A stretch of 64,000 nt of DNA, taken from NCBI RefSeq assembly GCF_900177545.1, contig NZ_FXBQ01000001.1, forward strand, positions 372,001-436,000. Direction: 5' to 3'. Below are positions 1 through 64,000 of this stretch, in pieces. The DNA is from Maritimibacter sp. HL-12 (GTDB lineage Bacteria; Pseudomonadota; Alphaproteobacteria; Rhodobacterales; Rhodobacteraceae). Every line of letters starts with the position of its first letter. The stretch's first letter is position 1. A model generated the notes under the pieces. That model worked only from the letters and a program-made list of their open reading frames with translations. It did not search any database and had not been told where the DNA came from. The translations under genes and the position numbers were made by a program.

Positions 1-898
1 CGCCGGTGGGCGGCACGATGTGGGCGGCATCGCCGGCAAGAAACAGGTTGCCCCAGCGCATCGGCTCGGCGACGAAGGAGCGCAACGGCGCGATCGACTT
101 CTCGATCGACGGCCCGGTTTCGAGCCCGGCCGCCACGTCGTCCGGCAGGCGGCGCTTGAGCTCATCCCAGAACGCCTCGTCCGACCAGTCTTCCACGCTG
201 TCGGTGAGCGGCACCTGGATGTAGTAACGGCTGAGCACCTGGCTGCGCAGCGAACACAGCGAGAAGCCGCGTTCCGTGCGCGAATAGATCAGCTCGGGGC
301 TCACCGGCTTCGTGCGGCTGAGCACCCCGAGCCAGCCGAAGGGATAGATCTTCTCGTATTCCTTCAGCACATCGCGCGGGATCGACTTGCGGCTCACGCC
401 GTGGAACCCGTCGGCCCCGATGATGAAGTCGCACTCCACCCGGAAGGTCTCGTCGCCCTGCCGGTAGGTAAGCGCCGGGCTGTCGCTGTCGGCACCGTGG
501 ATCGCCACGTCGAGCGCCTCGTGGATCACATTGCCACCCATCTTCTCGCGCGCGTCGTAAAGATCGCGTGTGAGCTCGGTCTGGCCGTAGACCACCACCG
601 AGTTCCCGCCGGTATGCCCGGCCAAGTCGACCCGATGCATTTTGCCGTTATCGTTGATGAAAAACCCTTCGTGGATCTCGCCCTCGGCATCCATCCGCGC
701 GCCGCACTGCGCCTCGCGCATCAACTCGGCGAAGCCGTGCTCCAGAACGCCGGCGCGGATCCGGCTCAGCACGTAGTCTCGGGTGTGCTTTTCCAGCACC
801 ACGTTGTCGATGCCCTTGAGGTCGAGCAACTGGCTCAGCATCAGCCCCGAGGGGCCTCCGCCGATGATACCCACCTTGGTCTTGATCGTATTGGTCAT
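1..898 (-). CDS. pobA: 4-hydroxybenzoate 3-monooxygenase, 3' end beyond window
   Basis: FAD-dependent aromatic hydroxylase that converts 4-hydroxybenzoate, NADPH and O2 to protocatechuate in the cytoplasm. The 299 visible codons start at ATG 898, 5 bases after a GGAGG ribosome site. They carry the FAD-binding GGGPSG near residue 14, the DG motif GADGFHGVSR near 160, and the GD motif LAGDAAHIVPPTG just before the edge. The family is about 390 residues, so roughly 90 C-terminal residues lie to the left of position 1. It is transcribed divergently from the AraC-type gene at 986. The meta-cleavage genes immediately to the right would consume its product. The identity is firm. Confidence 0.95.
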   Translation of the reverse strand, partial: MTNTIKTKVGIIGGGPSGLMLSQLLDLKGIDNVVLEKHTRDYVLSRIRAGVLEHGFAELMREAQCGARMDAEGEIHEGFFINDNGKMHRVDLAGHTGGNSVVVYGQTELTRDLYDAREKMGGNVIHEALDVAIHGADSDSPALTYRQGDETFRVECDFIIGADGFHGVSRKSIPRDVLKEYEKIYPFGWLGVLSRTKPVSPELIYSRTERGFSLCSLRSQVLSRYYIQVPLTDSVEDWSDEAFWDELKRRLPDDVAAGLETGPSIEKSIAPLRSFVAEPMRWGNLFLAGDAAHIVPPTG

Positions 899-985
899 GG
901 CGTTTCCTCCTGTCCTGTCCCGATCATCGCAAGATTGGCACCGATTTGAATGGATCTACCCGGCCAAAACATGTATGGATCGAAC

Positions 986-1834
986 ATGAAAGCGATCGAG
1001 AGCTTCAATCTGTTCGGCGAAAGCGACGACCTGCCCGACGTGGTCCATTGCGAGACCATCGCGGCGCGCTCGGTGCGGCACGACTGGGAATTCACCCCGC
1101 ACCGCCATGCCCGGCTGCACCAGGTTCTGCTGGTGGCGCGCGGCGGCGGGCGCGGCACCTTCGACGGCGAGACCCGCCCGCTCGAAGGTGGAAGCCTCGC
1201 CAATGTCCCCACCGGCTGCGTCCATGCCTACAGCTTCACCCCGGGCACCGAAGGCTGGGTGGTCACGATCCCGGCCGAGGTGCTCGACGAGGGACTGGCC
1301 GAGGGCGAGGGCCTGCGCCCGCTGCTTGCGCGGCCTTGTGTCATAGGTGGAACGGAAGAAATCGAGACCACGATCAAGGCGATCTTCACCGCTTTCGAGG
1401 CCCGCAAATTTGCCCGCGCCCACGAGTTGCGCGCCCGCGTCGCCCTGCTGGCGGGGCTGGTCGCGCGCGCCATCGCGCGCGCCGCCCCGGGTGACACCCC
1501 GGCCGAATCCACGCTCCAGCGACGCTTCGAAGCACTGGTCGAAACCCACTATGCAGAGCATTTGCCGGTCGCGGCCTATGCCGCGCGCCTCGGCGTCACG
1601 CCGACCCACCTGAGCCGGGTCATGCGCGCCGCCACCGGCGCGCCCGCTTCGGCCGCGATCCAGCAGCGGATCATCCGCGAAGCCCGGCGCAACTTGGTCT
1701 ATTCGAACCTTTCAGTCTCGCAGATCGCCTATGCGCTCGGCTACGACGATCCGGCGCATTTCTCCCGCGTCTATCGCCGCGCCACCGGGCTGTCGCCGCG
1801 CCAGTTCCGCCAAAAGACCGAGGCCGCGGGATAA
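986..1834 (+). CDS. AraC-family regulator, probable pobA activator
   Basis: Transcription factor of 282 residues. An N-terminal cupin-like sensor region (about 40-120, rich in His and Gly, with HRHARLHQ) is followed by a C-terminal double helix-turn-helix of AraC type (about 185-275, ending PAHFSRVYRRATGLSPRQFR). The frame is open from 950, but the Met at 986 (MKAIESF) fits the family start better. It diverges from pobA across about 90 bases, the usual layout of a PobR/PobC-type regulator sensing 4-hydroxybenzoate. That ligand is inferred from position only. Confidence 0.85.
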   Translation: MKAIESFNLFGESDDLPDVVHCETIAARSVRHDWEFTPHRHARLHQVLLVARGGGRGTFDGETRPLEGGSLANVPTGCVHAYSFTPGTEGWVVTIPAEVLDEGLAEGEGLRPLLARPCVIGGTEEIETTIKAIFTAFEARKFARAHELRARVALLAGLVARAIARAAPGDTPAESTLQRRFEALVETHYAEHLPVAAYAARLGVTPTHLSRVMRAATGAPASAAIQQRIIREARRNLVYSNLSVSQIAYALGYDDPAHFSRVYRRATGLSPRQFRQKTEAAG

Positions 1835-1846
1835 CCCTTCAGCCCC

Positions 1847-1995
1847 TTTTCTCTTGGCCCAAATACTCCGGGACCCTCTCGGCGTTTCCACGCGTGGAAA
1901 CGCCTGCCGGGTTCGCGGTTGCGCCCGCGCAACCACTCAGGATCCGGGGGCTGAGCCCCCGGCCGGTCGCCCCGGGCGCAGCCCGGGGCGAAACT
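1847..1995. repeat. Compound intergenic hairpin repeat, copy A
   Basis: Fills the gap between the convergent AraC and ligB genes. It has the core CTTGGCCCAAATACTCCGGG at 1853-1872 and two perfect G/C hairpins at 1944-1962 and 1968-1990, the second with a 10-bp stem and GCA loop. It ends against the ligB stop codon. Compared with the copies near 5.25, 52.5 and 55.5 kb it contains about 70 extra bases, including a perfect 24-bp palindrome. Read from ligB it resembles a terminator with two G/C hairpins. Confidence 0.7.
1881..1904. repeat. Perfect 24-bp palindrome inside repeat copy A
   Basis: Twelve bases (GGCGTTTCCACG) are followed directly by their exact reverse complement. It lies in sequence absent from the other repeat copies and could be an operator, a cruciform or a terminator arm. 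No function is assigned. Confidence 0.55.
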
Positions 1996-2847
1996 TCAGG
2001 CCGCGCACTCCAGCAACAGCGTGCCCGATGCCGTGTTCGAGATCGGGATATGATAGTTGCGGGTGATCTCGGTCACGTCGTCGCCCAGCGCGCCGCGCAT
2101 CATCATCCACATCAGGAACTCGGTGCCCTGCGCGCCCGCCTTCTCGACCAGTTCCATCCGGGTGATCTTGGTCAGTTCATCGGGGTTGTGCACGATGTTC
2201 TCGAGGCAATACTGGTCGAACTCCTTGTTGATGAAGCCCGCGCGCTCGCCGTCGAGCTGGTGCGAAAGCCCACCGGTGCCGAGCACCACGATCTTGGCAT
2301 CCTCCTCGGGGAAGCTCAGCAGCGCCTTGCGCAGCGCCCGGCCAAAGGCAAGTGCCCGCTTCAGCGTCGGGATCGGATGCTGCACGGTGTTGGCGCTGAT
2401 CGGCACCGTCTTCGGCATGTCGGGGTGATGCGGCGCGCCCGGCCAGAACAACTGCATCGGCACCACGAAGCCGTGATCGACCGGCAGTTCCTGGCAGGAG
2501 GTGATGTCGAACTCGTCGGCGACCATGCTCTCGATGATGTGCCAGCTCAGCTCAGGCGCACCGGGGAACGGATCGAGGCTCGGCAGACCCCAGCCCTCGT
2601 CTTCGTTCTTGTATTCATGCGCCGCGCCAATCGCGAAGGTCGGCATCTTGTCGAGGAAAAACCCGAGCCCGTGATCGTTGTAGATGTTGATCACGTAGTC
2701 CGGCTTGTTGTCCTTGATCCACTGGTGCACCTTCGGATAGCCGTCGAAGAAGGGCTTCCAATAGGGATCGTCGTAAAGCTCCTTCTGGATCGCGTTGCCC
2801 ACCGCGGGAATGTGGGAGGTGGTGATACCGCCAAGAATTTTCGCCAT
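1996..2847 (-). CDS. ligB: Protocatechuate 4,5-dioxygenase beta (catalytic) subunit, copy 1
   Basis: Catalytic Fe(II) subunit (283 residues) of the extradiol dioxygenase that opens protocatechuate between C4 and C5 to 4-carboxy-2-hydroxymuconate semialdehyde. The N-terminal GGITTSHIPAVG supplies an iron-binding His, YNDHG near residue 58 fits the second, and a conserved acidic and His-rich middle (ELPVDHGFVVP) follows. The start lies 12 bases after the ligA stop with a GGAGGAACG site. A diverged second copy is at 8667. Gallate dioxygenases are relatives, but a separate small alpha subunit and the ligC/ligI neighbours favour protocatechuate. Confidence 0.92.
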   Translation of the reverse strand: MAKILGGITTSHIPAVGNAIQKELYDDPYWKPFFDGYPKVHQWIKDNKPDYVINIYNDHGLGFFLDKMPTFAIGAAHEYKNEDEGWGLPSLDPFPGAPELSWHIIESMVADEFDITSCQELPVDHGFVVPMQLFWPGAPHHPDMPKTVPISANTVQHPIPTLKRALAFGRALRKALLSFPEEDAKIVVLGTGGLSHQLDGERAGFINKEFDQYCLENIVHNPDELTKITRMELVEKAGAQGTEFLMWMMMRGALGDDVTEITRNYHIPISNTASGTLLLECAA

Positions 2848-2859
2848 GATCGTTCCTCC

Positions 2860-3219
2860 TCAGGCCTGCGATTTCAGGTAGTCTTTGAATTCATCGGTGC
2901 TCATGCCGGTCTGCAGTCCGCCCACGTCCTGCACCGAAAGGCCGAAGATCCCGGCGAACTTGGCGAGGTAGTAGATGTTCCCCCCCGCCGCGATCAGCCC
3001 GAGCACGTCGCGCTTGCGGATCGCCTCCTTCTGCGCATCGTTGAGGCCGTATTTCTCCATGAAGGCCTCTTCATCGGCCTTGAACGCCTCGCGGTTCTCG
3101 GCCTTGTTGAACGCGTAGCACATCTTGTTGAGCGCATAGCCCTTCATCGCCTGCGTGCCGTCGAAGATCGTCGTTCCGGGAATGTCGATATGGTAATCGA
3201 ACGCTGGCATATCCGCCAT
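2860..3219 (-). CDS. ligA: Protocatechuate 4,5-dioxygenase alpha subunit, copy 1
   Basis: Small helical partner (119 residues) that caps the LigB active site. It carries the family features YHIDIPGTTIFDG, ALNKMCYAFNK and GGNIYYLAKFAGIFG. The frame is open to 3300, but a GGAGGAG site just before the ATG at 3219 (MADMPAF) fixes the start. It is followed after 12 bases by ligB. The spacer to ligI upstream contains a long palindrome (3242-3285). Confidence 0.92.
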   Translation of the reverse strand: MADMPAFDYHIDIPGTTIFDGTQAMKGYALNKMCYAFNKAENREAFKADEEAFMEKYGLNDAQKEAIRKRDVLGLIAAGGNIYYLAKFAGIFGLSVQDVGGLQTGMSTDEFKDYLKSQA

Positions 3220-3241
3220 CGTCTCTCCTCCTGTGTTTGAC

Positions 3242-3285
3242 GCGCAATCGGTTCCGAAAACCGGGTTAAGCTTTTCGGATTGCGC
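3242..3285. repeat. Intra-operon palindromic repeat of the CCGAAAACCGG type
   Basis: Outer arms GCGCAATC (3242-3249) and GATTGCGC (3278-3285) plus inner arms CGAAAA (3255-3260) and TTTTCG (3272-3277) fold into one interrupted hairpin between ligI and ligA. The layout resembles extragenic palindromes common in Rhizobiales. It may trim or stabilise the mRNA between these cistrons, or be a mobile repeat remnant. Confidence 0.55.
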
Positions 3286-3287
3286 TC

Positions 3288-4181
3288 CTATTTCGCCCAA
3301 TACAGACGCATCGGGTTGTCCACGAGCAGTAGCCGCTGCTCCTCGGGTGTTCGCGCGATCTTCGGGATGAAGTCGACAAGCTTGCCGTCGTCGGGCATGT
3401 GCGACGTCATGTTCGGGTGTGGCCAGTCGGTGCCCCAGAGCACCCGGGTCGGGAAAAGCTCCACGATCCGGCGCGCGAAGGGCACGACATCGTCGTATTC
3501 CGGCGGACCTTCGAGACTGAGGCGTTCGGGGCAGGTCACCTTCGACCAGATGTTGTCGTTGCGCGCCATCAGCTCGATGAAGCGCTGGAAATCGGGGTGA
3601 TCCACCCCTTTGGCCACGTCGGGCCGGCCCATGTGGTCGACCACGATGATCCCCGGCAGGGTTTCGAGAAACGGCGCCAGATCCTCGAGATCGGCGGCCT
3701 CGAAATAGACCACGGTCGACCAGCCGAATTCCTGGATACGCTCGGCGACGGCCGTGAAATGCTCGCGCGGCGTGGCATCGACCAGGCGCTTGACGAAGTT
3801 GAACCGCACGCCACGAATACCGGCCGCGTCCATCTCGGCGAGCTCGTCGCGGCTGATGTCATGGCGCACGCTGGCGATGCCGCGAGCCCGTTCGCCCGCC
3901 GCCCGGCAGGCATCCATGGTGGCGGCATTGTCCTTGCCGTGGCAGGTCGCCTGAACGATCACGTTGCGCGAGAACCCGAGATGGTCGCGCAAGGCAAAGA
4001 GCCTGTCCTTGCCGGCGTCGCAGGGGGTGTACTTGCGCTCCGGCGCGAAGGGAAACGCCGCGCGCGGGCCGAAGACGTGGCAATGCGCGTCGACCGCGCC
4101 CTCGGGCAGCACGAATGCCGGCTTCGAGGGGCTGGGGTGAAAATCCAGCCAGTCGGCGTCGGTGATCTGTGTCTCGGCCAT
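3288..4181 (-). CDS. ligI: 2-pyrone-4,6-dicarboxylate lactonase
   Basis: Amidohydrolase-fold lactonase (297 residues) that hydrolyses 2-pyrone-4,6-dicarboxylate to 4-oxalomesaconate. The N-terminal metal-site-like VDAHCHVFG has His near 33 and 35. VDHMGRPD and the C-terminal LWGTDWPHPN with its catalytic Asp are typical of LigI. A longer open frame reaches 4649, but the ATG at 4181 gives the family length and sits 2 bases after the tautomerase stop. It follows LigC and precedes the isomerase, hydratase and aldolase in the pathway. Confidence 0.93.
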   Translation of the reverse strand: MAETQITDADWLDFHPSPSKPAFVLPEGAVDAHCHVFGPRAAFPFAPERKYTPCDAGKDRLFALRDHLGFSRNVIVQATCHGKDNAATMDACRAAGERARGIASVRHDISRDELAEMDAAGIRGVRFNFVKRLVDATPREHFTAVAERIQEFGWSTVVYFEAADLEDLAPFLETLPGIIVVDHMGRPDVAKGVDHPDFQRFIELMARNDNIWSKVTCPERLSLEGPPEYDDVVPFARRIVELFPTRVLWGTDWPHPNMTSHMPDDGKLVDFIPKIARTPEEQRLLLVDNPMRLYWAK

Positions 4182-4183
4182 CG

Positions 4184-5242
4184 TCAGTCTCCGAAAACCA
4201 CGCCGTCCATCAGCTTGCGCGCGGTGCGCAGGATGGCGGCGGAAGTGGGGGTTCCATTGTCGTCCAGCCGGGCGATGATGGTCATCTCCCCGGTCGGGTG
4301 TTCGATACTGAGCCGGCGCTCGGTGCCTTCGCCGGTCACCGCAAGCGCGGCGGCCGGGCTGCCGTCGAGCAGGCAGGCCGTGGCGACCGACACCGCGCCG
4401 AGCACGCCGATCGTCTTGTGGCAGCGGTGCGGAATGAAGGTCCGCGTCGAAATCGCGCCACCGCCGGAAGGCGCGCTCACCATCGTCATCTTCGGCACGC
4501 TCTTGCCGGCCACGTCGCCAAGGTTCATCAGCGGCCCGGCCTTCAGGCGGATCGCCTCCAGCCTCGCGCGCAGCGCCTCGTCCGCCTCCAGTTCCTCCGG
4601 CGTCTCCGCCCCGGTGATCCCGAGATCCCCCGCCCGCATCACAACGCAAGGCATGCCGTTGTCGATCAGCGTCGCCTCGATGCCCTCGATCACGTCCACC
4701 ACGTTGCCGGTCGGCAGCAGCGCCCCGCAGGACGATCCCGCGGTGTCGCGAAACTCCAGCGGCACCGGCGCGGCGCAGCCCGGCACCCCGTCGATCCGCG
4801 CCTCGCCTGCATAGCGTACCCGTCCGCCCGGCGTCTGCACCCGCGCCACCGCCACCTGCCCGGTGTTCTCCATGAAAATCGCCACCGGCGTCTCGCCGTC
4901 CCCAGCCGCCACCAGCCCGCGCTCGATGGCGAAGGGACCGACGCCCGCGAGCATGTTGCCGCAGTTCTGTGCATCGGTGACGATGGGCTGGTCAACGAAC
5001 ACCTGCAGGAACAGGTAATCCACGTCCACCCCGGGGCGCTCAGACCGTTTCACCACCGCCACCTTCGAGGTCAGCGGATCGGCCCCGCCCATGCCGTCGA
5101 TCTGGCGGATGTCGGGCGAGCCCATGACGCGCAGCAGGAAGGCGTCGCGCGCCGCGGGGTCGGCGGGCAGGTCTTCGGCAAGGAAGTAGCCCCCTTTCGA
5201 GGTGCCTCCCCGCATCCACATGCAGCGCAGGCCGTCAGCCAC
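4184..5242 (-). CDS. galD: 4-oxalomesaconate tautomerase (PrpF family)
   Basis: PrpF/diaminopimelate-epimerase-fold isomerase (352 residues). The N-terminal MWMRGGTSKGGYF, the catalytic-type Cys in TDAQNCGNML and a second Cys in TAGSSCGALLPTGN are the family signature. In the protocatechuate and gallate routes the family member (GalD, or LigU in Sphingobium) converts 4-oxalomesaconate between tautomers or double-bond isomers before hydration. The start is a GTG at 5242 with GGAA about 9 bases ahead. The exact reaction (GalD-like keto/enol or LigU-like allylic shift) cannot be decided from sequence. It is 2 bases from ligI. Confidence 0.87.
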   Translation of the reverse strand: MADGLRCMWMRGGTSKGGYFLAEDLPADPAARDAFLLRVMGSPDIRQIDGMGGADPLTSKVAVVKRSERPGVDVDYLFLQVFVDQPIVTDAQNCGNMLAGVGPFAIERGLVAAGDGETPVAIFMENTGQVAVARVQTPGGRVRYAGEARIDGVPGCAAPVPLEFRDTAGSSCGALLPTGNVVDVIEGIEATLIDNGMPCVVMRAGDLGITGAETPEELEADEALRARLEAIRLKAGPLMNLGDVAGKSVPKMTMVSAPSGGGAISTRTFIPHRCHKTIGVLGAVSVATACLLDGSPAAALAVTGEGTERRLSIEHPTGEMTIIARLDDNGTPTSAAILRTARKLMDGVVFGD

Positions 5243-5250
5243 GGGCTTGT

Positions 5251-5335
5251 TCCTTTTTCTTGGCCAAAATACTCCGGGGGTGCGGGGGCAGCGCCCCCGT
5301 GTGGGTCGGCGCGCGCAAGCGCGGCGAACCTTGGC
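5251..5335. repeat. Compound intergenic hairpin repeat, copy B
   Basis: Located between ligK and galD. It has the core CTTGGCCAAAATACTCCGGG (5259-5278), a CGGGGGC-AGC-GCCCCCG hairpin (5283-5299) and a second alternating G/C arm (about 5308-5328). Read on the minus strand it begins just after the ligK stop, as copies A and D do for ligB and puuD. Here transcription must presumably continue through it to reach galD. Confidence 0.65.
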
Positions 5336-5340
5336 CCCGA

Positions 5341-6033
5341 TCAGACATACTTCAGCCCCTTCTCGGCCAGGCGTTCGCGCATGCCGTAGATGTCGAGCCC
5401 AAGCTCGCCCGCCTCGAAGCGGGCGCGCTTCTCGGTCTCGTTCGCCTCGCGGGCACGGGCCTTGTCGAGCACCTCCGCCGCCTCCTCGCGGCGCACCACC
5501 ACCACGCCGTCGTCATCGGCCACGATCACGTCGCCCGGGTTGACAAGGGCATCGGCACAGACCACCGGCACGTTCACCGAGCCCAGCGTCTCCTTGATCG
5601 TGCCCTGCGCCCCGATCGCCTTCGACCAGACCGCAAAGCCCATCGCCTCGAGGTCAGCCACGTCGCGCACGCCGGCGTCGATCACCAGCCCGCGGCAGCC
5701 GCGTGCCATCGCGGAGGTCGCCAGCAGGTCGCCGAAATAGCCCGCATCCGACGGCGAGGTGGTGCCGAGCACCATGATGTCACCCGCCTGCAACTGCTCG
5801 ATGGCGACGTGGATCATCCAGTTGTCCATCGGGGGCGCGAGGATCGTCACCGCCGACCCGGCCACCCGCGCGCCGCGGTAGATCGGCCGCATGTAGCTCG
5901 CGAGCAACCCCTTGCGGCCCTGCGCCTCGTGCACCGTGGCCACGCCGCATTTTGCGAGCCCGTCGATCACCTCCGCGGCCGCGCGCTCGATGTTCTGGAC
6001 GACGACGCCCGTGGTTCCCGCCTGATACGACAT
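5341..6033 (-). CDS. ligK: 4-carboxy-4-hydroxy-2-oxoadipate aldolase
   Basis: RraA-fold class II aldolase (230 residues), the last step of the pathway: it splits 4-carboxy-4-hydroxy-2-oxoadipate to pyruvate and oxaloacetate and often also decarboxylates oxaloacetate. The GDLLATSAM loop and [12 protein letters not shown] (Arg and Asp of the substrate/metal site) are visible. The Met at 6033 overlaps the preceding stop by one base (TGATG), so it is translationally coupled to the hydratase. Longer open frame upstream is the galB gene read in another frame. Confidence 0.92.
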
Positions 6034-6770
6034 CAATCCAGCTCGTCCACGGTGCGCGGGAAGATCGCCTCGAAGCCTTCGGCGTATTTTGCCGCCCGTC
6101 CGCCGGCCTGCCCGCCCGAATTGCGCCGGAAATGGTTGCCCCGGTTCTCCGCCACGTTCTCGTAGAAGTGCCACAGGTGCTCCTGGCCCTGCATGCACTG
6201 GATCGCGGCCCATTTCTTGTCCCAGACCTCGGTGATGTCGAGAAAGACGTTCGGTTTCCAGCCCATCTGCTCGGTCTGGTGCGGCTCGAACAGGTAAAGC
6301 TGCGGCGCGCCGAGCACCTTCTGGCCGGGGTTGTGGCCCCAGGCCTGCGCCACCATGCGGGCCTCCAGCGCGAAGTCGGTGGTGCGCATGTGGTCGGTGT
6401 TGTACGGGTCCCACTTCGAGTGCGACATCATCCACTTCGGCTGCACCTCGCGGATGATGTCCACCATCATGTCGAGGGTTTCGCGGCCGAGATCGAGCGG
6501 GTAGTCGCCACGGTCGAGGAAGCGGATATCGGAAACCCCGAGCGCGGCGGCGGCGGCCTCCGCCTCCTTGCGCCGTTCGGTCTTCACGGTCTCCAGCGTC
6601 ATGCCGTCCTGCTTCCACAGCTTGGCGCTTTCGCCACGCTCGCCGAAGCTCAGGCACACGACGGTCACGTCGTAGCCGCGCGCCTGGTGCAGCGCGATGG
6701 CACCGCCGGCGCGCCAGACGAAATCGGCCGAGTGGGCCGAGATCACGAGAGCGGTTTTCTTGTCCGACAT
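6033..6770 (-). CDS. galB: 4-oxalomesaconate hydratase, PIG-L/LmbE type
   Basis: Zinc-dependent PIG-L/LmbE-fold protein (245 residues). The metal motif appears as AHSAD near residue 12 in place of the usual AHPDD, with a second His-rich site at [16 protein letters not shown]. In Pseudomonas putida the homologue GalB hydrates 4-oxalomesaconate to 4-carboxy-4-hydroxy-2-oxoadipate. Sphingobium uses an unrelated amidohydrolase (LigJ), so this cluster combines lig- and gal-type enzymes. It is the first gene of the leftward operon and diverges from the LysR-like gene. Confidence 0.88.
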
Positions 6771-6929
6771 GAGGGTCTCCCTGATTTTCCGCGCTGGGCA
6801 TTCGCCCGTTTGACCACCGGATTAGTCTCACGCAACCCGCATGACCATTTGAATCCCGCGCCAGTATCATAAATAATTGCTATAGCTATCCGAAACGAGT
6901 CTCGGTTCAAGCAAGGTCGGATCACTGTC
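6771..6929. promoter_or_regulatory. Divergent promoter region, galB / double-HTH LysR
   Basis: A 159-base intergenic region. It contains a short AT-rich patch (about 6865-6890), striking in this GC-rich DNA, with the overlapping dyads GCTATAGC (6879-6886) and ATAGCTAT (6882-6889). This is the expected place for a LysR-type operator controlling both directions. No experimentally known site is matched. Confidence 0.5.
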
Positions 6930-8135
6930 ATGGAATTGGATTTTCCAAATCTCAGGCACCTCAGGGCTTTCATGGAAGTGTCGGATGCAGGTGGAATCAG
7001 CGCCGCGTCCCACCGTGTGCACCTGTCGCAACCGGCGGTGACACAGGCCATTGCCGGGCTCGAGGCGCGCTTCGGCGTCAAGCTGCTCGACCGTCGCCCG
7101 GAGGGCATGTTTCCCACCCCCGAAGGTGAGGTCCTGCTGCTTCGGGTGCGGCGCATGTTCGGCATTCTCGCCCAGGGCGCGGGTCGCGCGTTGCGTCTTG
7201 CCGGACGGCGCGACGGCAAACCGGTCGCGGATTTTCATGCCCGCGCCACGGCGGCGCAGTTGCGCGCGCTGGTCGCCATCGGCGAGGCGGGCAGCTTCAG
7301 CCTCGCCGCGCGCAACCTGGCGATCTCGCAGCCCTCGATTCACCGCGCGGGGCGCGATCTGGAACGGCTCTCGGGCCTCAAGCTGTTCTTGCCCGGGCGC
7401 CGTGGTATCGAGCTGACGCCGCAGGCCGAGGCGTTTTCGCGCGCCGTGAAACTTGCTGGCGCAGAACTCGCCCAGGGTCTTGACGAACTCACCCGTCTGC
7501 GCGGGCAGGACGCCACCCGGATCAGGGTCGGCTCGATGCCGCTGTCGCGCACCGAGATCCTGCCCGGTGCCTGCGACGCACTTCTGCGCGAAGCGGCGGG
7601 GGTGCAGATCCGCCTCGTCGATGCCCCCTACAGCGAGCTCCTGCGCGAGTTGCGCCACGGCGATCTCGACGTGTTGATCGGCGCGCTGCGCGACCCCCTG
7701 CCCGCCGAAGACGTGGTGCAGGAACGTCTGTTCGACGATTCCCTTGCCGTGGTGGTGCGCCCCGACCACCCGCTGGCGGGCCGGGCCGGGCTCAGCCTCG
7801 CCGATACCCTTGCCTATCCATGGATCGCGCCGCCGAAGGAAACCCCGGCGGGGGCCTATCTGTTTCGGGCGCTCGGGATCGGCAGGTTGGAAAAAACGCC
7901 GGTGCGGGTGGTGACCTCGTCGATGGTGCTGGTGCGCGGCATGCTTTCGCGCGGCGACTATCTCACCATCCTGTCGCCCCGGCAGGCGGCGGTGGAGATC
8001 GCGCAAGGGCTGATGGTGCCGCTCGATCTGCCGCTGCCCGGATCGGAACGGCCGATCGGGATCACCACACGGGCCGACTGGATGCCGACGCCAACCCAGG
8101 CGCGGTTTCTCGAACACGTGCGCGCGGCGGTCTGA
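6930..8135 (+). CDS. LysR-type regulator with two tandem winged-HTH domains
   Basis: Regulator of 401 residues, about 100 longer than a normal LysR protein because the DNA-binding part is duplicated. Helix-turn-helix 1 spans about 7-66 (SAASHRVHLSQPAVTQAIAGL) and helix-turn-helix 2 about 108-166 (SLAARNLAISQPSIHRAGRDL). A LysR substrate-binding domain fills about 197-400. It sits between the two halves of the 4,5-cleavage gene set and diverges from galB, so it probably senses an intermediate of this pathway. The effector and operator are inferred, not shown. Confidence 0.88.
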   Translation: MELDFPNLRHLRAFMEVSDAGGISAASHRVHLSQPAVTQAIAGLEARFGVKLLDRRPEGMFPTPEGEVLLLRVRRMFGILAQGAGRALRLAGRRDGKPVADFHARATAAQLRALVAIGEAGSFSLAARNLAISQPSIHRAGRDLERLSGLKLFLPGRRGIELTPQAEAFSRAVKLAGAELAQGLDELTRLRGQDATRIRVGSMPLSRTEILPGACDALLREAAGVQIRLVDAPYSELLRELRHGDLDVLIGALRDPLPAEDVVQERLFDDSLAVVVRPDHPLAGRAGLSLADTLAYPWIAPPKETPAGAYLFRALGIGRLEKTPVRVVTSSMVLVRGMLSRGDYLTILSPRQAAVEIAQGLMVPLDLPLPGSERPIGITTRADWMPTPTQARFLEHVRAAV

Positions 8136-8274
8136 CCATGGGGGACGCGCGCGATTTCGAAGCCGCGTGCCGGACCACCGCCTATAGGCAGAACGAATAG
8201 GCGGGTGGGGGTTTTTATTTCCCTTCCGCGGCCCCACCTCATAAGCAGCAGGCACCCGCGAACAGGAGTATCCC

Positions 8275-9518
<1,244 letters not shown>

Positions 9519-9528
9519 GGAGGAACCC

Positions 9529-10473
9529 ATGCGGATCTGCGTTGCCGGCGCCTATGGCGCCTTCGGCCTCAAGCATCTCGACGCGCTCGCCAATATCGAG
9601 GGCGTCGAGGTCACCTCGGTGATGGGGCCGACGAAGGAGAAGATCGAGGCGCTGGCCGCCGAGCGTGGCATCGGCCACGCCGGCACGACGCTGGAGGAAT
9701 GCGTCGCGCGCGACGATGTCGACGCGGTGATCCTGTCGACGCCGACGCAGATGCACGCCGATCAGGCCGTTACCTGCTTAGAAGCGGGCAAGCACGTGCT
9801 CGTCGAGATTCCGATGGCCGACACGCTCGCGGATTCGATCCGTGTGGTCGAGGCCCAGAAGAAGACCGGGCTGGTGGCGATGGCCGGCCAGGTGCGCCGC
9901 TTCAACCCCTCGCACCAGTGGATTCACAACAAGATCGCGGCGGGAGAGTTGAAAGTCCAGCAGATGGACGTTCAGACCTATTTCTTCCGCCGCTCCAACA
10001 AGAACGCCAAGGGCGAGCCGCGGTCATGGACCGATCACCTGCTCTGGCACCACGCCTGCCACACCGTTGATCTGTTCCAGTACCAGACCGGCGAGACAGC
10101 GAGCGAGGTGTTCGGCCTCGAAGGCCCGCATCACCCCGATCTCGGCATCGCGATGGACATGACCATCGGCATGAAGGTGCCCTCGGGCGCGCTCTGCACG
10201 CTCAGCCTGTCGTTCAACAACGACGGCCCCTTCGGCACTTTCTTCCGCTACATCTGCGACAACGGCACCTATATCGCCCGCTATGACGATCTGTTCGACG
10301 GCAACGAGAACCCGATCGACCTGTCGGGCGTGGCGGTGTCGAACAACGGCATCGAGTTGATCGACCGCGAGTTCGTCGCGGCGATCCGCGAAGGCCGCGA
10401 GCCGAATGCCTCGGTGGCGCAGGTGCTGCCCGCGATGGAAACCCTCGACCGGATCGAGCGCGGCTTCAAATAG
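9529..10473 (+). CDS. ligC: 4-carboxy-2-hydroxymuconate-6-semialdehyde dehydrogenase
   Basis: Gfo/Idh/MocA-fold NAD(P)-dependent dehydrogenase (314 residues). It oxidises the hemiacetal form of the ring-cleavage product to 2-pyrone-4,6-dicarboxylate, the LigI substrate. The N-terminal Rossmann motif is VAGAYGAFG, and the EIPMADT and HHACHTVDLFQYQ segments are typical of LigC. The ATG at 9529 lies after AGGGAGG. It is the only ligC in the window, so it must serve both LigAB enzymes. The family is normally about 315 residues. Confidence 0.93.
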   Translation: MRICVAGAYGAFGLKHLDALANIEGVEVTSVMGPTKEKIEALAAERGIGHAGTTLEECVARDDVDAVILSTPTQMHADQAVTCLEAGKHVLVEIPMADTLADSIRVVEAQKKTGLVAMAGQVRRFNPSHQWIHNKIAAGELKVQQMDVQTYFFRRSNKNAKGEPRSWTDHLLWHHACHTVDLFQYQTGETASEVFGLEGPHHPDLGIAMDMTIGMKVPSGALCTLSLSFNNDGPFGTFFRYICDNGTYIARYDDLFDGNENPIDLSGVAVSNNGIELIDREFVAAIREGREPNASVAQVLPAMETLDRIERGFK

Positions 10474-10479
10474 GGTATA

Positions 10480-10502
10480 GGGGGGGGCATGTTGCTCCCC
10501 CG
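10480..10502. terminator. Possible terminator between convergent ligC and VWA gene
   Basis: A run of eight to nine G (from 10480) is followed, after CATGTTGCT, by a run of C (10496-10501), able to form a G/C hairpin in the 62-base gap between convergent genes. No clear U tract follows, so this is weak. Confidence 0.3.
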
Positions 10503-10535
10503 TCCGTCGCCCGGCCTTACCCGGTCTGCCCATCC

Positions 10536-11783
10536 TCAGAGCAGCGCCATCAGCCGCGCCTTCTCGCCCGCGTCGTCGGGCCGCGAGATCGCCTCTGCCA
10601 GCGCCTCGAGCGAAGCGATGTTGTGCCCCGCCCGAAAGGCGTCGACATGAGGCAACATCGCGCGGATACCGGCCGCGCGCGGCGCGAATCCCTCCCAGCG
10701 CAACAGCGGGTTGAGCCAGATCAGCCGCCGCGACGAAAGCTGCAACCGTTCGATTTCGCGGGCCAGGTTTTCCGGGTCGTCGCGGTCGAGCCCGTCGGTG
10801 ATCAGAAGCACCACCGCGCCCTGCCCCAGCACCCGGCGCGACCAGTCGCGGTTGAAGGCGTGCAGGCATTCGCCGATCCGCGTGCCGCCTTCCCAGTCCT
10901 GCGCCTCGGCCCCCGCCGCGGCCAGCGCGGCATCGACGTCGCGCGTGGCGAGGTGTCGGGTAATGTTGGTCAGCCGTGTGCCGAAGGTGAAGCCATGCAC
11001 CTTGGCCCAGCCCTGCCCCTTGCGGTTGGCCACCGCGTGGAGGAAGTGCAGCACCACCCGGGAATAGGCGCTCATCGAGCCGGAAATATCGCACAGCACA
11101 ACGAGGTTCGGCCAGCGGGTCCGCCGCGCCTTGGTGGCAAGGGCGCTGAACTCGCCGCCCTGCCGCGCCGCGTCGCGCATGCTGCGCCGCCAGTCGGGCA
11201 AGCGACCATGACGGGCCGGGGCGGTGCGGCGCGAGGCGAGCGGTTTCACCGGCAACTCAAGCCGCGCCAGCATCCGGCGCGCCTCGGCCATCTCTGCATT
11301 CGACATCTGCTCGAAGTCGAGGCGGCGCAACCGTTCTTCGGGAGACATCGTGAGGGTGGCGTCAACCTCGATCTCGGTGCCCTGCTCCTCGCCTTCGATC
11401 TGCGGGGCCTCGCGCTCCAGCCCGTCGAGCAGTGCCTCGGCCGCGCGCTTCTCGCCCGGTTTGGCCGCGCGCTCCTCCTGCACCCCGCGCACCGAGGGCA
11501 GCATCAGCGCCATCATGTGCTCCATGTAACGCGGATCGCGCCAGAACAGCCGGAACACCTGCGCAAACACCCGCCGTTCCTCGGGCCGCGAGACGAAGAC
11601 CGCGTGCAGCGTCCAGTAGAAATCCACCTTCTCGCTGAACCCCGCCGCCGCCACCGCCCGCGCCGCCTCGATCACCTTGCCCGGCCCCGCCTTGAGCCCC
11701 GCCGCCCTGAGCGCCCGGGCAAAATGCACGAGGTTGGCCACCAGTTGCGGGTTATCGGGCAGATCGAGCGGGGGGAGCGCCAT
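10536..11783 (-). CDS. CoxE-like VWA-domain protein
   Basis: Protein of 415 residues with a von Willebrand A domain in the C-terminal half. The MIDAS metal-site motifs are CDISGSMSAYS, the GGTRIG threonine and ITDGLDRDD. The N-terminal half is helical and acidic in its middle (about 125-150). With the MoxR ATPase upstream it forms the pair known as CoxD/CoxE, which in carboxydotrophs helps mature the Cu-Mo centre of CO dehydrogenase. No molybdenum hydroxylase subunits are present here, so the client is unknown. It starts 64 bases after the ATPase. Confidence 0.82.
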   Translation of the reverse strand: MALPPLDLPDNPQLVANLVHFARALRAAGLKAGPGKVIEAARAVAAAGFSEKVDFYWTLHAVFVSRPEERRVFAQVFRLFWRDPRYMEHMMALMLPSVRGVQEERAAKPGEKRAAEALLDGLEREAPQIEGEEQGTEIEVDATLTMSPEERLRRLDFEQMSNAEMAEARRMLARLELPVKPLASRRTAPARHGRLPDWRRSMRDAARQGGEFSALATKARRTRWPNLVVLCDISGSMSAYSRVVLHFLHAVANRKGQGWAKVHGFTFGTRLTNITRHLATRDVDAALAAAGAEAQDWEGGTRIGECLHAFNRDWSRRVLGQGAVVLLITDGLDRDDPENLAREIERLQLSSRRLIWLNPLLRWEGFAPRAAGIRAMLPHVDAFRAGHNIASLEALAEAISRPDDAGEKARLMALL

Positions 11784-11847
11784 GGTCAGCGTCGCCGGCG
11801 GGGCGGCGTGTGTGCCGCCAGCAAGTCCGTGCCGGAATGAACGGGCA

Positions 11848-12759
11848 TCATGCCTCCTCCAGCGCCTTGCGGCTGTCGTCGAGCAGGCGGATCGCCTCGC
11901 TGCCTGCGAGGCGCTGGATATCGTCCTGGTATTTCAGGATCGCGCCGATGGTGTCGGCGATCACCTCCGGCGACAGCGTGATCACGTCGAGGGCGAGCAG
12001 GCATTTCGCCCAGTCGATGGTTTCGGCCACGCCCGGGCGCTTGAACAGGTCTTCGGTGCGCAGCCGCTGGACGAAGGCCACGATCTCGCGGCTGAGGTGC
12101 TCCGAGGCCTCGGGGCAGCGTGCGGCGAGGATCGCCATTTCGCGCTCGAAGGCAGGATAGTCGACCCAGTGGTAAAGGCAGCGGCGCTTGAGCGCGTCGT
12201 GCACCTCGCGGGTGCGGTTGGAGGTGAGGATCACGATCGGCGGCTCGGGGGCCTTCACGGTGCCAAGCTCGGGGATCGTCACCTGGAAATCGCTCAGTGC
12301 CTCCAGCAGGAAGGCCTCGAAGGGCTCATCCGTGCGGTCGATCTCGTCGATCAGCAGAACCGGCGCGCCGCCGGGCTGGGGCGACATCGCCTCCAGCAGC
12401 GGGCGGCGGATCAGGAACCGGTCGGAAAACAGCTCGTCGGTGAGCGCCTCCCGGTCGGTGCCCTCGGTGACCTCGGCGGTGCGGATCGCAACCATCTGTG
12501 CGGGGAAGTTCCACTCGTAGACGGCCGACGCCGCATCGAGCCCTTCGTAGCATTGCAGCCGGATCAACCGGCGGCCGAGACCTGCGGCGAGCGCCTTGGC
12601 GATCTCGGTCTTGCCCACGCCCGCCTCGCCTTCGAGAAACAGCGGACGCCCGAGCCGGAGCGCGAGGAAGACCACGGTGGCGAGCGCACGGCCCGCGACG
12701 TAATCCTGCCGCGCGAGCATCTCCTGCACGCCCTCTATGCTGTCGGGTATCGCGGTCAT
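11848..12759 (-). CDS. MoxR-family AAA+ ATPase (CoxD-like)
   Basis: ATPase of 303 residues with Walker A GEAGVGKTE (about 43-51), Walker B VLLIDEID, sensor ILTSNRTREV, and the C-terminal helical lid. MoxR proteins act as chaperones that remodel or activate metalloenzymes together with a VWA protein, here the next gene. It lies upstream of the VWA gene on the same strand and diverges from the glycosyltransferase fusion at 12990. The substrate enzyme is not identifiable from this window. Confidence 0.87.
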   Translation of the reverse strand: MTAIPDSIEGVQEMLARQDYVAGRALATVVFLALRLGRPLFLEGEAGVGKTEIAKALAAGLGRRLIRLQCYEGLDAASAVYEWNFPAQMVAIRTAEVTEGTDREALTDELFSDRFLIRRPLLEAMSPQPGGAPVLLIDEIDRTDEPFEAFLLEALSDFQVTIPELGTVKAPEPPIVILTSNRTREVHDALKRRCLYHWVDYPAFEREMAILAARCPEASEHLSREIVAFVQRLRTEDLFKRPGVAETIDWAKCLLALDVITLSPEVIADTIGAILKYQDDIQRLAGSEAIRLLDDSRKALEEA

Positions 12760-12989
12760 CGTTCTGCCTCCCTGCCAACCCGCGCATGGGACATGGGCGA
12801 AGCGCCGGGGTCAAGACCCGCACGCGGCCGGATGCCGCGAGCCGATACAACAATCCTCCCCGCAGCCGCGCCGCCGCCGCACAGCGCGCTTGGCAAGACC
12901 GCGGCCGACGCCCTATGGTCCGCATGGGTGCAAGCGGCAACGCGCCGCGGAACGACAAGGCCCTTGCCCGGGCCGGAAGAGGACAGAGC

Positions 12990-15197
12990 ATGGGGCGGGA
13001 ACGCGAAGTCGGAACCCTCTGGATCGGCGGTCCGCTAAGCTGGCTTGAACAGCTCAGCCTGAGATCCTTTGTCGACAAGGGCCAGAAGATCACGCTGTTC
13101 AGCTACGACGATATACCCAATGTGCCCGAGGGGGTGATCCACCGGGACGGGCGCGAGATCATCGACACCGAGGATTTCATCAAGTACGAGCTGAAGAACA
13201 GTTTCGCCCTGTTTGCCGATCTGTTCCGTCTGCACATGATCCACAAATGCCCCGGCATGATCTGGGTCGATACCGATGTCTATTGCCATCGCCCGATGGA
13301 CTACGAAACCGATTACGTGCTCGGCTTCGAACTGCCCGGCGAAAAGCGTGTGAACAACGCCGTGCTCGGCCTGCCGAGCGACAGCGAGATGCTGGCGCAG
13401 ATGCTGGCGTTCACCGAAGATCGCCATTCGATCGCGCCATTCCTGCCGAAAGCGAAGCAGCGCGACTACCGACAGAAGGCCGAGGCGGGCGCGCCCGTGC
13501 ATGTCAGCCAGCAGCCGTGGGGGATCTGGGGCCCGTCGATGGTCACCCATTACGTGCACCTGCTCGGGCTTGCCGACAAGGTTCTGCCGCTCGAAGCCTT
13601 CTACCCGGTCACCTTCCCCGACCGGGCGAAGTTCCTGCGCCCTGCAAAGGTGGTGGAAGCCATCGTCACCGATGAAACCACGGCGCTGCACCTTTGGGCC
13701 TCGAACAAGAAGCAGCTCGGCAAGTTGCACCACGGCTTGCCGCCGAAAGGCTCCTACCTCGACAAGCTGGTCCGACTGCACGACATCCAGCCCGCCCTCG
13801 CCCCGATCCGCGAACGCGGGACGGCGGTGTTCGATAGCGGACTGATCGACCACATCGACCTTGGCGACATCACGTCGGTGGCCGACATGACCGGTGCGGC
13901 GCGCGGCCTGGTTCTGGCGCTGGCCCATCAGCATGAGTGCGAGGTTCGGCTGCTCAACCTCGACAACAGATGCAGGTTCGCGGCCGAACCCCAGCCCTGG
14001 ATCGCGGAATACACCGAGTTTCTGGCCCACAACGGCATTTCCTCCGAGCGGGTCCGGATCATCGAAACCGAGAACGACCTCAAGCCGGTGGATGTGCTCT
14101 GCAATCTCGACGGCTTTGGCAGCAACCTCCGGATCCGCAATCTTGGCCCGGTCTACGACCGGCTCCTGCATGCCGACAGCCGCGTGATCATGGATATCAG
14201 GAAAGGCTCCGGGGCGTTTCCGTTCCTCAAGCGTTACGGCACCAACACCGTGATCGCGACCCGCGAGGTCGACGGTGCGCCCGTCACCCGGGTTCTGGTA
14301 ACGCCGATGCCTGCGGAGACAACCGAGAACGACGAAGGCTGGAACCGGATCGCCACCCGGCTGGCGGGCAAGGACGGGTTCTATCGCCCCGGCCCCGAGG
14401 GGCATTCCTTCCTGTTCGTCCCGCGCGACAAAGACACGCTCGTGGTGACCTTCGACAACCTCGACATCACGATGAACAAGCGCGACGACCGCCGGCCCTG
14501 GGGCTATGCCTTCATCGAGCAGCAGGGCTGGTCGATGCTGGGGGTGCTGGCGGGCGGCTGGACATGGTATCGCAATCCGTGGGTCTCCGAGCAGTTCGAC
14601 GAGCTGCGCGACGCTGGATTTTTCAAGCAATTCAAGCGCGTGGTCTTCTACGGCGCCTCGATGGGGGGCTATGCCGCCTGCGCCTTCTCACCCGCCGCGC
14701 CGGGGGCGGACGTGGTGGCGATCAGCCCGCAGACCACGCTCAACAAGTCCATCGTGCCTTGGGAAACCCGCTACAAGGTCGCCTGGGAGCGCGACTTTTC
14801 CGGTCCCTACGGCGATGCGGCACAGGTTTCAGACGCCGCGCGCAAGGTCTACATTCTCTATGATCCCTACGAGCCGCTCGATTCCGGCCACGTCAACCGC
14901 TTCACCCACGACAACGTCGAGTACCTGCGCGCGCCGCTGCTCGGCCATCGGCTCGGCTCGTCTCTGAGCCAGATGGGCATCCTCACGCCGATCATCCTCG
15001 GCGCACTCGCGGGCACGCTGACATCGCAGGACTATTACCAGATGCTGCGCACCCGAAAGACCTTCCCGCGCTACCAGCGCGAATTGTTCACCCGCGCCGT
15101 CGACAAGGGCCACCGCAAGCTGGCGAAACGCCTCGGCGAATACATCCTCGCACGCGATGACAACCGCAAGGTCCGGCAGGGGATGAAGGGGCTGTGA
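12990..15197 (+). CDS. Glycosyltransferase / alpha-beta-hydrolase fusion protein
   Basis: Protein of 735 residues in three parts. Residues 1-260 look like a sugar-transferase of the GT32/capsular type, with the nucleotide-sugar metal motif WVDTDVYCH near 93-100. Residues about 280-430 form an alpha/beta region I cannot name. The C-terminal part has an alpha/beta-hydrolase nucleophile elbow, YGASMGGYAA near 555, with likely Asp (DPYEPLDSGH) and His (LLGHRLG) partners. The ATG at 12990 follows AAGAGGA; the open frame upstream to 12498 is antisense to the MoxR gene. A role in a surface glycan is inferred from the neighbours. No membrane segment is seen. Confidence 0.7.
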   Translation: MGREREVGTLWIGGPLSWLEQLSLRSFVDKGQKITLFSYDDIPNVPEGVIHRDGREIIDTEDFIKYELKNSFALFADLFRLHMIHKCPGMIWVDTDVYCHRPMDYETDYVLGFELPGEKRVNNAVLGLPSDSEMLAQMLAFTEDRHSIAPFLPKAKQRDYRQKAEAGAPVHVSQQPWGIWGPSMVTHYVHLLGLADKVLPLEAFYPVTFPDRAKFLRPAKVVEAIVTDETTALHLWASNKKQLGKLHHGLPPKGSYLDKLVRLHDIQPALAPIRERGTAVFDSGLIDHIDLGDITSVADMTGAARGLVLALAHQHECEVRLLNLDNRCRFAAEPQPWIAEYTEFLAHNGISSERVRIIETENDLKPVDVLCNLDGFGSNLRIRNLGPVYDRLLHADSRVIMDIRKGSGAFPFLKRYGTNTVIATREVDGAPVTRVLVTPMPAETTENDEGWNRIATRLAGKDGFYRPGPEGHSFLFVPRDKDTLVVTFDNLDITMNKRDDRRPWGYAFIEQQGWSMLGVLAGGWTWYRNPWVSEQFDELRDAGFFKQFKRVVFYGASMGGYAACAFSPAAPGADVVAISPQTTLNKSIVPWETRYKVAWERDFSGPYGDAAQVSDAARKVYILYDPYEPLDSGHVNRFTHDNVEYLRAPLLGHRLGSSLSQMGILTPIILGALAGTLTSQDYYQMLRTRKTFPRYQRELFTRAVDKGHRKLAKRLGEYILARDDNRKVRQGMKGL

Positions 15198-15225
15198 GTG
15201 CGCGGATCCATTTAATGGTTGCGCG

Positions 15226-16779
15226 TCAGCCCACCGCCTTCAGATGGTCGGCGAGTCGTCGTTGGGTCTTCCAGACTCGTTTTTCAGTCACCTCCCGATA
15301 GTGATCTTTGTCCCCGACAAGTCCCAGATTTGGGTGCAACTCGAAATCGTATGGAATCCTGGACAATTTGGGGCAATACCTCTCGACGATATCGAATACC
15401 GGAAGAGACAAACGCCTCGCCTCCTCCGAGAACGACAACGAGAGGCCGATCAGGCGTCGGCTATTGAAGGGCGAAAGATAAAAATTGCGCCAAAGTGCCG
15501 GGAACGTGGCTCCCACAGTAGAATTGTAGTAGACTTCTAGAAACATGAAATCAGCGGCCTTTTCCATCGCGTTGTCTGGCAGAGACCGTTGCCAAGTAAA
15601 GAAATCATCCGAAAAACGGTCAACGGTATCTCGGCCGAATAACTCCCTAGGAACAATCAGCAGACGCTTTATTTGCCAATCCGCTTCCTGCCAGTGTTCT
15701 TTACCCTTGGAAACATAAACAGCCCTGAGAATATCAGTTTGATGCCCACGCAAGATGATATTTTTTTCCGGAACCTGCAAGATCACACCGTTCTCATACT
15801 CCGCTGGCATCGGCACCTCAGCGCCGAACGCCATGTTCCAGGATACCCGAAATTCGTTGCGCTGCCTTTTCGGAATAGAGGCATTGCGCCGATCATGGAC
15901 TTCGTGGCGAAAGCACAGCGCCTTGCACAATTCCCCTCCAATTGCAGCATCGCGGCGCGTAGCGTAGTTATTCACATGGGTATAGAATTGTGAAACATGG
16001 GAGCCATGGTCCTTCGCGAAAGCAAGGAGCAAGCGACTGTCTTGCCCGCCCGAGATCGGGAATGATACGGGATAGGCACGAGAGATTTCAGCAAGGTTGT
16101 ACGAAGCCCGATCAAATATCTCGTCGTAGACCCCTAGTACCTGGTCATTCGAAATCAAAAATTTTTCATTCTTCGGCCAATGCCGGTGCTCAGAGAACTC
16201 TTCCAATTCCAGGTAGTAGTTTGGATTGAGACGCCGCACCCTTTCGTCGGCTGTATGAAACAGCGAGAACTTACCTCTATGCTCACGAATCACCTCGAAA
16301 TCGAATTTGGGATTCGGCATCAGCTCGTCGAAGATTGCAAGCAATGGCGACGCCGAGATAAGGCGATCTGCCTTGTTGTAGACCGCGCCAATCATCCCGA
16401 CCGGGTCGCAATAGAAACGGGTCTCTCCGCCGGCTTCGATCAGGAATGCATAGCGCCCCGCTACGTCAATGAGCCACTTTTCAAAAGCTTTCCAAAAATC
16501 CCTATCTTCCAGCGAAAACGGCAGCACATTGGCACTTTCGTTGATCAGGCCCACCGGACCGACGGCCACCCCAAGAAGGTATCCAATAAAACCTCCATTC
16601 CGATCAGATAATTGACAAACCGGCAAACCATTGCCGGCATGAATCTTCCACGATGCTCGCGAAAAGGTTCGGAATTGCGGGATATCGAGCTCAGCTTTCG
16701 ATACCACGTATTGGTATCGAAAGGCCGAGCCGAATTTCCGAGCCGCAAGTGGCCATTTTTTCTGAGCCTCTAGCAACAT
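15226..16779 (-). CDS. Asparagine-synthase-like amidotransferase, low GC
   Basis: Protein of 517 residues whose middle has the PP-loop ATP-pyrophosphatase motif SGGQDSRLLLAF (about 245-256), as in asparagine synthetase B and beta-lactam synthetase. The N-terminal half resembles the glutaminase fold but lacks a Cys right after the first Met, so glutamine hydrolysis is doubtful. Such proteins are common in polysaccharide and peptide-modification clusters. Its base composition is visibly more AT-rich than its neighbours and its codon use is different, which points to recent transfer. It converges with the fusion gene 28 bases away. Confidence 0.75.
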   Translation of the reverse strand: MLLEAQKKWPLAARKFGSAFRYQYVVSKAELDIPQFRTFSRASWKIHAGNGLPVCQLSDRNGGFIGYLLGVAVGPVGLINESANVLPFSLEDRDFWKAFEKWLIDVAGRYAFLIEAGGETRFYCDPVGMIGAVYNKADRLISASPLLAIFDELMPNPKFDFEVIREHRGKFSLFHTADERVRRLNPNYYLELEEFSEHRHWPKNEKFLISNDQVLGVYDEIFDRASYNLAEISRAYPVSFPISGGQDSRLLLAFAKDHGSHVSQFYTHVNNYATRRDAAIGGELCKALCFRHEVHDRRNASIPKRQRNEFRVSWNMAFGAEVPMPAEYENGVILQVPEKNIILRGHQTDILRAVYVSKGKEHWQEADWQIKRLLIVPRELFGRDTVDRFSDDFFTWQRSLPDNAMEKAADFMFLEVYYNSTVGATFPALWRNFYLSPFNSRRLIGLSLSFSEEARRLSLPVFDIVERYCPKLSRIPYDFELHPNLGLVGDKDHYREVTEKRVWKTQRRLADHLKAVG

Positions 16780-16904
16780 GTCACATCCTTCCGCCCGGTC
16801 AGGAGTCTTGTGAAATGAAAAACAGTATTGTGTGCCTTATCGGCGGGAAGGCTGACCGTCTGGCCCATGGCTAAGGCTCCCCCGTTCTTGCTCAATGCGC
16901 CCCC

Positions 16905-19238
16905 TCAATGCTCCGCTTCCCCGCTGTGCTCGACGGTGAAGAAGAAATCCGGCGGCAGCGCGCGCAGATGGAGATCCTCCGGGATCACCCCTGGCCCGGC
17001 GTTGAACACGTTGGCACCGAAGTGGTGCAGCATCCGCGAAAGCTGCTCGAACCGTTCGCTGGTGAGCTCGCGATAGAAATCCTCGTAGTTTTCTGTGGCC
17101 CGAAGCTCGGCGATCCTGGTCCGGTGCGCGGCCACCGAATGCTCGTGCGCGGCGCGGATTTCCGGGTCGGCCATGAGCCGGTCGTACTCGGCCCGGAGCT
17201 TCGGCACCATCCGCAGGATCGAGCCTTCCTCCTCGGCGTTGTGGTTCATCCGGAACCAGTAGTTCAGCCCCTGGTCGCGGTCGACGTGGTTGACCCGGCC
17301 GCGGTCGCGTTTCACCAGGAAGCTCTCGGCGGACCGCACCGCGTAGTGGTTGAGCTGCACCCAGTCATAGCCATAGGTCTCCAGCGTCGAGCGCCAGCCG
17401 TTGCGGAACATCTCGCGCGGCATCGGCTGGCCCGAGCCGTTGAGCCATTTCACCTGGTCCCACAAATCGGGGATCAGGCCCTTGGGCCGGTGCACGCCGA
17501 TCTTCTTGTAGAGGTCGATGTTGCGAAACAGCGTCTTGAAGCCCCAGGCCTGGTGCGGCTTGCGCGCGATCTCGGGAGCGGCCCGGGTGAACTGCTCGAC
17601 GATGAAGCGATCCTCGAAACGGTGCACGTCATCGTTGCCGAACAGCCGCCACGTCAGCGAGATCATGTTCGCCTCGCCCATCGCGGCATAGAGCGCATCC
17701 AGCGTGCCGTCGCCGATCTTGACGTTGATGTATTCGTCCACGTCCATGCAGATCGCCCAGCCGCAATCGCGGATCACCGGCTCGCTTTCGGCGGCCTGCA
17801 ACGCGGCATGCTGGGGCTTCAACTCGCCGCCCGGCCGCCACGGGTTGGCGCGGTGCTGCACGATGCCTTTCTGCATCAGCAGATCCAGCATCGTGTCGGT
17901 GCCATCGGTGCAATCGTTGGTGTAGATCAGGAAATCATCGACGCCGATCGCGCGGTGATAGGCGATCCACTCCATGATGAAGGGGCCTTCGTTCTTCATC
18001 GTGGTGATGATCGCGGTGCGCCCGGCCTTGGTGGCATGGCGTGGCGCGGGCTTGGGCTTCGACACCGGCGGGCGGATCGGCTTGTGGCCCCAGTGGCTCT
18101 GCGCGAGGTCCAGCAGGACCGGGTCTTCGACCAGCGAGGTCTTGGGGGCAAGCTCGGCCGCGTTGCGCCCCGGCACCCGGATCGCCATCGCGCGCCAGAA
18201 CCCGAACACCCTGTCGGGGTCTGGCTTGGCATAGGCCACGCGGACCATCCGCCAGGTCGCGTCGAGCCCCGCCTTCGCCGGTGCGCAGCCCCATTTCGCA
18301 ATCCCCCGCCGCGCGTCGAACTGGCGGCAGATGTGATCTGCGAAGCGTTCGCGCTGGCCTTTTCGCACCCGCCACGGGTAGATCCGCCGCCCAACCAGAA
18401 GGACAACACCCGACCGCGCCTGTTGGCAGGCGTCGAACACGTTGCCCTGCGCGCCCGTCGGGGCGAGAAAATCGGTCACGTCCAGCACCACGAGCGCGCG
18501 CGCCCGGACGAGAAAGCGCCATTTCACGATCTCGAAGAGAATGCCCTGCCCGAGCGGCGCCCGCCACGGATCGGGGGCGGGCACCGCCATCCGGTCCTTT
18601 CCCGGCGCATCGGGGGCAAGGTAGGGGTGGTTCTCGGGGCCAAGGCCCGGCTTGCCGAGCGGCACCGGGCTTTCGAGCGTGGCAACAACCATGTCGAGGC
18701 CGCGCGTCGCGAGACCGTCGCGCAGCGCTTCGTCGAACCCCGCGCCGGAAACCGCCGCGCTGTCGGGCGGGCAGCGATCGAGGATCACCGCCGCCTGTGC
18801 GCCGTGCTCATCGTGATGCCATTGCAGCCAGTCGAGCACCGTTTCGGGCGGCTCTTCGAGGCGCTGGCCGAACAGGCAGTTCAGCCCGTCGAAACGGTCG
18901 TGGTCGGGCCGGGCCGGGCGAAAGGTGCAAGCCCGTTTCGCGGGCGTCGGGGCCTCATGCGTGGGGGCGTGCTCGAACAGGTCGATGGAAACCTCGCCCG
19001 GCCGCGCCGCGCGGGCATAGACGAGGGCGCAGCCCGAAACGTCGCGCCGCTCGACGATCTCGACACCCGCCGCCTCGGGCGCAATCTGCGCCGCCGCCGC
19101 CGGGTTGGCGAAGAACGCCCGGATTTCCTCGTGCCCGGTGCCGTCGCGGTCCTCGGTCCACGACACCGCGTCGAGCAGGTGCGGTCCGTCCTGCGGCCCC
19201 GTCGCGCTCACCAGTTGTCGCCGGAATACCTCGGCCAT
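16905..19238 (-). CDS. Large glycosyltransferase, GT2/GT92-like C-terminal domain
   Basis: Protein of 777 residues. The C-terminal domain (about 400-650) is a nucleotide-sugar transferase of the Glyco_tranf_2_4/GT92 kind: TTMKNEGPFIMEWIAYHR, metal motif CMDVDEYINV, then TWRLFGN and LNHYAVRSAESFLVKRDRG. The N-terminal 380 residues are less clear and contain LVVLDVTDFL, which may be a degenerate second transferase domain. The ATG at 19238 is preferred to a TTG six codons earlier. It is divergent from, and homologous in its transferase part to, the gene at 19419. The sugar and acceptor are unknown. Confidence 0.78.
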   Translation of the reverse strand: MAEVFRRQLVSATGPQDGPHLLDAVSWTEDRDGTGHEEIRAFFANPAAAAQIAPEAAGVEIVERRDVSGCALVYARAARPGEVSIDLFEHAPTHEAPTPAKRACTFRPARPDHDRFDGLNCLFGQRLEEPPETVLDWLQWHHDEHGAQAAVILDRCPPDSAAVSGAGFDEALRDGLATRGLDMVVATLESPVPLGKPGLGPENHPYLAPDAPGKDRMAVPAPDPWRAPLGQGILFEIVKWRFLVRARALVVLDVTDFLAPTGAQGNVFDACQQARSGVVLLVGRRIYPWRVRKGQRERFADHICRQFDARRGIAKWGCAPAKAGLDATWRMVRVAYAKPDPDRVFGFWRAMAIRVPGRNAAELAPKTSLVEDPVLLDLAQSHWGHKPIRPPVSKPKPAPRHATKAGRTAIITTMKNEGPFIMEWIAYHRAIGVDDFLIYTNDCTDGTDTMLDLLMQKGIVQHRANPWRPGGELKPQHAALQAAESEPVIRDCGWAICMDVDEYINVKIGDGTLDALYAAMGEANMISLTWRLFGNDDVHRFEDRFIVEQFTRAAPEIARKPHQAWGFKTLFRNIDLYKKIGVHRPKGLIPDLWDQVKWLNGSGQPMPREMFRNGWRSTLETYGYDWVQLNHYAVRSAESFLVKRDRGRVNHVDRDQGLNYWFRMNHNAEEEGSILRMVPKLRAEYDRLMADPEIRAAHEHSVAAHRTRIAELRATENYEDFYRELTSERFEQLSRMLHHFGANVFNAGPGVIPEDLHLRALPPDFFFTVEHSGEAEH

Positions 19239-19418
19239 ACGCCCGTTACCTGCCAAAACCTGTTTTCGGTGACCTTACACAGCGCGCCGACACAGGGGAA
19301 GGGCTGCGCAAGGGGCCGGACCCACAGCCCATTGCGCTCGCGGCGCACATCGCTCAGGGTTTTCCCAGTTCATCCGCCGCGCCGCCGCGCGCCCTGTCCG
19401 AACCCGGAGATTTGCCCA

Positions 19419-20453
19419 TTGCGCGCAACCGCCGTTTTCACCGTTCGCAACGAAGGTGCCTTCCTGCTCGAATGGCTGGCCCACCACAAGGGGCTGGGCT
19501 TCACAGATTTTCTCGCGTTTTCAAACGATTGCGACGATGGCACCGACGCCATGCTCGACCGGCTCGAGGAGATCGGCGAGATCGTGCACCTGCCCAACCC
19601 CGGACCGCACGAGGGCGGGGTGCAGTTCTCGGCGCTGAAACAGGCCGACAGGCACCCGCTGGTGCGCGAGGCCGATTGGCTGGTAACGCTCGACATCGAC
19701 GAGTTCATCAATATCCACGCGGGCGACCACACGCTCGACGCGCTCCTGGACGCCCTGCCCGATGCCGACGCGATCACCCTCACCTGGCGTCTGTTCGGCA
19801 ATTGCGGGCTGCGCGATTTTGCCGATGCGCCGGTGACCCGGCAATTCACCCGCGCCGCGCCGGAGGTCATGGTCTGGCCATGGCGCGCGTTCATGTTCAA
19901 GACGCTCTACCGCAATTCGGGTGCCTACGCCAAACTCGGCGTGCACCGCCCGCGCAGCCCCACCGAAGCGGCCGACAGCGCACGCTGGTTCGATGGCGAA
20001 GGGCGCGAACTGGAGCCGGTCTTCCGGCGCGGCCGGATCTTCTCGCCCCCCGGGCGCAAGCACTACCGGCTTGCCCAGCTCAACCATTACCCGCTCGGTG
20101 CGATGGAGAGCTACATCGTCAAGCGCGACCGCGGCCGGCCGAACCGCCAGGCCGATGCGCACGGGCTGGATTACTGGACCGAGCGCAACTGGTGCCAGGT
20201 CGAGGATACCACGATCGACGCCGCCGAGAGCCTGAGCGCGCCGCACCTTGCCCGCCTGCGCACCGACCCGGTGCTGGCGCGGCTGCACGACGCAGCGGTG
20301 GCCTGGCGCAAGGCGCGGTTCGCCGCGCTGATGGCGGAGGAGCCCAACCGCGCGCTCTATGGCCGCCTGCTGCTCGCCCCGCCCGCCCGCGTCGTTCAGC
20401 CCGACGAGGCGCGCCGATTGTTCCAATTCGCACGCCCGCCGAAATCCGTGTAA
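19419..20453 (+). CDS. Glycosyltransferase family 2 protein (GT92-like)
   Basis: Protein of 344 residues consisting of one transferase domain: FTVRNEGAFLLEWLAHHK, FSNDCDDGTD, metal motif TLDIDEFINI, TWRLFGN, FKTLYRN, LNHYPLGAMESYIVKRDRGRPN. No ATG fits. A TTG at 19419 with GGAG nine bases ahead gives a start right before the domain. The very long open frame reaching back to 16908 is antisense to the neighbouring gene. It is a paralogue of the C-terminal domain of the divergent gene at 16905-19238. The role in cell-surface sugar assembly is inferred. Confidence 0.8.
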   Translation: MRATAVFTVRNEGAFLLEWLAHHKGLGFTDFLAFSNDCDDGTDAMLDRLEEIGEIVHLPNPGPHEGGVQFSALKQADRHPLVREADWLVTLDIDEFINIHAGDHTLDALLDALPDADAITLTWRLFGNCGLRDFADAPVTRQFTRAAPEVMVWPWRAFMFKTLYRNSGAYAKLGVHRPRSPTEAADSARWFDGEGRELEPVFRRGRIFSPPGRKHYRLAQLNHYPLGAMESYIVKRDRGRPNRQADAHGLDYWTERNWCQVEDTTIDAAESLSAPHLARLRTDPVLARLHDAAVAWRKARFAALMAEEPNRALYGRLLLAPPARVVQPDEARRLFQFARPPKSV

Positions 20454-20508
20454 ACAGCGTAAACAGAGGGGCAAAAACGCACCACGCGGCGCGCCGGTCG
20501 CGGAATCC

Positions 20509-20522
20509 TTGACACGAGTCAA
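20509..20522. promoter_or_regulatory. Crp/Fnr-type palindrome upstream of ppsA
   Basis: TTGAC-ACGA-GTCAA is a perfect 5+4+5 dyad about 60 bases before the ppsA start. Fnr-family consensus sites are TTGAT-N4-ATCAA, and related alphaproteobacterial regulators accept TTGAC arms. Its TTGACA also resembles a sigma-70 -35 element. A regulator of oxygen or carbon status acting on PEP synthase is plausible but not shown. Confidence 0.45.
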
Positions 20523-20581
20523 AGCCCCGGCGCGCAAAACCCGCTAGGCACGGAGCGACTTTCACAGAAAGGAACGCGATC

Positions 20582-22981
20582 ATGGACACTGCGACCCGAA
20601 ACATCCGCCAGCTCATCTGGTTTGAAGAGCTCCGGCGTGAAGATGTCGCTCTCGTGGGCGGCAAGAACTCCTCGCTTGGCGAGATGGTGTCGCAACTCGA
20701 ACCGCTCGGCATCAAGGTGCCGCCGGGCTATGCCACCACCTCCGACGCCTTCCGCGCCTTCATCAAGGCCAACGATCTGCACCACGTGATCGAAGAAACC
20801 ATGGCCGATCTCGATGAAGGCAAGATCACGCTGGCCGAGGCCGGCAAGAAGGTGCGCGCCGCGGTGATCGCGGGCGAATTCCCCGAAGACAGCCGCAAGG
20901 CCATCGTCGCGGCCTATCACGAGCTTGGCCGCCGGGTCGGCGGCGATAACCCCTCGGTCGCCGTGCGTTCCTCGGCCACCGCCGAAGACCTGCCCGACGC
21001 TTCCTTTGCCGGCCAGCAGGAAACCTATCTCAACGTGGTGGGCGAGAAGGCCCTCCTGGAAACCTGCCGCAAGTGCTTCGCCTCGCTGTTCACCGACCGG
21101 GCGATTTCCTACCGCAACGTGCAGGGCTTCGGCCACCTCGACGTGGCGCTCTCGATCGGCGTGCAGCTCATGGTGCGCTCCGATATCGGCGGTTCGGGCG
21201 TGATGTTCTCGATCGACACCGAAACCGGCTGGCCCCACGCCGTGCTGATCAACGCCGCCTGGGGGCTTGGCGAAAACGTCGTTCAGGGCGCGGTGACGCC
21301 GGATGAATACCAGGTCTACAAGCCCTTCCTCGACCGCAAGGACGTGACGCCGATCATCGAGAAGAAGCTCGGCGCGAAAGAGAAGAAGATGATCTACGCC
21401 GGGCTTGAAGGCGGCGACATCAAGAACGTGCCCACCTCGAAAGCCGAGAAGGAAGCCTTCGTGCTGTCGGACGAGGAGATCGTCGAACTGGCGCGCTACG
21501 CCAAGACGATCGAGGACCATTACGGCCAGCCGATGGACATGGAATGGGCCCGCGACGGCGTGAACGGCGGCATCTACATCGTTCAGGCCCGGCCCGAGAC
21601 GGTGCAGAGCCGAGTGCAGGCGGGGGCGATGAAACGCTTCAGCGTCTCTAGCCACGGCGACATCCTGCTCAAGGGCCTCTCGGTCGGCGCGGCGGTGGCC
21701 ACCGGCACGATCTGCCTGATCGAAGACGTCAAGGACATCGACAAGTTCACCGACGGTGCGATCCTCGTCACCACCCAGACCGACCCGGACTGGGTGCCGA
21801 TCATGAAACGCGCCAAGGCGATCATCACCGACAGCGGCGGGCGCACCAGCCACGCCGCCATCGTCAGCCGCGAACTGGGCGTGCCCGCCATCGTCGGCAC
21901 CGGCACCGCCACCCATGTTCTGCACGACATGCAGGACGTGACGGTGGATTGCTCCGAGGGCGACGAAGGGCTGATCTACGAAGGCTTCGCCAAATACGAA
22001 GTGGAAGAGCTCGATCTCACCCATGTTCCCGAGACGAAAACCAAGATCATGCTCAACCTCGCCAACCCCTCGACCTCGGCGCGCTGGTGGCGCCTGCCGA
22101 TCGACGGCGTGGGGCTCGCGCGGATGGAATTCGTGATCAACAACGCGATCATCGCCCACCCGCTCGCGCTGATCCACTTCGACAAGGTGAAAAAGGAGAG
22201 CGACCGCGACTTCATCGAGGAATTGACCAAGGGCTACGAGGACAAGTCGCAATTCTTCATCGACACGCTCGCGCGCGGGCTCAGCCGGATCGCGGCGCTG
22301 GCCTATCCCAACAAGGTCATCGTGCGCATGTCGGACTTCAAGACGAACGAATACGCCGAGCTTGTCGGCGGCCGCCAGTTCGAACCGAAGGAAGAAAACC
22401 CGATGATCGGCTTCCGCGGTGCCTCGCGCTACTACTCGGAAAGCTACGAGCCGGGCTATGCGCTCGAATGCAAGGCGATCAAGAAGCTGCGCGAGGAAAT
22501 GGGTTTCGACAACGTGGTGATCATGATCCCGTTCTGCCGTTCGCTCGACGAGGCCGACAAGGTGCTCGAGGTTTCGGCCCGCCACGGCCTTGTGCGCGGC
22601 GAGAACGGGCTGGAGATCTACGTGATGTGCGAGATCCCCGCCAACGTGATCCTCGCCGAGCAGTTCGCCGACCGCTTCGACGGCTTCTCGATCGGCTCGA
22701 ACGACCTCACCCAGCTCACCATGGGGGTGGACCGCGATTCGGGCACGCTGGCCGATCTGTTCGACGAATCGAACGAGGCGGTGAAGTGGATGATCTCGAC
22801 GGTGATCGACAAGGCGCACCAGACCGGCAGCTATGTCGGCCTCTGCGGACAGGCCCCGTCGAACAACCCGACCTTCGCGAAGTTCCTCGTCGAAGCCGGG
22901 ATCGACACCATCTCGGTGACGCCCGACAGTTTCATCGCGGTGAAGGAAAACGTGGCCGAGGCCGAGAAGGCCAAAGGCTGA
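20582..22981 (+). CDS. ppsA: Phosphoenolpyruvate synthase
   Basis: Converts pyruvate, ATP and water to PEP, AMP and phosphate, the gluconeogenic step needed for growth on pyruvate-yielding substrates such as protocatechuate. The 799 residues contain the N-terminal ATP-grasp domain (VGGKNSSLGEM, VRSSATAEDLPDASFAGQQ), the phosphohistidine swivel GGRTSHAAIVSRE near 420, and a C-terminal PEP/pyruvate barrel (IGFRGASRYYSESY, SIGSNDLTQL, GLCGQAPS). Length and motifs are normal. The start at 20582 follows AAAGGAA. A hairpin at 23003-23022 ends the unit. Confidence 0.96.
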   Translation: MDTATRNIRQLIWFEELRREDVALVGGKNSSLGEMVSQLEPLGIKVPPGYATTSDAFRAFIKANDLHHVIEETMADLDEGKITLAEAGKKVRAAVIAGEFPEDSRKAIVAAYHELGRRVGGDNPSVAVRSSATAEDLPDASFAGQQETYLNVVGEKALLETCRKCFASLFTDRAISYRNVQGFGHLDVALSIGVQLMVRSDIGGSGVMFSIDTETGWPHAVLINAAWGLGENVVQGAVTPDEYQVYKPFLDRKDVTPIIEKKLGAKEKKMIYAGLEGGDIKNVPTSKAEKEAFVLSDEEIVELARYAKTIEDHYGQPMDMEWARDGVNGGIYIVQARPETVQSRVQAGAMKRFSVSSHGDILLKGLSVGAAVATGTICLIEDVKDIDKFTDGAILVTTQTDPDWVPIMKRAKAIITDSGGRTSHAAIVSRELGVPAIVGTGTATHVLHDMQDVTVDCSEGDEGLIYEGFAKYEVEELDLTHVPETKTKIMLNLANPSTSARWWRLPIDGVGLARMEFVINNAIIAHPLALIHFDKVKKESDRDFIEELTKGYEDKSQFFIDTLARGLSRIAALAYPNKVIVRMSDFKTNEYAELVGGRQFEPKEENPMIGFRGASRYYSESYEPGYALECKAIKKLREEMGFDNVVIMIPFCRSLDEADKVLEVSARHGLVRGENGLEIYVMCEIPANVILAEQFADRFDGFSIGSNDLTQLTMGVDRDSGTLADLFDESNEAVKWMISTVIDKAHQTGSYVGLCGQAPSNNPTFAKFLVEAGIDTISVTPDSFIAVKENVAEAEKAKG

Positions 22982-23002
22982 GGCACCGCGGGTACGCGTG
23001 AG

Positions 23003-23022
23003 GCCGGGGCCTGCGCCCCGGC
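23003..23022. terminator. G/C hairpin between convergent ppsA and DegT gene
   Basis: GCCGGGGC and GCCCCGGC form a perfect 8-bp stem around CTGC in the 78-base gap between convergent genes. A bidirectional terminator is likely, though the U tract is poor. Confidence 0.55.
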
Positions 23023-23059
23023 CCGCCGGCCTTTACCGGTGCCACGGCGCAAAACGGCG

Positions 23060-24262
23060 TCAATCCTGCCTTGATCCGGCCAGTCCGGCCACTTCCTCAC
23101 GGATGATCCGCGCGATCAGCGCGCAATCCCCGAGGCTGAAGGCGAGCGGTAGCCGCATGTCGATCAGCCCCGCGAGCACCCGGTCGCTCTGCGGCAAGGG
23201 GCCGGGCGCGGCGTAGTGCCAATGGTCATAGCGCGAGGTGAAGCCGTGCGGTTCCTCCGCGCCGAACCATTTCAGCGCCACCCCGCGTGCACCGCAGCGG
23301 TCCACCACCGCCCGCACGTCGTCTTCCGCCCAGTCAAGCAGCAGGAACTGGAACGACGACATCACGTAATCCTCCGCCGCGGGGCGCTCGATCAGCGTGA
23401 GCCCCGGCGTGCCCCGAAGCCCTGCCTCGACCGCACGGTAGCGCGCGTTCCAGCCCGCACAGCGGGTGTCGAGGGCGGCCAGTTGCGGGCGCAGCACCGC
23501 CGCGCGCAGGTTGTCCATCCGCCCCGAGATATTGGGCATGTCATATCTCACCGCCGCGAAGGCCTCGGGCGGCGGCACGCTGCCGTGGCGCTCGTAGAAC
23601 ATGTAACTGCCGGACAGCAGAACCATCTTCGCCGCAAGCCCGGCGTCGTCGGTGACCAGAAGCCCGCCCTCGCCCGAGTTCATGTGCTTGTAGCTCTGGG
23701 TCGAATAGGCCCCGATCACGCCATGACGCCCCGAGAGCACGCCGTTCCAGCGCGCGCCCAGGGTATGGGCGCAATCCTCCACCACCGCGATCCCCGCCGC
23801 ATCGCAGATCGCCATCAGCCGGTCCATGTCGGCGATATGGCCGCGCATGTGGCTGAGCAGGAGCACCCGCGCCTCGCCCGCCTTGGCGGCGAGATCGTCA
23901 AGGTCGATCACCAGCGCCTCGGTGACGCCGACGAAGACCGGCACCGCGCCGAGGCTGGCGATCGCGCCCGGCACCGGGGCGAGGGTGAAGGCGTTGGTCA
24001 GAACCTTGTCGCCCGGCCCCACCCCGAGCGCGCGCAACGCGGTGGCGAGCGCGTAGCCGCCAGAGGCCACGGCGAGGGCGTAAGCCGCGCCCGCCCAGTC
24101 GGCAAACTCGCGCTCCAGCAGCGACACCTCGCTTGCCTCGCCCGGCACCTCGCCGTAGCGGTGCAATCGCCCCGAGCGCATCACCGCCAGCGCCGCCGCC
24201 TCGGCCTCGGGCGGCAACGGATCGGTCTGGGTGAAATTCCCGGTGAAGCTCTCTTGCGTCAT
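23060..24262 (-). CDS. DegT/DnrJ/EryC1/StrS-type aminotransferase
   Basis: PLP-dependent sugar aminotransferase-fold protein of 400 residues. The cofactor lysine lies in STQSYKHMNSGEGG, with VVEDCAHTLGA binding the cofactor pyridine ring and SGRMDNLRAAV further on. Relatives transaminate nucleotide-bound keto-sugars for surface glycans or antibiotics. Some, as here, occur outside sugar clusters and have unknown substrates. It lies 31 bases downstream of gph on the same strand, so the two may be cotranscribed. Nearby glycosyltransferases make a surface-glycan role plausible but not certain. Confidence 0.83.
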   Translation of the reverse strand: MTQESFTGNFTQTDPLPPEAEAAALAVMRSGRLHRYGEVPGEASEVSLLEREFADWAGAAYALAVASGGYALATALRALGVGPGDKVLTNAFTLAPVPGAIASLGAVPVFVGVTEALVIDLDDLAAKAGEARVLLLSHMRGHIADMDRLMAICDAAGIAVVEDCAHTLGARWNGVLSGRHGVIGAYSTQSYKHMNSGEGGLLVTDDAGLAAKMVLLSGSYMFYERHGSVPPPEAFAAVRYDMPNISGRMDNLRAAVLRPQLAALDTRCAGWNARYRAVEAGLRGTPGLTLIERPAAEDYVMSSFQFLLLDWAEDDVRAVVDRCGARGVALKWFGAEEPHGFTSRYDHWHYAAPGPLPQSDRVLAGLIDMRLPLAFSLGDCALIARIIREEVAGLAGSRQD

Positions 24263-24293
24263 GGCGTGAGACTGCGGGCGGGCGCGGGCGGCG

Positions 24294-24956
24294 TCAACCG
24301 ATCAGGCGGCGGGTGAGCGCCGCGAGATCGTCGTAATGGTCAAGCAGGCCCTCGGGTGCCAGCGCCTCGACGCCGCGCCCCGTTGGCCCGAAGGTGACCA
24401 GCGCCGAGGGCACTCCGGCGGCGCGGGCGGTTTCGCGGTCGGTCTCGGTGTCGCCGAGCAGGTAGGACTGCGCGAGAATGCCGCCAGCGCGCGTCACCGC
24501 CGCGCGGTAGGGCGCGGCATCGGGCTTTCGGGTGGGCAAGGTATCGGCCCCGATCAGCGCGCCGAAAAGATCGCGCACCCCGAGCCGGGTGAGCAGGGTC
24601 TCGGCCAGCCCCTCGGGCTTGTTGGTGCAGACCCCGAGCGCGTAGCCCGCCTGCCTGAGTACCTCCAGCGCCTCCAGGGCACCGGGATAAACCTGGGTGT
24701 GCACGTCGATATGCGCGCCGTAATGGTCGAGGAACCGCGGAAAGGCACGCTCCACCTCCGCCTCGTCGCCCTGCCCGGCCCGGGAAAAGCCGAGCCGCAG
24801 CATCGCCCGCCCGCCGCGAAAGGCGGTGGCCGCGTCGGTGGCGGGATCGAGCAGATCACCGAGGCCGAGATCGCAAAAACAGACGTTGGCCGCGGCGATG
24901 AGATCGCCCGAGGTATCGGCCAGCGTGCCGTCGAGGTCGAAGATCACCGTGCGCAT
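24294..24956 (-). CDS. gph: Phosphoglycolate phosphatase-like HAD hydrolase
   Basis: HAD-superfamily phosphatase of 220 residues. Nucleophile motif FDLDGTLADTSGDL is at the N-terminus, motif II is GVCTNKPEGLAE, and the later acidic site is LLGDTETDRETARAAG. The family hydrolyses 2-phosphoglycolate formed by RuBisCO oxygenation or DNA repair. A second HAD protein is at 33076. It diverges from glmU by 95 bases, a common alphaproteobacterial arrangement. Substrate assignment is by similarity and synteny. Confidence 0.85.
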   Translation of the reverse strand: MRTVIFDLDGTLADTSGDLIAAANVCFCDLGLGDLLDPATDAATAFRGGRAMLRLGFSRAGQGDEAEVERAFPRFLDHYGAHIDVHTQVYPGALEALEVLRQAGYALGVCTNKPEGLAETLLTRLGVRDLFGALIGADTLPTRKPDAAPYRAAVTRAGGILAQSYLLGDTETDRETARAAGVPSALVTFGPTGRGVEALAPEGLLDHYDDLAALTRRLIG

Positions 24957-25051
24957 GCGCCTTCCCGCTTATCCCGATGGGTCCGCGCCTTTTCCTTGCA
25001 GCGCGGTGCCGCTGGGTTAAAACGGGCGCGACCATTTGAAAAGAGCAGATC

Positions 25052-26407
25052 ATGCCGACAAGCCTCATTATTCTCGCTGCCGGACAGGGCACAAGGATGC
25101 AATCCGACCTGCCCAAGGTGCTCCACGAGCTTGGCAGCGCGCCGCTGTTTGCCCATGCGCTCGCCTCCGGCCGGGCGCTGGAGCCCGAGCGCGTGGTGCT
25201 GGTGGCGGGGCACGGGTTTGACGATGTGCAACGCGCGGCCCTCGCCATCGACAACGAGATCGCGGTGGTCGAGCAGGCCGATCAGAAGGGCACCGCCCAC
25301 GCCGTGGCGCAGGCAAAGGCTGCGCTCGAAGGTTTCGACGGCGATGCCATGGTGCTCTACGGCGACACCCCCTTCATACGGCCCGAGACGCTCGACGCGA
25401 TGCTGGCGGCGCGCGCCGCCGGGGCCGACGTGGTGGTGCTGGGATTCGAGGCCGCCGATCCGGGGCGCTACGGCCGCCTCGTTGTGGAAGGCGGCGCGCT
25501 TCTCCGGATCGTCGAGTTCAAGGACGCCACCGAGGCCGAGCGCGCGATCAGCCTGTGCAACTCCGGCGTCGTTGCCGCCGATGCCTCTACGCTGTTTTCG
25601 CTGATCGAAGAGGTCGGCAACGCGAACGCCTCGGGCGAGTATTACCTTACCGATATCGTTGAAATCGCGCGGGCGCGGGGCCTGTCGGCGGCAACGGTGA
25701 GCTGCGATGAGGCGGAAACGCTGGGGATCAACACCCGCGCCGAACTGGCCCGCGCGGAGGCCTTGTTCCAGGCCCACAAGCGCGCCGAGGCGCTGGAGAA
25801 CGGTGTCACGCTGGTGGCCCCCGAAACGGTGTATTTCGCGCAGGACACATGGGTCGGCCGTGACGCGGTGATCGAGCCGAACGTGGTCTTCGGCCCCGGC
25901 GTGACGGTTGAGACCGGCGCGCGCATCCGCGCTTTCAGCCACCTCGAGGGCTGCCACGTGAGCCGGGACGCGCAAGTTGGCCCCTTCGCCCGGCTGCGCC
26001 CCGGCGCGGAACTCGCCGAGGGCGCGAAGGTGGGCAATTTCGTCGAGATCAAGAACGCCGAGATCGCCGAGGGCGCCAAGGTCAACCACCTCACCTATAT
26101 CGGCGATGCCTTCGTCGGCGCAGGTGCCAATATCGGCGCAGGCACGATCACCTGCAACTACGACGGTGTGTTCAAGCATCACACCCACATCGGCGCGCGC
26201 GCCTTCATCGGCTCCGATACGATGCTGGTGGCGCCGGTGCAGATTGGCGACGACGCGATGACGGCGACCGGCTCGGTGGTGACCCGAGACGTGCCCGACG
26301 GGGCCATGGCGATCGGCCGTGCACGGTTGGAGATCAAGGAAGGCCTGTGGCGTCGTATGTATGAAAAGATGAAGGCTGCAAAGAAATCCGGGAAAAACCG
26401 GGCCTGA
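25052..26407 (+). CDS. glmU: Bifunctional UDP-GlcNAc pyrophosphorylase / GlcN-1-P acetyltransferase
   Basis: Makes UDP-N-acetylglucosamine, the precursor of peptidoglycan and lipopolysaccharide, in two steps. The 451 residues have the uridylyltransferase domain (LAAGQGTRMQSDLPKVLH near 6-24; YGDTPFI) and a C-terminal left-handed beta-helix acetyltransferase domain (NFVEIKNAEIAEG, GAGTITCNYDGVFKH). Length is typical. glmS follows after 58 bases, so enzymes for consecutive needs of the same pathway are cotranscribed. The start at 25052 has an AAAAGAG site. Confidence 0.96.
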   Translation: MPTSLIILAAGQGTRMQSDLPKVLHELGSAPLFAHALASGRALEPERVVLVAGHGFDDVQRAALAIDNEIAVVEQADQKGTAHAVAQAKAALEGFDGDAMVLYGDTPFIRPETLDAMLAARAAGADVVVLGFEAADPGRYGRLVVEGGALLRIVEFKDATEAERAISLCNSGVVAADASTLFSLIEEVGNANASGEYYLTDIVEIARARGLSAATVSCDEAETLGINTRAELARAEALFQAHKRAEALENGVTLVAPETVYFAQDTWVGRDAVIEPNVVFGPGVTVETGARIRAFSHLEGCHVSRDAQVGPFARLRPGAELAEGAKVGNFVEIKNAEIAEGAKVNHLTYIGDAFVGAGANIGAGTITCNYDGVFKHHTHIGARAFIGSDTMLVAPVQIGDDAMTATGSVVTRDVPDGAMAIGRARLEIKEGLWRRMYEKMKAAKKSGKNRA

Positions 26408-26465
26408 AATGTTCGATTTCTGAAACTTGTATCACGGATCGAACCTGCTGGAAGGACCAAGGGAC

Positions 26466-28292
26466 ATGTGCGGAATAGTCGGAATTCTCGGAACCCATGA
26501 AGTCGCCCCGACAATCGTCGAGGGGCTGAAGCGGCTCGAATACCGTGGCTATGACAGCGCCGGGATCGCCACCGTCAACGCGGCTGGCGAACTGCACCGT
26601 CGCCGCGCCATCGGCAAGCTCGTCAACCTCTCCGACCGGCTGGTGCATGAGCCCCTGGCAGGCTTCTCGGGCATCGGGCACACCCGCTGGGCCACCCATG
26701 GTGCCCCGAACGAGGCCAATGCCCATCCCCACCGCGCCGGCGGCGTGGCCGTGGTGCACAACGGGATCATCGAGAATTTCAACGCTCTGCGCGACGAAAT
26801 GGCGGCGCGCGGCATGGCGCACGAAACCGATACCGATACCGAAACCGTCGCCATGCTGGCGCAATCCTACATCGCGGACGGCCTCGGCCCGGTCGAGGCG
26901 GTGCGCGCCACGCTGGCCCGGCTGGAGGGGGCCTTCGCACTCCTGTTCCTGTTCGAAGGCGAGGGCGACCTGATGATCGCCGCGCGCAAGGGCAGCCCGC
27001 TCGCCATCGGCCACGGCGAGGGCGAGATGTTCGTCGGCTCCGACGCCATCGCACTGGCCCCGATGACCGACCGGATCACCTATCTCGAAGAGGGCGACTG
27101 GGCGGTGATCACGCGCGCAGGGGCCACGATCTACAACGCCGCGGGCGAACTGGCCAACCGCGCCGAGCGCCGCATCCTGATGGATGCCGCGCGGATCGAG
27201 AAAGGCGGCCACAGGCACTTCATGATGAAGGAGATTGCCGAGCAACCCACCGTGGTCGGCAAGGTGCTCGACGCCTATCTGTCGCCCGAGGGCGACGCCG
27301 TGGCGCTCGATCTCGACGGCATCGACTTCGCCAAGGTCGAACGGCTCTCCATCGTCGCCTGCGGAACCGCCTATTATGCCGGGCTGGTGGCGAAATACTG
27401 GTTCGAACGCTACGCCCGCATGCCCGTCGATATCGACGTCGCGAGTGAGTTCCGCTACCGCGAACCGCCATTCCCGGCCGGCACGCTCGGGGTTTTCGTC
27501 AGCCAGTCGGGCGAGACCGCCGACACGCTTGCCGCCCTGCGCTTCGCCACCGGCGAGGGGATCCGCACGCTCGCGCTGGTCAACGTGCCTGAAAGCTCGA
27601 TCGCCCGCGAGGCCGACGTGGCGGTGCAGATCCACGCCGGACCCGAGATCGCCGTGGCCTCGACCAAGGCCTTCACCTGCCAGCTCACCACCTTCGCGGT
27701 GCTGGTGGTCAAGGCCGCCGAAGCACGCGGCACGCTCGATGCGAACGAGGTCGCCGAGATGCTTGCCGCGTTGCGCAAACTGCCGGGCCTGCTCAGCCAC
27801 GCGCTGGCCATCGACGATGCGATCCGCACCGCCGCCGAGGCGATCGCCGAAACCCATGACGTGCTCTTCCTCGGCCGCGGCCAGATGTTTCCTCTCGCCC
27901 TGGAAGGTGCGCTTAAACTTAAGGAAATCAGTTACCTGCATGCCGAAGGTTATCCTTCGGGCGAACTCAAGCATGGCCCCATCGCGCTTGTCGACAAGGC
28001 CACGCCGGTGGTTGTTCTCGCCCCCCATGACGCGTTGTTCGAAAAGACCGTGTCGAACATGCAGGAGGTCATGGCGCGCGGCGGACGGGTCTTGTTGATC
28101 TCCGACGCCCGCGCAATCGCCCAGGCCGGCGACGGAGTCTGGCAGGCGATCACCATGCCCGATGCGCCGGAATTCATCCAGCCCGTGCTCTACGCGGTGC
28201 CGGCGCAACTGCTCGCCTACCACGGCGCGGTCGCGAAGGGCACCGACGTCGACCAGCCGCGCAACCTCGCCAAGTCGGTCACCGTCGAATGA
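26466..28292 (+). CDS. glmS: Glutamine--fructose-6-phosphate aminotransferase
   Basis: Makes glucosamine-6-phosphate from fructose-6-phosphate and glutamine, the first step toward UDP-GlcNAc. The Met at 26466 is chosen because it places the catalytic Cys at position 2 (MCGIVGILG) after processing. The glutaminase domain (HTRWATHG) is followed by two sugar isomerase domains (SQSGETADTLAALR, STKAFTCQL, EGYPSGELKHGPIAL), and the C-terminus ends in the usual KSVTVE. 608 residues, normal length. No glmS ribozyme is evident upstream; the gap is only 58 bases. Confidence 0.96.
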   Translation: MCGIVGILGTHEVAPTIVEGLKRLEYRGYDSAGIATVNAAGELHRRRAIGKLVNLSDRLVHEPLAGFSGIGHTRWATHGAPNEANAHPHRAGGVAVVHNGIIENFNALRDEMAARGMAHETDTDTETVAMLAQSYIADGLGPVEAVRATLARLEGAFALLFLFEGEGDLMIAARKGSPLAIGHGEGEMFVGSDAIALAPMTDRITYLEEGDWAVITRAGATIYNAAGELANRAERRILMDAARIEKGGHRHFMMKEIAEQPTVVGKVLDAYLSPEGDAVALDLDGIDFAKVERLSIVACGTAYYAGLVAKYWFERYARMPVDIDVASEFRYREPPFPAGTLGVFVSQSGETADTLAALRFATGEGIRTLALVNVPESSIAREADVAVQIHAGPEIAVASTKAFTCQLTTFAVLVVKAAEARGTLDANEVAEMLAALRKLPGLLSHALAIDDAIRTAAEAIAETHDVLFLGRGQMFPLALEGALKLKEISYLHAEGYPSGELKHGPIALVDKATPVVVLAPHDALFEKTVSNMQEVMARGGRVLLISDARAIAQAGDGVWQAITMPDAPEFIQPVLYAVPAQLLAYHGAVAKGTDVDQPRNLAKSVTVE

Positions 28293-28972
28293 CCCCCGAA
28301 GCCGCGCTGGCAGCCCTCGAAGCGCTGGCCGACCCCGGCCGCGCAGAAGGTGCGGCGGCCTATCACAAGGCCCCGCGCCGCTATCTCGGGGTGCCCAACC
28401 CGGCGATCAACGATCTCACCACCGAATGGCGGCGCGCGCTCGATGTGCCCGCCCGGGTAGCGCTGGCCGGGGCGCTGTGGCAAACCGATATCCACGAGGC
28501 GCGGATCGCGGCGGCCAAGCTGCTCACCCAGGCGCGGCTGCGTCCCGACGAAGCCGCCTGGGCGTTGATCGCCTCGTGGGTGCCAGATTTCGATGCTTGG
28601 GCGATCGCCGATCACGCCTGTATTGCCGGGCAGAAACGGCTGGTGGCCGATCCCGCCCGGATCGACGAGGTGGCGGCATGGACGCAGTCCGACCACATGT
28701 GGACCCGTCGCGCCGCGCTTGTCATCACCCTGCCCTGGACCCGGCAGAACCATCCCAAACCCGCCGAACTGGCGATCCGTGACCGGGTGCTGGGCTGGGC
28801 CGCCGCGTATGTAGACGATCCTGCGTGGTTCATCCAGAAAGCGGTGGCCTGGTGGCTGCGCGATCTCTCCCGGCATGATCCGGAGCGCACCCGCGCCTTC
28901 CTGGCCGAGCACGGCGCGAGGATGAAGCCCTTCGCGCGCAAGGAAGCGGCGAAACACCTCGCCGCCACGTAA
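28289..28972 (+). CDS. AlkD-like HEAT-repeat DNA alkylation repair protein
   Basis: Protein of 227 residues built of helical HEAT-like repeats, as in the DNA glycosylase AlkD, which removes N3- and N7-alkylated purines. DFDAWAIADHAC and DHMWTRRAALV hold the Trp, Asp and Arg positions typical of the family. The start overlaps the glmS stop by four bases (ATGA), so translation is coupled, although the functions seem unrelated. A frequent family annotation is simply DNA alkylation repair protein; activity is inferred. Confidence 0.83.
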   Translation: MTPEAALAALEALADPGRAEGAAAYHKAPRRYLGVPNPAINDLTTEWRRALDVPARVALAGALWQTDIHEARIAAAKLLTQARLRPDEAAWALIASWVPDFDAWAIADHACIAGQKRLVADPARIDEVAAWTQSDHMWTRRAALVITLPWTRQNHPKPAELAIRDRVLGWAAAYVDDPAWFIQKAVAWWLRDLSRHDPERTRAFLAEHGARMKPFARKEAAKHLAAT

Positions 28973-29051
28973 CACGCAGGACCGCGCCGCCGGGCGATGT
29001 TGACTTGCCGCCGCCGCCGTTGAACCGTGACCCGGGAGGAGGAAAACCTTG

Positions 29052-31259
29052 ATGAGCTTGGCGCGATCGACACCGGGTTGGGCCGCGATGCTCTTGGCCG
29101 TCGCGTGCCTTGCCGGGTTCGCGACCGGTGCCCCTGCGCAAGGCGAAGGCCCTCTGGCAGAGGCCCGCGCTGCCGAGGCCCGGCTTGATTTTGCCGCTGC
29201 CTACGCCCTGCTTGAAACCGCGATGTCTGCCGCGCCCGGCAGCGCGGCCCCCTACCTTGCGCGCGCCGGGCTGCACCGCAAGCTCGCCCGGCCCGCGCTA
29301 GCCCTCGCCGATCTCGACCGCGCCCGCACCCTTGCCCCCGACGATCCCTCGCCGCTCGTGGAGATCGGTGAAATCTGGCTCGAAAACAACGCGCTGCGCC
29401 AATCCATCGGGGCCTTCGACGCGGCGCTGGAACGCGCCCCCGAGCACCTGCCGGCGCTGGCGGGGCGCGCGCGCGCCCATGCCAAGGCCGGCCTCACCGG
29501 CAACGCCCTCGCGGATTTCGATCGCGCGCTGAGCCTCGCCCCCGACGACACCACGCTCATAGACGCCCGCAGCGCGCTGATCGAGGCCCGGGCCGCCCAA
29601 CGGGTCACCGCGATTTCCTATGATCCCTCGGCGCTGATGGAGCCGGAGTTTCGCATCGACGAAGGCAGGCCCGAAGCCGCCGACCGGCTCGTGATCGTCG
29701 AAGCGGGCAACGAGCTTGCCACCGACGCGGACGGCGTCGACCCGGCCGCGTTGGCCCAGGCCGTTGCTGCCGGCGCGCTGCATCTCACCCGGCTCTTCAC
29801 CTACACCGGGCAGGACAGCGCGATCTGGGCCAATCTCGCGCTGATCTGCGGCGGACCCGAGGCCCAGGCCGCGATGCGCGCGGCTTTGACCGCCGAGGAA
29901 GGCCGTGCGGCGCTCGCCAGCATCGACGCGGGCGGCGATCTCGCCCCGCTCAAGGCCCTGGTGCGCGCGGCCTATGCCCGCTCGGGGGTCGATGTCGACC
30001 GGGTTGAAACCTGCGCCTTCAACCGCGGGCAAGCCTTGCGCTACCTTGCCGAATGGACCGGGAAGCAAGAAGGCCAGGCCTGGAAAGGCGTGAACTTCTA
30101 CGATTTCTGGCCGGTCTATATCTGGAACGACACAGTTATTACGCGCGCTGAGGCGAATGCCCGCCTTGCGGGCCTGTTGCCCGCCGAGCCCGGAGCGCCA
30201 GAGGAACCGCGGGCCGCAGGCGCGCAAGGCGCAATCGACGACACCGGCGACGGCGCGACAGGCGCCGCACCGGAGGCCGAAATGCCGCTGGCGCAAGATT
30301 CGCAGGCGGATGGCTCCAGCCTTGCCGACGCACCAGACATGGGCGCGCCGCCCGCCTCCGGCACCGCGTCCGAGGCACAGGTGCCTGCCCCTGAAGACCC
30401 CGCACCCGATCCGACCTTGCCGCCCGAAACCACCGCGCACCTGCCGGCCCCGGTTACGGCCGAGGGCCGCGTGCCGGTGGAGCTTCGCGGGATCTATGCC
30501 CCCGGTCTGGTCGACTGCCTTGCCTACGGCGCACGGCGTGACGCCGCCACCACGCTCGACGAGATCCTGCCTGCCCTGAACCCGCTCGACGGCCCGCCGA
30601 TCGGGACCGTGCTGCTCGCCAGCCAACGCCTTCACCTCTTCAACGCGACCGGCACCGAATGCGGGCTCGCGGCCTTGCCCGAAACCGGCTCCAACGCGGC
30701 ATGGCGCGGCGACTTCGCCTGTGTCAACGCGCTCGCGGCCGGTGTCGTCACACCGCTGGAGCTTGTCCGCATTGAAAGCGACGGTCCGGCCCCGCAACTC
30801 GAAGCCCGGCTGGGCACGGCCGAACCGGTAACCTTGGTCCAGTGCCGTCCCTTCGGCCTGCTCGGGCGCGACGCCGCACCGATCTGGGACTTCGACGAGC
30901 CCGGCTGCCGGTCACGCGCGCCGGTCGGCGGCGCGGCGTTCGAGTTCCGCGCGACCGCGGGCGGTCAACTCGCGCTCCACATCACGCCCGATGGCGCGCT
31001 GACAGAGGCCACCGCGCCCCGGCTCAGACTAGACGGCCTGGCCTGGGACACCGGCACCCCAACCCGGGAGGCGGGCGCTTGGCGCTTCGATTTGGGGGCG
31101 TTTTCCGCGGCAAGCGAACGCCTCGAACTCGGACTGTTTCTCGACCTGATCGGGCCGGGCGGCGGCGTTGATCTGCGCCTGCCGCTCCTCGGCAGCAGTG
31201 CCGCCATGGCTCGACTTGCCGCTTGCGCCGCGAGCCAGGCGGGTGACGACAACGGATGA
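29052..31259 (+). CDS. Exported TPR protein with unrecognised C-terminal domain
   Basis: Protein of 735 residues with a signal peptide (hydrophobic AAMLLAVACLAGFA, cleavage likely after APAQG). About three to four tetratricopeptide repeats span 33-180. A middle domain spans about 195-370. A low-complexity acidic Ala/Pro linker covers about 375-480, and a C-terminal, partly beta region with several Cys spans about 480-730. The TPR part suggests protein binding in the periplasm. I do not recognise the rest. GGGAGGAGG precedes the start; a TTG one codon earlier is possible. It stands alone, convergent with the GGDEF gene. Confidence 0.75.
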   Translation: MSLARSTPGWAAMLLAVACLAGFATGAPAQGEGPLAEARAAEARLDFAAAYALLETAMSAAPGSAAPYLARAGLHRKLARPALALADLDRARTLAPDDPSPLVEIGEIWLENNALRQSIGAFDAALERAPEHLPALAGRARAHAKAGLTGNALADFDRALSLAPDDTTLIDARSALIEARAAQRVTAISYDPSALMEPEFRIDEGRPEAADRLVIVEAGNELATDADGVDPAALAQAVAAGALHLTRLFTYTGQDSAIWANLALICGGPEAQAAMRAALTAEEGRAALASIDAGGDLAPLKALVRAAYARSGVDVDRVETCAFNRGQALRYLAEWTGKQEGQAWKGVNFYDFWPVYIWNDTVITRAEANARLAGLLPAEPGAPEEPRAAGAQGAIDDTGDGATGAAPEAEMPLAQDSQADGSSLADAPDMGAPPASGTASEAQVPAPEDPAPDPTLPPETTAHLPAPVTAEGRVPVELRGIYAPGLVDCLAYGARRDAATTLDEILPALNPLDGPPIGTVLLASQRLHLFNATGTECGLAALPETGSNAAWRGDFACVNALAAGVVTPLELVRIESDGPAPQLEARLGTAEPVTLVQCRPFGLLGRDAAPIWDFDEPGCRSRAPVGGAAFEFRATAGGQLALHITPDGALTEATAPRLRLDGLAWDTGTPTREAGAWRFDLGAFSAASERLELGLFLDLIGPGGGVDLRLPLLGSSAAMARLAACAASQAGDDNG

Positions 31260-31284
31260 CCCCCGCGCGGCAGTGTCTCGGCCG

Positions 31285-32349
31285 TCAGCCAGGCCCGGAG
31301 CGCTCACGCTGCGGCGCCGTTTGCGCGACCGGCGGCGCTTCGGGCGCATCCCGGTGCGCTTCGAGAGTCGCGTCGAAGAAGGTGCATTGCGCCCGCCCGC
31401 GCGATTTGGATGCATAGAGCGCCGCGTCGGCATCGCGCATCATCCGCGCGGCCTCGGGCAGGGCATATTGCGACGAGCGCACAAGCCCGATCGAGGCAGA
31501 AATCTGCGCATGCTGCGTGCCGAAGGGCACCGGCTCCTCAAGTTTCCCGATCATCCGCTCGGCGATGCACAACATCTGCGCTTCGTCGGTTATCCCCTTG
31601 AAAACGATGACGAACTCATCCCCGCCAACGCGCACGACCTCATCCTCGGCCCGGGATTCCTCGCGCAGGATCCGGGCCACCTCGGTGAGCACGAGATCGC
31701 CCGCAGCGTGACCGAGCGTATCGTTGACCTGTTTGAAGAAGTCGAGATCGAGGTGCATGAGGGTGAACGGGGTCTGCCGCGCGATCAGGCGTTCGAGCAC
31801 GTGATCGAGCGCGCGCCGGTTGCTCAGCCCGGTGAGCGTATCGCTGCGCGCTTCGGCCTCGGCCATGGTCTTGGCGCCGTGCAATCGCTCGTTGAGCTTG
31901 CGGCTCTCGGCCATCGCGGCCGACTTGGCCTCGACCAGGTAGAGCATTTCCAGCGTCAGATCTGTGGCGGCGAAATCGGACCCGGCAAGGCCAAACCGCG
32001 CCACCGCGTCGATCACGGCGATGCCGAAGGAAAGGTTGACGAGCACGCCCTGCCCCGCCTGCAACCGCACCGCCGTGCCGATCAACGGCGTGCGCGCCGG
32101 ATCGCGCAGGCGCAGGTGCAGTTTTTTTCCGGCCCGCTCGGTGATCGCGTCGAGGCTCTCGACCCGACGTGGGCGGCGGGCTTCGAACAGGTCGAAGAAG
32201 GCCGCACCGACAACCGGTGCCGCCGGATGGATCTTGTGCACGACCGGCCCGGCATGGGTGACGATGCCGCCCCGGTCGGTGACGACATGCATCGGCATCA
32301 GGATATCGAAGGCATTGGCATCGAGGCATACGTGCGTTTCGCTCTGCAT
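31285..32349 (-). CDS. HNOBA-GGDEF diguanylate cyclase
   Basis: Protein of 354 residues. The N-terminus (about 15-140) resembles the heme-NO-binding-associated (HNOBA) PAS-like domain of guanylate cyclases (MPMHVVTDRGGIVTHAGPVVHKI). A coiled coil follows (about 140-170), then a catalytic GGDEF domain with an intact RVGGDEFVIVF site and an intact inhibitory RxxD (RAED) five residues before it. It should make cyclic-di-GMP. Twenty bases upstream lies the H-NOX-like gene, its probable sensory partner. Confidence 0.87.
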   Translation of the reverse strand: MQSETHVCLDANAFDILMPMHVVTDRGGIVTHAGPVVHKIHPAAPVVGAAFFDLFEARRPRRVESLDAITERAGKKLHLRLRDPARTPLIGTAVRLQAGQGVLVNLSFGIAVIDAVARFGLAGSDFAATDLTLEMLYLVEAKSAAMAESRKLNERLHGAKTMAEAEARSDTLTGLSNRRALDHVLERLIARQTPFTLMHLDLDFFKQVNDTLGHAAGDLVLTEVARILREESRAEDEVVRVGGDEFVIVFKGITDEAQMLCIAERMIGKLEEPVPFGTQHAQISASIGLVRSSQYALPEAARMMRDADAALYASKSRGRAQCTFFDATLEAHRDAPEAPPVAQTAPQRERSGPG

Positions 32350-32369
32350 CTTGCCCTCCGCCGCCGCGC

Positions 32370-32975
32370 CTAGCCCGCGCGCTGCGCCAGCGCGAAGCCA
32401 CGACCTTCGGTAAAATCTGCCTCCAGAAGACGGATCGCGAGCCGGGCATCGCCCATACCGGCACCGCCCTGCGTGAGTCGCCTCTCCTGCTCGATCACAA
32501 CGAGCGCACCGTAATCATCGGCCATCGCCTGCAAAAGCCCGGTCAGGACCGGCGCAAACTCCGGCGGCGCATCATCGCACCGAAGCAGGTAGTCGCCCGG
32601 GCCACGCTCTTCCAGCACGATGTCAGGCAGCAGCAGGTCGGGCACGGCAAGCCGCACCCGCCCGCTCAGATCTTCCAGCGAGGCCAGGAAACCCTCATAG
32701 TCCACCCCGCCGAACCGCAAGAGCCGGCGCACGCGTTCCGAGGCCGGATGGGTGGCGAGAAAGATGCCGAAGTCTTCCAGCAGGGCCTCGGCGGGCTTGT
32801 CGAGGCGAACCGCCGTATCCGCCAGAAGCTGGGCGGCGAGCCCGTCGTCATAGTGAAACATCGGTTCGAAATGCTCGAGTCCGGCATCGAGGCGCTCGAC
32901 AAGCCCTGCCCAATGCCCCTCTCCGTAGGTGTTGCGCACGAAGCTTTCGAACGCGCAGATGATCAAGCCGTGCAT
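32370..32975 (-). CDS. H-NOX-like protein lacking the heme ligand
   Basis: Protein of 201 residues with the heme-NO/oxygen-binding (HNOB) fold: N-terminal MHGLIICAFESFVRNTYGEGHW and RRLLRFGGVDYEGFLASLEDL. In canonical members the next residues include the heme-ligating His (LDNLHARV type). Here the site reads LEDLSGRV, with Ser in its place. The YxSxR heme-propionate motif also appears lost (LLRCDD). It therefore probably does not bind heme in the usual way. It is cotranscribed with the HNOBA-GGDEF gene. The ATG at 32975 has an AAGGACGG site. Confidence 0.82.
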   Translation of the reverse strand: MHGLIICAFESFVRNTYGEGHWAGLVERLDAGLEHFEPMFHYDDGLAAQLLADTAVRLDKPAEALLEDFGIFLATHPASERVRRLLRFGGVDYEGFLASLEDLSGRVRLAVPDLLLPDIVLEERGPGDYLLRCDDAPPEFAPVLTGLLQAMADDYGALVVIEQERRLTQGGAGMGDARLAIRLLEADFTEGRGFALAQRAG

Positions 32976-33075
32976 GGGTTGCCGTCCTTTCCGTGCGCGA
33001 CCTTGGCCCGGAGACGTTAACGAAGACCGAAGCCGCTTTCGCGTTTTCGTTCGATTTTTTTCTATCCCCGGCGCT

Positions 33076-33783
33076 TCAGCCGGCGTCGAGCCAGCCCGGC
33101 AGGTGGCCGATATCGGGCAGCACCACGTCGGCCAGCGGGGCCAGGTCTGCCGCGCCCGCGGGGCCGCTGAGCACCGCCACAACCTGCATCCCCGCGGCGC
33201 GCCCGGCGATGAGGTCGTGGGTGCTGTCGCCCACCATCACCACGCGGGCGGGCACCAGCCCGGCGGCCTCGGCGAAGGCGAGGCACATGCCGGGCGCGGG
33301 CTTGCCGCCGTGACCACTGTCGTAGCCCGCGATGAAATCGAACATCTGCTCCACCCCCGCCGCCGCAAGATGCGCGCGCGCCGGGGCTTCGGCGTCGTTG
33401 GTCGCCACCCCGAGGCGCAAACCCCGGGCCTTCAGCGCGCCGAGCAAGGCGGTGAGCGGCACCGCCTCGGCCATCGGCGCCCGGGCGGCCTCGGCGTTCA
33501 ACCGGGCCACCACGTCGGAGACCGGCAAGCCGAGCACCGGCACGAGCGCCTGCGCGGTTTGCTCCGGGGTGCCGGCAATCGCCACGGACTCGGGGCGGAA
33601 CGCCCGCGCGGCGAGGTCGAATCCCACCGCATCGGCGAGCGCGGCCCGCAGCGCCATGTCGCCCCCGCCCCAATGGCCGATCAGGGCCTCGACCCAGGCC
33701 ACCCAGGTTGCGTTGAAATCGAACAGGGTGCCGTCCTTGTCGAACAGCACGCCATCGGCACGGCGCTCAGGTCCAGTGGACAT
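33076..33783 (-). CDS. HAD-family phosphatase
   Basis: HAD hydrolase of 235 residues: FDKDGTLFDF nucleophile motif, GVATNDAEAPAR motif II, and MVGDSTHDLIAGRAAG metal site. It resembles phosphoglycolate phosphatase and other small-sugar phosphatases; the substrate is not decided. The ATG at 33783 is preferred over a GTG two codons earlier. Its first codons overlap the end of the DUF3572 gene by 17 bases, so both belong to one leftward unit. Confidence 0.82.
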   Translation of the reverse strand: MSTGPERRADGVLFDKDGTLFDFNATWVAWVEALIGHWGGGDMALRAALADAVGFDLAARAFRPESVAIAGTPEQTAQALVPVLGLPVSDVVARLNAEAARAPMAEAVPLTALLGALKARGLRLGVATNDAEAPARAHLAAAGVEQMFDFIAGYDSGHGGKPAPGMCLAFAEAAGLVPARVVMVGDSTHDLIAGRAAGMQVVAVLSGPAGAADLAPLADVVLPDIGHLPGWLDAG

Positions 33784-34045
33784 CGCCACCCCCGGGAAGT
33801 GCCGCGCGTGCCGTCATCGGCGCGTGGTAGTCGAGCCCGGCGCTGTCGCAGAACGCCGTGACCCAGGCGTCGTCCATGGTGATGAAATCGAGCAGTGCGC
33901 CGAGGAAGGCCGGATCGCGCGCGCCATCGCGCAAGTCGACCTCGCTGGCACCGGAAGCGCCCAGAAACACCGGCAAAAGCTCTTCGTTGGCGGCAATCCA
34001 GGCCAATGCGCGCAGGGCGATTGTTTCGGCGAAATCCGGCGTCAT
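33767..34045 (-). CDS. DUF3572 family protein
   Basis: Small acidic, helical protein of 92 residues (MTPDFAETIALRALAWIAANEELLPVFLG and DLRDGARDPAFLGALLDFITMDD) matching the alphaproteobacterial DUF3572 family of unknown function. The frame is open upstream to 34201, but the Met at 34045 gives the usual family start. It diverges from the PleD-like regulator at 34140 by about 95 bases, a pairing typical of this group of bacteria. No catalytic motif is visible. Confidence 0.8.
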   Translation of the reverse strand: MTPDFAETIALRALAWIAANEELLPVFLGASGASEVDLRDGARDPAFLGALLDFITMDDAWVTAFCDSAGLDYHAPMTARAALPGGGDVHWT

Positions 34046-34139
34046 TGGTATGGGGCTCGCTGTTGGAAACTCTTTGTTAACGATTCTGAGGCATCTCTTA
34101 CCAAACAACCCGCAATTGGACACGCCCGGATCGCAGAAC

Positions 34140-35534
34140 ATGGCAGGTCGCATTCTCATAGCCGATTCGACAGCGACCAACAGGATCGTCCTGAAGGTCA
34201 AGCTCGCCGCGGCGCGTTACCAGACGGTGCAAGCGGTCAGCGGCTCCGAGGCGCTGGCGATCGCCAGGGCCACCCGGCCCGACCTCGTGATCATCGATGC
34301 CCACCTCGCGGAATGCGGCGGTGCCTGCCTCTGCGCGCGGCTCAAGGCCGATCCCGAGACCCGCGCGATCCCGGTTCTGGTGATCGACGGTGCCCCGAGC
34401 CAGAAGGCGCGCCTCGCGGCCCTGCGCGCGGGTGCCGACGACTACCTCGCCAAGCCGCTCGACGAACCGAGCCTGCTGGCCCTCGTGCGCGCGTTGATGC
34501 GCACCCGCGCAACCCACGACGAGCTTGCCCGGAGGCAGAACACCGCCGAGGCGCTCGGTTTTGCCGAGCCGGTCGCCACCTTCACCCGTCAGGCGCAGGT
34601 CACCCTGATCGCGCCGGCCGCCGAAACCGCGCTTGGCTGGCGTCGCGCGCTCGGTGCGCGTCACCCGGCGCAGTTTGCCACCTCGACCCGTACCCAGGCC
34701 CTCGACGCGATCGGCGCAAGCGATGCCTCCGACGCCTTTGTCATCGCCGCCGATCTCGCGCGGCACGGCGACGGGATCGGCCTTGTCAGCGAATTGCGCT
34801 CGCGCGGTGCCACCCGTCATGCCGTGATCATCATCCTGGACGAGGCCAACGCCCCCGGCACCGTGGCCATGGCGCTCGACATCGGCGCCAGCGCGGTCGT
34901 TTCCGGATCGTTCGACGCCGAGGAGATCGCGATTCGCCTTGAAACCCTGCTGGCCCGCAAAAACGAGGCCGACATGCTGCGCAACCGCCTCGATGAACGC
35001 CTCGGCCTCGCCCTGCGAGACCCGCTCACCGGGCTCTACAATCGCCGCTATGGCAATGCCTACCTTGACCGGATGATCACGGGAGCGGCCAAGACCGGCC
35101 AGCCTTTCGCACTGATGCTGCTCGATCTCGACCGGTTCAAGACGGTCAACGACAGCTTTGGCCACGTCGTCGGCGACGAGGTTCTGATCGAGGCCGGCAA
35201 ACGGCTGGGCGAAAACCTGCGCGAAATCGACCTGCTGGCGCGGTACGGCGGCGAGGAATTCGTCATCGCCCTGCCCGAAACCGGGCTCGAAGGTGCCCAG
35301 ATCGCCGCCGAACGGTTGCGCCGGGTGATCGGCGAAACCCCGATCTGCCTCGCGACGCAGGGCGTCGAGGTGCCCGTCACCGTGTCGATCGGTGTCGCGG
35401 TCTACGCAGGCGGCGCACAGGGCGACACCCTGCCCACGCCGCAAAACCTCATCGAACAGGCCGACGCCGCGCTCTATGCCTCCAAGAGCGACGGGCGCAA
35501 CCTCGTGACCTTCGCCGGCGGGCGCGCCGCCTGA
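34140..35534 (+). CDS. pleD: PleD-like response regulator with GGDEF domain
   Basis: Protein of 464 residues with two receiver domains and a diguanylate cyclase. Receiver 1 (1-125) keeps the phospho-acceptor Asp (LVIIDAHL) and the Lys (LAKPL), but its acidic pair is reduced to ADS and the usual Thr is absent (PVLVIDGA). Receiver 2 (about 150-280) is degenerate. The GGDEF domain reads RYGGEEFVIALPE with an intact RxxD inhibitory site (REID). It should make cyclic-di-GMP. The ATG at 34140 is chosen because the receiver begins there. The altered receiver may respond unusually. Confidence 0.87.
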   Translation: MAGRILIADSTATNRIVLKVKLAAARYQTVQAVSGSEALAIARATRPDLVIIDAHLAECGGACLCARLKADPETRAIPVLVIDGAPSQKARLAALRAGADDYLAKPLDEPSLLALVRALMRTRATHDELARRQNTAEALGFAEPVATFTRQAQVTLIAPAAETALGWRRALGARHPAQFATSTRTQALDAIGASDASDAFVIAADLARHGDGIGLVSELRSRGATRHAVIIILDEANAPGTVAMALDIGASAVVSGSFDAEEIAIRLETLLARKNEADMLRNRLDERLGLALRDPLTGLYNRRYGNAYLDRMITGAAKTGQPFALMLLDLDRFKTVNDSFGHVVGDEVLIEAGKRLGENLREIDLLARYGGEEFVIALPETGLEGAQIAAERLRRVIGETPICLATQGVEVPVTVSIGVAVYAGGAQGDTLPTPQNLIEQADAALYASKSDGRNLVTFAGGRAA

Positions 35535-35602
35535 ACGCCACCGCCCCGGCGCATGGTTCGTGTCAAACGCGAACAAACCCGGCAACGGACACCGAGATCG
35601 CC

Positions 35603-36109
35603 TCAGCGCTTGCGGTCGCCGCGCGCCATGCGGTCTTCCATCCGCTCGGCGAAGGCAGACCGCTCTGCCGGGCTCATGCCCGCGAGCACGTCGAGCAGGG
35701 CCGCGCGCCCGGCCTCCACGCGCGCCGACACCCGCGCCTGCTGCGCCGCCATCACCGTCTCCAGCGCCGCACGCTCGAAGGGCTCCGCCTTCAGCGCGGC
35801 GATGATCCGGGCAAACTCGGCTTCCAGCGCGGCCCGGTCGGGCCGGGCGGCCTCGCCCCGCCGCCGCAAGGCCTCGCCGATCTCGCCCCGCGCCTCGTGC
35901 GGCAGGGCGGCAAAGAACGGCGCGAACCCGGTCGAATGCAGCGCGGTGCGGTCGAAACCGGGGCCCCCCGGTGCCCGCCCGTCGCGCAGATGAGCCCCGG
36001 TGATCGCCCCCAGCACCAGAAGGTTCATGACCAGCGAAACCGCCAGCAGCACCTTCGGCCAGCGCCGGGGTCGCTTCGCCGCGTCCTGGGTCGGGAAATC
36101 GTCGCTCAT
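35603..36109 (-). CDS. Spy/CpxP-like periplasmic heavy-metal sensor family protein
   Basis: Protein of 168 residues with one N-terminal membrane segment (VLLAVSLVMNLLVLGAITGAHL, about 20-41) and a long helical, charged periplasmic part with many Arg and Glu, like Spy/CpxP and related sensor proteins. It overlaps the stop of the putative anti-sigma gene by four bases, so it is translationally coupled to it. This places it in the same regulon as the ECF sigma factor. A role in envelope stress sensing is inferred. Confidence 0.75.
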   Translation of the reverse strand: MSDDFPTQDAAKRPRRWPKVLLAVSLVMNLLVLGAITGAHLRDGRAPGGPGFDRTALHSTGFAPFFAALPHEARGEIGEALRRRGEAARPDRAALEAEFARIIAALKAEPFERAALETVMAAQQARVSARVEAGRAALLDVLAGMSPAERSAFAERMEDRMARGDRKR

Positions 36110-36501
36110 TGTCCGCCCTCCTCGTAGAACGCCGCCAATCCGTCATCGGCGGGCAGGATGTCTTCCAGCGCATAGCTCGCGGCACCGTCGGCCAGGAGCA
36201 ACCCGCCCGACAAGGTGTCGAGACGCTCGGGCGAGACGAAACCGAACCAGACCCCGGCGAGCGTGGCCGTTACCAGCCCGGCCAGCGTGGTCCAGCCCCC
36301 CAGGCCATCGACGAACCGCGCCCAGGGTCCGGGCCGTGCCATCGGCCGCGGTGGCCGGTCACGCGCCGCCTGCAGGTTTTCCGCGTCGGCAAGAATGCGC
36401 GCCATCAACCCCGCGGAAGGCTCCGGTGTCTCGGCCCGCGCCGCAGCAAACATCGCGTCGAGCGCGGTGTCATCCAGCTTGTCCGGTTCAGTCTTCGACA
36501 T
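36106..36501 (-). CDS. Putative membrane anti-sigma factor
   Basis: Protein of 131 residues: a short N-terminal acidic cytoplasmic region (DKLDDTALDAMFAAARAE), a single membrane segment near 72-92 (TTLAGLVTATLAGVWFGFV), and a short periplasmic tail. No zinc-binding HxxxCxxC is present, so it is not a ZAS-type factor. It overlaps the ECF sigma gene by 14 bases and the Spy-like gene by four, the usual context of an anti-sigma protein. The ATG at 36501 follows GAGGAG. The function rests mostly on context. Confidence 0.68.
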   Translation of the reverse strand: MSKTEPDKLDDTALDAMFAAARAETPEPSAGLMARILADAENLQAARDRPPRPMARPGPWARFVDGLGGWTTLAGLVTATLAGVWFGFVSPERLDTLSGGLLLADGAASYALEDILPADDGLAAFYEEGGQ

Positions 36502-37075
36502 ATCCCAACTCCTCGCGCCTCTGGCCAAGGCTGGCCGCCAGCGCCCGTTTGCCCCGGGCGATCAGACTCTCGACCGCCTCGACGCTGATTTGCAGAACCT
36601 CCGCGATCTCGGGGTTCGTCCGCCCCTCGATATGGCGCAGCACCACCGCCACGCGCTGGCGCTCCGGCAGGGCCGCGAGCGCCTCGTCGAGCGCGCGCGC
36701 CCGCGCCGCCTGCATCATTTCCGCCAGAGCCCCCGGGCGCTCGTCTTCCGGCTCCGGGATCGTGTCGAGCCCGACGCCCCGGCGGCGGCGCAGCCGATCG
36801 GTGCACAGGTTGGACGTCACCCGGTAGAGCCAGGTGCTGACCTTGGCCTCACCCGGCCGCCACTCCGGCGCGACCCGCCAGAGCCGCAGCATGGCTTCCT
36901 GCGTGACATCCTCGGCCTCGTGCCGGTCGCCGCCCAACATGCGCGCGGCAAAGCCCATCACCCGGGGAGCAAGCCGCACCGTGAGCGCCCGCGCGGCAGT
37001 GCGGTCGCCGTTGCCGAAGGCAACCAGCAGAGCCTCGTCAGATTGCTCGCTCCGGGCGTCGAATGCCATTTTCAT
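36488..37075 (-). CDS. ECF-type RNA polymerase sigma factor
   Basis: Sigma-70 family ECF factor of 195 residues. Region 2 (about 20-90; DRHEAEDVTQEAMLRLWR, TWLYRVTSNLCTDRLRRRR) binds the -10 element. Region 4 (about 135-185; ALPERQRVAVVLRHIEGRTNPEIAEVLQISVEAVESLIARGKRAL) binds the -35 element. The start is the ATG at 37075 after a GGAG; a Met two codons later is possible. It precedes and overlaps its putative anti-sigma. The EF-hand gene lies 88 bases upstream on the same strand. Confidence 0.9.
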   Translation of the reverse strand: MKMAFDARSEQSDEALLVAFGNGDRTAARALTVRLAPRVMGFAARMLGGDRHEAEDVTQEAMLRLWRVAPEWRPGEAKVSTWLYRVTSNLCTDRLRRRRGVGLDTIPEPEDERPGALAEMMQAARARALDEALAALPERQRVAVVLRHIEGRTNPEIAEVLQISVEAVESLIARGKRALAASLGQRREELGYVED

Positions 37076-37163
37076 CACGTCTCCGGCCTAGACCTTCCGC
37101 ATCGACGCGGCAACAGCCAGGCATCCCGGGCGGAGGTGCGTCGCCCGGGCCATATTCGCGGGC

Positions 37164-37730
37164 CTACCAGCGCGACTTGCGGTCTCCACGCGGGCCATCG
37201 CCGCGCTTGCCGAAGCCGCGCTTGCCGCGCCGGTCGCTGATCTCGGCTTTCGCCTCGTCGAATTCGGCAGCGCTGATCGCGTTGTCGTCGTCGGTGTCGA
37301 AGCGGTCGATCATCCGCCCAAAGCCCTTTTCGGGCGCAAGCTCTTCGGGCGAGAGCGCGCCGTCACCATCGCTGTCGCGCGCCTCGATCATCCGCCCGGC
37401 CATTGCCTCGGCCCGCGCGGCGGGATCGCCCCGCATCCGGTCGGAGCGGCCTTCGAAGCGGGCGACGATCTGCGCCGCGATCTCGGCCGCGTCGAGCTTG
37501 CCGTCGCCATCGCCATCGGCATCGGCCAGCCGCGCCGCCGCCCGGGCGGCGAGATCGTCCTCGGTTATGAGGCCGTCGCCGTTTGCATCGAGCGTGGCGA
37601 AGTCAACCGCGAATATCCCTCGCGCGCCGTGCTGGTCAGCCATGCCGCGGGCCAAGACCGGCGTGACCGCCAAGCCCACCGCGGCACTTGCGAGAAGGCC
37701 CAGCCCGGTAATCCTGAGTGCCTGTTTCAT
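37164..37730 (-). CDS. Exported EF-hand calcium-binding protein
   Basis: Protein of 188 residues with a signal peptide (MKQALRITGLGLLASAAVGLA, cut likely near VLARG) and four EF-hand loops: DANGDGLITEDD, DADGDGDGKLDAAE, DSDGDGALSPEE and DTDDDNAISAAE. A basic Arg/Lys/Gly tail follows. It should bind calcium in the periplasm. It is upstream of the ECF sigma group on the same strand, which suggests a calcium- or envelope-linked stress response. The start at 37730 gives the best spacing to GGGAG; a Met two codons upstream is too close. Confidence 0.85.
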   Translation of the reverse strand: MKQALRITGLGLLASAAVGLAVTPVLARGMADQHGARGIFAVDFATLDANGDGLITEDDLAARAAARLADADGDGDGKLDAAEIAAQIVARFEGRSDRMRGDPAARAEAMAGRMIEARDSDGDGALSPEELAPEKGFGRMIDRFDTDDDNAISAAEFDEAKAEISDRRGKRGFGKRGDGPRGDRKSRW

Positions 37731-37948
37731 CTGCATATCTCCCGTTTCTGTATCGCTTGCCCGCTGTTCGGGCGACCGGAAATGCCCCCGATCATGCAAG
37801 TGATACGCAGCGCCGCGCTGTTTCCGTCGCTGGGCAAAATCTGCGACATCTGGACGCACCGGCGATCTGAGCCATATTACCGGGGCCTTTCAATACCTAT
37901 GATCATGGGCACGCGAACAGGACATCGAACGAAAGGTTGGCCCTCATC

Positions 37949-38410
37949 ATGGACGCCTCCACCACCCAACATGCCGGGCAGATCGCGCAAGGCGCGCCGC
38001 ACGCCTTTCACGATCACGGCGACGAGCGCGATCTCGGTCAGGCGTCCTGGCGCGGTTTTCTGCGCCGCTGCCCGGCTTGCGGCACCGGACCGATGATGAA
38101 GGGCTATTTACAGGTGCGCGACACCTGCACGGTCTGCGGCGAGGAGATGCATCACCACCGCGCCGACGATGGCCCGGCCTGGCTCACGATCATCCTCGTC
38201 GGCCACCTGATGGCACCGATCCTCGGTTGGGCCTTCATCGAGTTCCGCCCCGACCCGATGGTGCTGACCGCCGTTTTCGGCATCGGAACGGTTGCGCTGT
38301 CGCTCTGGCTTCTGCCAAGGTTCAAAGGGCTCATGGTCGGTTTCCAATGGGCCAAGCGGATGCACGGTTTCGCCCCCGACGTGCCCGATCCCGCGCGCAA
38401 GGGGGCGTGA
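37949..38410 (+). CDS. DUF983 zinc-ribbon membrane protein
   Basis: Protein of 153 residues with two CxxC pairs (CPACGTG and CTVCGEEM) that should form a zinc ribbon, then two membrane segments (AWLTIILVGHLMAPILGWAF and MVLTAVFGIGTVALSLWLL), the DUF983 pattern. Many relatives lie near cytochrome oxidase or Nudix genes. The function is unknown. The ATG at 37949 is chosen; a TTG four codons earlier has no room for a ribosome site. The Nudix gene follows after about 20 bases. Confidence 0.82.
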   Translation: MDASTTQHAGQIAQGAPHAFHDHGDERDLGQASWRGFLRRCPACGTGPMMKGYLQVRDTCTVCGEEMHHHRADDGPAWLTIILVGHLMAPILGWAFIEFRPDPMVLTAVFGIGTVALSLWLLPRFKGLMVGFQWAKRMHGFAPDVPDPARKGA

Positions 38411-38429
38411 CCGGGAAAGGCTCAGCCGC

Positions 38430-39137
38430 GTGGATGACAACGACAAGGCAACAATGGTGCGCGATGCCGCCACGGTGGTGTTGATCCGCGACCCCGGCGG
38501 CAATGACCCCTGCGTGCTCATCGGCCAGCGCGGCGCGCAAGCGGCCTTCATGCCCAACAAGTTCGTCTTTCCCGGCGGGGCCGTCGATCCGACCGACGCC
38601 GAGGTGCCGGTGATCGATGCCGAGGCAGAGCCCGACTACGGGCGGCTTGGGCAGGACAACGATACCGTCAGCCCAACGGCGCTTCTCGCCGCCGCGATCC
38701 GCGAATTGTGGGAAGAGACCGGACAGATCCTCGGAGTGCCCGGCGTATGGGCTGGGCCGGTGCCGACCGATTGGCGCGGCTTTGCCGAGACCGGCCACCT
38801 GCCCTCCTCGGAAGGGCTTTCGTTCATTTTTCGCGCTGTCACCCCGCTGGGTCGCCCGCGCCGGTTCGATGCACGCTTCTTCCTCGCCGACGCCAGCCGC
38901 CTCGCCTCCGATCCCGACGACTTTTCGCGCGCCTGCGAGGAACTGGCCCATCTGCACTGGGTGTCGCTCGCCGACCTGCGGCGCTACGATCTGCCGTTCA
39001 TCACCCAGGTGGTGCTGGCCGAGATCGCCCACCGCCTGCCCAGCCTCGCCCCGCCCGAGACCGTGCCCTATTTCAAGAACGACGCCGAAGCATTGCATTT
39101 CCATCGGCTGGGTGGAAAAGGGCCTTTCGAGGGTTAA
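38430..39137 (+). CDS. NUDIX hydrolase
   Basis: Nudix pyrophosphohydrolase of 235 residues (CoA/ADP-ribose-like group). KFVFPGGAVDPTD followed by AAIRELWEETGQIL forms the Nudix box, with an insertion of about 25 residues between the Gly pair and the REL..EE part. GTG at 38430 after GGGAAAGG is preferred; an ATG at 38454 is the alternative. It is downstream of the DUF983 gene. The preferred substrate cannot be read from sequence. Confidence 0.83.
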   Translation: MDDNDKATMVRDAATVVLIRDPGGNDPCVLIGQRGAQAAFMPNKFVFPGGAVDPTDAEVPVIDAEAEPDYGRLGQDNDTVSPTALLAAAIRELWEETGQILGVPGVWAGPVPTDWRGFAETGHLPSSEGLSFIFRAVTPLGRPRRFDARFFLADASRLASDPDDFSRACEELAHLHWVSLADLRRYDLPFITQVVLAEIAHRLPSLAPPETVPYFKNDAEALHFHRLGGKGPFEG

Positions 39138-39212
39138 GCAGGCTTGCAGAATACGAACCTTTTTAGGGTCGCTTTGTCTGAATTATAGCCGTATGCTTTC
39201 ACAAATCGAACA

Positions 39213-39665
39213 TCAGCGCCGAAGTGCCGCGAGATCGTACCCGTTCCAGTCCAACACCTCCCGTGCCGCCGCCAGCCGGTCGGGCGCGGCGCGCGCGGCG
39301 CGGTCGAGCACGATCGCTATGCGGCCATCGGGGGTGCCCATCACCAGCGTGCGCATGTCGGCATCGGCCCATAGCACCCAGAGCGGCGATGCGAACTGGC
39401 TCAGGCGCAAACGCCCCGGCCCCACCATCTCGGCTTGCCCTGCACCGTCGCGGCTGGTGCTGATCGCGAGCGCGCCGCCCGGCCCCGGGTCCACCTGCCA
39501 CGAGGCCCCCGGCGGGCGACCGATCGCCGCGACCTCGTGCCAGGTGCCGACAAGACCGGCAGGCTCGAAGCCCACGAGCGAAGTCATCCGCGCGGCGTCG
39601 GGCGGGGCAGAGCCCTCGCCGCAGGCCGCGAGCGCGAGGGTGGCGGCAAGGATCAGTCGGCGCAA
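39213..39665 (-). CDS. Lipocalin-like outer-membrane lipoprotein
   Basis: Lipoprotein of 150 residues with a signal peptide ending in the lipobox LALAAC (Cys near 17). The rest resembles the Blc lipocalins: LVGTWHEVAAIGRPPG in place of the GxW motif and LWVLWADADMRTLVMGTPDGR. The start is a TTG at 39665 directly after GGGAGGTGAC. It overlaps the end of the Cys-rich lipoprotein gene upstream, so they are cotranscribed. A related lipocalin is at 40006. Binding of a lipid or hydrophobic ligand is inferred. Confidence 0.72.
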   Translation of the reverse strand: MRRLILAATLALAACGEGSAPPDAARMTSLVGFEPAGLVGTWHEVAAIGRPPGASWQVDPGPGGALAISTSRDGAGQAEMVGPGRLRLSQFASPLWVLWADADMRTLVMGTPDGRIAIVLDRAARAAPDRLAAAREVLDWNGYDLAALRR

Positions 39666-39982
39666 ATCGTCACCTCCCGGCCGTCCTCGTCGAGAAAGGC
39701 GTAGCAGCCGAAAATCGGCTGGACGGGCGCGCAGGTGCGGCTTTCGGCAAGGCAGGTGCCAACGCAATCGCTGGCCTTCGCGCAGCTCTTGCCTGCGTCG
39801 GGGTTGGGCAGGAAGCACAAGGGGTCGGGAAACAGCCCGCCCGGCCCCCAGCGACCGCCCGCGGCAAGGCAGGCGGCCTCGGTTTGCGGTGCCATGCCTC
39901 CGGTCTCTGGCGGGGGATTGCCCTCCGCCCCGGCGGTGCAGCCCGACAGCGCGATCAGCGCCGCGCCGAAAAGAAACCTCAT
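39653..39982 (-). CDS. Small Cys-rich lipoprotein
   Basis: Lipoprotein of 109 residues. The signal peptide ends in the lipobox IALSGC (Cys near 15), then about eight further Cys (ACLAAGGRWG, CFLPNPDAGKSCAKASDC, CLAESRTCAPV, FGCYAF, TICAD) that could form disulfides. I do not recognise a domain. It sits between two lipocalin-like genes and overlaps the downstream one by 13 bases. Confidence 0.72.
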   Translation of the reverse strand: MRFLFGAALIALSGCTAGAEGNPPPETGGMAPQTEAACLAAGGRWGPGGLFPDPLCFLPNPDAGKSCAKASDCVGTCLAESRTCAPVQPIFGCYAFLDEDGREVTICAD

Positions 39983-40005
39983 GCGCGGCCCTCCGAGACT
40001 CGCGC

Positions 40006-40542
40006 CTAATGCGCGACGCGCTTCAACTGCGCCGGATCGTAGCCCATGCCCTGCATCACCGATATGGCCTTGTCGTATTTCGCCTGCGATAGCTCTGGGG
40101 AGCGGGCGAGAATCCAGCCGGTCTTGCCGGAAGGCTCGCCCACCACCGCCACCGAATAGGCCGGATCGACCCAGAGCACCCAGTAATCGCCCTTGGCGAA
40201 GGGCAGCCAGGGCACGAAGTTGACGGTGAGCTTGCCGGGGCCGACCACCTTTGCCGTGGCCTCGGCGACTTCCACGGGGCCGGCCGGGCTGCCCTTGCGG
40301 CAGGTGTTGCGCACCGAGATCGTGCCGTCGGGGTTGCGACCATATTCAGCCGTCACCCCTTCGCACCCTTTCTCCCAGCGGTTCGGGAAGCGGGCGATCT
40401 CGAACCATTTGCCGGCGTAGCGGTCGAGGTCGAGGTTGGTGACCACGCCCATCGGTTTCGATGTATCGCGGTAGCTGTTGGCCTGGGCGGATTGCGCGGT
40501 GAAAAGCGCCGCGACGAAGGCGGCGAAGGCGGCGAGTCGCAT
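40006..40542 (-). CDS. blc: Lipocalin (Blc family)
   Basis: Exported lipocalin of 178 residues. A signal peptide (LAAFAAFVAALFTAQSAQA) is followed by the beta-barrel GxW motif NLDLDRYAGKWFEIARFPNRWEKGC, a middle WLPFAKGDYWVLWVDPAYSVAVVGEP and the C-terminal ILARSPELSQAKYD. No lipobox Cys is present, so it is periplasmic rather than lipid-anchored, unlike E. coli Blc. The family binds fatty acids or lysophospholipids. It is upstream of the lipoprotein pair on the same strand. Confidence 0.87.
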   Translation of the reverse strand: MRLAAFAAFVAALFTAQSAQANSYRDTSKPMGVVTNLDLDRYAGKWFEIARFPNRWEKGCEGVTAEYGRNPDGTISVRNTCRKGSPAGPVEVAEATAKVVGPGKLTVNFVPWLPFAKGDYWVLWVDPAYSVAVVGEPSGKTGWILARSPELSQAKYDKAISVMQGMGYDPAQLKRVAH

Positions 40543-40592
40543 GGGAGAACTCCTTTGGTTTTCCCTGATACGCCCCCCGCCCCCGGCGCGGA

Positions 40593-41636
40593 TCAGAACG
40601 GCATCGGATGCGCCTTGTGCGCCGCCTCGATCTCGCGGCGCACTTCGTCCGACAGGTTCACATGGGCCGCGCCCAGCGCGCGCCCGAGATGGTCGAGCGA
40701 GGTCGCCCCGAAGATCACCGAGCCCATGAACGGCTTGTCGGCGGCCCAGCTCAGCGCCATCTGGACCGGATCGAGCCCGTGGCGCGCGGCGATGTCGAGA
40801 TAGGCTTGCGCCGCCGGCCAGACCCGGGGCGTCACCCGCCCGCCGAGATCCTTGTTGAGGTCAAGCCGCGAGCCGTGTGGCACGGTTGTGCCGCCGTGAT
40901 ACTTGCCGGTGAGGATGCCCGCCCCGAGCGGCGAATAGGCCAGCAACCTGACGTCCTCGTTGGCCGACAGCTCGGCGAGGTCGGTGTCGTAGAGGCGGCA
41001 CAGCAGGGAATATTCGTTCTGGATCGTCACCATCTCGGGCGCGCCGATCTCGCGCGCCACCTGGAGCCACATCATCGTGCCCCAGGCGCTCTCGTTCGAC
41101 AGGCCAACATGGCGAACCTTGCCCGCCGTCACCGCATCCTTGAGCGCGGTGAGCACGCCGCGCATGTGGTCGAGATTGGCCTCGCGCGATTGCGTCGAGG
41201 GGTCGAACTTCCAGTTCTGGCGGAAGTGGTAGGAGCCGCGCATCGGCCAGTGCAACTGGTAGATGTCGATCACCTCGGTCTGCAGCCGCTTGAGCGAGGC
41301 CTCGATCGTGCGCGGGATGATCTCGCCGGAATAGCCCTCGCCGCCGCGCACCGAGCGGCTGTCGCCCGACACCTTGGAGGCAAGCACGATCTCGTCGCGC
41401 CGCCCGGACTTCGCAAGCCAGGTGCCGATGATCTCCTCGGTGCGCCCCACCGTCTCGGTCGAGACCGGGTTGACCGGATACATCTCGGCGGTGTCGATGA
41501 AGTTGATGCCGTGATCGAGCGCCATGTCGATCTGGGCATGGCCCTCGGCCTCGGTGTTCTGCGTGCCCCAGGTCATCGAGCCGAGGCAAAGCTCGCTCAC
41601 TTCGAGCGCGCCGCCGGCCAGTTTGTTCTTGCGCAT
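40593..41636 (-). CDS. Aldo/keto reductase (Tas-like)
   Basis: NADPH-dependent oxidoreductase of 347 residues with the barrel-fold catalytic set: Asp and Tyr in DTAEMYPVNP, Lys in VLASKVSG and His in YQLHWP, plus GLSNESAWG and the C-terminal cofactor segment VIFGATSLDHL. It is closest in style to the E. coli Tas/YghZ group. The ATG at 41636 follows GGGGAGAG; a longer open frame to 41987 is not supported by any ribosome site. Physiological substrate unknown. Confidence 0.88.
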   Translation of the reverse strand: MRKNKLAGGALEVSELCLGSMTWGTQNTEAEGHAQIDMALDHGINFIDTAEMYPVNPVSTETVGRTEEIIGTWLAKSGRRDEIVLASKVSGDSRSVRGGEGYSGEIIPRTIEASLKRLQTEVIDIYQLHWPMRGSYHFRQNWKFDPSTQSREANLDHMRGVLTALKDAVTAGKVRHVGLSNESAWGTMMWLQVAREIGAPEMVTIQNEYSLLCRLYDTDLAELSANEDVRLLAYSPLGAGILTGKYHGGTTVPHGSRLDLNKDLGGRVTPRVWPAAQAYLDIAARHGLDPVQMALSWAADKPFMGSVIFGATSLDHLGRALGAAHVNLSDEVRREIEAAHKAHPMPF

Positions 41637-41715
41637 GGTCTCTCCCCGTTCGCGGTTCTCGCGACAGAGATACCCGAGCCACGCCGGGCTGCAACCCCGG
41701 ACATGCCCCCTTTCG

Positions 41716-41730
41716 GAACAAAAAGAGAAC
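41716..41730. promoter_or_regulatory. LexA (SOS) box, GAAC-N7-GAAC
   Basis: GAAC at 41716-41719 and GAAC at 41727-41730, seven bases apart, is the reverse complement of the alphaproteobacterial LexA operator GTTC-N7-GTTC. It lies directly upstream of the imuA-like gene. A TATCCT at 41734-41739 could be the -10 element, with TTTCGG at 41711-41716 as the -35. This would put the box inside the promoter. Confidence 0.75.
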
Positions 41731-41745
41731 ATGTATCCTGACCCC

Positions 41746-42336
41746 ATGCAGCATGCCCGCCTCGCCCGCCAGCCCCACCGCCCCGATCCCGGCCAGCCCC
41801 TGCTCGGGCCGATCCGGCTGGCGCGCGCGCGGGTGCACGAGGCGCATGGCCCGGCGCGCCACCTTTTCGCGGTGCTGCTGGCGCGGGCGATGACCGGATC
41901 GGTGTTCTGGATCATGCCCGGCTGGGAGGCAGCGCGGCTGCACGGGCCGGGGCTTGCGGGGCTGGGGCTCGACCCGGGGCGGATCACCTTCGTGCAGGCC
42001 GATCACGCCCGCGACCTGTTGTGGACGATCGAAGAGGTGCTGCGCTCGGGCGCGGTGCCGCTGGTGGTGGGCGAATTGCCGGGGCCGCCGGGGCTGACCC
42101 CGATGCGGCGGATGCATCTTGCGGCGGAAGCGGGCTCAGGCAAGGGCACGCCCCCCCTTGGCCTCGTGCTCACCCCCGAAGGCGGCAGCGCAGGCGCGGA
42201 GAGCCGCTGGCACATGGCGCCCGATCACGGGCAGGGCCGCACCGCCTGGGCACTCACCCGCGAACGCGCCCGCAGCGAGGTGCCGAAAAGCTGGAAGATA
42301 CGGCGCGACGGCGAGGGTTTCGCCCTCGCGCCATGA
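41746..42336 (+). CDS. imuA: ImuA-like SOS protein, orphan
   Basis: Protein of 196 residues with a RecA/SulA-like core: GPARHLFAVLLARAMTGSVFWIMPGW, ITFVQADHARDLLWTIEEVLRSGAVPLVVGE, then TPMRRMHLAAEAG and a basic end. This matches ImuA, which acts with ImuB and DnaE2 in error-prone repair. imuB and dnaE2 do not follow here. A LexA box immediately upstream supports SOS control. The start is the ATG at 41746, possibly leaderless; an in-frame ATG at 41731 abuts the box. Classical ImuA is about 200-260 residues. Confidence 0.75.
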   Translation: MQHARLARQPHRPDPGQPLLGPIRLARARVHEAHGPARHLFAVLLARAMTGSVFWIMPGWEAARLHGPGLAGLGLDPGRITFVQADHARDLLWTIEEVLRSGAVPLVVGELPGPPGLTPMRRMHLAAEAGSGKGTPPLGLVLTPEGGSAGAESRWHMAPDHGQGRTAWALTRERARSEVPKSWKIRRDGEGFALAP

Positions 42337-42357
42337 GGCCCCGCCGCCACGCCGGTT

Positions 42358-44055
42358 TCAGCTCGTTTCCGGCACGCTCTGGATAAAGCCCGTGGGGCAT
42401 TCCTCGGTGCACAGCCCGCAACCCTTGCAATAATCGTAATCGAAAACGTAGTGCGAGCCATCCGAAGCCATTTCAACCGTCTTGATCACGGCGTTGTCGG
42501 GGCACATCGTCCAGCAATTGTCGCAAGCCAGGCAGTTGCCGCAGGAGAGGCAACGCTGCGCCTCCGCCAGCGCTTCCGCCCGGCTGATGCCGCCCTCGAT
42601 CTCGGCGTCGAACGTGCGCTCGGGCACCGGGAGCTTGGCGACGGGAACCCGCGCCGACCCGGCGTAATAGGCGGTGTTCAGACCGTCGAAACCCATCTCC
42701 GGGCGGGCATCCGTCACCGGGTCCGCTTCGCCCGCCAGCTCCGCCGCGACGGCCTCCGCCGCGATCCGCCCATCGCCGATCGCCGCCGCCACCGTGCCGC
42801 GGCTGCCGCGTGCATCGCCGATGGCGAAGACCCGCTCGCCGATCCGGCCATGGGGATTGTCCGGCCAGAAATAGGCACCGTCGAGCAACCCCTCGAAGGC
42901 CTCGGGCGAAACCTGTTCGCCGACGCAAGGCACCACCATGTCGACCGAGATCACCCGCTCGGTGCCCTCGAACTCGACCCGGCGCTTGCGCCCGTCCTTG
43001 CCCTTCTCCTTCTTCAGCGCCACGATCTCGACCCCGGTCACCCGGCTGCCCTTCATGATCAGCCGGCTCACGGTGGCGTGGTCGATGATCTCGATCCCTT
43101 CCTCCAGCGCCTCTTCCAGCTCGCGCGGCACCACGTTGATCAGGTCGTCGGGCGCGGTGTTCGGCCCGGGCAGGCCGGACGCGGTGATCAGCGTCACCGA
43201 TTTCGCCCCGGCGCGTTTCATGATCCGGCAGATGTCCATCGCGGTGTTGCCGCCGCCATGCACGATCACGTCGCCTTTCGCCGCCTCCGGCAGCGCGCCG
43301 TGGTCCATGAAGTCGCGCAGGAGCGCGAGCCCTTCGTGCAGATCGGCGGGCACCGCCCCCTTCACGCTCCAGTGTTTGGGCATCTCGCATCCCGGCGAAA
43401 GCAGAACCGCGGAAAAGCGCTCGCGCAGATCGTCAACGCTGATGTCGCGGCCCAGCCGTTGGCGCAGGTTGAGGGTGATCCCCGGCAGATCGAGCAGCCG
43501 GTTCAACTCGGCATCGAGCGCGGCGCGCGGCAGCCGGGTGGGTGGAATCGCGGAGCGCAGCAATCCGCCCGCCTCGGGCAGCGCCTCGAAGATCTCGGCA
43601 CGCATCCCCAGCCGAACGCAGTGATAGGCGGCCGAAAGCCCCCCCGGCCCGGCACCGACGATCGCCACCACCGGCGCATTGTCGGCGGGTGCCGCAACGG
43701 GATAATCCCAGCCTTGCGCCACCGCCTCGTCACCGAGCCAGCGCTCGACGTTGTGGATCGCGAGTGCGCCGTCGAGCTGCACCCGGTTGCAGGCGCTCTC
43801 GCAGGGATGCGGGCAGACCCGCCCGGTCACACCCGGCAGCGGGTTGGCCGCCACGAGGCTGCGCCACGCGTCTTCCGCGTGGCCCAGTTGCAACTCGGCA
43901 AACCAGGCTTGCTGGTCCTCCCCCGCCGGGCAGGCGGCGTGGCAGGGTGCCTTGGCGTGGATGTGAACGGGCCGCTGCGTCGAGCGCCAGTTGCCGGTCT
44001 TGAAGTCGAGCGAGGTTCCGGCCTCGGCCCATGTGCCGCGTGTGATCTGGGTCAT
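42358..44055 (-). CDS. GltD-like flavoprotein fused to 2[4Fe-4S] ferredoxin
   Basis: Protein of 565 residues. The N-terminal CHAACPAGEDQQ and CPHPCESACNR cluster-binding region is followed by a GltD-type FAD (VAIVGAGPGGLSAAYHC) and NAD(P) (VIVHGGGNTAMDICR) module. A C-terminal ferredoxin has clusters CGNCLACDNCWTMC and CKGCGLCTEECPTG. It sits downstream of the gamma, alpha and beta subunits of a 2-oxoacid oxidoreductase, two bases after beta. It may pass electrons between that enzyme and NAD(P)H in place of a separate delta subunit. This role is inferred from context. Confidence 0.86.
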   Translation of the reverse strand: MTQITRGTWAEAGTSLDFKTGNWRSTQRPVHIHAKAPCHAACPAGEDQQAWFAELQLGHAEDAWRSLVAANPLPGVTGRVCPHPCESACNRVQLDGALAIHNVERWLGDEAVAQGWDYPVAAPADNAPVVAIVGAGPGGLSAAYHCVRLGMRAEIFEALPEAGGLLRSAIPPTRLPRAALDAELNRLLDLPGITLNLRQRLGRDISVDDLRERFSAVLLSPGCEMPKHWSVKGAVPADLHEGLALLRDFMDHGALPEAAKGDVIVHGGGNTAMDICRIMKRAGAKSVTLITASGLPGPNTAPDDLINVVPRELEEALEEGIEIIDHATVSRLIMKGSRVTGVEIVALKKEKGKDGRKRRVEFEGTERVISVDMVVPCVGEQVSPEAFEGLLDGAYFWPDNPHGRIGERVFAIGDARGSRGTVAAAIGDGRIAAEAVAAELAGEADPVTDARPEMGFDGLNTAYYAGSARVPVAKLPVPERTFDAEIEGGISRAEALAEAQRCLSCGNCLACDNCWTMCPDNAVIKTVEMASDGSHYVFDYDYCKGCGLCTEECPTGFIQSVPETS

Positions 44056-44056
44056 C

Positions 44057-45127
44057 TCAGCGCCCCTCCATGAGCGGGCCGCCGCGGCGCACGTGGCTCA
44101 TCCCGGTCGAGTCCACCGGGTCCAGCCCGTCGCCGCGCAGCCCGTAGATATCCATGTTGTGATCCGCGAGCGCCTGAAGGTGGTCGAGTTCCTCCTGCGC
44201 GCGGTAGTCCTTCTCGTTGAACAGGTGCGCGAAACGGCCCTGAAGTTCGAGGTAATCGCGCACCGGGCGCGGTTCGCGGATCGGCATGATGTTGGTGAGC
44301 GCGCCGCGCTCAAGTTCCACCAGCGGGAACAACCCGCATTGCACCGCACGGCGCGCCACCTCGATGGTGAGCGCGCTGTCGTGGCGCCAGCCGAGCGGAC
44401 AGGGCGAGTGGATCACGAGGAAGGTCGGTCCCTCCACCCCCATCGCGTAGCGGACCTTGCGTTGCAGATCCTGCGGATAGGCGACGCTCGCGCTCGCCGC
44501 ATAGGGGATGTGATGCGCGGCGATGATCGAAAGAAGGTCTTTCTTCAGATGCCGCTTGCCCATGCGCTCCTTGCCGGCCGGGCTCGTGGTGGTGGTGGCC
44601 GCGTGCGGCGTCGACGACGAGCGCTGGATGCCGGTGTTCATGTAGGCTTCGTTGTCATAGGTGACGTAGAGCACGTTGTGGTGGCGCTCAAGCATCCCCG
44701 AGAGCGACTGGAATCCGATATCGTAGGTCGCCCCGTCGCCGCCGAAGCTGAGGATCTTGGTGTTTTTCCCCTTGGCCTTCATCGCCGCTTCCATGCCGCT
44801 GGCCACGGCTGCCGAGTTCTCGAACAGCGAGTGGATCCACGGCACGCGCCAGGCCGATTGCGGCCACGGCGTGGTGAAGACCTCGAGGCAGCCGGTGGCG
44901 TTGGCCACCATCACGTCGGGCCCCGCGCTTTCCATCACCAGTCGGGCGGCGAGCGCTTCGCCGCAGCCCTGGCAGGCACGGTGGCCCGATTCCAGCCCGC
45001 GAAAGCGCGGCTGTGCCTCGCGCAGCGTATCGGGTTTTTCCGCCTTCGGCTCGCTCGGCGACGCCGGCGGTCGGCCGTGCTTCATCCTGAGCTCGTTGAG
45101 GCGCTTCGATGTGTCGGTTTTGGCCAT
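44057..45127 (-). CDS. porB: 2-oxoacid:ferredoxin oxidoreductase beta (TPP-binding) subunit
   Basis: Thiamine-pyrophosphate subunit of 356 residues. Cluster-type Cys occur in CQGCGEALAARL, NATGCLEVF and HSPCPLGWR. The TPP pocket is SFGGDGATYDIGFQSL and YVTYDNEAYMNTGIQRS. Typical of pyruvate or 2-ketoisovalerate oxidoreductases that release CO2 and reduce ferredoxin. The ATG at 45127 shares bases with the alpha stop. A longer N-terminus than usual (residues 1-45, charged) is noted. Confidence 0.87.
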   Translation of the reverse strand: MAKTDTSKRLNELRMKHGRPPASPSEPKAEKPDTLREAQPRFRGLESGHRACQGCGEALAARLVMESAGPDVMVANATGCLEVFTTPWPQSAWRVPWIHSLFENSAAVASGMEAAMKAKGKNTKILSFGGDGATYDIGFQSLSGMLERHHNVLYVTYDNEAYMNTGIQRSSSTPHAATTTTSPAGKERMGKRHLKKDLLSIIAAHHIPYAASASVAYPQDLQRKVRYAMGVEGPTFLVIHSPCPLGWRHDSALTIEVARRAVQCGLFPLVELERGALTNIMPIREPRPVRDYLELQGRFAHLFNEKDYRAQEELDHLQALADHNMDIYGLRGDGLDPVDSTGMSHVRRGGPLMEGR

Positions 45128-46302
45128 CACCTGTCCTCCGGGGGCAGTTTTTCGAGATCGGCGTCGAACACCGCGAAACGCGGTGCGTCCTTTGCCTCGA
45201 TCGTGGTGAGCAGATCGCGATACATGGTTTCGGGAATGTCGCGCCCGCCGAGGCCGAGGGCGTAGTTGAAAACCTTCGGGGCCTTGTCGAGCGTCGAGAG
45301 CACGGCGGACACCTCGGTGCCGAGCACGCCGCCCATCCCCGGGCTGATCGCGCGATCGATCACGATCACCTTGTCGAGCCCCTTGACCGCCGCCCGCAGG
45401 GCCTTGGCCGGGAACGGGCGGTAGCTGCGCAGCTTGACGATGCGCGCCTCGCCGACCTCGCCGCCGTAGTGTTCACGCCCCGCCATCATCGTGCCGACGA
45501 CCGAGCCCATGGCGATGATGCCGACCTTGGCCTTTTTCGGCCCGTCCACGGTGAGCAGCCCGCCCGAGGCGCGGCCGATGACCTCGGCGAAGGCTTCGTC
45601 GATCTCCTCGATCTTGGCCAGCGCCTTGCCCATCGCCGCGTGGTGGCTGTGGCGCACCTCGGGGAAGTAGTTCGGATCGACCAGAGTGCCCATCGAGCGC
45701 GGATTGGCGGTGTCGAGCGCGCCCGCGAACTCGAACGGCGGCAGGAAGGCATCGACCTCGTCCTGGCTCGGGATGTCGATCACCTCCATCGTATGGGTGA
45801 GCACGAAACCATCCATGCAGACCGCCACCGGCAGATCGGTTTCCTGCGCGATGCGGAAAGCCTGGATCGTGGTGTCGACCGCCTCCTGGTTCGAGATGCA
45901 ATGGAGCTGGATCCAGCCCGCGTCGCGCACCGCCATGCTGTCGGACTGGTCGTTCCAGATCGACAACGGCCCGCCCACGGCACGGTTTGCGATGGTCATC
46001 ACCAGCGGCACCCGCAAACCGGCGATGTTGAACATCACCTCGCTCATCAAGAGGATGCCCTGGCTCGCGGAGGCGGTATAGGCCCGCGCCCCGGCGGCGG
46101 CCGCACCGAGCACCACCGAAGCGGCCGAGAACTCGCTCTCGACACTGACGAACTCGGTGTGCATGTCGCCGTCGGCCACCAGCTTGGAGATGTTCTCCAC
46201 GATATGGGTCTGCGGCGTGATCGGGTAGGCCGCGACCACGTCGGGCTTGGTCAGCGCCACCGCGCGCGCGATGGCAAGCGATCCTTCAAGGGCTTCACGC
46301 AT
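45127..46302 (-). CDS. porA: 2-oxoacid:ferredoxin oxidoreductase alpha subunit
   Basis: Subunit of 391 residues. The TPP-side pyrimidine domain (VVAAYPITPQTHIVENISKL, SVESEFSAASVVLGAAAAGARAYTASASQGIL) is followed by the core domain II (VGIIAMGSVVGTMM, RSYRPFPAKAL). YPITP and TASASQG are classic markers. With gamma, beta and the flavoprotein it forms the operon at 42358-46861. The substrate, probably pyruvate or another 2-oxoacid, is not decided by sequence. Stop and start of alpha and beta overlap. Confidence 0.88.
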   Translation of the reverse strand: MREALEGSLAIARAVALTKPDVVAAYPITPQTHIVENISKLVADGDMHTEFVSVESEFSAASVVLGAAAAGARAYTASASQGILLMSEVMFNIAGLRVPLVMTIANRAVGGPLSIWNDQSDSMAVRDAGWIQLHCISNQEAVDTTIQAFRIAQETDLPVAVCMDGFVLTHTMEVIDIPSQDEVDAFLPPFEFAGALDTANPRSMGTLVDPNYFPEVRHSHHAAMGKALAKIEEIDEAFAEVIGRASGGLLTVDGPKKAKVGIIAMGSVVGTMMAGREHYGGEVGEARIVKLRSYRPFPAKALRAAVKGLDKVIVIDRAISPGMGGVLGTEVSAVLSTLDKAPKVFNYALGLGGRDIPETMYRDLLTTIEAKDAPRFAVFDADLEKLPPEDR

Positions 46303-46861
46303 CGGCTGTCTCCTTCCATGCCCCGGCCTCGACGGCGCCCGCCGCCTCGGCGATGAGGGCGAGGTTTTTCTCCAGCATCGCGCCGTGGAACCGGCCCTTG
46401 AGCGCGGCGGCCAAAGCCGCCTGCGGCACGTGTTCGGTCAGCGCGAGGAAAGCGGCGAGCAGGGCCGTGTTCGGGATCGGCTTGCCGATCACCTTCACCG
46501 CGAGATCGGTCGCCGGGAAAGCCACCACGCGGGTGTCGAACTTGGCGGCGATCTCGGCCGAGGCCTTGCGGCTGTTGACCAGCATCGCCCCGCCCGGCTT
46601 GAGCCCGTTGGTGAGCGTCGGGTCGAGCAGCAGGGTTTCGTCCTGGACGATGAGAAAATCGGGGTTGCGCACCTGGCTTCTGAGCGTGATCGGCTTCTCG
46701 TCGATCCGCACGAAGGCCATCACCGGCGCGCCGCGCCGTTCCGCGCCGAACGCCGGGAAGGCCTGGCAGGTGAACCCCGCCTCGAAGGCGGCAGCGGCGA
46801 GGAGGTAAGCGGCAGCGACGCTGCCCTGCCCCCCGCGCCCGTGGATGCGATACTCGATCAT
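46295..46861 (-). CDS. porG: 2-oxoacid:ferredoxin oxidoreductase gamma subunit
   Basis: Subunit of 188 residues with the gamma-domain start IEYRIHGRGGQGSVAAAYLLAAA and the segment AFPAFGAERRGAPVMAFVRI, typical of PorG/VorG. The ATG at 46861 is chosen because it gives the family start; the frame is open to 46939. It overlaps the alpha start by 8 bases and is the first gene of the operon. Upstream is a 299-base gap shared with the divergent chemoreceptor. Confidence 0.87.
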   Translation of the reverse strand: MIEYRIHGRGGQGSVAAAYLLAAAAFEAGFTCQAFPAFGAERRGAPVMAFVRIDEKPITLRSQVRNPDFLIVQDETLLLDPTLTNGLKPGGAMLVNSRKASAEIAAKFDTRVVAFPATDLAVKVIGKPIPNTALLAAFLALTEHVPQAALAAALKGRFHGAMLEKNLALIAEAAGAVEAGAWKETADA

Positions 46862-47160
46862 TGTCTGTCTCTCCGGCTTCTTTCGCTCCACGTGGGAACG
46901 CGCCCGCCGCGCCTGGTGACTCGCCGGGTTCGCGGGCATTTACCGACCCAAGAACCGGCCAAACCATGATCTGGAACAAGGAATTTCCCGTTGCGGGGGT
47001 TTTTTCGGTGCGTTTGCGCTCGGCTCGCAACGATGCACCCCCGGCCGCGGATCACCGGCAACAATCTTGCAAGGCCGAAGAAACGCGCGCGTTCAGAAAG
47101 TATCAATCCCTCTGCGGCATACCACGGGGGAACCTTGTGCTTTCCCGGGAGGCTGCACCC
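46862..47160. other. Divergent intergenic region, por operon / chemoreceptor
   Basis: No gene with a supported start is seen. The region must contain both promoters. It holds ribosome-site-like GGGGGA (47126-47131) with a GTG at 47137, and GGGAGG (47147-47152) with a TTG at 47161. These are competing starts for the chemoreceptor. No repeat or hairpin of note. Confidence 0.4.
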
Positions 47161-49245
47161 TTGTTTCGCTTTCGCTCATCCACGCCCCGGCCCGTTGCCG
47201 ATGACAGCGCGCTCGCCGGGGCGGTCAACGCCGGCATGGCGGTGGCCTGGTTTGCCCCCGATGGCCGCGTGTTCGAAGCCAACGAGAGGTTCTGCGCGCT
47301 GCTCGGGCTCGGCGCGGGCGAGATGGCCGGGATGTCGCACGCCGATCTCCTTGCGGGCGACAAGGGCGATGACGATCCCGCTTGGTGGCAGCAGCTCACC
47401 GCGGGCAAAGCCGTGCGGCAGACCGGCGCGCACCGCTGCCGGAATGGGCAGCAGGTCTGGCTCGAAACGGCCTATCTTCCGCTGCCCGGCCCTGATGGCA
47501 CGGTCGACCGGATTGCCGCGATCGCCACCGATGTTACCGAGGCGATGCGCCAGGCCGCCTCGGGCCGGGACTGGATCGCCGCCGCCAACCGCGCCCAGGC
47601 CGTGATCGAATTCGCGCCCGATGGCACCATTCTCACGGCCAACGAAAACTATCTTGCAACCACCGGCTACGGCCTCGACGAGATCAGGGGCCAGCACCAT
47701 CGCCTCCTCGTCGATCCCGCCGAGGCGTCAAACCGCGCTTACGGCGAATTCTGGGCCGATCTCACCAAAGGCGAGGCGCAAACCGGCGTGGTGCGCCGGC
47801 TTGCCAAGGGCGGGCGCGAGATCTGGCTGCAAGCCTGCTACAACCCGCTGCGCGACGCGGAGGGCCGGGTCACCCGGATCGTCCAGCTGGCGTCCGATAT
47901 CACCGCCGCAAAACGGCAAGCCCTCGATGCCGCGGCCCAGCTCGCCGCGCTCGACCGCTCGCAGGCGGTGATCGCCTTCAGCCCCGACGGCACGATCCTC
48001 GAGGTCAACGACAATTTCCTCGCCGCCCTGGGCTACGACAGGGCCGAGATCCTGGGTCGGCACCACAGCATTTTCCTGCCGCCCGGCGAGGCCGAAAGCA
48101 AGGCCTACACCCGGTTCTGGAGCGATCTGCGCGAGGGCCGGTTTCAGGCCGACGAGTTCCTCCGGATCGGCAAGGACGGCCGGGAAATCTGGATCCAGGC
48201 AACCTACAACCCGATCGCCGGCGCGACCGGCAAGATCGACAAGGTGGTGAAATACGCCACCGACATCACCGCCACCAAGGCGGCCATCGGGGCCTTCCAG
48301 CAGGCGGTGTCGCGTCTCGCCGAAAGCGATCTCTCCGCCCGCATCACCGTCCCCGTGCCGCGCCAGTTCGACAACTTGAAGACCGGATTCAACCGGGCAA
48401 CCGAGTCGCTGGCCGGGCTGATCGCGTCTATTTCCGACAAGTCCGGACTCATGCTGGGCGAGGTCAGCCAGCTTGCCGGGGCGGCCCAGGATCTTGGACA
48501 GAGAACCGAGCGTCAGGCCGCCGCGCTGGAAGAAACCGCAGCGGCCCTTGAACAGATGACCGCCTCGGTGCGCAGCGCCGCCGAAGGCGCCGGGATCGCC
48601 GAAAACCGGGCGGAAGCCGCCCGCGAGAGCACCGAAAGCGGCCTTGGCACCGTGCGCGAGGCGGTCGGGGCCATGGAGCGAATCTCCGAAAGCTCGAAGC
48701 AGATCACCAGGATTACCGGCTTGATCGACGATATCGCCTTCCAGACCAACCTGCTCGCGCTCAATGCCGGGGTCGAGGCCGCCCGGGCGGGCGAAAGCGG
48801 GCGCGGCTTCGCGGTGGTTGCCTCCGAAGTGCGCCAACTCGCGCAGCGCTCGGCCGACGCCGCCCGCGAGATCGCCGGTTTGATCCAGACGACCACCAGC
48901 CAGGTCGACACCGGGGTGCAACTCGTTGGCGACTCGGGGCATGCCCTCGAACAGATCGCCACCTTGGTGACGGAGATCCGCGGCGAGGTGGCCACGCTGG
49001 CAACGGCGTCGCGCGAATTGTCGTCCGGGCTCGACGAAATCAACGCCGCGATGACCCAGCTCGACCAGACCACCCAGCAGAATGCCGCGATGTTCGAGCA
49101 GACCTCCGCAGCGCACCACGAACTGGAACGCGAAGCCAAGGCGCTGGCCGACAGCGCCGGCCGGTTCCGGTTTGGCGAGGGTGACCCGATGGGCGACGCC
49201 GCGTGGCAAACGCCGGCCGAGCAATCGCACGCGCACCGGGCATGA
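47161..49245 (+). CDS. Soluble methyl-accepting chemotaxis protein with three PAS domains
   Basis: Protein of 694 residues. Three PAS-type sensor domains (about 20-145, 145-270, 270-375) repeat ANENYLATTGYGLDEIRGQHH and VNDNFLAALGYDRAEILGRHH. A HAMP-like linker follows, then the signalling domain with QTNLLALNAGVEAARAGESGRGFAVVASEVRQLAQRSA. No membrane segment is seen, so it is a cytoplasmic, energy- or redox-sensing receptor. Start TTG 47161 after GGGAGG is preferred; GTG 47137 is possible. No other che genes are in the window. Confidence 0.85.
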   Translation: MFRFRSSTPRPVADDSALAGAVNAGMAVAWFAPDGRVFEANERFCALLGLGAGEMAGMSHADLLAGDKGDDDPAWWQQLTAGKAVRQTGAHRCRNGQQVWLETAYLPLPGPDGTVDRIAAIATDVTEAMRQAASGRDWIAAANRAQAVIEFAPDGTILTANENYLATTGYGLDEIRGQHHRLLVDPAEASNRAYGEFWADLTKGEAQTGVVRRLAKGGREIWLQACYNPLRDAEGRVTRIVQLASDITAAKRQALDAAAQLAALDRSQAVIAFSPDGTILEVNDNFLAALGYDRAEILGRHHSIFLPPGEAESKAYTRFWSDLREGRFQADEFLRIGKDGREIWIQATYNPIAGATGKIDKVVKYATDITATKAAIGAFQQAVSRLAESDLSARITVPVPRQFDNLKTGFNRATESLAGLIASISDKSGLMLGEVSQLAGAAQDLGQRTERQAAALEETAAALEQMTASVRSAAEGAGIAENRAEAARESTESGLGTVREAVGAMERISESSKQITRITGLIDDIAFQTNLLALNAGVEAARAGESGRGFAVVASEVRQLAQRSADAAREIAGLIQTTTSQVDTGVQLVGDSGHALEQIATLVTEIRGEVATLATASRELSSGLDEINAAMTQLDQTTQQNAAMFEQTSAAHHELEREAKALADSAGRFRFGEGDPMGDAAWQTPAEQSHAHRA

Positions 49246-49378
49246 CCTGGGCGATGGCGCGGCTCAAATCCGCGCGCGCCGCGCGCAGGATCAAGATCAC
49301 CCTGCCGACGAAACTTCGGGCGGTCTGCGCTTGGCAGTGGCGCATTCCGCGGCAGCGTACAAACAGCGCGTGGCACCG

Positions 49379-49636
49379 TCAGATGATCCGGCGGGCCAGG
49401 TATTCGTCGTGGTTCGAAAGCGCAGCCGTCACCGCCATTGCAAAGGGAACACGCTTGCCGGCATCAGCGATGCTTGCATCGGCGATCATCCGGCGCTCGC
49501 CAGTAAGATCGTTCCGTGCGAAATGCCGGGACACCAGCACGATCGCCACATCGGGGAAGCCTGCGCAGAACTCGATCAACCAGGCCGCCGGATCTTGCAG
49601 GCCGTCGATCTGGATTACGAGAAGTTTGCGCACCAC
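49379..49636 (-). CDS. Small receiver-like protein, possibly a fragment
   Basis: ORF of 85 residues from a GTG at 49636 with AGGGA about 10 bases ahead. The sequence KLLVIQIDGLQDPAAWLIEFCAGFPDVAIVLVSRHFARNDLTGERRMIADASI resembles the second half of a response-regulator receiver: the phospho-acceptor strand, the following helix and the Ser strand. The N-terminal part with its acidic pair is missing. It may be a truncated receiver or a short unique protein. The region around it is otherwise empty. Confidence 0.45.
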   Translation of the reverse strand: MVRKLLVIQIDGLQDPAAWLIEFCAGFPDVAIVLVSRHFARNDLTGERRMIADASIADAGKRVPFAMAVTAALSNHDEYLARRII

Positions 49637-49708
49637 GGAATCGTCCCTGACCCACCGATGGGTCGCGACGTGGGGTCTGTGACCCTGACGGTTGATAAGA
49701 GGAAAAAG

Positions 49709-49792
49709 TGGTGGGCGACCCTGGAATCGAACCAGGCATGGGTCTCCCCGGCGGAGTTACAGTCCGCTGCCGCACCTTGCAGCTCGTCGCCC
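49709..49792 (-). tRNA. tRNA-Tyr (anticodon GTA)
   Basis: A class II tRNA of 84 bases including an encoded CCA. Acceptor arms GGGCGAC and GTCGCCC pair perfectly. The anticodon arm is GCGGA-CTGTAAC-TCCGC with GTA at the centre. The long variable arm contains GGG-GAGA-CCC, and the T arm is CCTGG-TTCGATT-CCAGG. The D arm is short (3 bp), as in other tyrosine tRNAs. Position 8 appears to be G rather than U, which is unusual. A T-rich run follows the CCA end on the minus strand. Confidence 0.92.
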
Positions 49793-49920
49793 GCGCCGGC
49801 GCCGCTGGCACCGGAACGAGGGCGGGAATACTCGCGCGCCCCTCCCCCGTCAAGCCGAAAATCCCTTGCACCCCCCGCCCGCCCGGACCATTGTCCGGCC
49901 GACGTGAAAAGGGGGCGAAA

Positions 49921-50709
49921 GTGACCAGAAAACCCGATTGGGTGGTACAGAAGGAGCGCGCGCGGCGGGCCTCGGCGGATGAGACTTTCTGGCTCTTCGG
50001 CCTGCATGCGGTGCGGGACGCGCTGATGAACCCGGCGCGCGAGAAGCGCCGTTTGATCGTCACGCGCAACGCCGCCGATCGCCTCGGCCCAGCGCTCGCC
50101 GCTGGCGGTCTCGAGACCGAGATCGCCGATGCGCGCAAGTTCCCCGCGCCGCTCGATCCCGGCAGCGTCCACCAGGGCGCGGCTCTCGAGGTGCGGCCGC
50201 TCGACTGGGGCAGTCTCGACGAGGTTTGCGCCGCCCCACCCGGCACCGCGCCGGTCGTGGTGCTGCTCGACAGGGTGTCCGATCCGCACAACGCCGGGGC
50301 GATCCTGCGCTCGGCCGAGGTTTTCGGCGCGGCGGCGGTGATCGCCACCACCCGCCACGCCGCGCCCGAAACCGGGGCACTGGCCAAGACCGCCTCGGGG
50401 GCGCTCGAACGGCAACCCTATCTGAGGGTGACCAACCTCGCCGACACCATGCTGCGCCTCAAGGACATGGGCTATGTCGTGATCGGCCTCGACGGCGAGG
50501 CAGAAGACGAGGTCGGCCCGGTTCTCGCCACCCTGGTGCAGGCACCGGTGGCCCTGGTGCTCGGTGCCGAGGGGCCTGGCCTGCGCGAGCGCAGCCGCAC
50601 CACCTGCGACCGTCTCGTGCGCATCCCCTACGCCCGCGCCTTCGGCTCGCTCAACGTCTCGAACGCCGCCGCGGTCGCGCTCTACGCCGCCGCGCTCGGG
50701 CGGCAATGA
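49921..50709 (+). CDS. rlmB: 23S rRNA (guanosine-2'-O-)-methyltransferase RlmB / TrmH family
   Basis: SpoU-family trefoil-knot 2'-O-methyltransferase of 262 residues. An N-terminal L30e-like RNA-binding domain (FWLFGLHAVRDALMNPAREKRRLIVTRNAA) is followed by the catalytic domain with motifs 1, 2 and 3: SDPHNAGAILRSAEVFG, LVLGAEGPGL and FGSLNVSNAAAVALY. It uses SAM to modify 23S rRNA (G2251 in E. coli). GTG at 49921 after GGGGG is chosen; the frame is open further upstream across the tRNA, which is not coding. It diverges from the tRNA. Confidence 0.92.
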   Translation: MTRKPDWVVQKERARRASADETFWLFGLHAVRDALMNPAREKRRLIVTRNAADRLGPALAAGGLETEIADARKFPAPLDPGSVHQGAALEVRPLDWGSLDEVCAAPPGTAPVVVLLDRVSDPHNAGAILRSAEVFGAAAVIATTRHAAPETGALAKTASGALERQPYLRVTNLADTMLRLKDMGYVVIGLDGEAEDEVGPVLATLVQAPVALVLGAEGPGLRERSRTTCDRLVRIPYARAFGSLNVSNAAAVALYAAALGRQ

Positions 50710-50720
50710 CGCGGCGCGAT

Positions 50721-50740
50721 CGGCAAGTTATTGCCGTTTT
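50721..50740 (+). terminator. Rho-independent terminator of rlmB
   Basis: CGGCAA and TTGCCG form a 6-bp stem around GTTA, followed directly by TTTT. It starts 12 bases after the rlmB stop. Confidence 0.7.
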
Positions 50741-50799
50741 ACCAAACCAGCTTCACGGAATCTTTATCCCCCCTTCCGCAAGATCAAGGGCACCCTACC

Positions 50800-50899
50800 T
50801 AAAGCTGTGAGAGCGGGCCGTGGAACGTCCGTAATCTCAATTCACTGTCCCTCGTTCCACAAACTGCGCCCGGGCCCCCTTCCCCGGGCGCTTTTCTTT
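50800..50899 (+). ncRNA. Candidate small RNA
   Basis: Between the rlmB terminator and the CoA-binding gene there is a structured stretch. Arms GTGGAACG (50820-50827) and CGTTCCAC (50853-50860) form a perfect 8-bp hairpin with a 25-base loop. Five bases later comes a strong terminator hairpin. This is the layout of a short independent transcript. No promoter is convincing and I match no known family, so the 5' end is a guess. The alternative is a leader of the gene at 50955. Confidence 0.38.
50866..50899 (+). terminator. Strong rho-independent terminator
   Basis: GCGCCCGGG (50866-50874) and CCCGGGCGC (50883-50891) form a perfect 9-bp stem with an 8-base loop. TTTTCTTT follows. rlmB already has its own terminator at 50721, so this one should end a different RNA. 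Confidence 0.7.
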
Positions 50900-50954
50900 G
50901 ATCCCCCGCGCGCGAGCGCTTCCCCTTCCCCGCAGCCGGGATTATGACGACGGC

Positions 50955-51389
50955 ATGAGCACAGCATCCGACACCCACCTCACCGAAATCCTGTCGCGCA
51001 CCCGCACGATCGCGCTGGTGGGATTTTCCAACAACCCCGACCGTGCGAGCCACAAGGTGGCACGCTACCTCGCAGAACGCGGCTACCGGGTGATCCCGGT
51101 TAATCCCGGGCTCGCCGGCCAGAGCTTCATGGGTGAGGAAATCGTCGCCGATCTCGGCCAGATCCCGCCCGAGGCGAAGGTTGACATGCTCGACGTTTTC
51201 CGCCGCTCCGAACTTGCCGCCGCGGTTGTTGAAGAGGCGCTCGCGACCCTGCCGGACCTCGAGACGATATGGCTCCAGATCGGCGTGACCTCCGAGGACG
51301 CGCGGGCGATGGCCGACGCCAAGGGGCTCGGTTTTGTCGAGAACCACTGCCCGAAGATCGAGCACGCGCGGCTGTTCGGCGAGAGCTAA
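50955..51389 (+). CDS. CoA-binding-domain protein (YccU-like)
   Basis: Protein of 144 residues with a Rossmann CoA-binding domain of the acyl-CoA synthetase alpha type: TIALVGFSNNPDRASHKVARYLAERGYRVIPVNPG, DMLDVFRRSE and WLQIGVTSEDA, ending ENHCPKIEHARL. Such stand-alone proteins (E. coli YccU) have unknown roles. The ATG at 50955 is the family start. It ends convergently with hisE, overlapping it by four bases. Confidence 0.85.
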   Translation: MSTASDTHLTEILSRTRTIALVGFSNNPDRASHKVARYLAERGYRVIPVNPGLAGQSFMGEEIVADLGQIPPEAKVDMLDVFRRSELAAAVVEEALATLPDLETIWLQIGVTSEDARAMADAKGLGFVENHCPKIEHARLFGES

Positions 51390-51711
51390 CCTTCGGGGCG
51401 GGCGGCCTTCTCGGCAATGCCCGACGTGCCCTCGCGACGCTCCAGTTCGGCCAGCACCTCGGCAAAACCCACGTCGCGCGCAGCAAGCATCACCAGCAAG
51501 TGATAGAGCACGTCGGCGGCCTCGGTCACGAGCTTGTCGCGGTCGCCCTTGACCGCCTCGATGATCGCCTCCACTGCCTCCTCACCGAATTTCTCGGCGC
51601 ATTTCTCGGGGCCACGGGCGAGCAGCGCCGCCGTCCAGCTGTCGCGCGGGTTCACGCCGCGGCGTTTCTCGATGGTCTCGGCCAGCCGGTCGAGCGCAGT
51701 CCTCTCGGCGG

Positions 51712-51715
<4 letters not shown>
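51386..51715 (-). CDS. hisE: Phosphoribosyl-ATP pyrophosphatase
   Basis: Second step of histidine biosynthesis: hydrolyses phosphoribosyl-ATP to phosphoribosyl-AMP. The 109 residues carry the MazG-like metal site [36 protein letters not shown]. HisI, the next enzyme, is a separate gene outside the window. It overlaps the hisF stop by four bases (ATGA), so it is the last gene of the his unit here. Length is normal. Confidence 0.93.
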
Positions 51716-52491
<776 letters not shown>

Positions 52492-52502
52492 GCCCGACAC
52501 AT

Positions 52503-52588
52503 ACGGTGCCGCCGCGCGGGCGGCAAGGGCGGCGTGGGGGTTTCGCACCCCCACACCCCCGCGGAGTATTGCCACCAAGAAAAAGGGG
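52503..52588. repeat. Compound intergenic hairpin repeat, copy C
   Basis: Between hisA and hisF. Read on the minus strand it has TTTTTCTTGGTGGCAATACTCC right after the hisA stop, then a G/C hairpin of GTGGGGGT and ACCCCCAC (52534-52541 with 52547-52554). Its orientation relative to the preceding gene is opposite to copies A, B and D. The second arm is degenerate. As hisF lies downstream in the same unit, it cannot be a complete terminator unless hisF has its own promoter. Confidence 0.6.
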
Positions 52589-52589
52589 A

Positions 52590-53312
52590 TCAGGCCCTGA
52601 GCGTGGCAAGGGCTTGTTTGAGGTCGATCGCGCCGTCGTAGAGGGCCCGGCCCGAGATCGCGCCGTCGAGCGGCGCGCCGCAGGCCTTCAGCGCGCGCAG
52701 GTCGTCGAGCGACGACACCCCGCCGGACGCGATCACCGGGATCGACACCGCCCGCGCCAGCGCCGCCGTGGCCTCGATGTTCGGCCCCTGCATCGCGCCA
52801 TCGCGGTTGATATCGGTGTAGATGATCGCCGCCACGCCGGCATCCTCGAAGCTTTTCGCAAGCTCGGTGGCGTCAACGTCGGTTTCCTCCGCCCAGCCCT
52901 TGGTGGCCACCTTGCCGCCGCGCGCGTCGATCCCCACCGCGACCTGCCCGGGGAAGGCCCGCGCCGCCTCGCGCACGAGATCGGGGGTCTCCACCGCCAC
53001 GGTGCCGAGGATCACCCGGGCGAGCCCCTTGTCGAGCCAGCGCGCGATCGTGGCCATGTCGCGGATGCCGCCGCCGAGTTGGGCAGGAACCGAGATCGTG
53101 GCGAGGATCGCCTCGACGGCGGCGGCATTGACCGGCTCGCCCGCGAAGGCCCCGTTGAGATCGACAAGGTGGATCCAGTCGCAACCCGCCGCCTCGAAGG
53201 CGCGCGCCTGCGCCGCCGGGTCGTCGTTGAACACCGTCGCCGCCGCCATTTCGCCGCGCAACAGGCGCACGCACTGGCCATCCTTGAGATCGATCGCGGG
53301 GTAGAGGATCAT
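52590..53312 (-). CDS. hisA: Phosphoribosylformimino-AICAR-phosphate isomerase
   Basis: Histidine biosynthesis barrel isomerase of 240 residues that opens the ribose of ProFAR to PRFAR, the HisF substrate. [20 protein letters not shown] carries the first catalytic Asp; QLGGGIRDM and [12 protein letters not shown] bind the phosphates and [11 protein letters not shown] the second Asp. It is homologous to HisF. The ATG at 53312 is the family start. Upstream toward hisH lies the DUF2147 gene on the other strand. Confidence 0.95.
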
Positions 53313-53433
53313 GCGGCGCGCTCCTTGTGCATTCGCGCGGGCTTTTCGCATGAGCCCGCCCCGGCGGCAAGCACGATGGCTTGCGCCGCAGCCCAGCGCC
53401 CGGCAGGATGATGAAAAACACCGGAGGAAAAAG

Positions 53434-53820
53434 ATGAAACGACCCTTGATCGCCGCGCTCCTCGCGCTCGCCCCCACCGCCCTCGCCGCCGACCCGGTGC
53501 ACGGCATGTGGAAGACGGAAGTGGACGACGGTGCCTATGCCCTTGTCGAGATGTCGGGCTGCAACGACGGCAAGACCTGCGGTTGGATCCGCCGCACCTT
53601 CGATGACACCGGCGAATACCAGTCGGAGAACATCGGCAAGGTCATGGTGATCAACATGGAGAACCAGGGCGACGGCACCTACAAGGGCTCGGTCTGGCGC
53701 CCCTCCAACGACAAGACCTACATCGGCCGGATGGCGCTGTCGGGCGACGCGCTCGAACTCAAGGGCTGCGTCGCGGGCGGGCTGTTCTGCGCCGCGCAGA
53801 ACTGGACGCGGGCGCGCTGA
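53434..53820 (+). CDS. DUF2147 exported protein
   Basis: Small exported protein of 128 residues: signal peptide [20 protein letters not shown], then [21 protein letters not shown] and [30 protein letters not shown], the DUF2147 pattern (lipocalin-like beta fold, unknown role). It has a GGAGG site and stands on the opposite strand inside the histidine unit, between hisH and hisA. Its stop is 9 bases from the hisH stop. Confidence 0.85.
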
Positions 53821-53829
53821 AGCCGCCCT

Positions 53830-54468
53830 TCAGGGCACCCAGCGCAGGAAATTGGCGATGATCGCAAGGCCGGGGCCTTGCGATTTCTCCGGGTGAAACT
53901 GCGTGCCGAAGATATTGTCGCGCCCGACGATCGCGGTGATCGCGCCGCCGTAGTCGCAATGCGCCAGCCGCTCCGCCTCATCGGCCACGCGGAAATGGTA
54001 GGAATGGACGAAATAGGCATGGGTGCCGGTCTTGATCCCGTCGAGCACCGGGTGGGCATGGTCGATCACGAGGTCGTTCCAGCCCATGTGCGGCACCTTG
54101 AGCGCCGGGTCGGCGGGCGAAATCGCCGTGACCTCGCCGCCGATCCAGCCGAAGCCCGGGGTTTCCTGGTATTCATGGCCGGTGTCGGCGAGCATCTGCA
54201 TGCCGATGCAGATCCCGAAAAAGGGCCGTCCGCGCGCGTTCACCGCCTCGTCGATCGCCTCGAACAGCCCCGAATGCTCAAACAGCGCCCGGCGGCAGGC
54301 CGGGAAGGCACCGTCGCCCGGCAGCACGATCCGGTCGGCCCGGGAAACGATCTCGGGGTCGTCGGTCACCACCACCTCGCCCGCCCCGGTCTCACGCGCC
54401 ATGCGCTGGAACGCCTTCTCGGCGGAGTGCAGGTTGCCCGATTCGTAGTCGATCAGCGCGGTGATCAT
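53830..54468 (-). CDS. hisH: Imidazole glycerol phosphate synthase, glutaminase subunit
   Basis: Class I glutamine amidotransferase of 212 residues that supplies ammonia to HisF. The nucleophile Cys lies in FFGICIGMQML, and His/Glu in TQFHPEKSQG. MITALIDYESGNLHSAEKAF is the typical start. It begins just after the hisB stop. Normal length. HisF, its partner, is 1.3 kb downstream, beyond the DUF2147 gene and hisA. Confidence 0.95.
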   Translation of the reverse strand: MITALIDYESGNLHSAEKAFQRMARETGAGEVVVTDDPEIVSRADRIVLPGDGAFPACRRALFEHSGLFEAIDEAVNARGRPFFGICIGMQMLADTGHEYQETPGFGWIGGEVTAISPADPALKVPHMGWNDLVIDHAHPVLDGIKTGTHAYFVHSYHFRVADEAERLAHCDYGGAITAIVGRDNIFGTQFHPEKSQGPGLAIIANFLRWVP

Positions 54469-54470
54469 GC

Positions 54471-55058
54471 TCACAGCGCGCCCTTGGTCGACGGGATCGC
54501 GTCGGCCTTGCGCGGATCCACCTCCAGCGCGTCGCGCAGGGCCCGCGCCACCGCCTTGAAGGCGGCCTCGGCAATGTGGTGGCTGTTGAACCCGTGCAGC
54601 CGGTCGACATGCAGGGTGATGCCGCCATTGCCCGCGAGGGCGGTGAAGAATTCGCGCACCAGTTCGGTATCGAATGTGCCGATCTTCGGCGTGGGAAACT
54701 CCACGTTCCAGACGAGAAAGGCCCGCCCCGAGAGATCGAGGGCACAGCGCACCTGCGCCTCGTCCATCGGCAGATGGCATTCGCCGTAGCGCCGGATGCC
54801 GCGCTTGTCGCCCATCGCCTCGCGCAGGGCTTGCCCCAGCGCAATACCGGTATCTTCCACGGTGTGGTGATCGTCGATGTGCAGATCGCCCGCGGCGCGC
54901 ACCTTCATGTCGATCAACGCGTGGCGGGCGAGCTGGTCGAGCATGTGATCGAAGAACCCCACGCCGGTCTGGTTGTCGTAAGCGCCGCTGCCGTCGAGGT
55001 CGATCTCGACGCTGATCTCGGTTTCCGCCGTCTTGCGGCTGATCCTGGCCTTGCGCAT
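54471..55058 (-). CDS. hisB: Imidazoleglycerol-phosphate dehydratase
   Basis: Mn-dependent dehydratase of 195 residues for the step after HisH/HisF. The duplicated His motifs that bind the metals are [16 protein letters not shown] with [19 protein letters not shown], and [21 protein letters not shown]. It is the single-function form, without the phosphatase domain of the enterobacterial enzyme. First gene of the his unit in this window, followed directly by hisH. Confidence 0.95.
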
Positions 55059-55185
55059 GGGGCCCTCCCGCTGGTTTCCCCCGCGCTTATAGGCGGGGGG
55101 CGGCTGGCTGAAAAGGCGGCAATTGGGCTTGCCGCCGCCCGGTGCCCCGTGTCACCTTGCGCAGCGAACCACCGCGAGGCCGAAC

Positions 55186-55425
55186 ATGAGCACCCCCGTC
55201 TTCATCCAGTTGCGCTGCAAACCGGGCACCACCTACAAGGTTGCCGAGGAGATCATCCAGCGCGAAATTCACTCCGAGCTCTATTCCACCTCGGGCGAGT
55301 ATGACCTGCTGATGAAGCTCTACATCCCCGAGGGCGAGGATATCGGCAAGTTCGTCAACGGCCACCTGCTCGACATCCCGAACATCGACCGCTCGCTGAC
55401 GACGCTCACCTTCAAGGCGTTCTAG
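55186..55425 (+). CDS. Stand-alone Lrp/AsnC ligand-binding (RAM) domain protein
   Basis: Protein of 79 residues consisting only of the RAM domain of Lrp/AsnC regulators (VFIQLRCKPGTTYKVAEEIIQREIHSELYSTSGEYDLLMKL), with no helix-turn-helix. Such single-domain proteins form ring-like oligomers and may bind amino acids or full-length Lrp proteins. The ATG at 55186 is preferred; the frame extends to 55123 without a ribosome site. It diverges from hisB. Confidence 0.85.
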   Translation: MSTPVFIQLRCKPGTTYKVAEEIIQREIHSELYSTSGEYDLLMKLYIPEGEDIGKFVNGHLLDIPNIDRSLTTLTFKAF

Positions 55426-55475
55426 CCCCCCGATCGTCGCACGTCCGGGTTTTTCGCAACCGCGCACCCGCCCCC

Positions 55476-55560
55476 TCTTCTTGGGTCGAAAAATACCTCG
55501 GGGGGTCTGGGGGGCAGCGCCCCCCAGCCGGTCGGCCGGGCGCAAGCCCGGGCGAAAGCC
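55476..55560. repeat. Compound intergenic hairpin repeat, copy D
   Basis: Between convergent genes. CTTCTTGGGTCGAAAAATACC (55477-55497) precedes a perfect 9-bp hairpin CTGGGGGGC/GCCCCCCAG (55507-55527) and a second hairpin CCGGGC-GCAA-GCCCGG (55536-55551). It ends against the puuD stop. Read from puuD, two G/C hairpins are followed by GGTATTTTT, so it can act as its terminator. Confidence 0.7.
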
Positions 55561-56793
55561 TCAGCTCCGCCCGGCGCGGAACCACGCCACGATCGCGGCG
55601 CGGTCTTCCGGCAGCATGAAGCTCGCCGCGGGCGGCGGCATGGCGTTGGTCAGCCCCGCCTGGGTGTAGATCGTCCTCGCGTGGCGGGCGATGTCGGCCT
55701 CGGTTTCCAGCAGCACGCCCTTGGGCGCGGTGCCGATCCCCTCCCAGGCCGGCTCACGGGCGTGGCACATCGAGCAATTGCCCATGACCAGCCCCGCCAC
55801 CTCCTCGAAGCCCTCGGCCTCGGCGAAACGGGTCTCGTAGGGGGTAAGCGGGCGCGCCTCGGCCTCTTCCCAGCTCTGGTATTCCTGCCCTTGCGTCGAA
55901 AGCCATACGGCGGCCAGAAACAGCGCCGCGGTGATCGGCCATGTCCACCACTTCCAGCCCTTGTGGGCGTGGTGGCTGTTGAAGAAGTGCCGGATCGTCA
56001 CGCCCATCAGGAACACGAGCCCGGCGATCACCCAGTTCCAGGCGCTCGCGAAGGCCAGCGGGTAATGGTTGGCCAGCATCAGGAAGATCACCGGGAGCGT
56101 GAGGTAGTTGTTATGGGTCGAGCGCAGCTTGGCGATCTTGCCATACTTCGCATCCGGCGTGCGGCCCGCGATCAGGTCCGCCACCACGATCTTCTGGTTC
56201 GGGATGATGATGAAGAAGACATTCGCCGTCATGATCGTGGCGGTGAAGGCACCGAGATGGAGCATCACCGCGCGGCCGGTGAACACCTCGTTGTAGCCCC
56301 AGCCCATCGCCAGAAGCAGAAAGAAGAGGAGCAGCATAAGCAGCGTCGGCTTCTCGGCAAGGCCGGATTTGCACAGCCGGTCATAGGCCAGCCAGCCCAC
56401 GGTGAGCGACGCCGCGGAAATCGCGATCGCCTGCCACGCCACGAGATCGAGCTTGGCGGGATCGATCAGGAAAAGCTCCGATCCGGCGTAATAGACCACC
56501 ATCATCAGCGCCGCGCCCGAAAGCCACGTGGCGTAGCTTTCCCACTTGAACCAGGTCAGCTCGGCCGGCATCCGGGCCGGGCTCACCATGTATTTCTGGA
56601 TGAAGTAGAAGCCGCCGCCATGCACCTGCCAGGCTTCGCCGGAAACGCCCGTGCGCCGGTCGGTCGAGGGCCGCAGGCCGAGATCGAGCGCGATGAAATA
56701 GAACGACGAGCCGATCCAGGCGATGGCGGTGATCACGTGCAGCCAGCGCAGGGCAAATTCCAGCCATTCCATCAGCACGGTGGGGTCGAGCAT
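55561..56793 (-). CDS. puuD: Membrane urate hydroxylase with cytochrome c domain
   Basis: Oxidises urate to 5-hydroxyisourate with electrons passed to the respiratory chain instead of O2 to peroxide. The 410 residues contain about eight membrane segments (for example WLHVITAIAWIGSSFYFIALDLG, TLLMLLLFFLLLAMGWG) and a C-terminal cytochrome c domain (heme site CSMCH near 347, MPPPAASFML near the axial Met). This is the PuuD/DUF989 architecture, in place of a soluble uricase. It lies 26 bases downstream of uraH. Confidence 0.92.
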   Translation of the reverse strand: MLDPTVLMEWLEFALRWLHVITAIAWIGSSFYFIALDLGLRPSTDRRTGVSGEAWQVHGGGFYFIQKYMVSPARMPAELTWFKWESYATWLSGAALMMVVYYAGSELFLIDPAKLDLVAWQAIAISAASLTVGWLAYDRLCKSGLAEKPTLLMLLLFFLLLAMGWGYNEVFTGRAVMLHLGAFTATIMTANVFFIIIPNQKIVVADLIAGRTPDAKYGKIAKLRSTHNNYLTLPVIFLMLANHYPLAFASAWNWVIAGLVFLMGVTIRHFFNSHHAHKGWKWWTWPITAALFLAAVWLSTQGQEYQSWEEAEARPLTPYETRFAEAEGFEEVAGLVMGNCSMCHAREPAWEGIGTAPKGVLLETEADIARHARTIYTQAGLTNAMPPPAASFMLPEDRAAIVAWFRAGRS

Positions 56794-56819
56794 GGGGGTC
56801 TCCTTGCGGCGCGGGCCAG

Positions 56820-57173
56820 TCAGCTGCCGCGATAGGTCGAATAGCCGTAGGGCGAAAGCAGGAGCGGCACATGGTAATGTGCGGGCTCCGACATGGTGAA
56901 ACGGATCGGCACGTCGCCGAGGAAGCGCGGGGCATCCGGGGTGGCGCTGTTCGCGTCGATATAGGCGGCAGCGTGGAACACCAGCTCGTAGTCGCCGATC
57001 TCGAACTCGGCCTCCGGCAGGATCGGCCCATCGGTGCGCCCGTCGGCGTTGGTTTCCATCCGCCGCAGATGCGCGCGTGCCTCGCCCTCGATGCGGAAAA
57101 GGTCTATCGCGAGCCCGGCTGCGGGCCGTCCGCGGGCGGTGTCGAGCACGTGGGTGGTGAGGTATCCGCTCAT
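56820..57173 (-). CDS. uraH: 5-hydroxyisourate hydrolase
   Basis: Transthyretin-like protein of 117 residues that hydrolyses 5-hydroxyisourate to OHCU. It has the N-terminal [22 protein letters not shown], the central His/Arg residues and the defining C-terminal YRGS (YSTYRGS). The ATG at 57173 follows GGGAGA. It pairs with PuuD and with the OHCU decarboxylase domain across the divergent promoter, giving successive steps. Confidence 0.95.
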
Positions 57174-57289
57174 CGTTCTGGTCTCCCGGTTGCGCCGGTG
57201 GGGCGCAGTTCGGCCCCGAGTGAAAACAGTTTCCTTGCGCTTCACAAGCCCCTATCCCTTTGGGAAGCGAAACTTTTCGAGGGAGAGAG

Positions 57290-58705
57290 ATGATACGCTA
57301 CCCCCGCAACCTGCGCGGCTACGGCCCCACCCCGCCCGATCCGCAATGGCCCGGACAGGCCCGGATCGCGGTGCAATTCGTGGTGAATTACGAGGAAGGC
57401 GGCGAAAACTGCCTGCTGCACGGCGATGCCGCTTCCGAGGCCTTCCTGAGCGAGATCGTCGGCGCACAAGCCTGGCCGGGGCAGCGCCACTGGAACATGG
57501 AATCGATCTACGACTACGGTGCCCGCGCCGGGTTCTGGCGGGTATTTCGGGTGTTCGAGGAGTTCGGGATCAAGCCCACCGTCTACGGCGTGGCCTCGGC
57601 GCTGGCCCGCAGCCCCGAGCAGGTGGCGGCGATGACCGAGGCGGGTTGGGAGATCGCCAGCCACGGGCTGAAATGGGTCGAGCACAAGGACATGGACGAG
57701 TCCGAGGAGCGCGCGGCGATTGCCGAGGCGATCCGGCTGCATACCGAGGTGGTCGGCGCAGCCCCGGCGGGCTGGTATACCGGGCGCTGTTCGGAAAACA
57801 CCGTTCGCCTCGCCGCCGAAACCGGTCAATTTGATTATATCTCAGATACTTACGACGACGATCTGCCCTACTGGTCCCGCATCGGCGAACGTGATCAACT
57901 GATCATCCCCTACACGCTGGATGCCAACGACATGCGCTTTGCCACGCCGCAGGGGTTCAACACCGCCGGACACTTCTTCGACTACCTGCGCGATGCCTTC
58001 GACGCGCTTCATGCCGAGGGGATGGCGGGCCGTCCGAAGATGATGAGCATCGGCCTGCACAACCGGCTGATCGGGCGGCCCGGGCGGATCCTGGCGCTCA
58101 GGCGTTTCATCGACCACGCCATCGGCCACGAGGGCGTGTGGTTCCCGCGCCGGATCGAGATCGCGCGGCATTGGGCGAAAGTGCATCCGCCAACGACACA
58201 AATACAACCTTCCACGCTGGAAAAAGCGGCGTTCGTGGCGCGTTTCGGTGGCGTTTTCGAACATTCACCCTGGATTGCCGAACGTGCGCACGGGCTTGAA
58301 CTCGGCCCTGCGCATGACAGCGCCGCGGGCCTGCACAACGCGCTCGCGCGGGTGTTTCGCAGCGCAAGCCACGCGGAACGGCTCGGCGTGCTCAAGGCCC
58401 ACCCCGATCTTGCGGGCAAGCTCGCGGCGGCCGAACGCCTCACCGCCGAAAGCACCTCCGAGCAGGCCAGCGCCGGGCTCGACGCGCTCACCGACGCAGA
58501 ACGCGACGCCTTCACCCGGCTCAACACGGCCTACGTGGACAAGCACGGCTTTCCCTTCATCATCGCGGTGCGCGACCACGACAAGGCGGGCATCCTCGGG
58601 GCTTTCCAGCGCCGGCTCGACAACGACAGCGCCACGGAATTCGGCGAAGCCTGCCGTCAGGTCGAGCGCATCGCCTTCCTGCGGTTGAAGGACATGCTGC
58701 CATGA
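57290..58705 (+). CDS. puuE-uraD: Allantoinase PuuE / OHCU decarboxylase fusion
   Basis: Bifunctional protein of 471 residues. Residues 1-300 form a polysaccharide-deacetylase-like allantoinase (VQFVVNYEEGGENCLLHGD, EIASHGLKWVEH, ISDTYDDDLPYW, SIGLHNRLIGRPGR). Residues about 310-471 form a UraD OHCU decarboxylase (FVARFGGVFEHSPWIAERA, LKAHPDLAGKL, FPFIIAVRDHDKAGIL). It converts OHCU to allantoin and allantoin to allantoate. This fusion is known in alphaproteobacteria. The start at 57290 follows GGGAGAGAG. Confidence 0.93.
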   Translation: MIRYPRNLRGYGPTPPDPQWPGQARIAVQFVVNYEEGGENCLLHGDAASEAFLSEIVGAQAWPGQRHWNMESIYDYGARAGFWRVFRVFEEFGIKPTVYGVASALARSPEQVAAMTEAGWEIASHGLKWVEHKDMDESEERAAIAEAIRLHTEVVGAAPAGWYTGRCSENTVRLAAETGQFDYISDTYDDDLPYWSRIGERDQLIIPYTLDANDMRFATPQGFNTAGHFFDYLRDAFDALHAEGMAGRPKMMSIGLHNRLIGRPGRILALRRFIDHAIGHEGVWFPRRIEIARHWAKVHPPTTQIQPSTLEKAAFVARFGGVFEHSPWIAERAHGLELGPAHDSAAGLHNALARVFRSASHAERLGVLKAHPDLAGKLAAAERLTAESTSEQASAGLDALTDAERDAFTRLNTAYVDKHGFPFIIAVRDHDKAGILGAFQRRLDNDSATEFGEACRQVERIAFLRLKDMLP

Positions 58706-59205
58706 GCCACGAGATCACCACCGAACCGCTGACCGCCGCCGCCTTTGCCCCCTTCGGCGACGTGCTGGAGGCCGAGGGCGCACCCGACAAGATCATCAAC
58801 CAGGGGTTTTGTGGCCGCTTCCACGACCGCGCCGCGCTCGATTTCGGCCCCGATGGCCGGGCCGGGATCAGCCTGTTCAAGGCTCAGGCCCGCGCCTTGC
58901 CCTACCGGCTCGAGATGCTCGAACGCCACCCCGAGGGCAGCCAGGCCTTCATCCCGATGAGCCGCGACCCATTCCTCGTGATCGTCGCCCCCGACAAAGG
59001 CGGCACGCCGGGAGCCCCGCGCGCCTTTCTCACCGCGCCGGGCCAGGGCATCAACCTGCATCGCGGCACATGGCACGGCGTGCTCACCCCGCTCACCCCG
59101 CCCGGCCTCTTCGCCGTGATCGACCGGATCGGCGACACTGCGAACCTCGAAGAATATTGGTTGAAAACCGCTTGCATGGTAAAAGCGCCCGCCGACGAGG
59201 CATAA
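58702..59205 (+). CDS. allA: Ureidoglycolate lyase
   Basis: Cupin-fold enzyme of 167 residues that splits ureidoglycolate to glyoxylate and urea. PLTAAAFAPFGDVLEAEG is the usual N-terminus, with ERHPEGSQAFIPMSRDPFLVIVAP and INLHRGTWHGVLTPL (metal-ligand His). It overlaps the preceding gene by four bases (ATGA). The enzyme that makes ureidoglycolate from allantoate (allantoicase or equivalent) is not in the window. Confidence 0.93.
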   Translation: MSHEITTEPLTAAAFAPFGDVLEAEGAPDKIINQGFCGRFHDRAALDFGPDGRAGISLFKAQARALPYRLEMLERHPEGSQAFIPMSRDPFLVIVAPDKGGTPGAPRAFLTAPGQGINLHRGTWHGVLTPLTPPGLFAVIDRIGDTANLEEYWLKTACMVKAPADEA

Positions 59206-59256
59206 GCCCGAAAAACGGGCGTAGACGGCCAAATGGCCGCTCAGGGAGGGACAGCC

Positions 59257-60651
59257 ATGACCGACAGCTCGATCGGGACGCCAGAACAACTGCGCGATCC
59301 TGACTTCACCCCACCAATCGCCAAGGCCGTTCCGCTCGGCATCCAGCACGTGCTGGCGATGTTCGTCTCGAACGTCACGCCGGCAATTCTGGTGGCCGGG
59401 GCCGCCGGGATCGGGTTTGGCTCCGATCAGGGCGCGCTCGGCTTTCCCGACATGACCTACATGATCCAGATGTCGATGCTGTTTGCCGGGATCGCCACGC
59501 TGATCCAGACCGTGGGTATCGGCCCGGTGGGCGCGCGGTTGCCGGTGGTGCAGGGCACCTCGTTTGCCTTCGTGCCGGTGATGATCCCGGCGGTGGCGGG
59601 CGCGGGCACGGCGGGTCTTGCCGGGCTGATGACCGGGGTGCTCCTCGGCGGCATCTTCCATGTGCTGCTCGGTTTCGTCGTGACCCCGCTCAGGAAGGCG
59701 CTGCCGCCGCTGGTGACCGGGCTGATCGTGCTGATGATCGGCCTCGCGCTGCTGCGCGTCGGCATCCAGTATGCCGCGGGCGGCGTGCCGAAAATGGGCA
59801 CGCCGGCCTTCGGCACGCTGCAGATGTGGACGCCGGCGCTGGTGGTGATCGTGGTCACGCTGGCGGTCAAGTTCTTCCTGCGCGGCTTCCTGTCGGTGGC
59901 CGCCGTCTTGATCGGTATCCTCGCGGGTTACGCCGTGGCGCTGGTCATGGGCCAGGTCAGTTTCGGCAATGTCGGTTCGGCCGCCTATTTCGCCGCACCG
60001 GTGCCGTTCAAATACGGCTTCGAGCTGAACTGGGCGATCGTCATCGGCATGTGCTTCATGGCCGTGGTCTCGGCGATCGAGACGGTGGGCGACACCTCGG
60101 CGATCTGCAAGGGCGGTGCCGGGCGCGAGGCGACCGACAGGGAAGTGACCGGCGCGACCTTCGCCGATGGCCTTGGCACCGCGCTCGCCGGGGCCTTTGG
60201 GGGCTTGCCCAACACCTCGTTCAGCCAGAATGTCGGCCTTGTGGCGATGACCGGGGTGATGAGCCGCCATGTCGTGAGCTTCGGCGCGCTGTTCCTGATC
60301 CTCGCGGGCTTCGTGCCGAAGGTCGGCGCGGTGATCAACACGGTGCCGATCAACGTGCTTGGCGGAGGCGTGGTGGTGATGTTCGGCATGGTCGCGGCCA
60401 GCGGCATCAACATGCTGTCGGATGTCCGGTGGAACCGGCGCAACATGGTGATCTTCGCGATCAGCCTGAGCGTCGGTTTCGGCCTCCAGCTTGAACCCTC
60501 GGCGCTCCAGCACACCGGCGAAACCGCGCAGATCCTGCTGTCCTCGGGCTTGCTGCCGGCCGCCTTCCTCTCGATCGTGCTCAACCTCGTGCTGCCCGAG
60601 CATCTCGCCGGCGACGATCTCGACGACAGATCGGGCGCGGGCGCGGACTGA
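59257..60651 (+). CDS. NCS2 xanthine/urate permease
   Basis: Inner-membrane nucleobase:cation symporter of 464 residues with about 12-14 membrane segments. The NCS2 signatures are QHVLAMFVSNVTPAILV, SAIETVGDTSAICKGG and FGGLPNTSFSQNVGLVAMTG; the latter two form the conserved substrate region. The neighbours point to urate or xanthine as cargo. The ATG at 59257 follows AGGGAGG. It ends convergently with the MFS gene, 2 bases apart. Confidence 0.92.
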   Translation: MTDSSIGTPEQLRDPDFTPPIAKAVPLGIQHVLAMFVSNVTPAILVAGAAGIGFGSDQGALGFPDMTYMIQMSMLFAGIATLIQTVGIGPVGARLPVVQGTSFAFVPVMIPAVAGAGTAGLAGLMTGVLLGGIFHVLLGFVVTPLRKALPPLVTGLIVLMIGLALLRVGIQYAAGGVPKMGTPAFGTLQMWTPALVVIVVTLAVKFFLRGFLSVAAVLIGILAGYAVALVMGQVSFGNVGSAAYFAAPVPFKYGFELNWAIVIGMCFMAVVSAIETVGDTSAICKGGAGREATDREVTGATFADGLGTALAGAFGGLPNTSFSQNVGLVAMTGVMSRHVVSFGALFLILAGFVPKVGAVINTVPINVLGGGVVVMFGMVAASGINMLSDVRWNRRNMVIFAISLSVGFGLQLEPSALQHTGETAQILLSSGLLPAAFLSIVLNLVLPEHLAGDDLDDRSGAGAD

Positions 60652-60653
60652 GC

Positions 60654-61859
60654 CTAGAACCGGCGCGCCGCCCGACCGATGCCAAGGCGCATCAACAGGG
60701 TGGCGCCCAGGAAATAGCCCGCGATCCCGAGAAACTGGCGCTCGAGCCCGATCCCGAGGTCGATCAGCAGGCCGGTCAGACCCGGCCCGATGGCCGAGCC
60801 CAGCACCATCGCCGCCGCCGCCAGCGCCTTGATCGCGCCGATATGGGCGGTGCCGTAGAACTCGGCCCAAAAGGCGTTGGGCAGCGTCGCGTTCGCACCG
60901 CTGGTCATCGCAAGGAAGACGAGGCCCAGAAACATGCCTCCCTGCCCTGCGGCGAGCGAAAAGATCACGAAGGCCAACGCGACGGGCAGTTGCGACAGCG
61001 GCATCAGCCGCGCGGTGCCGAGCCGGTCGAGCGCCCAGCCCGCCAGCAACATCGTCGTGATCGCAAGCGCGGTGTAGAGCGGGAACAGCGCCACCAGCTC
61101 GACATGCGCCAACCCTTTCACCTCGGCAAGATGAACCTGGTGGAAGAAGAACGCGGTGTTGAAGGCGGGCGGCCCCATGACCGCGGGCAGCATCAGCCAG
61201 AACAGAGGCCCGCGCAGCGCCTCGCGCCGGGTCCAGTGGCGCGCGCCCATGCCGACGCTCACGTCGCTCTCGGCATGTGATTGCGGCGTGCGCTCCTTGC
61301 CGAGCAGCCGCCCGACCACCACCGCACCAACTAGCGGCACCAGCGCGGCGCCGAGCCAGAGCAGCCGCCAGTCTGCCACCGTGAGCAGCGCGGCGAACAG
61401 CAGCGGCAGGCTTGCCTCGCCAAGCGCCACCCCGAGCGAGGCGATCGACAATGCACGCCCGCGGGTCTTCACGAACCAGCGCGCCATCGCGACAACGGCG
61501 ACATGGCCGAGCATGCCCTGCCCGAAAAACCTGAGCGCGAAGATCACCACGACAAGCGACCAGGCCCAGGGCGCGAAGGCAAGAGCGATCATCGCGGCCG
61601 CAAGGCCAAGCAGCATGAGCGGCCCGAGGACGCGCACCCTGAAGATGTCGGTCAGCCCGCCGGCCCAGACCATCGCCACCGCCGAGGCCATCGTGCCGAT
61701 CATGTAGATCCCGCCCCACTGGCCGTGGCTGAGGCCGAAGGTGGCACGGATCTCGCCGGAGAACACCGCGATCACGAAGGTCTGGCCGAAGCTCGACAGG
61801 AAGGTGAGCAGCGTGCCCGCGGCGAGGAAGGGAGCGTTCTGGCGAAGGAAGGCGAGCAT
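60654..61859 (-). CDS. MFS transporter
   Basis: Major facilitator carrier of 401 residues with 12 predicted membrane segments. The N-terminal LLTFLSSFGQTFVIAVFSGEIRATFGLSHGQWGGIYM and motif-A-like GGLTDIFRVRVLGPLM are visible. The central loop is charged (GKERTPQSHAESDVSVG). The substrate is not recognisable. The ATG at 61859 is preferred over an upstream Met at 61895 that lies outside the conserved start. It lies 48 bases downstream of glpK on the other side of a short gap; relation unclear. Confidence 0.85.
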   Translation of the reverse strand: MLAFLRQNAPFLAAGTLLTFLSSFGQTFVIAVFSGEIRATFGLSHGQWGGIYMIGTMASAVAMVWAGGLTDIFRVRVLGPLMLLGLAAAMIALAFAPWAWSLVVVIFALRFFGQGMLGHVAVVAMARWFVKTRGRALSIASLGVALGEASLPLLFAALLTVADWRLLWLGAALVPLVGAVVVGRLLGKERTPQSHAESDVSVGMGARHWTRREALRGPLFWLMLPAVMGPPAFNTAFFFHQVHLAEVKGLAHVELVALFPLYTALAITTMLLAGWALDRLGTARLMPLSQLPVALAFVIFSLAAGQGGMFLGLVFLAMTSGANATLPNAFWAEFYGTAHIGAIKALAAAAMVLGSAIGPGLTGLLIDLGIGLERQFLGIAGYFLGATLLMRLGIGRAARRF

Positions 61860-61907
61860 GGTTTCGCCCTTGGCCGGAATTTTGTGGGGGTGCAAGCGGA
61901 AACGCCT

Positions 61908-63377
61908 CTACCGGCTCAGCGTGCGGGCCACCGCGTCCTTCCAGCGCCCGTAGCGGGCCTCGCAGGTGGCGGCGTCCATCCTCGGGGTGAAGCGGGTCTC
62001 CACCGCCCATGTCGCGGCAAAGCCTTCGGCACCGGCGTAGAAGCCCACCGCCTGCCCGGCGAGCCAGGCCGCGCCCAGCGCGGTGGTTTCCACCACCTTC
62101 GGCCGGTCGACCGGCGCGCCGGTGATATCGGCGACGAACTGCATGGTGTAATCCGAGGCCGACATGCCGCCGTCTACCCGGAGCACCCCTTCGCCGCGTC
62201 CGGCATCGGCCCACATTGCCTCCATCAGGTCGCGGGTCTGAAAGCCGACGCTTTCGAGCGCCGCGCGCGCAAACTCGTAGGGACCGGAATTGCGGGTGAT
62301 CCCGAACACCGCGCCGCGCGCCTCGGCATCCCAGTAGGGCGCACCGAGCCCGGTGAAGGCGGGGACAAGGATCAACTCCTGCCCCGGATCGGCCTTGCGC
62401 GCCATGCCGCCGGACTCGCTTGCCTTGCCGATGATCCCGAGCCCGTCGCGCAGCCATTGCACCACCGCTCCCGCCACGAAGATCGAGCCTTCGAGGGCAT
62501 AGGTGGTCTGCCCGTCCATCTGGTAGGCGATGGTGGTGAGCAGGCGGTTTTGCGAGGTCACCGCCTCTGCCCCGGTGTTGAGCAGGGCGAAACAGCCGGT
62601 GCCGTAGGTCGATTTCATCATCCCCGGCGCAAAACAGGCCTGACCGATGGTGGCGGCCTGCTGGTCACCCGCCACGCCGCGGATCGCGATCTCGCCGCCG
62701 AGCAGCGTCGTGGTGCCGAAATCGCCGTCGCAATCGCGCACCTCCGGCAGCAGGCTCATCGGAACCCCGAGCCGGTCGCAGATCTCGGCGTCCCATTCGC
62801 CCCGGTGGATATCATAAAGCATGGTGCGGGCCGCGTTGGTCGCGTCGGTTGCATGCACCCGGCCCTCGGTGAGCCGCCAGATCAGGTAGGTATCGACGGT
62901 GCCGAAGGCGAGCCGCCCGGCCTCGGCGGCCGCGCGCGCACCCTCGACGTGATCGAGCAGCCATTTAACCTTGGTGCCGGAAAAATACGGATCGAGCAGA
63001 AGCCCGCTGCGACCGCGCACCACGTCTTCAAACCCCTCGGCGCGCAAGGACGCACAGATGTCGGAGGTGCGGCGGTCCTGCCAGACGATGGCGTTGTGGA
63101 TCGGCGTGCCGGTCTCGCGGTCCCAGATCAGCGTGGTTTCGCGCTGGTTGGTGATCCCGATGGCGGCGATACTCCCGGTGCCAACCTCTTTGGCCACCTT
63201 GCGGGCGGTGGCGAGAGTGGTTTCCCAGATCGCCTCCGGGTCGTGCTCGACCCAGCCGCTCTGCGGGTAGATCTGATCAAATTCCCGCTGGGCCTGCGCC
63301 ACCGGGGTCATCCGGGCGTCGAAGGCGATGGCGCGCGACGAGGTGGTGCCCTGGTCGATTGCAAGAATATGGCTCAT
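61908..63377 (-). CDS. glpK: Glycerol kinase
   Basis: FGGY-family kinase of 489 residues phosphorylating glycerol to sn-glycerol-3-phosphate. N-terminal ATP site [34 protein letters not shown] and IVWQDRRT; later [11 protein letters not shown] and [14 protein letters not shown]. The start overlaps the stop of glpD by four bases (ATGA), so the dehydrogenase and kinase are translated together. No regulator glpR is in view. Confidence 0.96.
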
Positions 63378-64000
63378 GACCTGTCCTTCCCGGCGAGCCA
63401 GGCCGCAAGCCCGGCGATCTCGTCCTCACTCAACTTCAGCCCCAGTTTCGAGCGCCGCCAGACGATATCCTCCGCCGTCCTGGCAAATTCGTGGACCATC
63501 ATGTGGTGCACCTCCGCCGCCGTGAGCGTGGCACCGAAATCCCCGCCGAGGTCCTGCGTCGATTTCGCCGCACCGAGAATCCGCCGGGCGTCGGTACCGT
63601 AGGCCGTCACCAGCCGTCGCGCCCATGTCTCGGTCAGGAAAGGATAGTCGGCAACCAGCGCCTTGACCATCGCAGGCTTCTCGGCCCGGTCGAAATCGCC
63701 ACCGGGCAGCGCTGCCCCCGCCGTCCATGCCCCCGGCACGCCGAGCTTGTCGAGCGCCTGTTCGGCGAGGATGCGGTAGGCGGTGATCTTGCCGCCAAGC
63801 ACGGTGAGCAGCGGCGCGCCGCCCTTGTCGTCGCGCACCAGTTGGTAATCGCGGCTGGCCGAGGTGGCATCGCCGCCGCTCTCGATCAGCGGGCGCACCC
63901 CGGAGAAGCTCCAGACGATATCGGACTTCGTGACCGGCTTGGCGAGATAATCGTTCACGAAGGCGATCAGGTACTCGGTTTCGGCCTCGGAACATTCGGC
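63374..64000 (-). CDS. glpD: Glycerol-3-phosphate dehydrogenase, C-terminal part
   Basis: The last 208 residues of the membrane-associated FAD-dependent enzyme that oxidises sn-glycerol-3-phosphate to dihydroxyacetone phosphate. The frame runs in from the right edge without a stop ([19 protein letters not shown]). [15 protein letters not shown] and [19 protein letters not shown] belong to the FAD domain, and the C-terminal helical cap ([45 protein letters not shown]) is typical. The 5' part lies outside the window. Confidence 0.93.

Follow-up and report, generated by a model that had tools for sequence, protein, structure and literature searches.

An H-NOX-like protein from a class in which the heme ligand is not obligatory, and its HNOBA-GGDEF partner in Maritimibacter sp. 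HL-12

What can an H-NOX-like protein sense, or do, when the residues by which this family holds its heme are gone and the cyclase encoded beside it is intact? The question is raised by a locus of Maritimibacter sp. HL-12, which we analysed within a stretch of 64,000 nucleotides (positions 372,001 to 436,000 of contig NZ_FXBQ01000001.1; referred to as the window). The literature tends to treat such H-NOX proteins as NO sensors by default. An earlier note on this DNA concluded from the missing ligand that the protein cannot be a standard heme-binding detector of NO or O2 and must respond to something else, or serve as a structural adaptor controlling c-di-GMP. Here we ask how much of that conclusion can be maintained.

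Fold and heme contacts of the window protein

The H-NOX-like gene occupies exactly positions 32370-32975 on the reverse strand and encodes a protein of 201 amino acids. Its Met-His-Gly start at 32975 is conserved. In a Pfam scan residues 2-162 matched the whole HNOB profile with 64.7 bits (cut-off 25.5), and no family besides HNOB was found in the protein; a search against NCBIfam yielded no match at E values up to 1. The best relative of solved structure was Alr2278 of Nostoc (E 9e-12 with phmmer, 5e-30 with a profile of the class described below). An AlphaFold model computed with 69 class members as input had a pLDDT of 89.9 and a pTM of 0.84. It superimposed on 2o09 with a Z score of 20.3 and an rmsd of 2.3 over 177 amino acids (Nostoc H-NOX, Z about 20), while for H-NOX crystal structures as a group the Z scores were 17-20 and the rmsd mostly 2.3-3.3 Å over about 180 residues. 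Foldseek concurred, with a TMq of 0.79 to 3tf8. The whole-domain Pfam match and the structural matches of the model together indicate that the protein adopts a full-length H-NOX fold and is a member of the HNOB/H-NOX fold superfamily.

The residues expected around the heme were not found. In the alignment with Alr2278 the sequence LEDLSGRV of the window protein lies opposite LDNLHARV, which places Ser104 (codon AGC, 32664-32666, reverse strand) in the column of the heme-ligating His, within a helix predicted at residues 93-110. Likewise, the heme-propionate motif YxSxR is replaced by CDDAP (residues 133-137; 32565-32579, reverse strand), which aligns with YQSTR of Alr2278. For comparison, canonical H-NOX domains of the same bacterial family, represented by their 30 best scorers, were aligned jointly with the class members. 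His was present in 30/30 of them, as were Tyr (30/30) and Ser (30/30), and Arg in 29/30, whereas none of the 173 distinct class members possessed the Y-S-R triad. The two absences reported by the earlier note are thus real, and neither the alignments nor the conservation analysis placed another His at the proximal site of the H-NOX fold, which the AlphaFold model and the fold search confirm. The window protein shares the fold, two conserved Gly residues and Pro117 with the canonical NO-sensing proteins of Nostoc (Alr2278), Shewanella oneidensis and S. woodyi, but these have the His ligand and YxSxR and the window protein has neither of the two features expected of a heme-binding sensor of NO or O2.

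A family-wide class with a variable ligand site

The protein is no local oddity. It is a member of a class that extends throughout the Rhodobacteraceae. Among 394 genomes of the window's family, one per genus, the class profile found a match in 287, a few of which were weakly scoring canonical H-NOX proteins. The named relatives came from Rhodobacteraceae/Paracoccaceae, and among 289 genomes representing the whole taxonomic class strong matches were confined to the window's own family; three genomes from two other families gave weak, canonical-like scores. About 45 of the 394 genomes encoded canonical H-NOX proteins with His and YxSxR (L020-L049 among them), in many cases together with a class member. 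Their PF07700 scores were approximately 95-146 bits versus 60-95 bits for the class. The helix motif HVEVRKLYP was common to many of these canonical proteins (L020-L049).

A ligand-less class as such is not a new idea, since the class, the missing His and the sensing question have all been published (PMC5588039; PMC8738867). Kumar & Spiro (2017) noted that H-NOX of Paracoccus denitrificans, like that of Rhodobacter sphaeroides, lacks the axial His (PMC5588039), and Lee-Lopez & Yukl (2022) described a "group 5" in which fewer than 10% of the proteins have the proximal His, most have Pro and no Cys is conserved; how group 5 proteins sense is stated to be an open question (PMC8738867). The class found here is this group 5, and our census agrees with the description. 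Among the 180 class members extracted (173 distinct rows in the alignment) the ligand residue was Pro in 119, His in 15 (8%), Arg in 11, Gln in 8, Ala in 7, Ser in 7, Asn in 6, Gly in 4, Glu in 2 and Thr in 1. As described for group 5, a conserved Cys is absent and the Gly hinge residues are retained (G70 and G146, both invariant). Within this group the Ser of the window protein is a rare state (7/180).

The ligand residue varied even between close relatives. Seven members from the window's genus had Ser (twice), Arg (three times) and Ala (twice), and its clade-mates had Ser, Arg, Ala, Pro or His. In a tree of 174 rows, built from the H-NOX protein and its partner with the ligand column excluded, at least 11 changes between His and non-His and at least 43 changes between all residue states were needed, counts which do not distinguish loss from gain. 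A more careful tree of 36 rows required 12 changes between His and non-His (bootstrap range 10-13); here the window protein was strongly joined to L019, which also has Ser, and then to two members with Ala. The ligand column came only 102nd of 191 when the 173 distinct rows were ranked by conservation of their columns. Entropies were 2.1, 3.3 and 3.7 bits in the columns that once held Y, S and R. Judged by these alignments the ligand site appears close to unconstrained.

The same cannot be said of the rest of the protein. W22, G70, R87, P117, G146 and A152 were invariant in the 173 distinct rows, and R83, R84, L85, F88, G90, F96, R106, D153, Y155 and G156 were nearly so, as were the motifs RRLLRF and MADDYG. 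R106, only two residues from the ligand site, was Arg in 174/177 class members versus Glu in 27/30 canonical proteins. It is thus the heme contacts, at the ligand site and in the old Y, S and R columns, that have not been conserved, whereas the protein itself has been conserved well. A search of the 173 rows for a replacement ligand (His, Cys, Met, Tyr or Lys) gave no convincing candidate. No His or Cys was conserved throughout; the best were His2 (90%) and His76 (64%), and His76 was no commoner where His104 is absent (100/158) than where it is present (10/15). The only Cys residues of the window protein are Cys7 and Cys133, and Cys occurred at these positions in 2/173 and 89/173 members, respectively. 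Tyr42 (98%) and Tyr155 (99%) were highly conserved.

The partner cyclase and its surroundings

The cyclase gene (31285-32349, reverse strand; 354 amino acids) starts 20 nt downstream of the H-NOX stop codon. The HNOBA match of its product is weak (24.7 bits, barely above the cut-off of 23.4; residues 9-82) and the GGDEF match is strong (137.1 bits). The active-site motif GGDEF (residues 242-246; 31612-31626) and R233 and D236 of the RxxD inhibitory site (I-site; residues 233-236; 31642-31653), all on the reverse strand, were invariant in 40 homologues, which bears out the earlier claim that both sites are intact. In the model of the cyclase (pLDDT 90.4, pTM 0.61) an N-terminal domain of mixed helices and strands is followed by a long helix (131-167) and by a GGDEF domain nearest to those of YfiN/TpbB and PleD. 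With an HNOBA region, an intact active site and an I-site, the partner is predicted to be an HNOBA-GGDEF diguanylate cyclase of the Dgc1/DgcA type.

The pairing of the two genes is strict. An HNOBA-GGDEF gene lay directly downstream of the class H-NOX gene in 178/180 loci, and the remaining two run off their contigs. When the HNOBA half alone was used as query 286 genomes were matched. According to a comparison of the two genome lists by eye, both genes were present in 284/394 genomes, the H-NOX match alone in three (G036, G226 and G293) and HNOBA alone in two (G034 and G117), and the matches in G293 and G117 are at the ends of contigs. The two genes are nearly inseparable. In two genomes the H-NOX frame was interrupted, by one in-frame stop (L194, genome G182) or by a split of the frame (L193, genome G042), with the HNOBA-GGDEF partner still detected; these could be pseudogenes or assembly errors.

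The genome of the window strain contained only four GGDEF domains, so the H-NOX-linked cyclase represents a sizeable part of its repertoire for c-di-GMP synthesis. Two of the four lie within 4 kb, the second belonging to a PleD-like response regulator with a receiver and a GGDEF domain (33858-35534, forward strand), encoded on the opposite strand at a distance of about 0.9 kb, upstream of the H-NOX gene. A gene for a HAD-family phosphatase (33076-33789, reverse strand) precedes the H-NOX gene by 100 nt on the same strand, and co-transcription of these two is possible. In Dinoroseobacter shibae CtrA control has reportedly been found. No CtrA-type site TTAA-N7-TTAA was present within the window with up to one mismatch allowed, so at the level of the motif there is no sign here of control of the D. 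shibae type. Further away, an ECF-type sigma factor, a short open reading frame that may encode an anti-sigma factor and a heavy-metal-resistance protein of the Metal_resist family are encoded in a row (35603-37859, reverse strand). An EF-hand-like protein is located beside this row (37164-37859), and the array resembles a metal or envelope stress module.

Possible modes of action

The explanation that we favour, and regard as rather probable, is that the cyclase has in this protein a dedicated regulatory subunit, most likely an inhibitor, whose input is non-canonical or independent of heme. The H-NOX fold would be independent of an axial His. The protein would bind the cyclase encoded downstream, probably via the HNOBA N-terminal half, and tune c-di-GMP synthesis, most likely downwards. 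The input might be exerted at the protein level, the H-NOX-like protein being an adaptor, or might come from a signal distinct from that of NO at a heme with a His ligand. We prefer this explanation because the ligand site varies freely while the protein and the gene pair are kept, and because the class has no fully conserved His or Cys. A nearly unconstrained ligand site in an almost inseparable gene pair argues for a heme-independent role. That the control may be inhibitory is suggested by work on P. denitrificans, whose H-NOX belongs to the His-less class: too little biofilm is formed when hnoX is mutated and too much when both cyclases are lacking, and in the authors' model H-NOX inhibits DgcA (PMC5588039). 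On the other side, authors working on P. denitrificans still propose NO as the input, and c-di-GMP was not measurable in that organism (PMC12582929).

It might be objected that the protein is a cryptic sensor which binds heme and NO with another ligand (His2, His76, Tyr42 or Tyr155), with none, or with a loosely held heme. The conservation of His2, Tyr42 and Tyr155 would fit this reading, and Pro117, the equivalent of a conserved Pro that contacts the heme in canonical H-NOX, is invariant (100%) in a fold that is predicted to be intact, a point which counts against our own explanation. The organism can probably also produce NO, as its genome has a copper nitrite reductase, NirK (G000:C2:10973-11947, outside the window; 459 bits). 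However, the YxSxR anchor of the propionates is gone, and retention of His was not significantly associated with an NO-producing nitrite reductase, genes for which were found in 5/13 genomes with His and 15/67 others (Fisher p 0.29); the window genome itself has NirK. The remaining argument comes from D. shibae. Genome G041, which we take to be that of D. shibae DFL12, has the same H-NOX/GGDEF pair of the same class, presumably where Dshi_2815 and its neighbour would be expected, and its H-NOX protein lacks YxSxR but has kept the proximal His (LDDLHDRARLAV). If the identification is correct, the D. shibae protein shares its class, its gene pair and the missing YxSxR with the window protein and differs from it in the His. 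The NO-bound form of the D. shibae protein (Dshi_2815) is reported to inhibit Dgc1 (PMC7232146). The protein behind this result is probably one of the few members with His, so the best-studied protein of the class would be no guide to members with Ser or Pro, and its NO response should not simply be extended to them. Altogether we consider a cryptic heme sensor unlikely.

The earlier interpretation stands only in part. The loss of the ligand and the pairing with an intact cyclase hold, but it does not follow that the signal must differ from NO and O2: the sequence is still compatible with heme binding without His, and action through NO is reported for a homologue of the class, albeit one that appears to have His.

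Two further readings carry much less weight. A heme-independent sensor of redox state or metal has a precedent in the apo-H-NOX of Vibrio cholerae, which is heme-free and responds to oxidants through the cysteines of a zinc site (PMC7108781). No conserved Cys zinc site of this type was found: the two Cys residues of the window protein are shared by about half of the class (Cys133) and by almost none of it (Cys7), and the published analysis of group 5 likewise reports no conserved Cys (PMC8738867). Such a mechanism is therefore very unlikely. Alternatively, the protein could be a decaying NO sensor, under relaxed selection after loss of function and on its way to becoming a pseudogene, which might be thought to explain the free drift of the ligand site and the occasional broken copies (in-frame stop in G182, split frame in G042). 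It would leave unexplained the retention of the protein and its partner in about 284/394 sampled genera and the many invariant residues, and for the class as a whole it is refuted by the deletion phenotype in P. denitrificans (PMC5588039). We consider decay very unlikely.

Returning to the regulatory subunit, it is tempting to extend the proposal to the whole family. The H-NOX fold would then be a heme-free, obligatory subunit of one cyclase, a protein or small-molecule signal would have replaced NO, and the scattered His residues would be chance products or relics of a drifting site. We put this forward tentatively and with some doubt. A heme-free domain of H-NOX fold in a cyclase regulator is found in the alpha subunit of soluble guanylate cyclase. 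Alpha-subunit chains (6jt0_A and 8hbe_A) were among the Foldseek matches of the window model, although weaker (TMq approximately 0.48) than the match to 3tf8. The alpha-subunit domain differs from the window protein in that it forms one chain with its cyclase half, and the product is cGMP.
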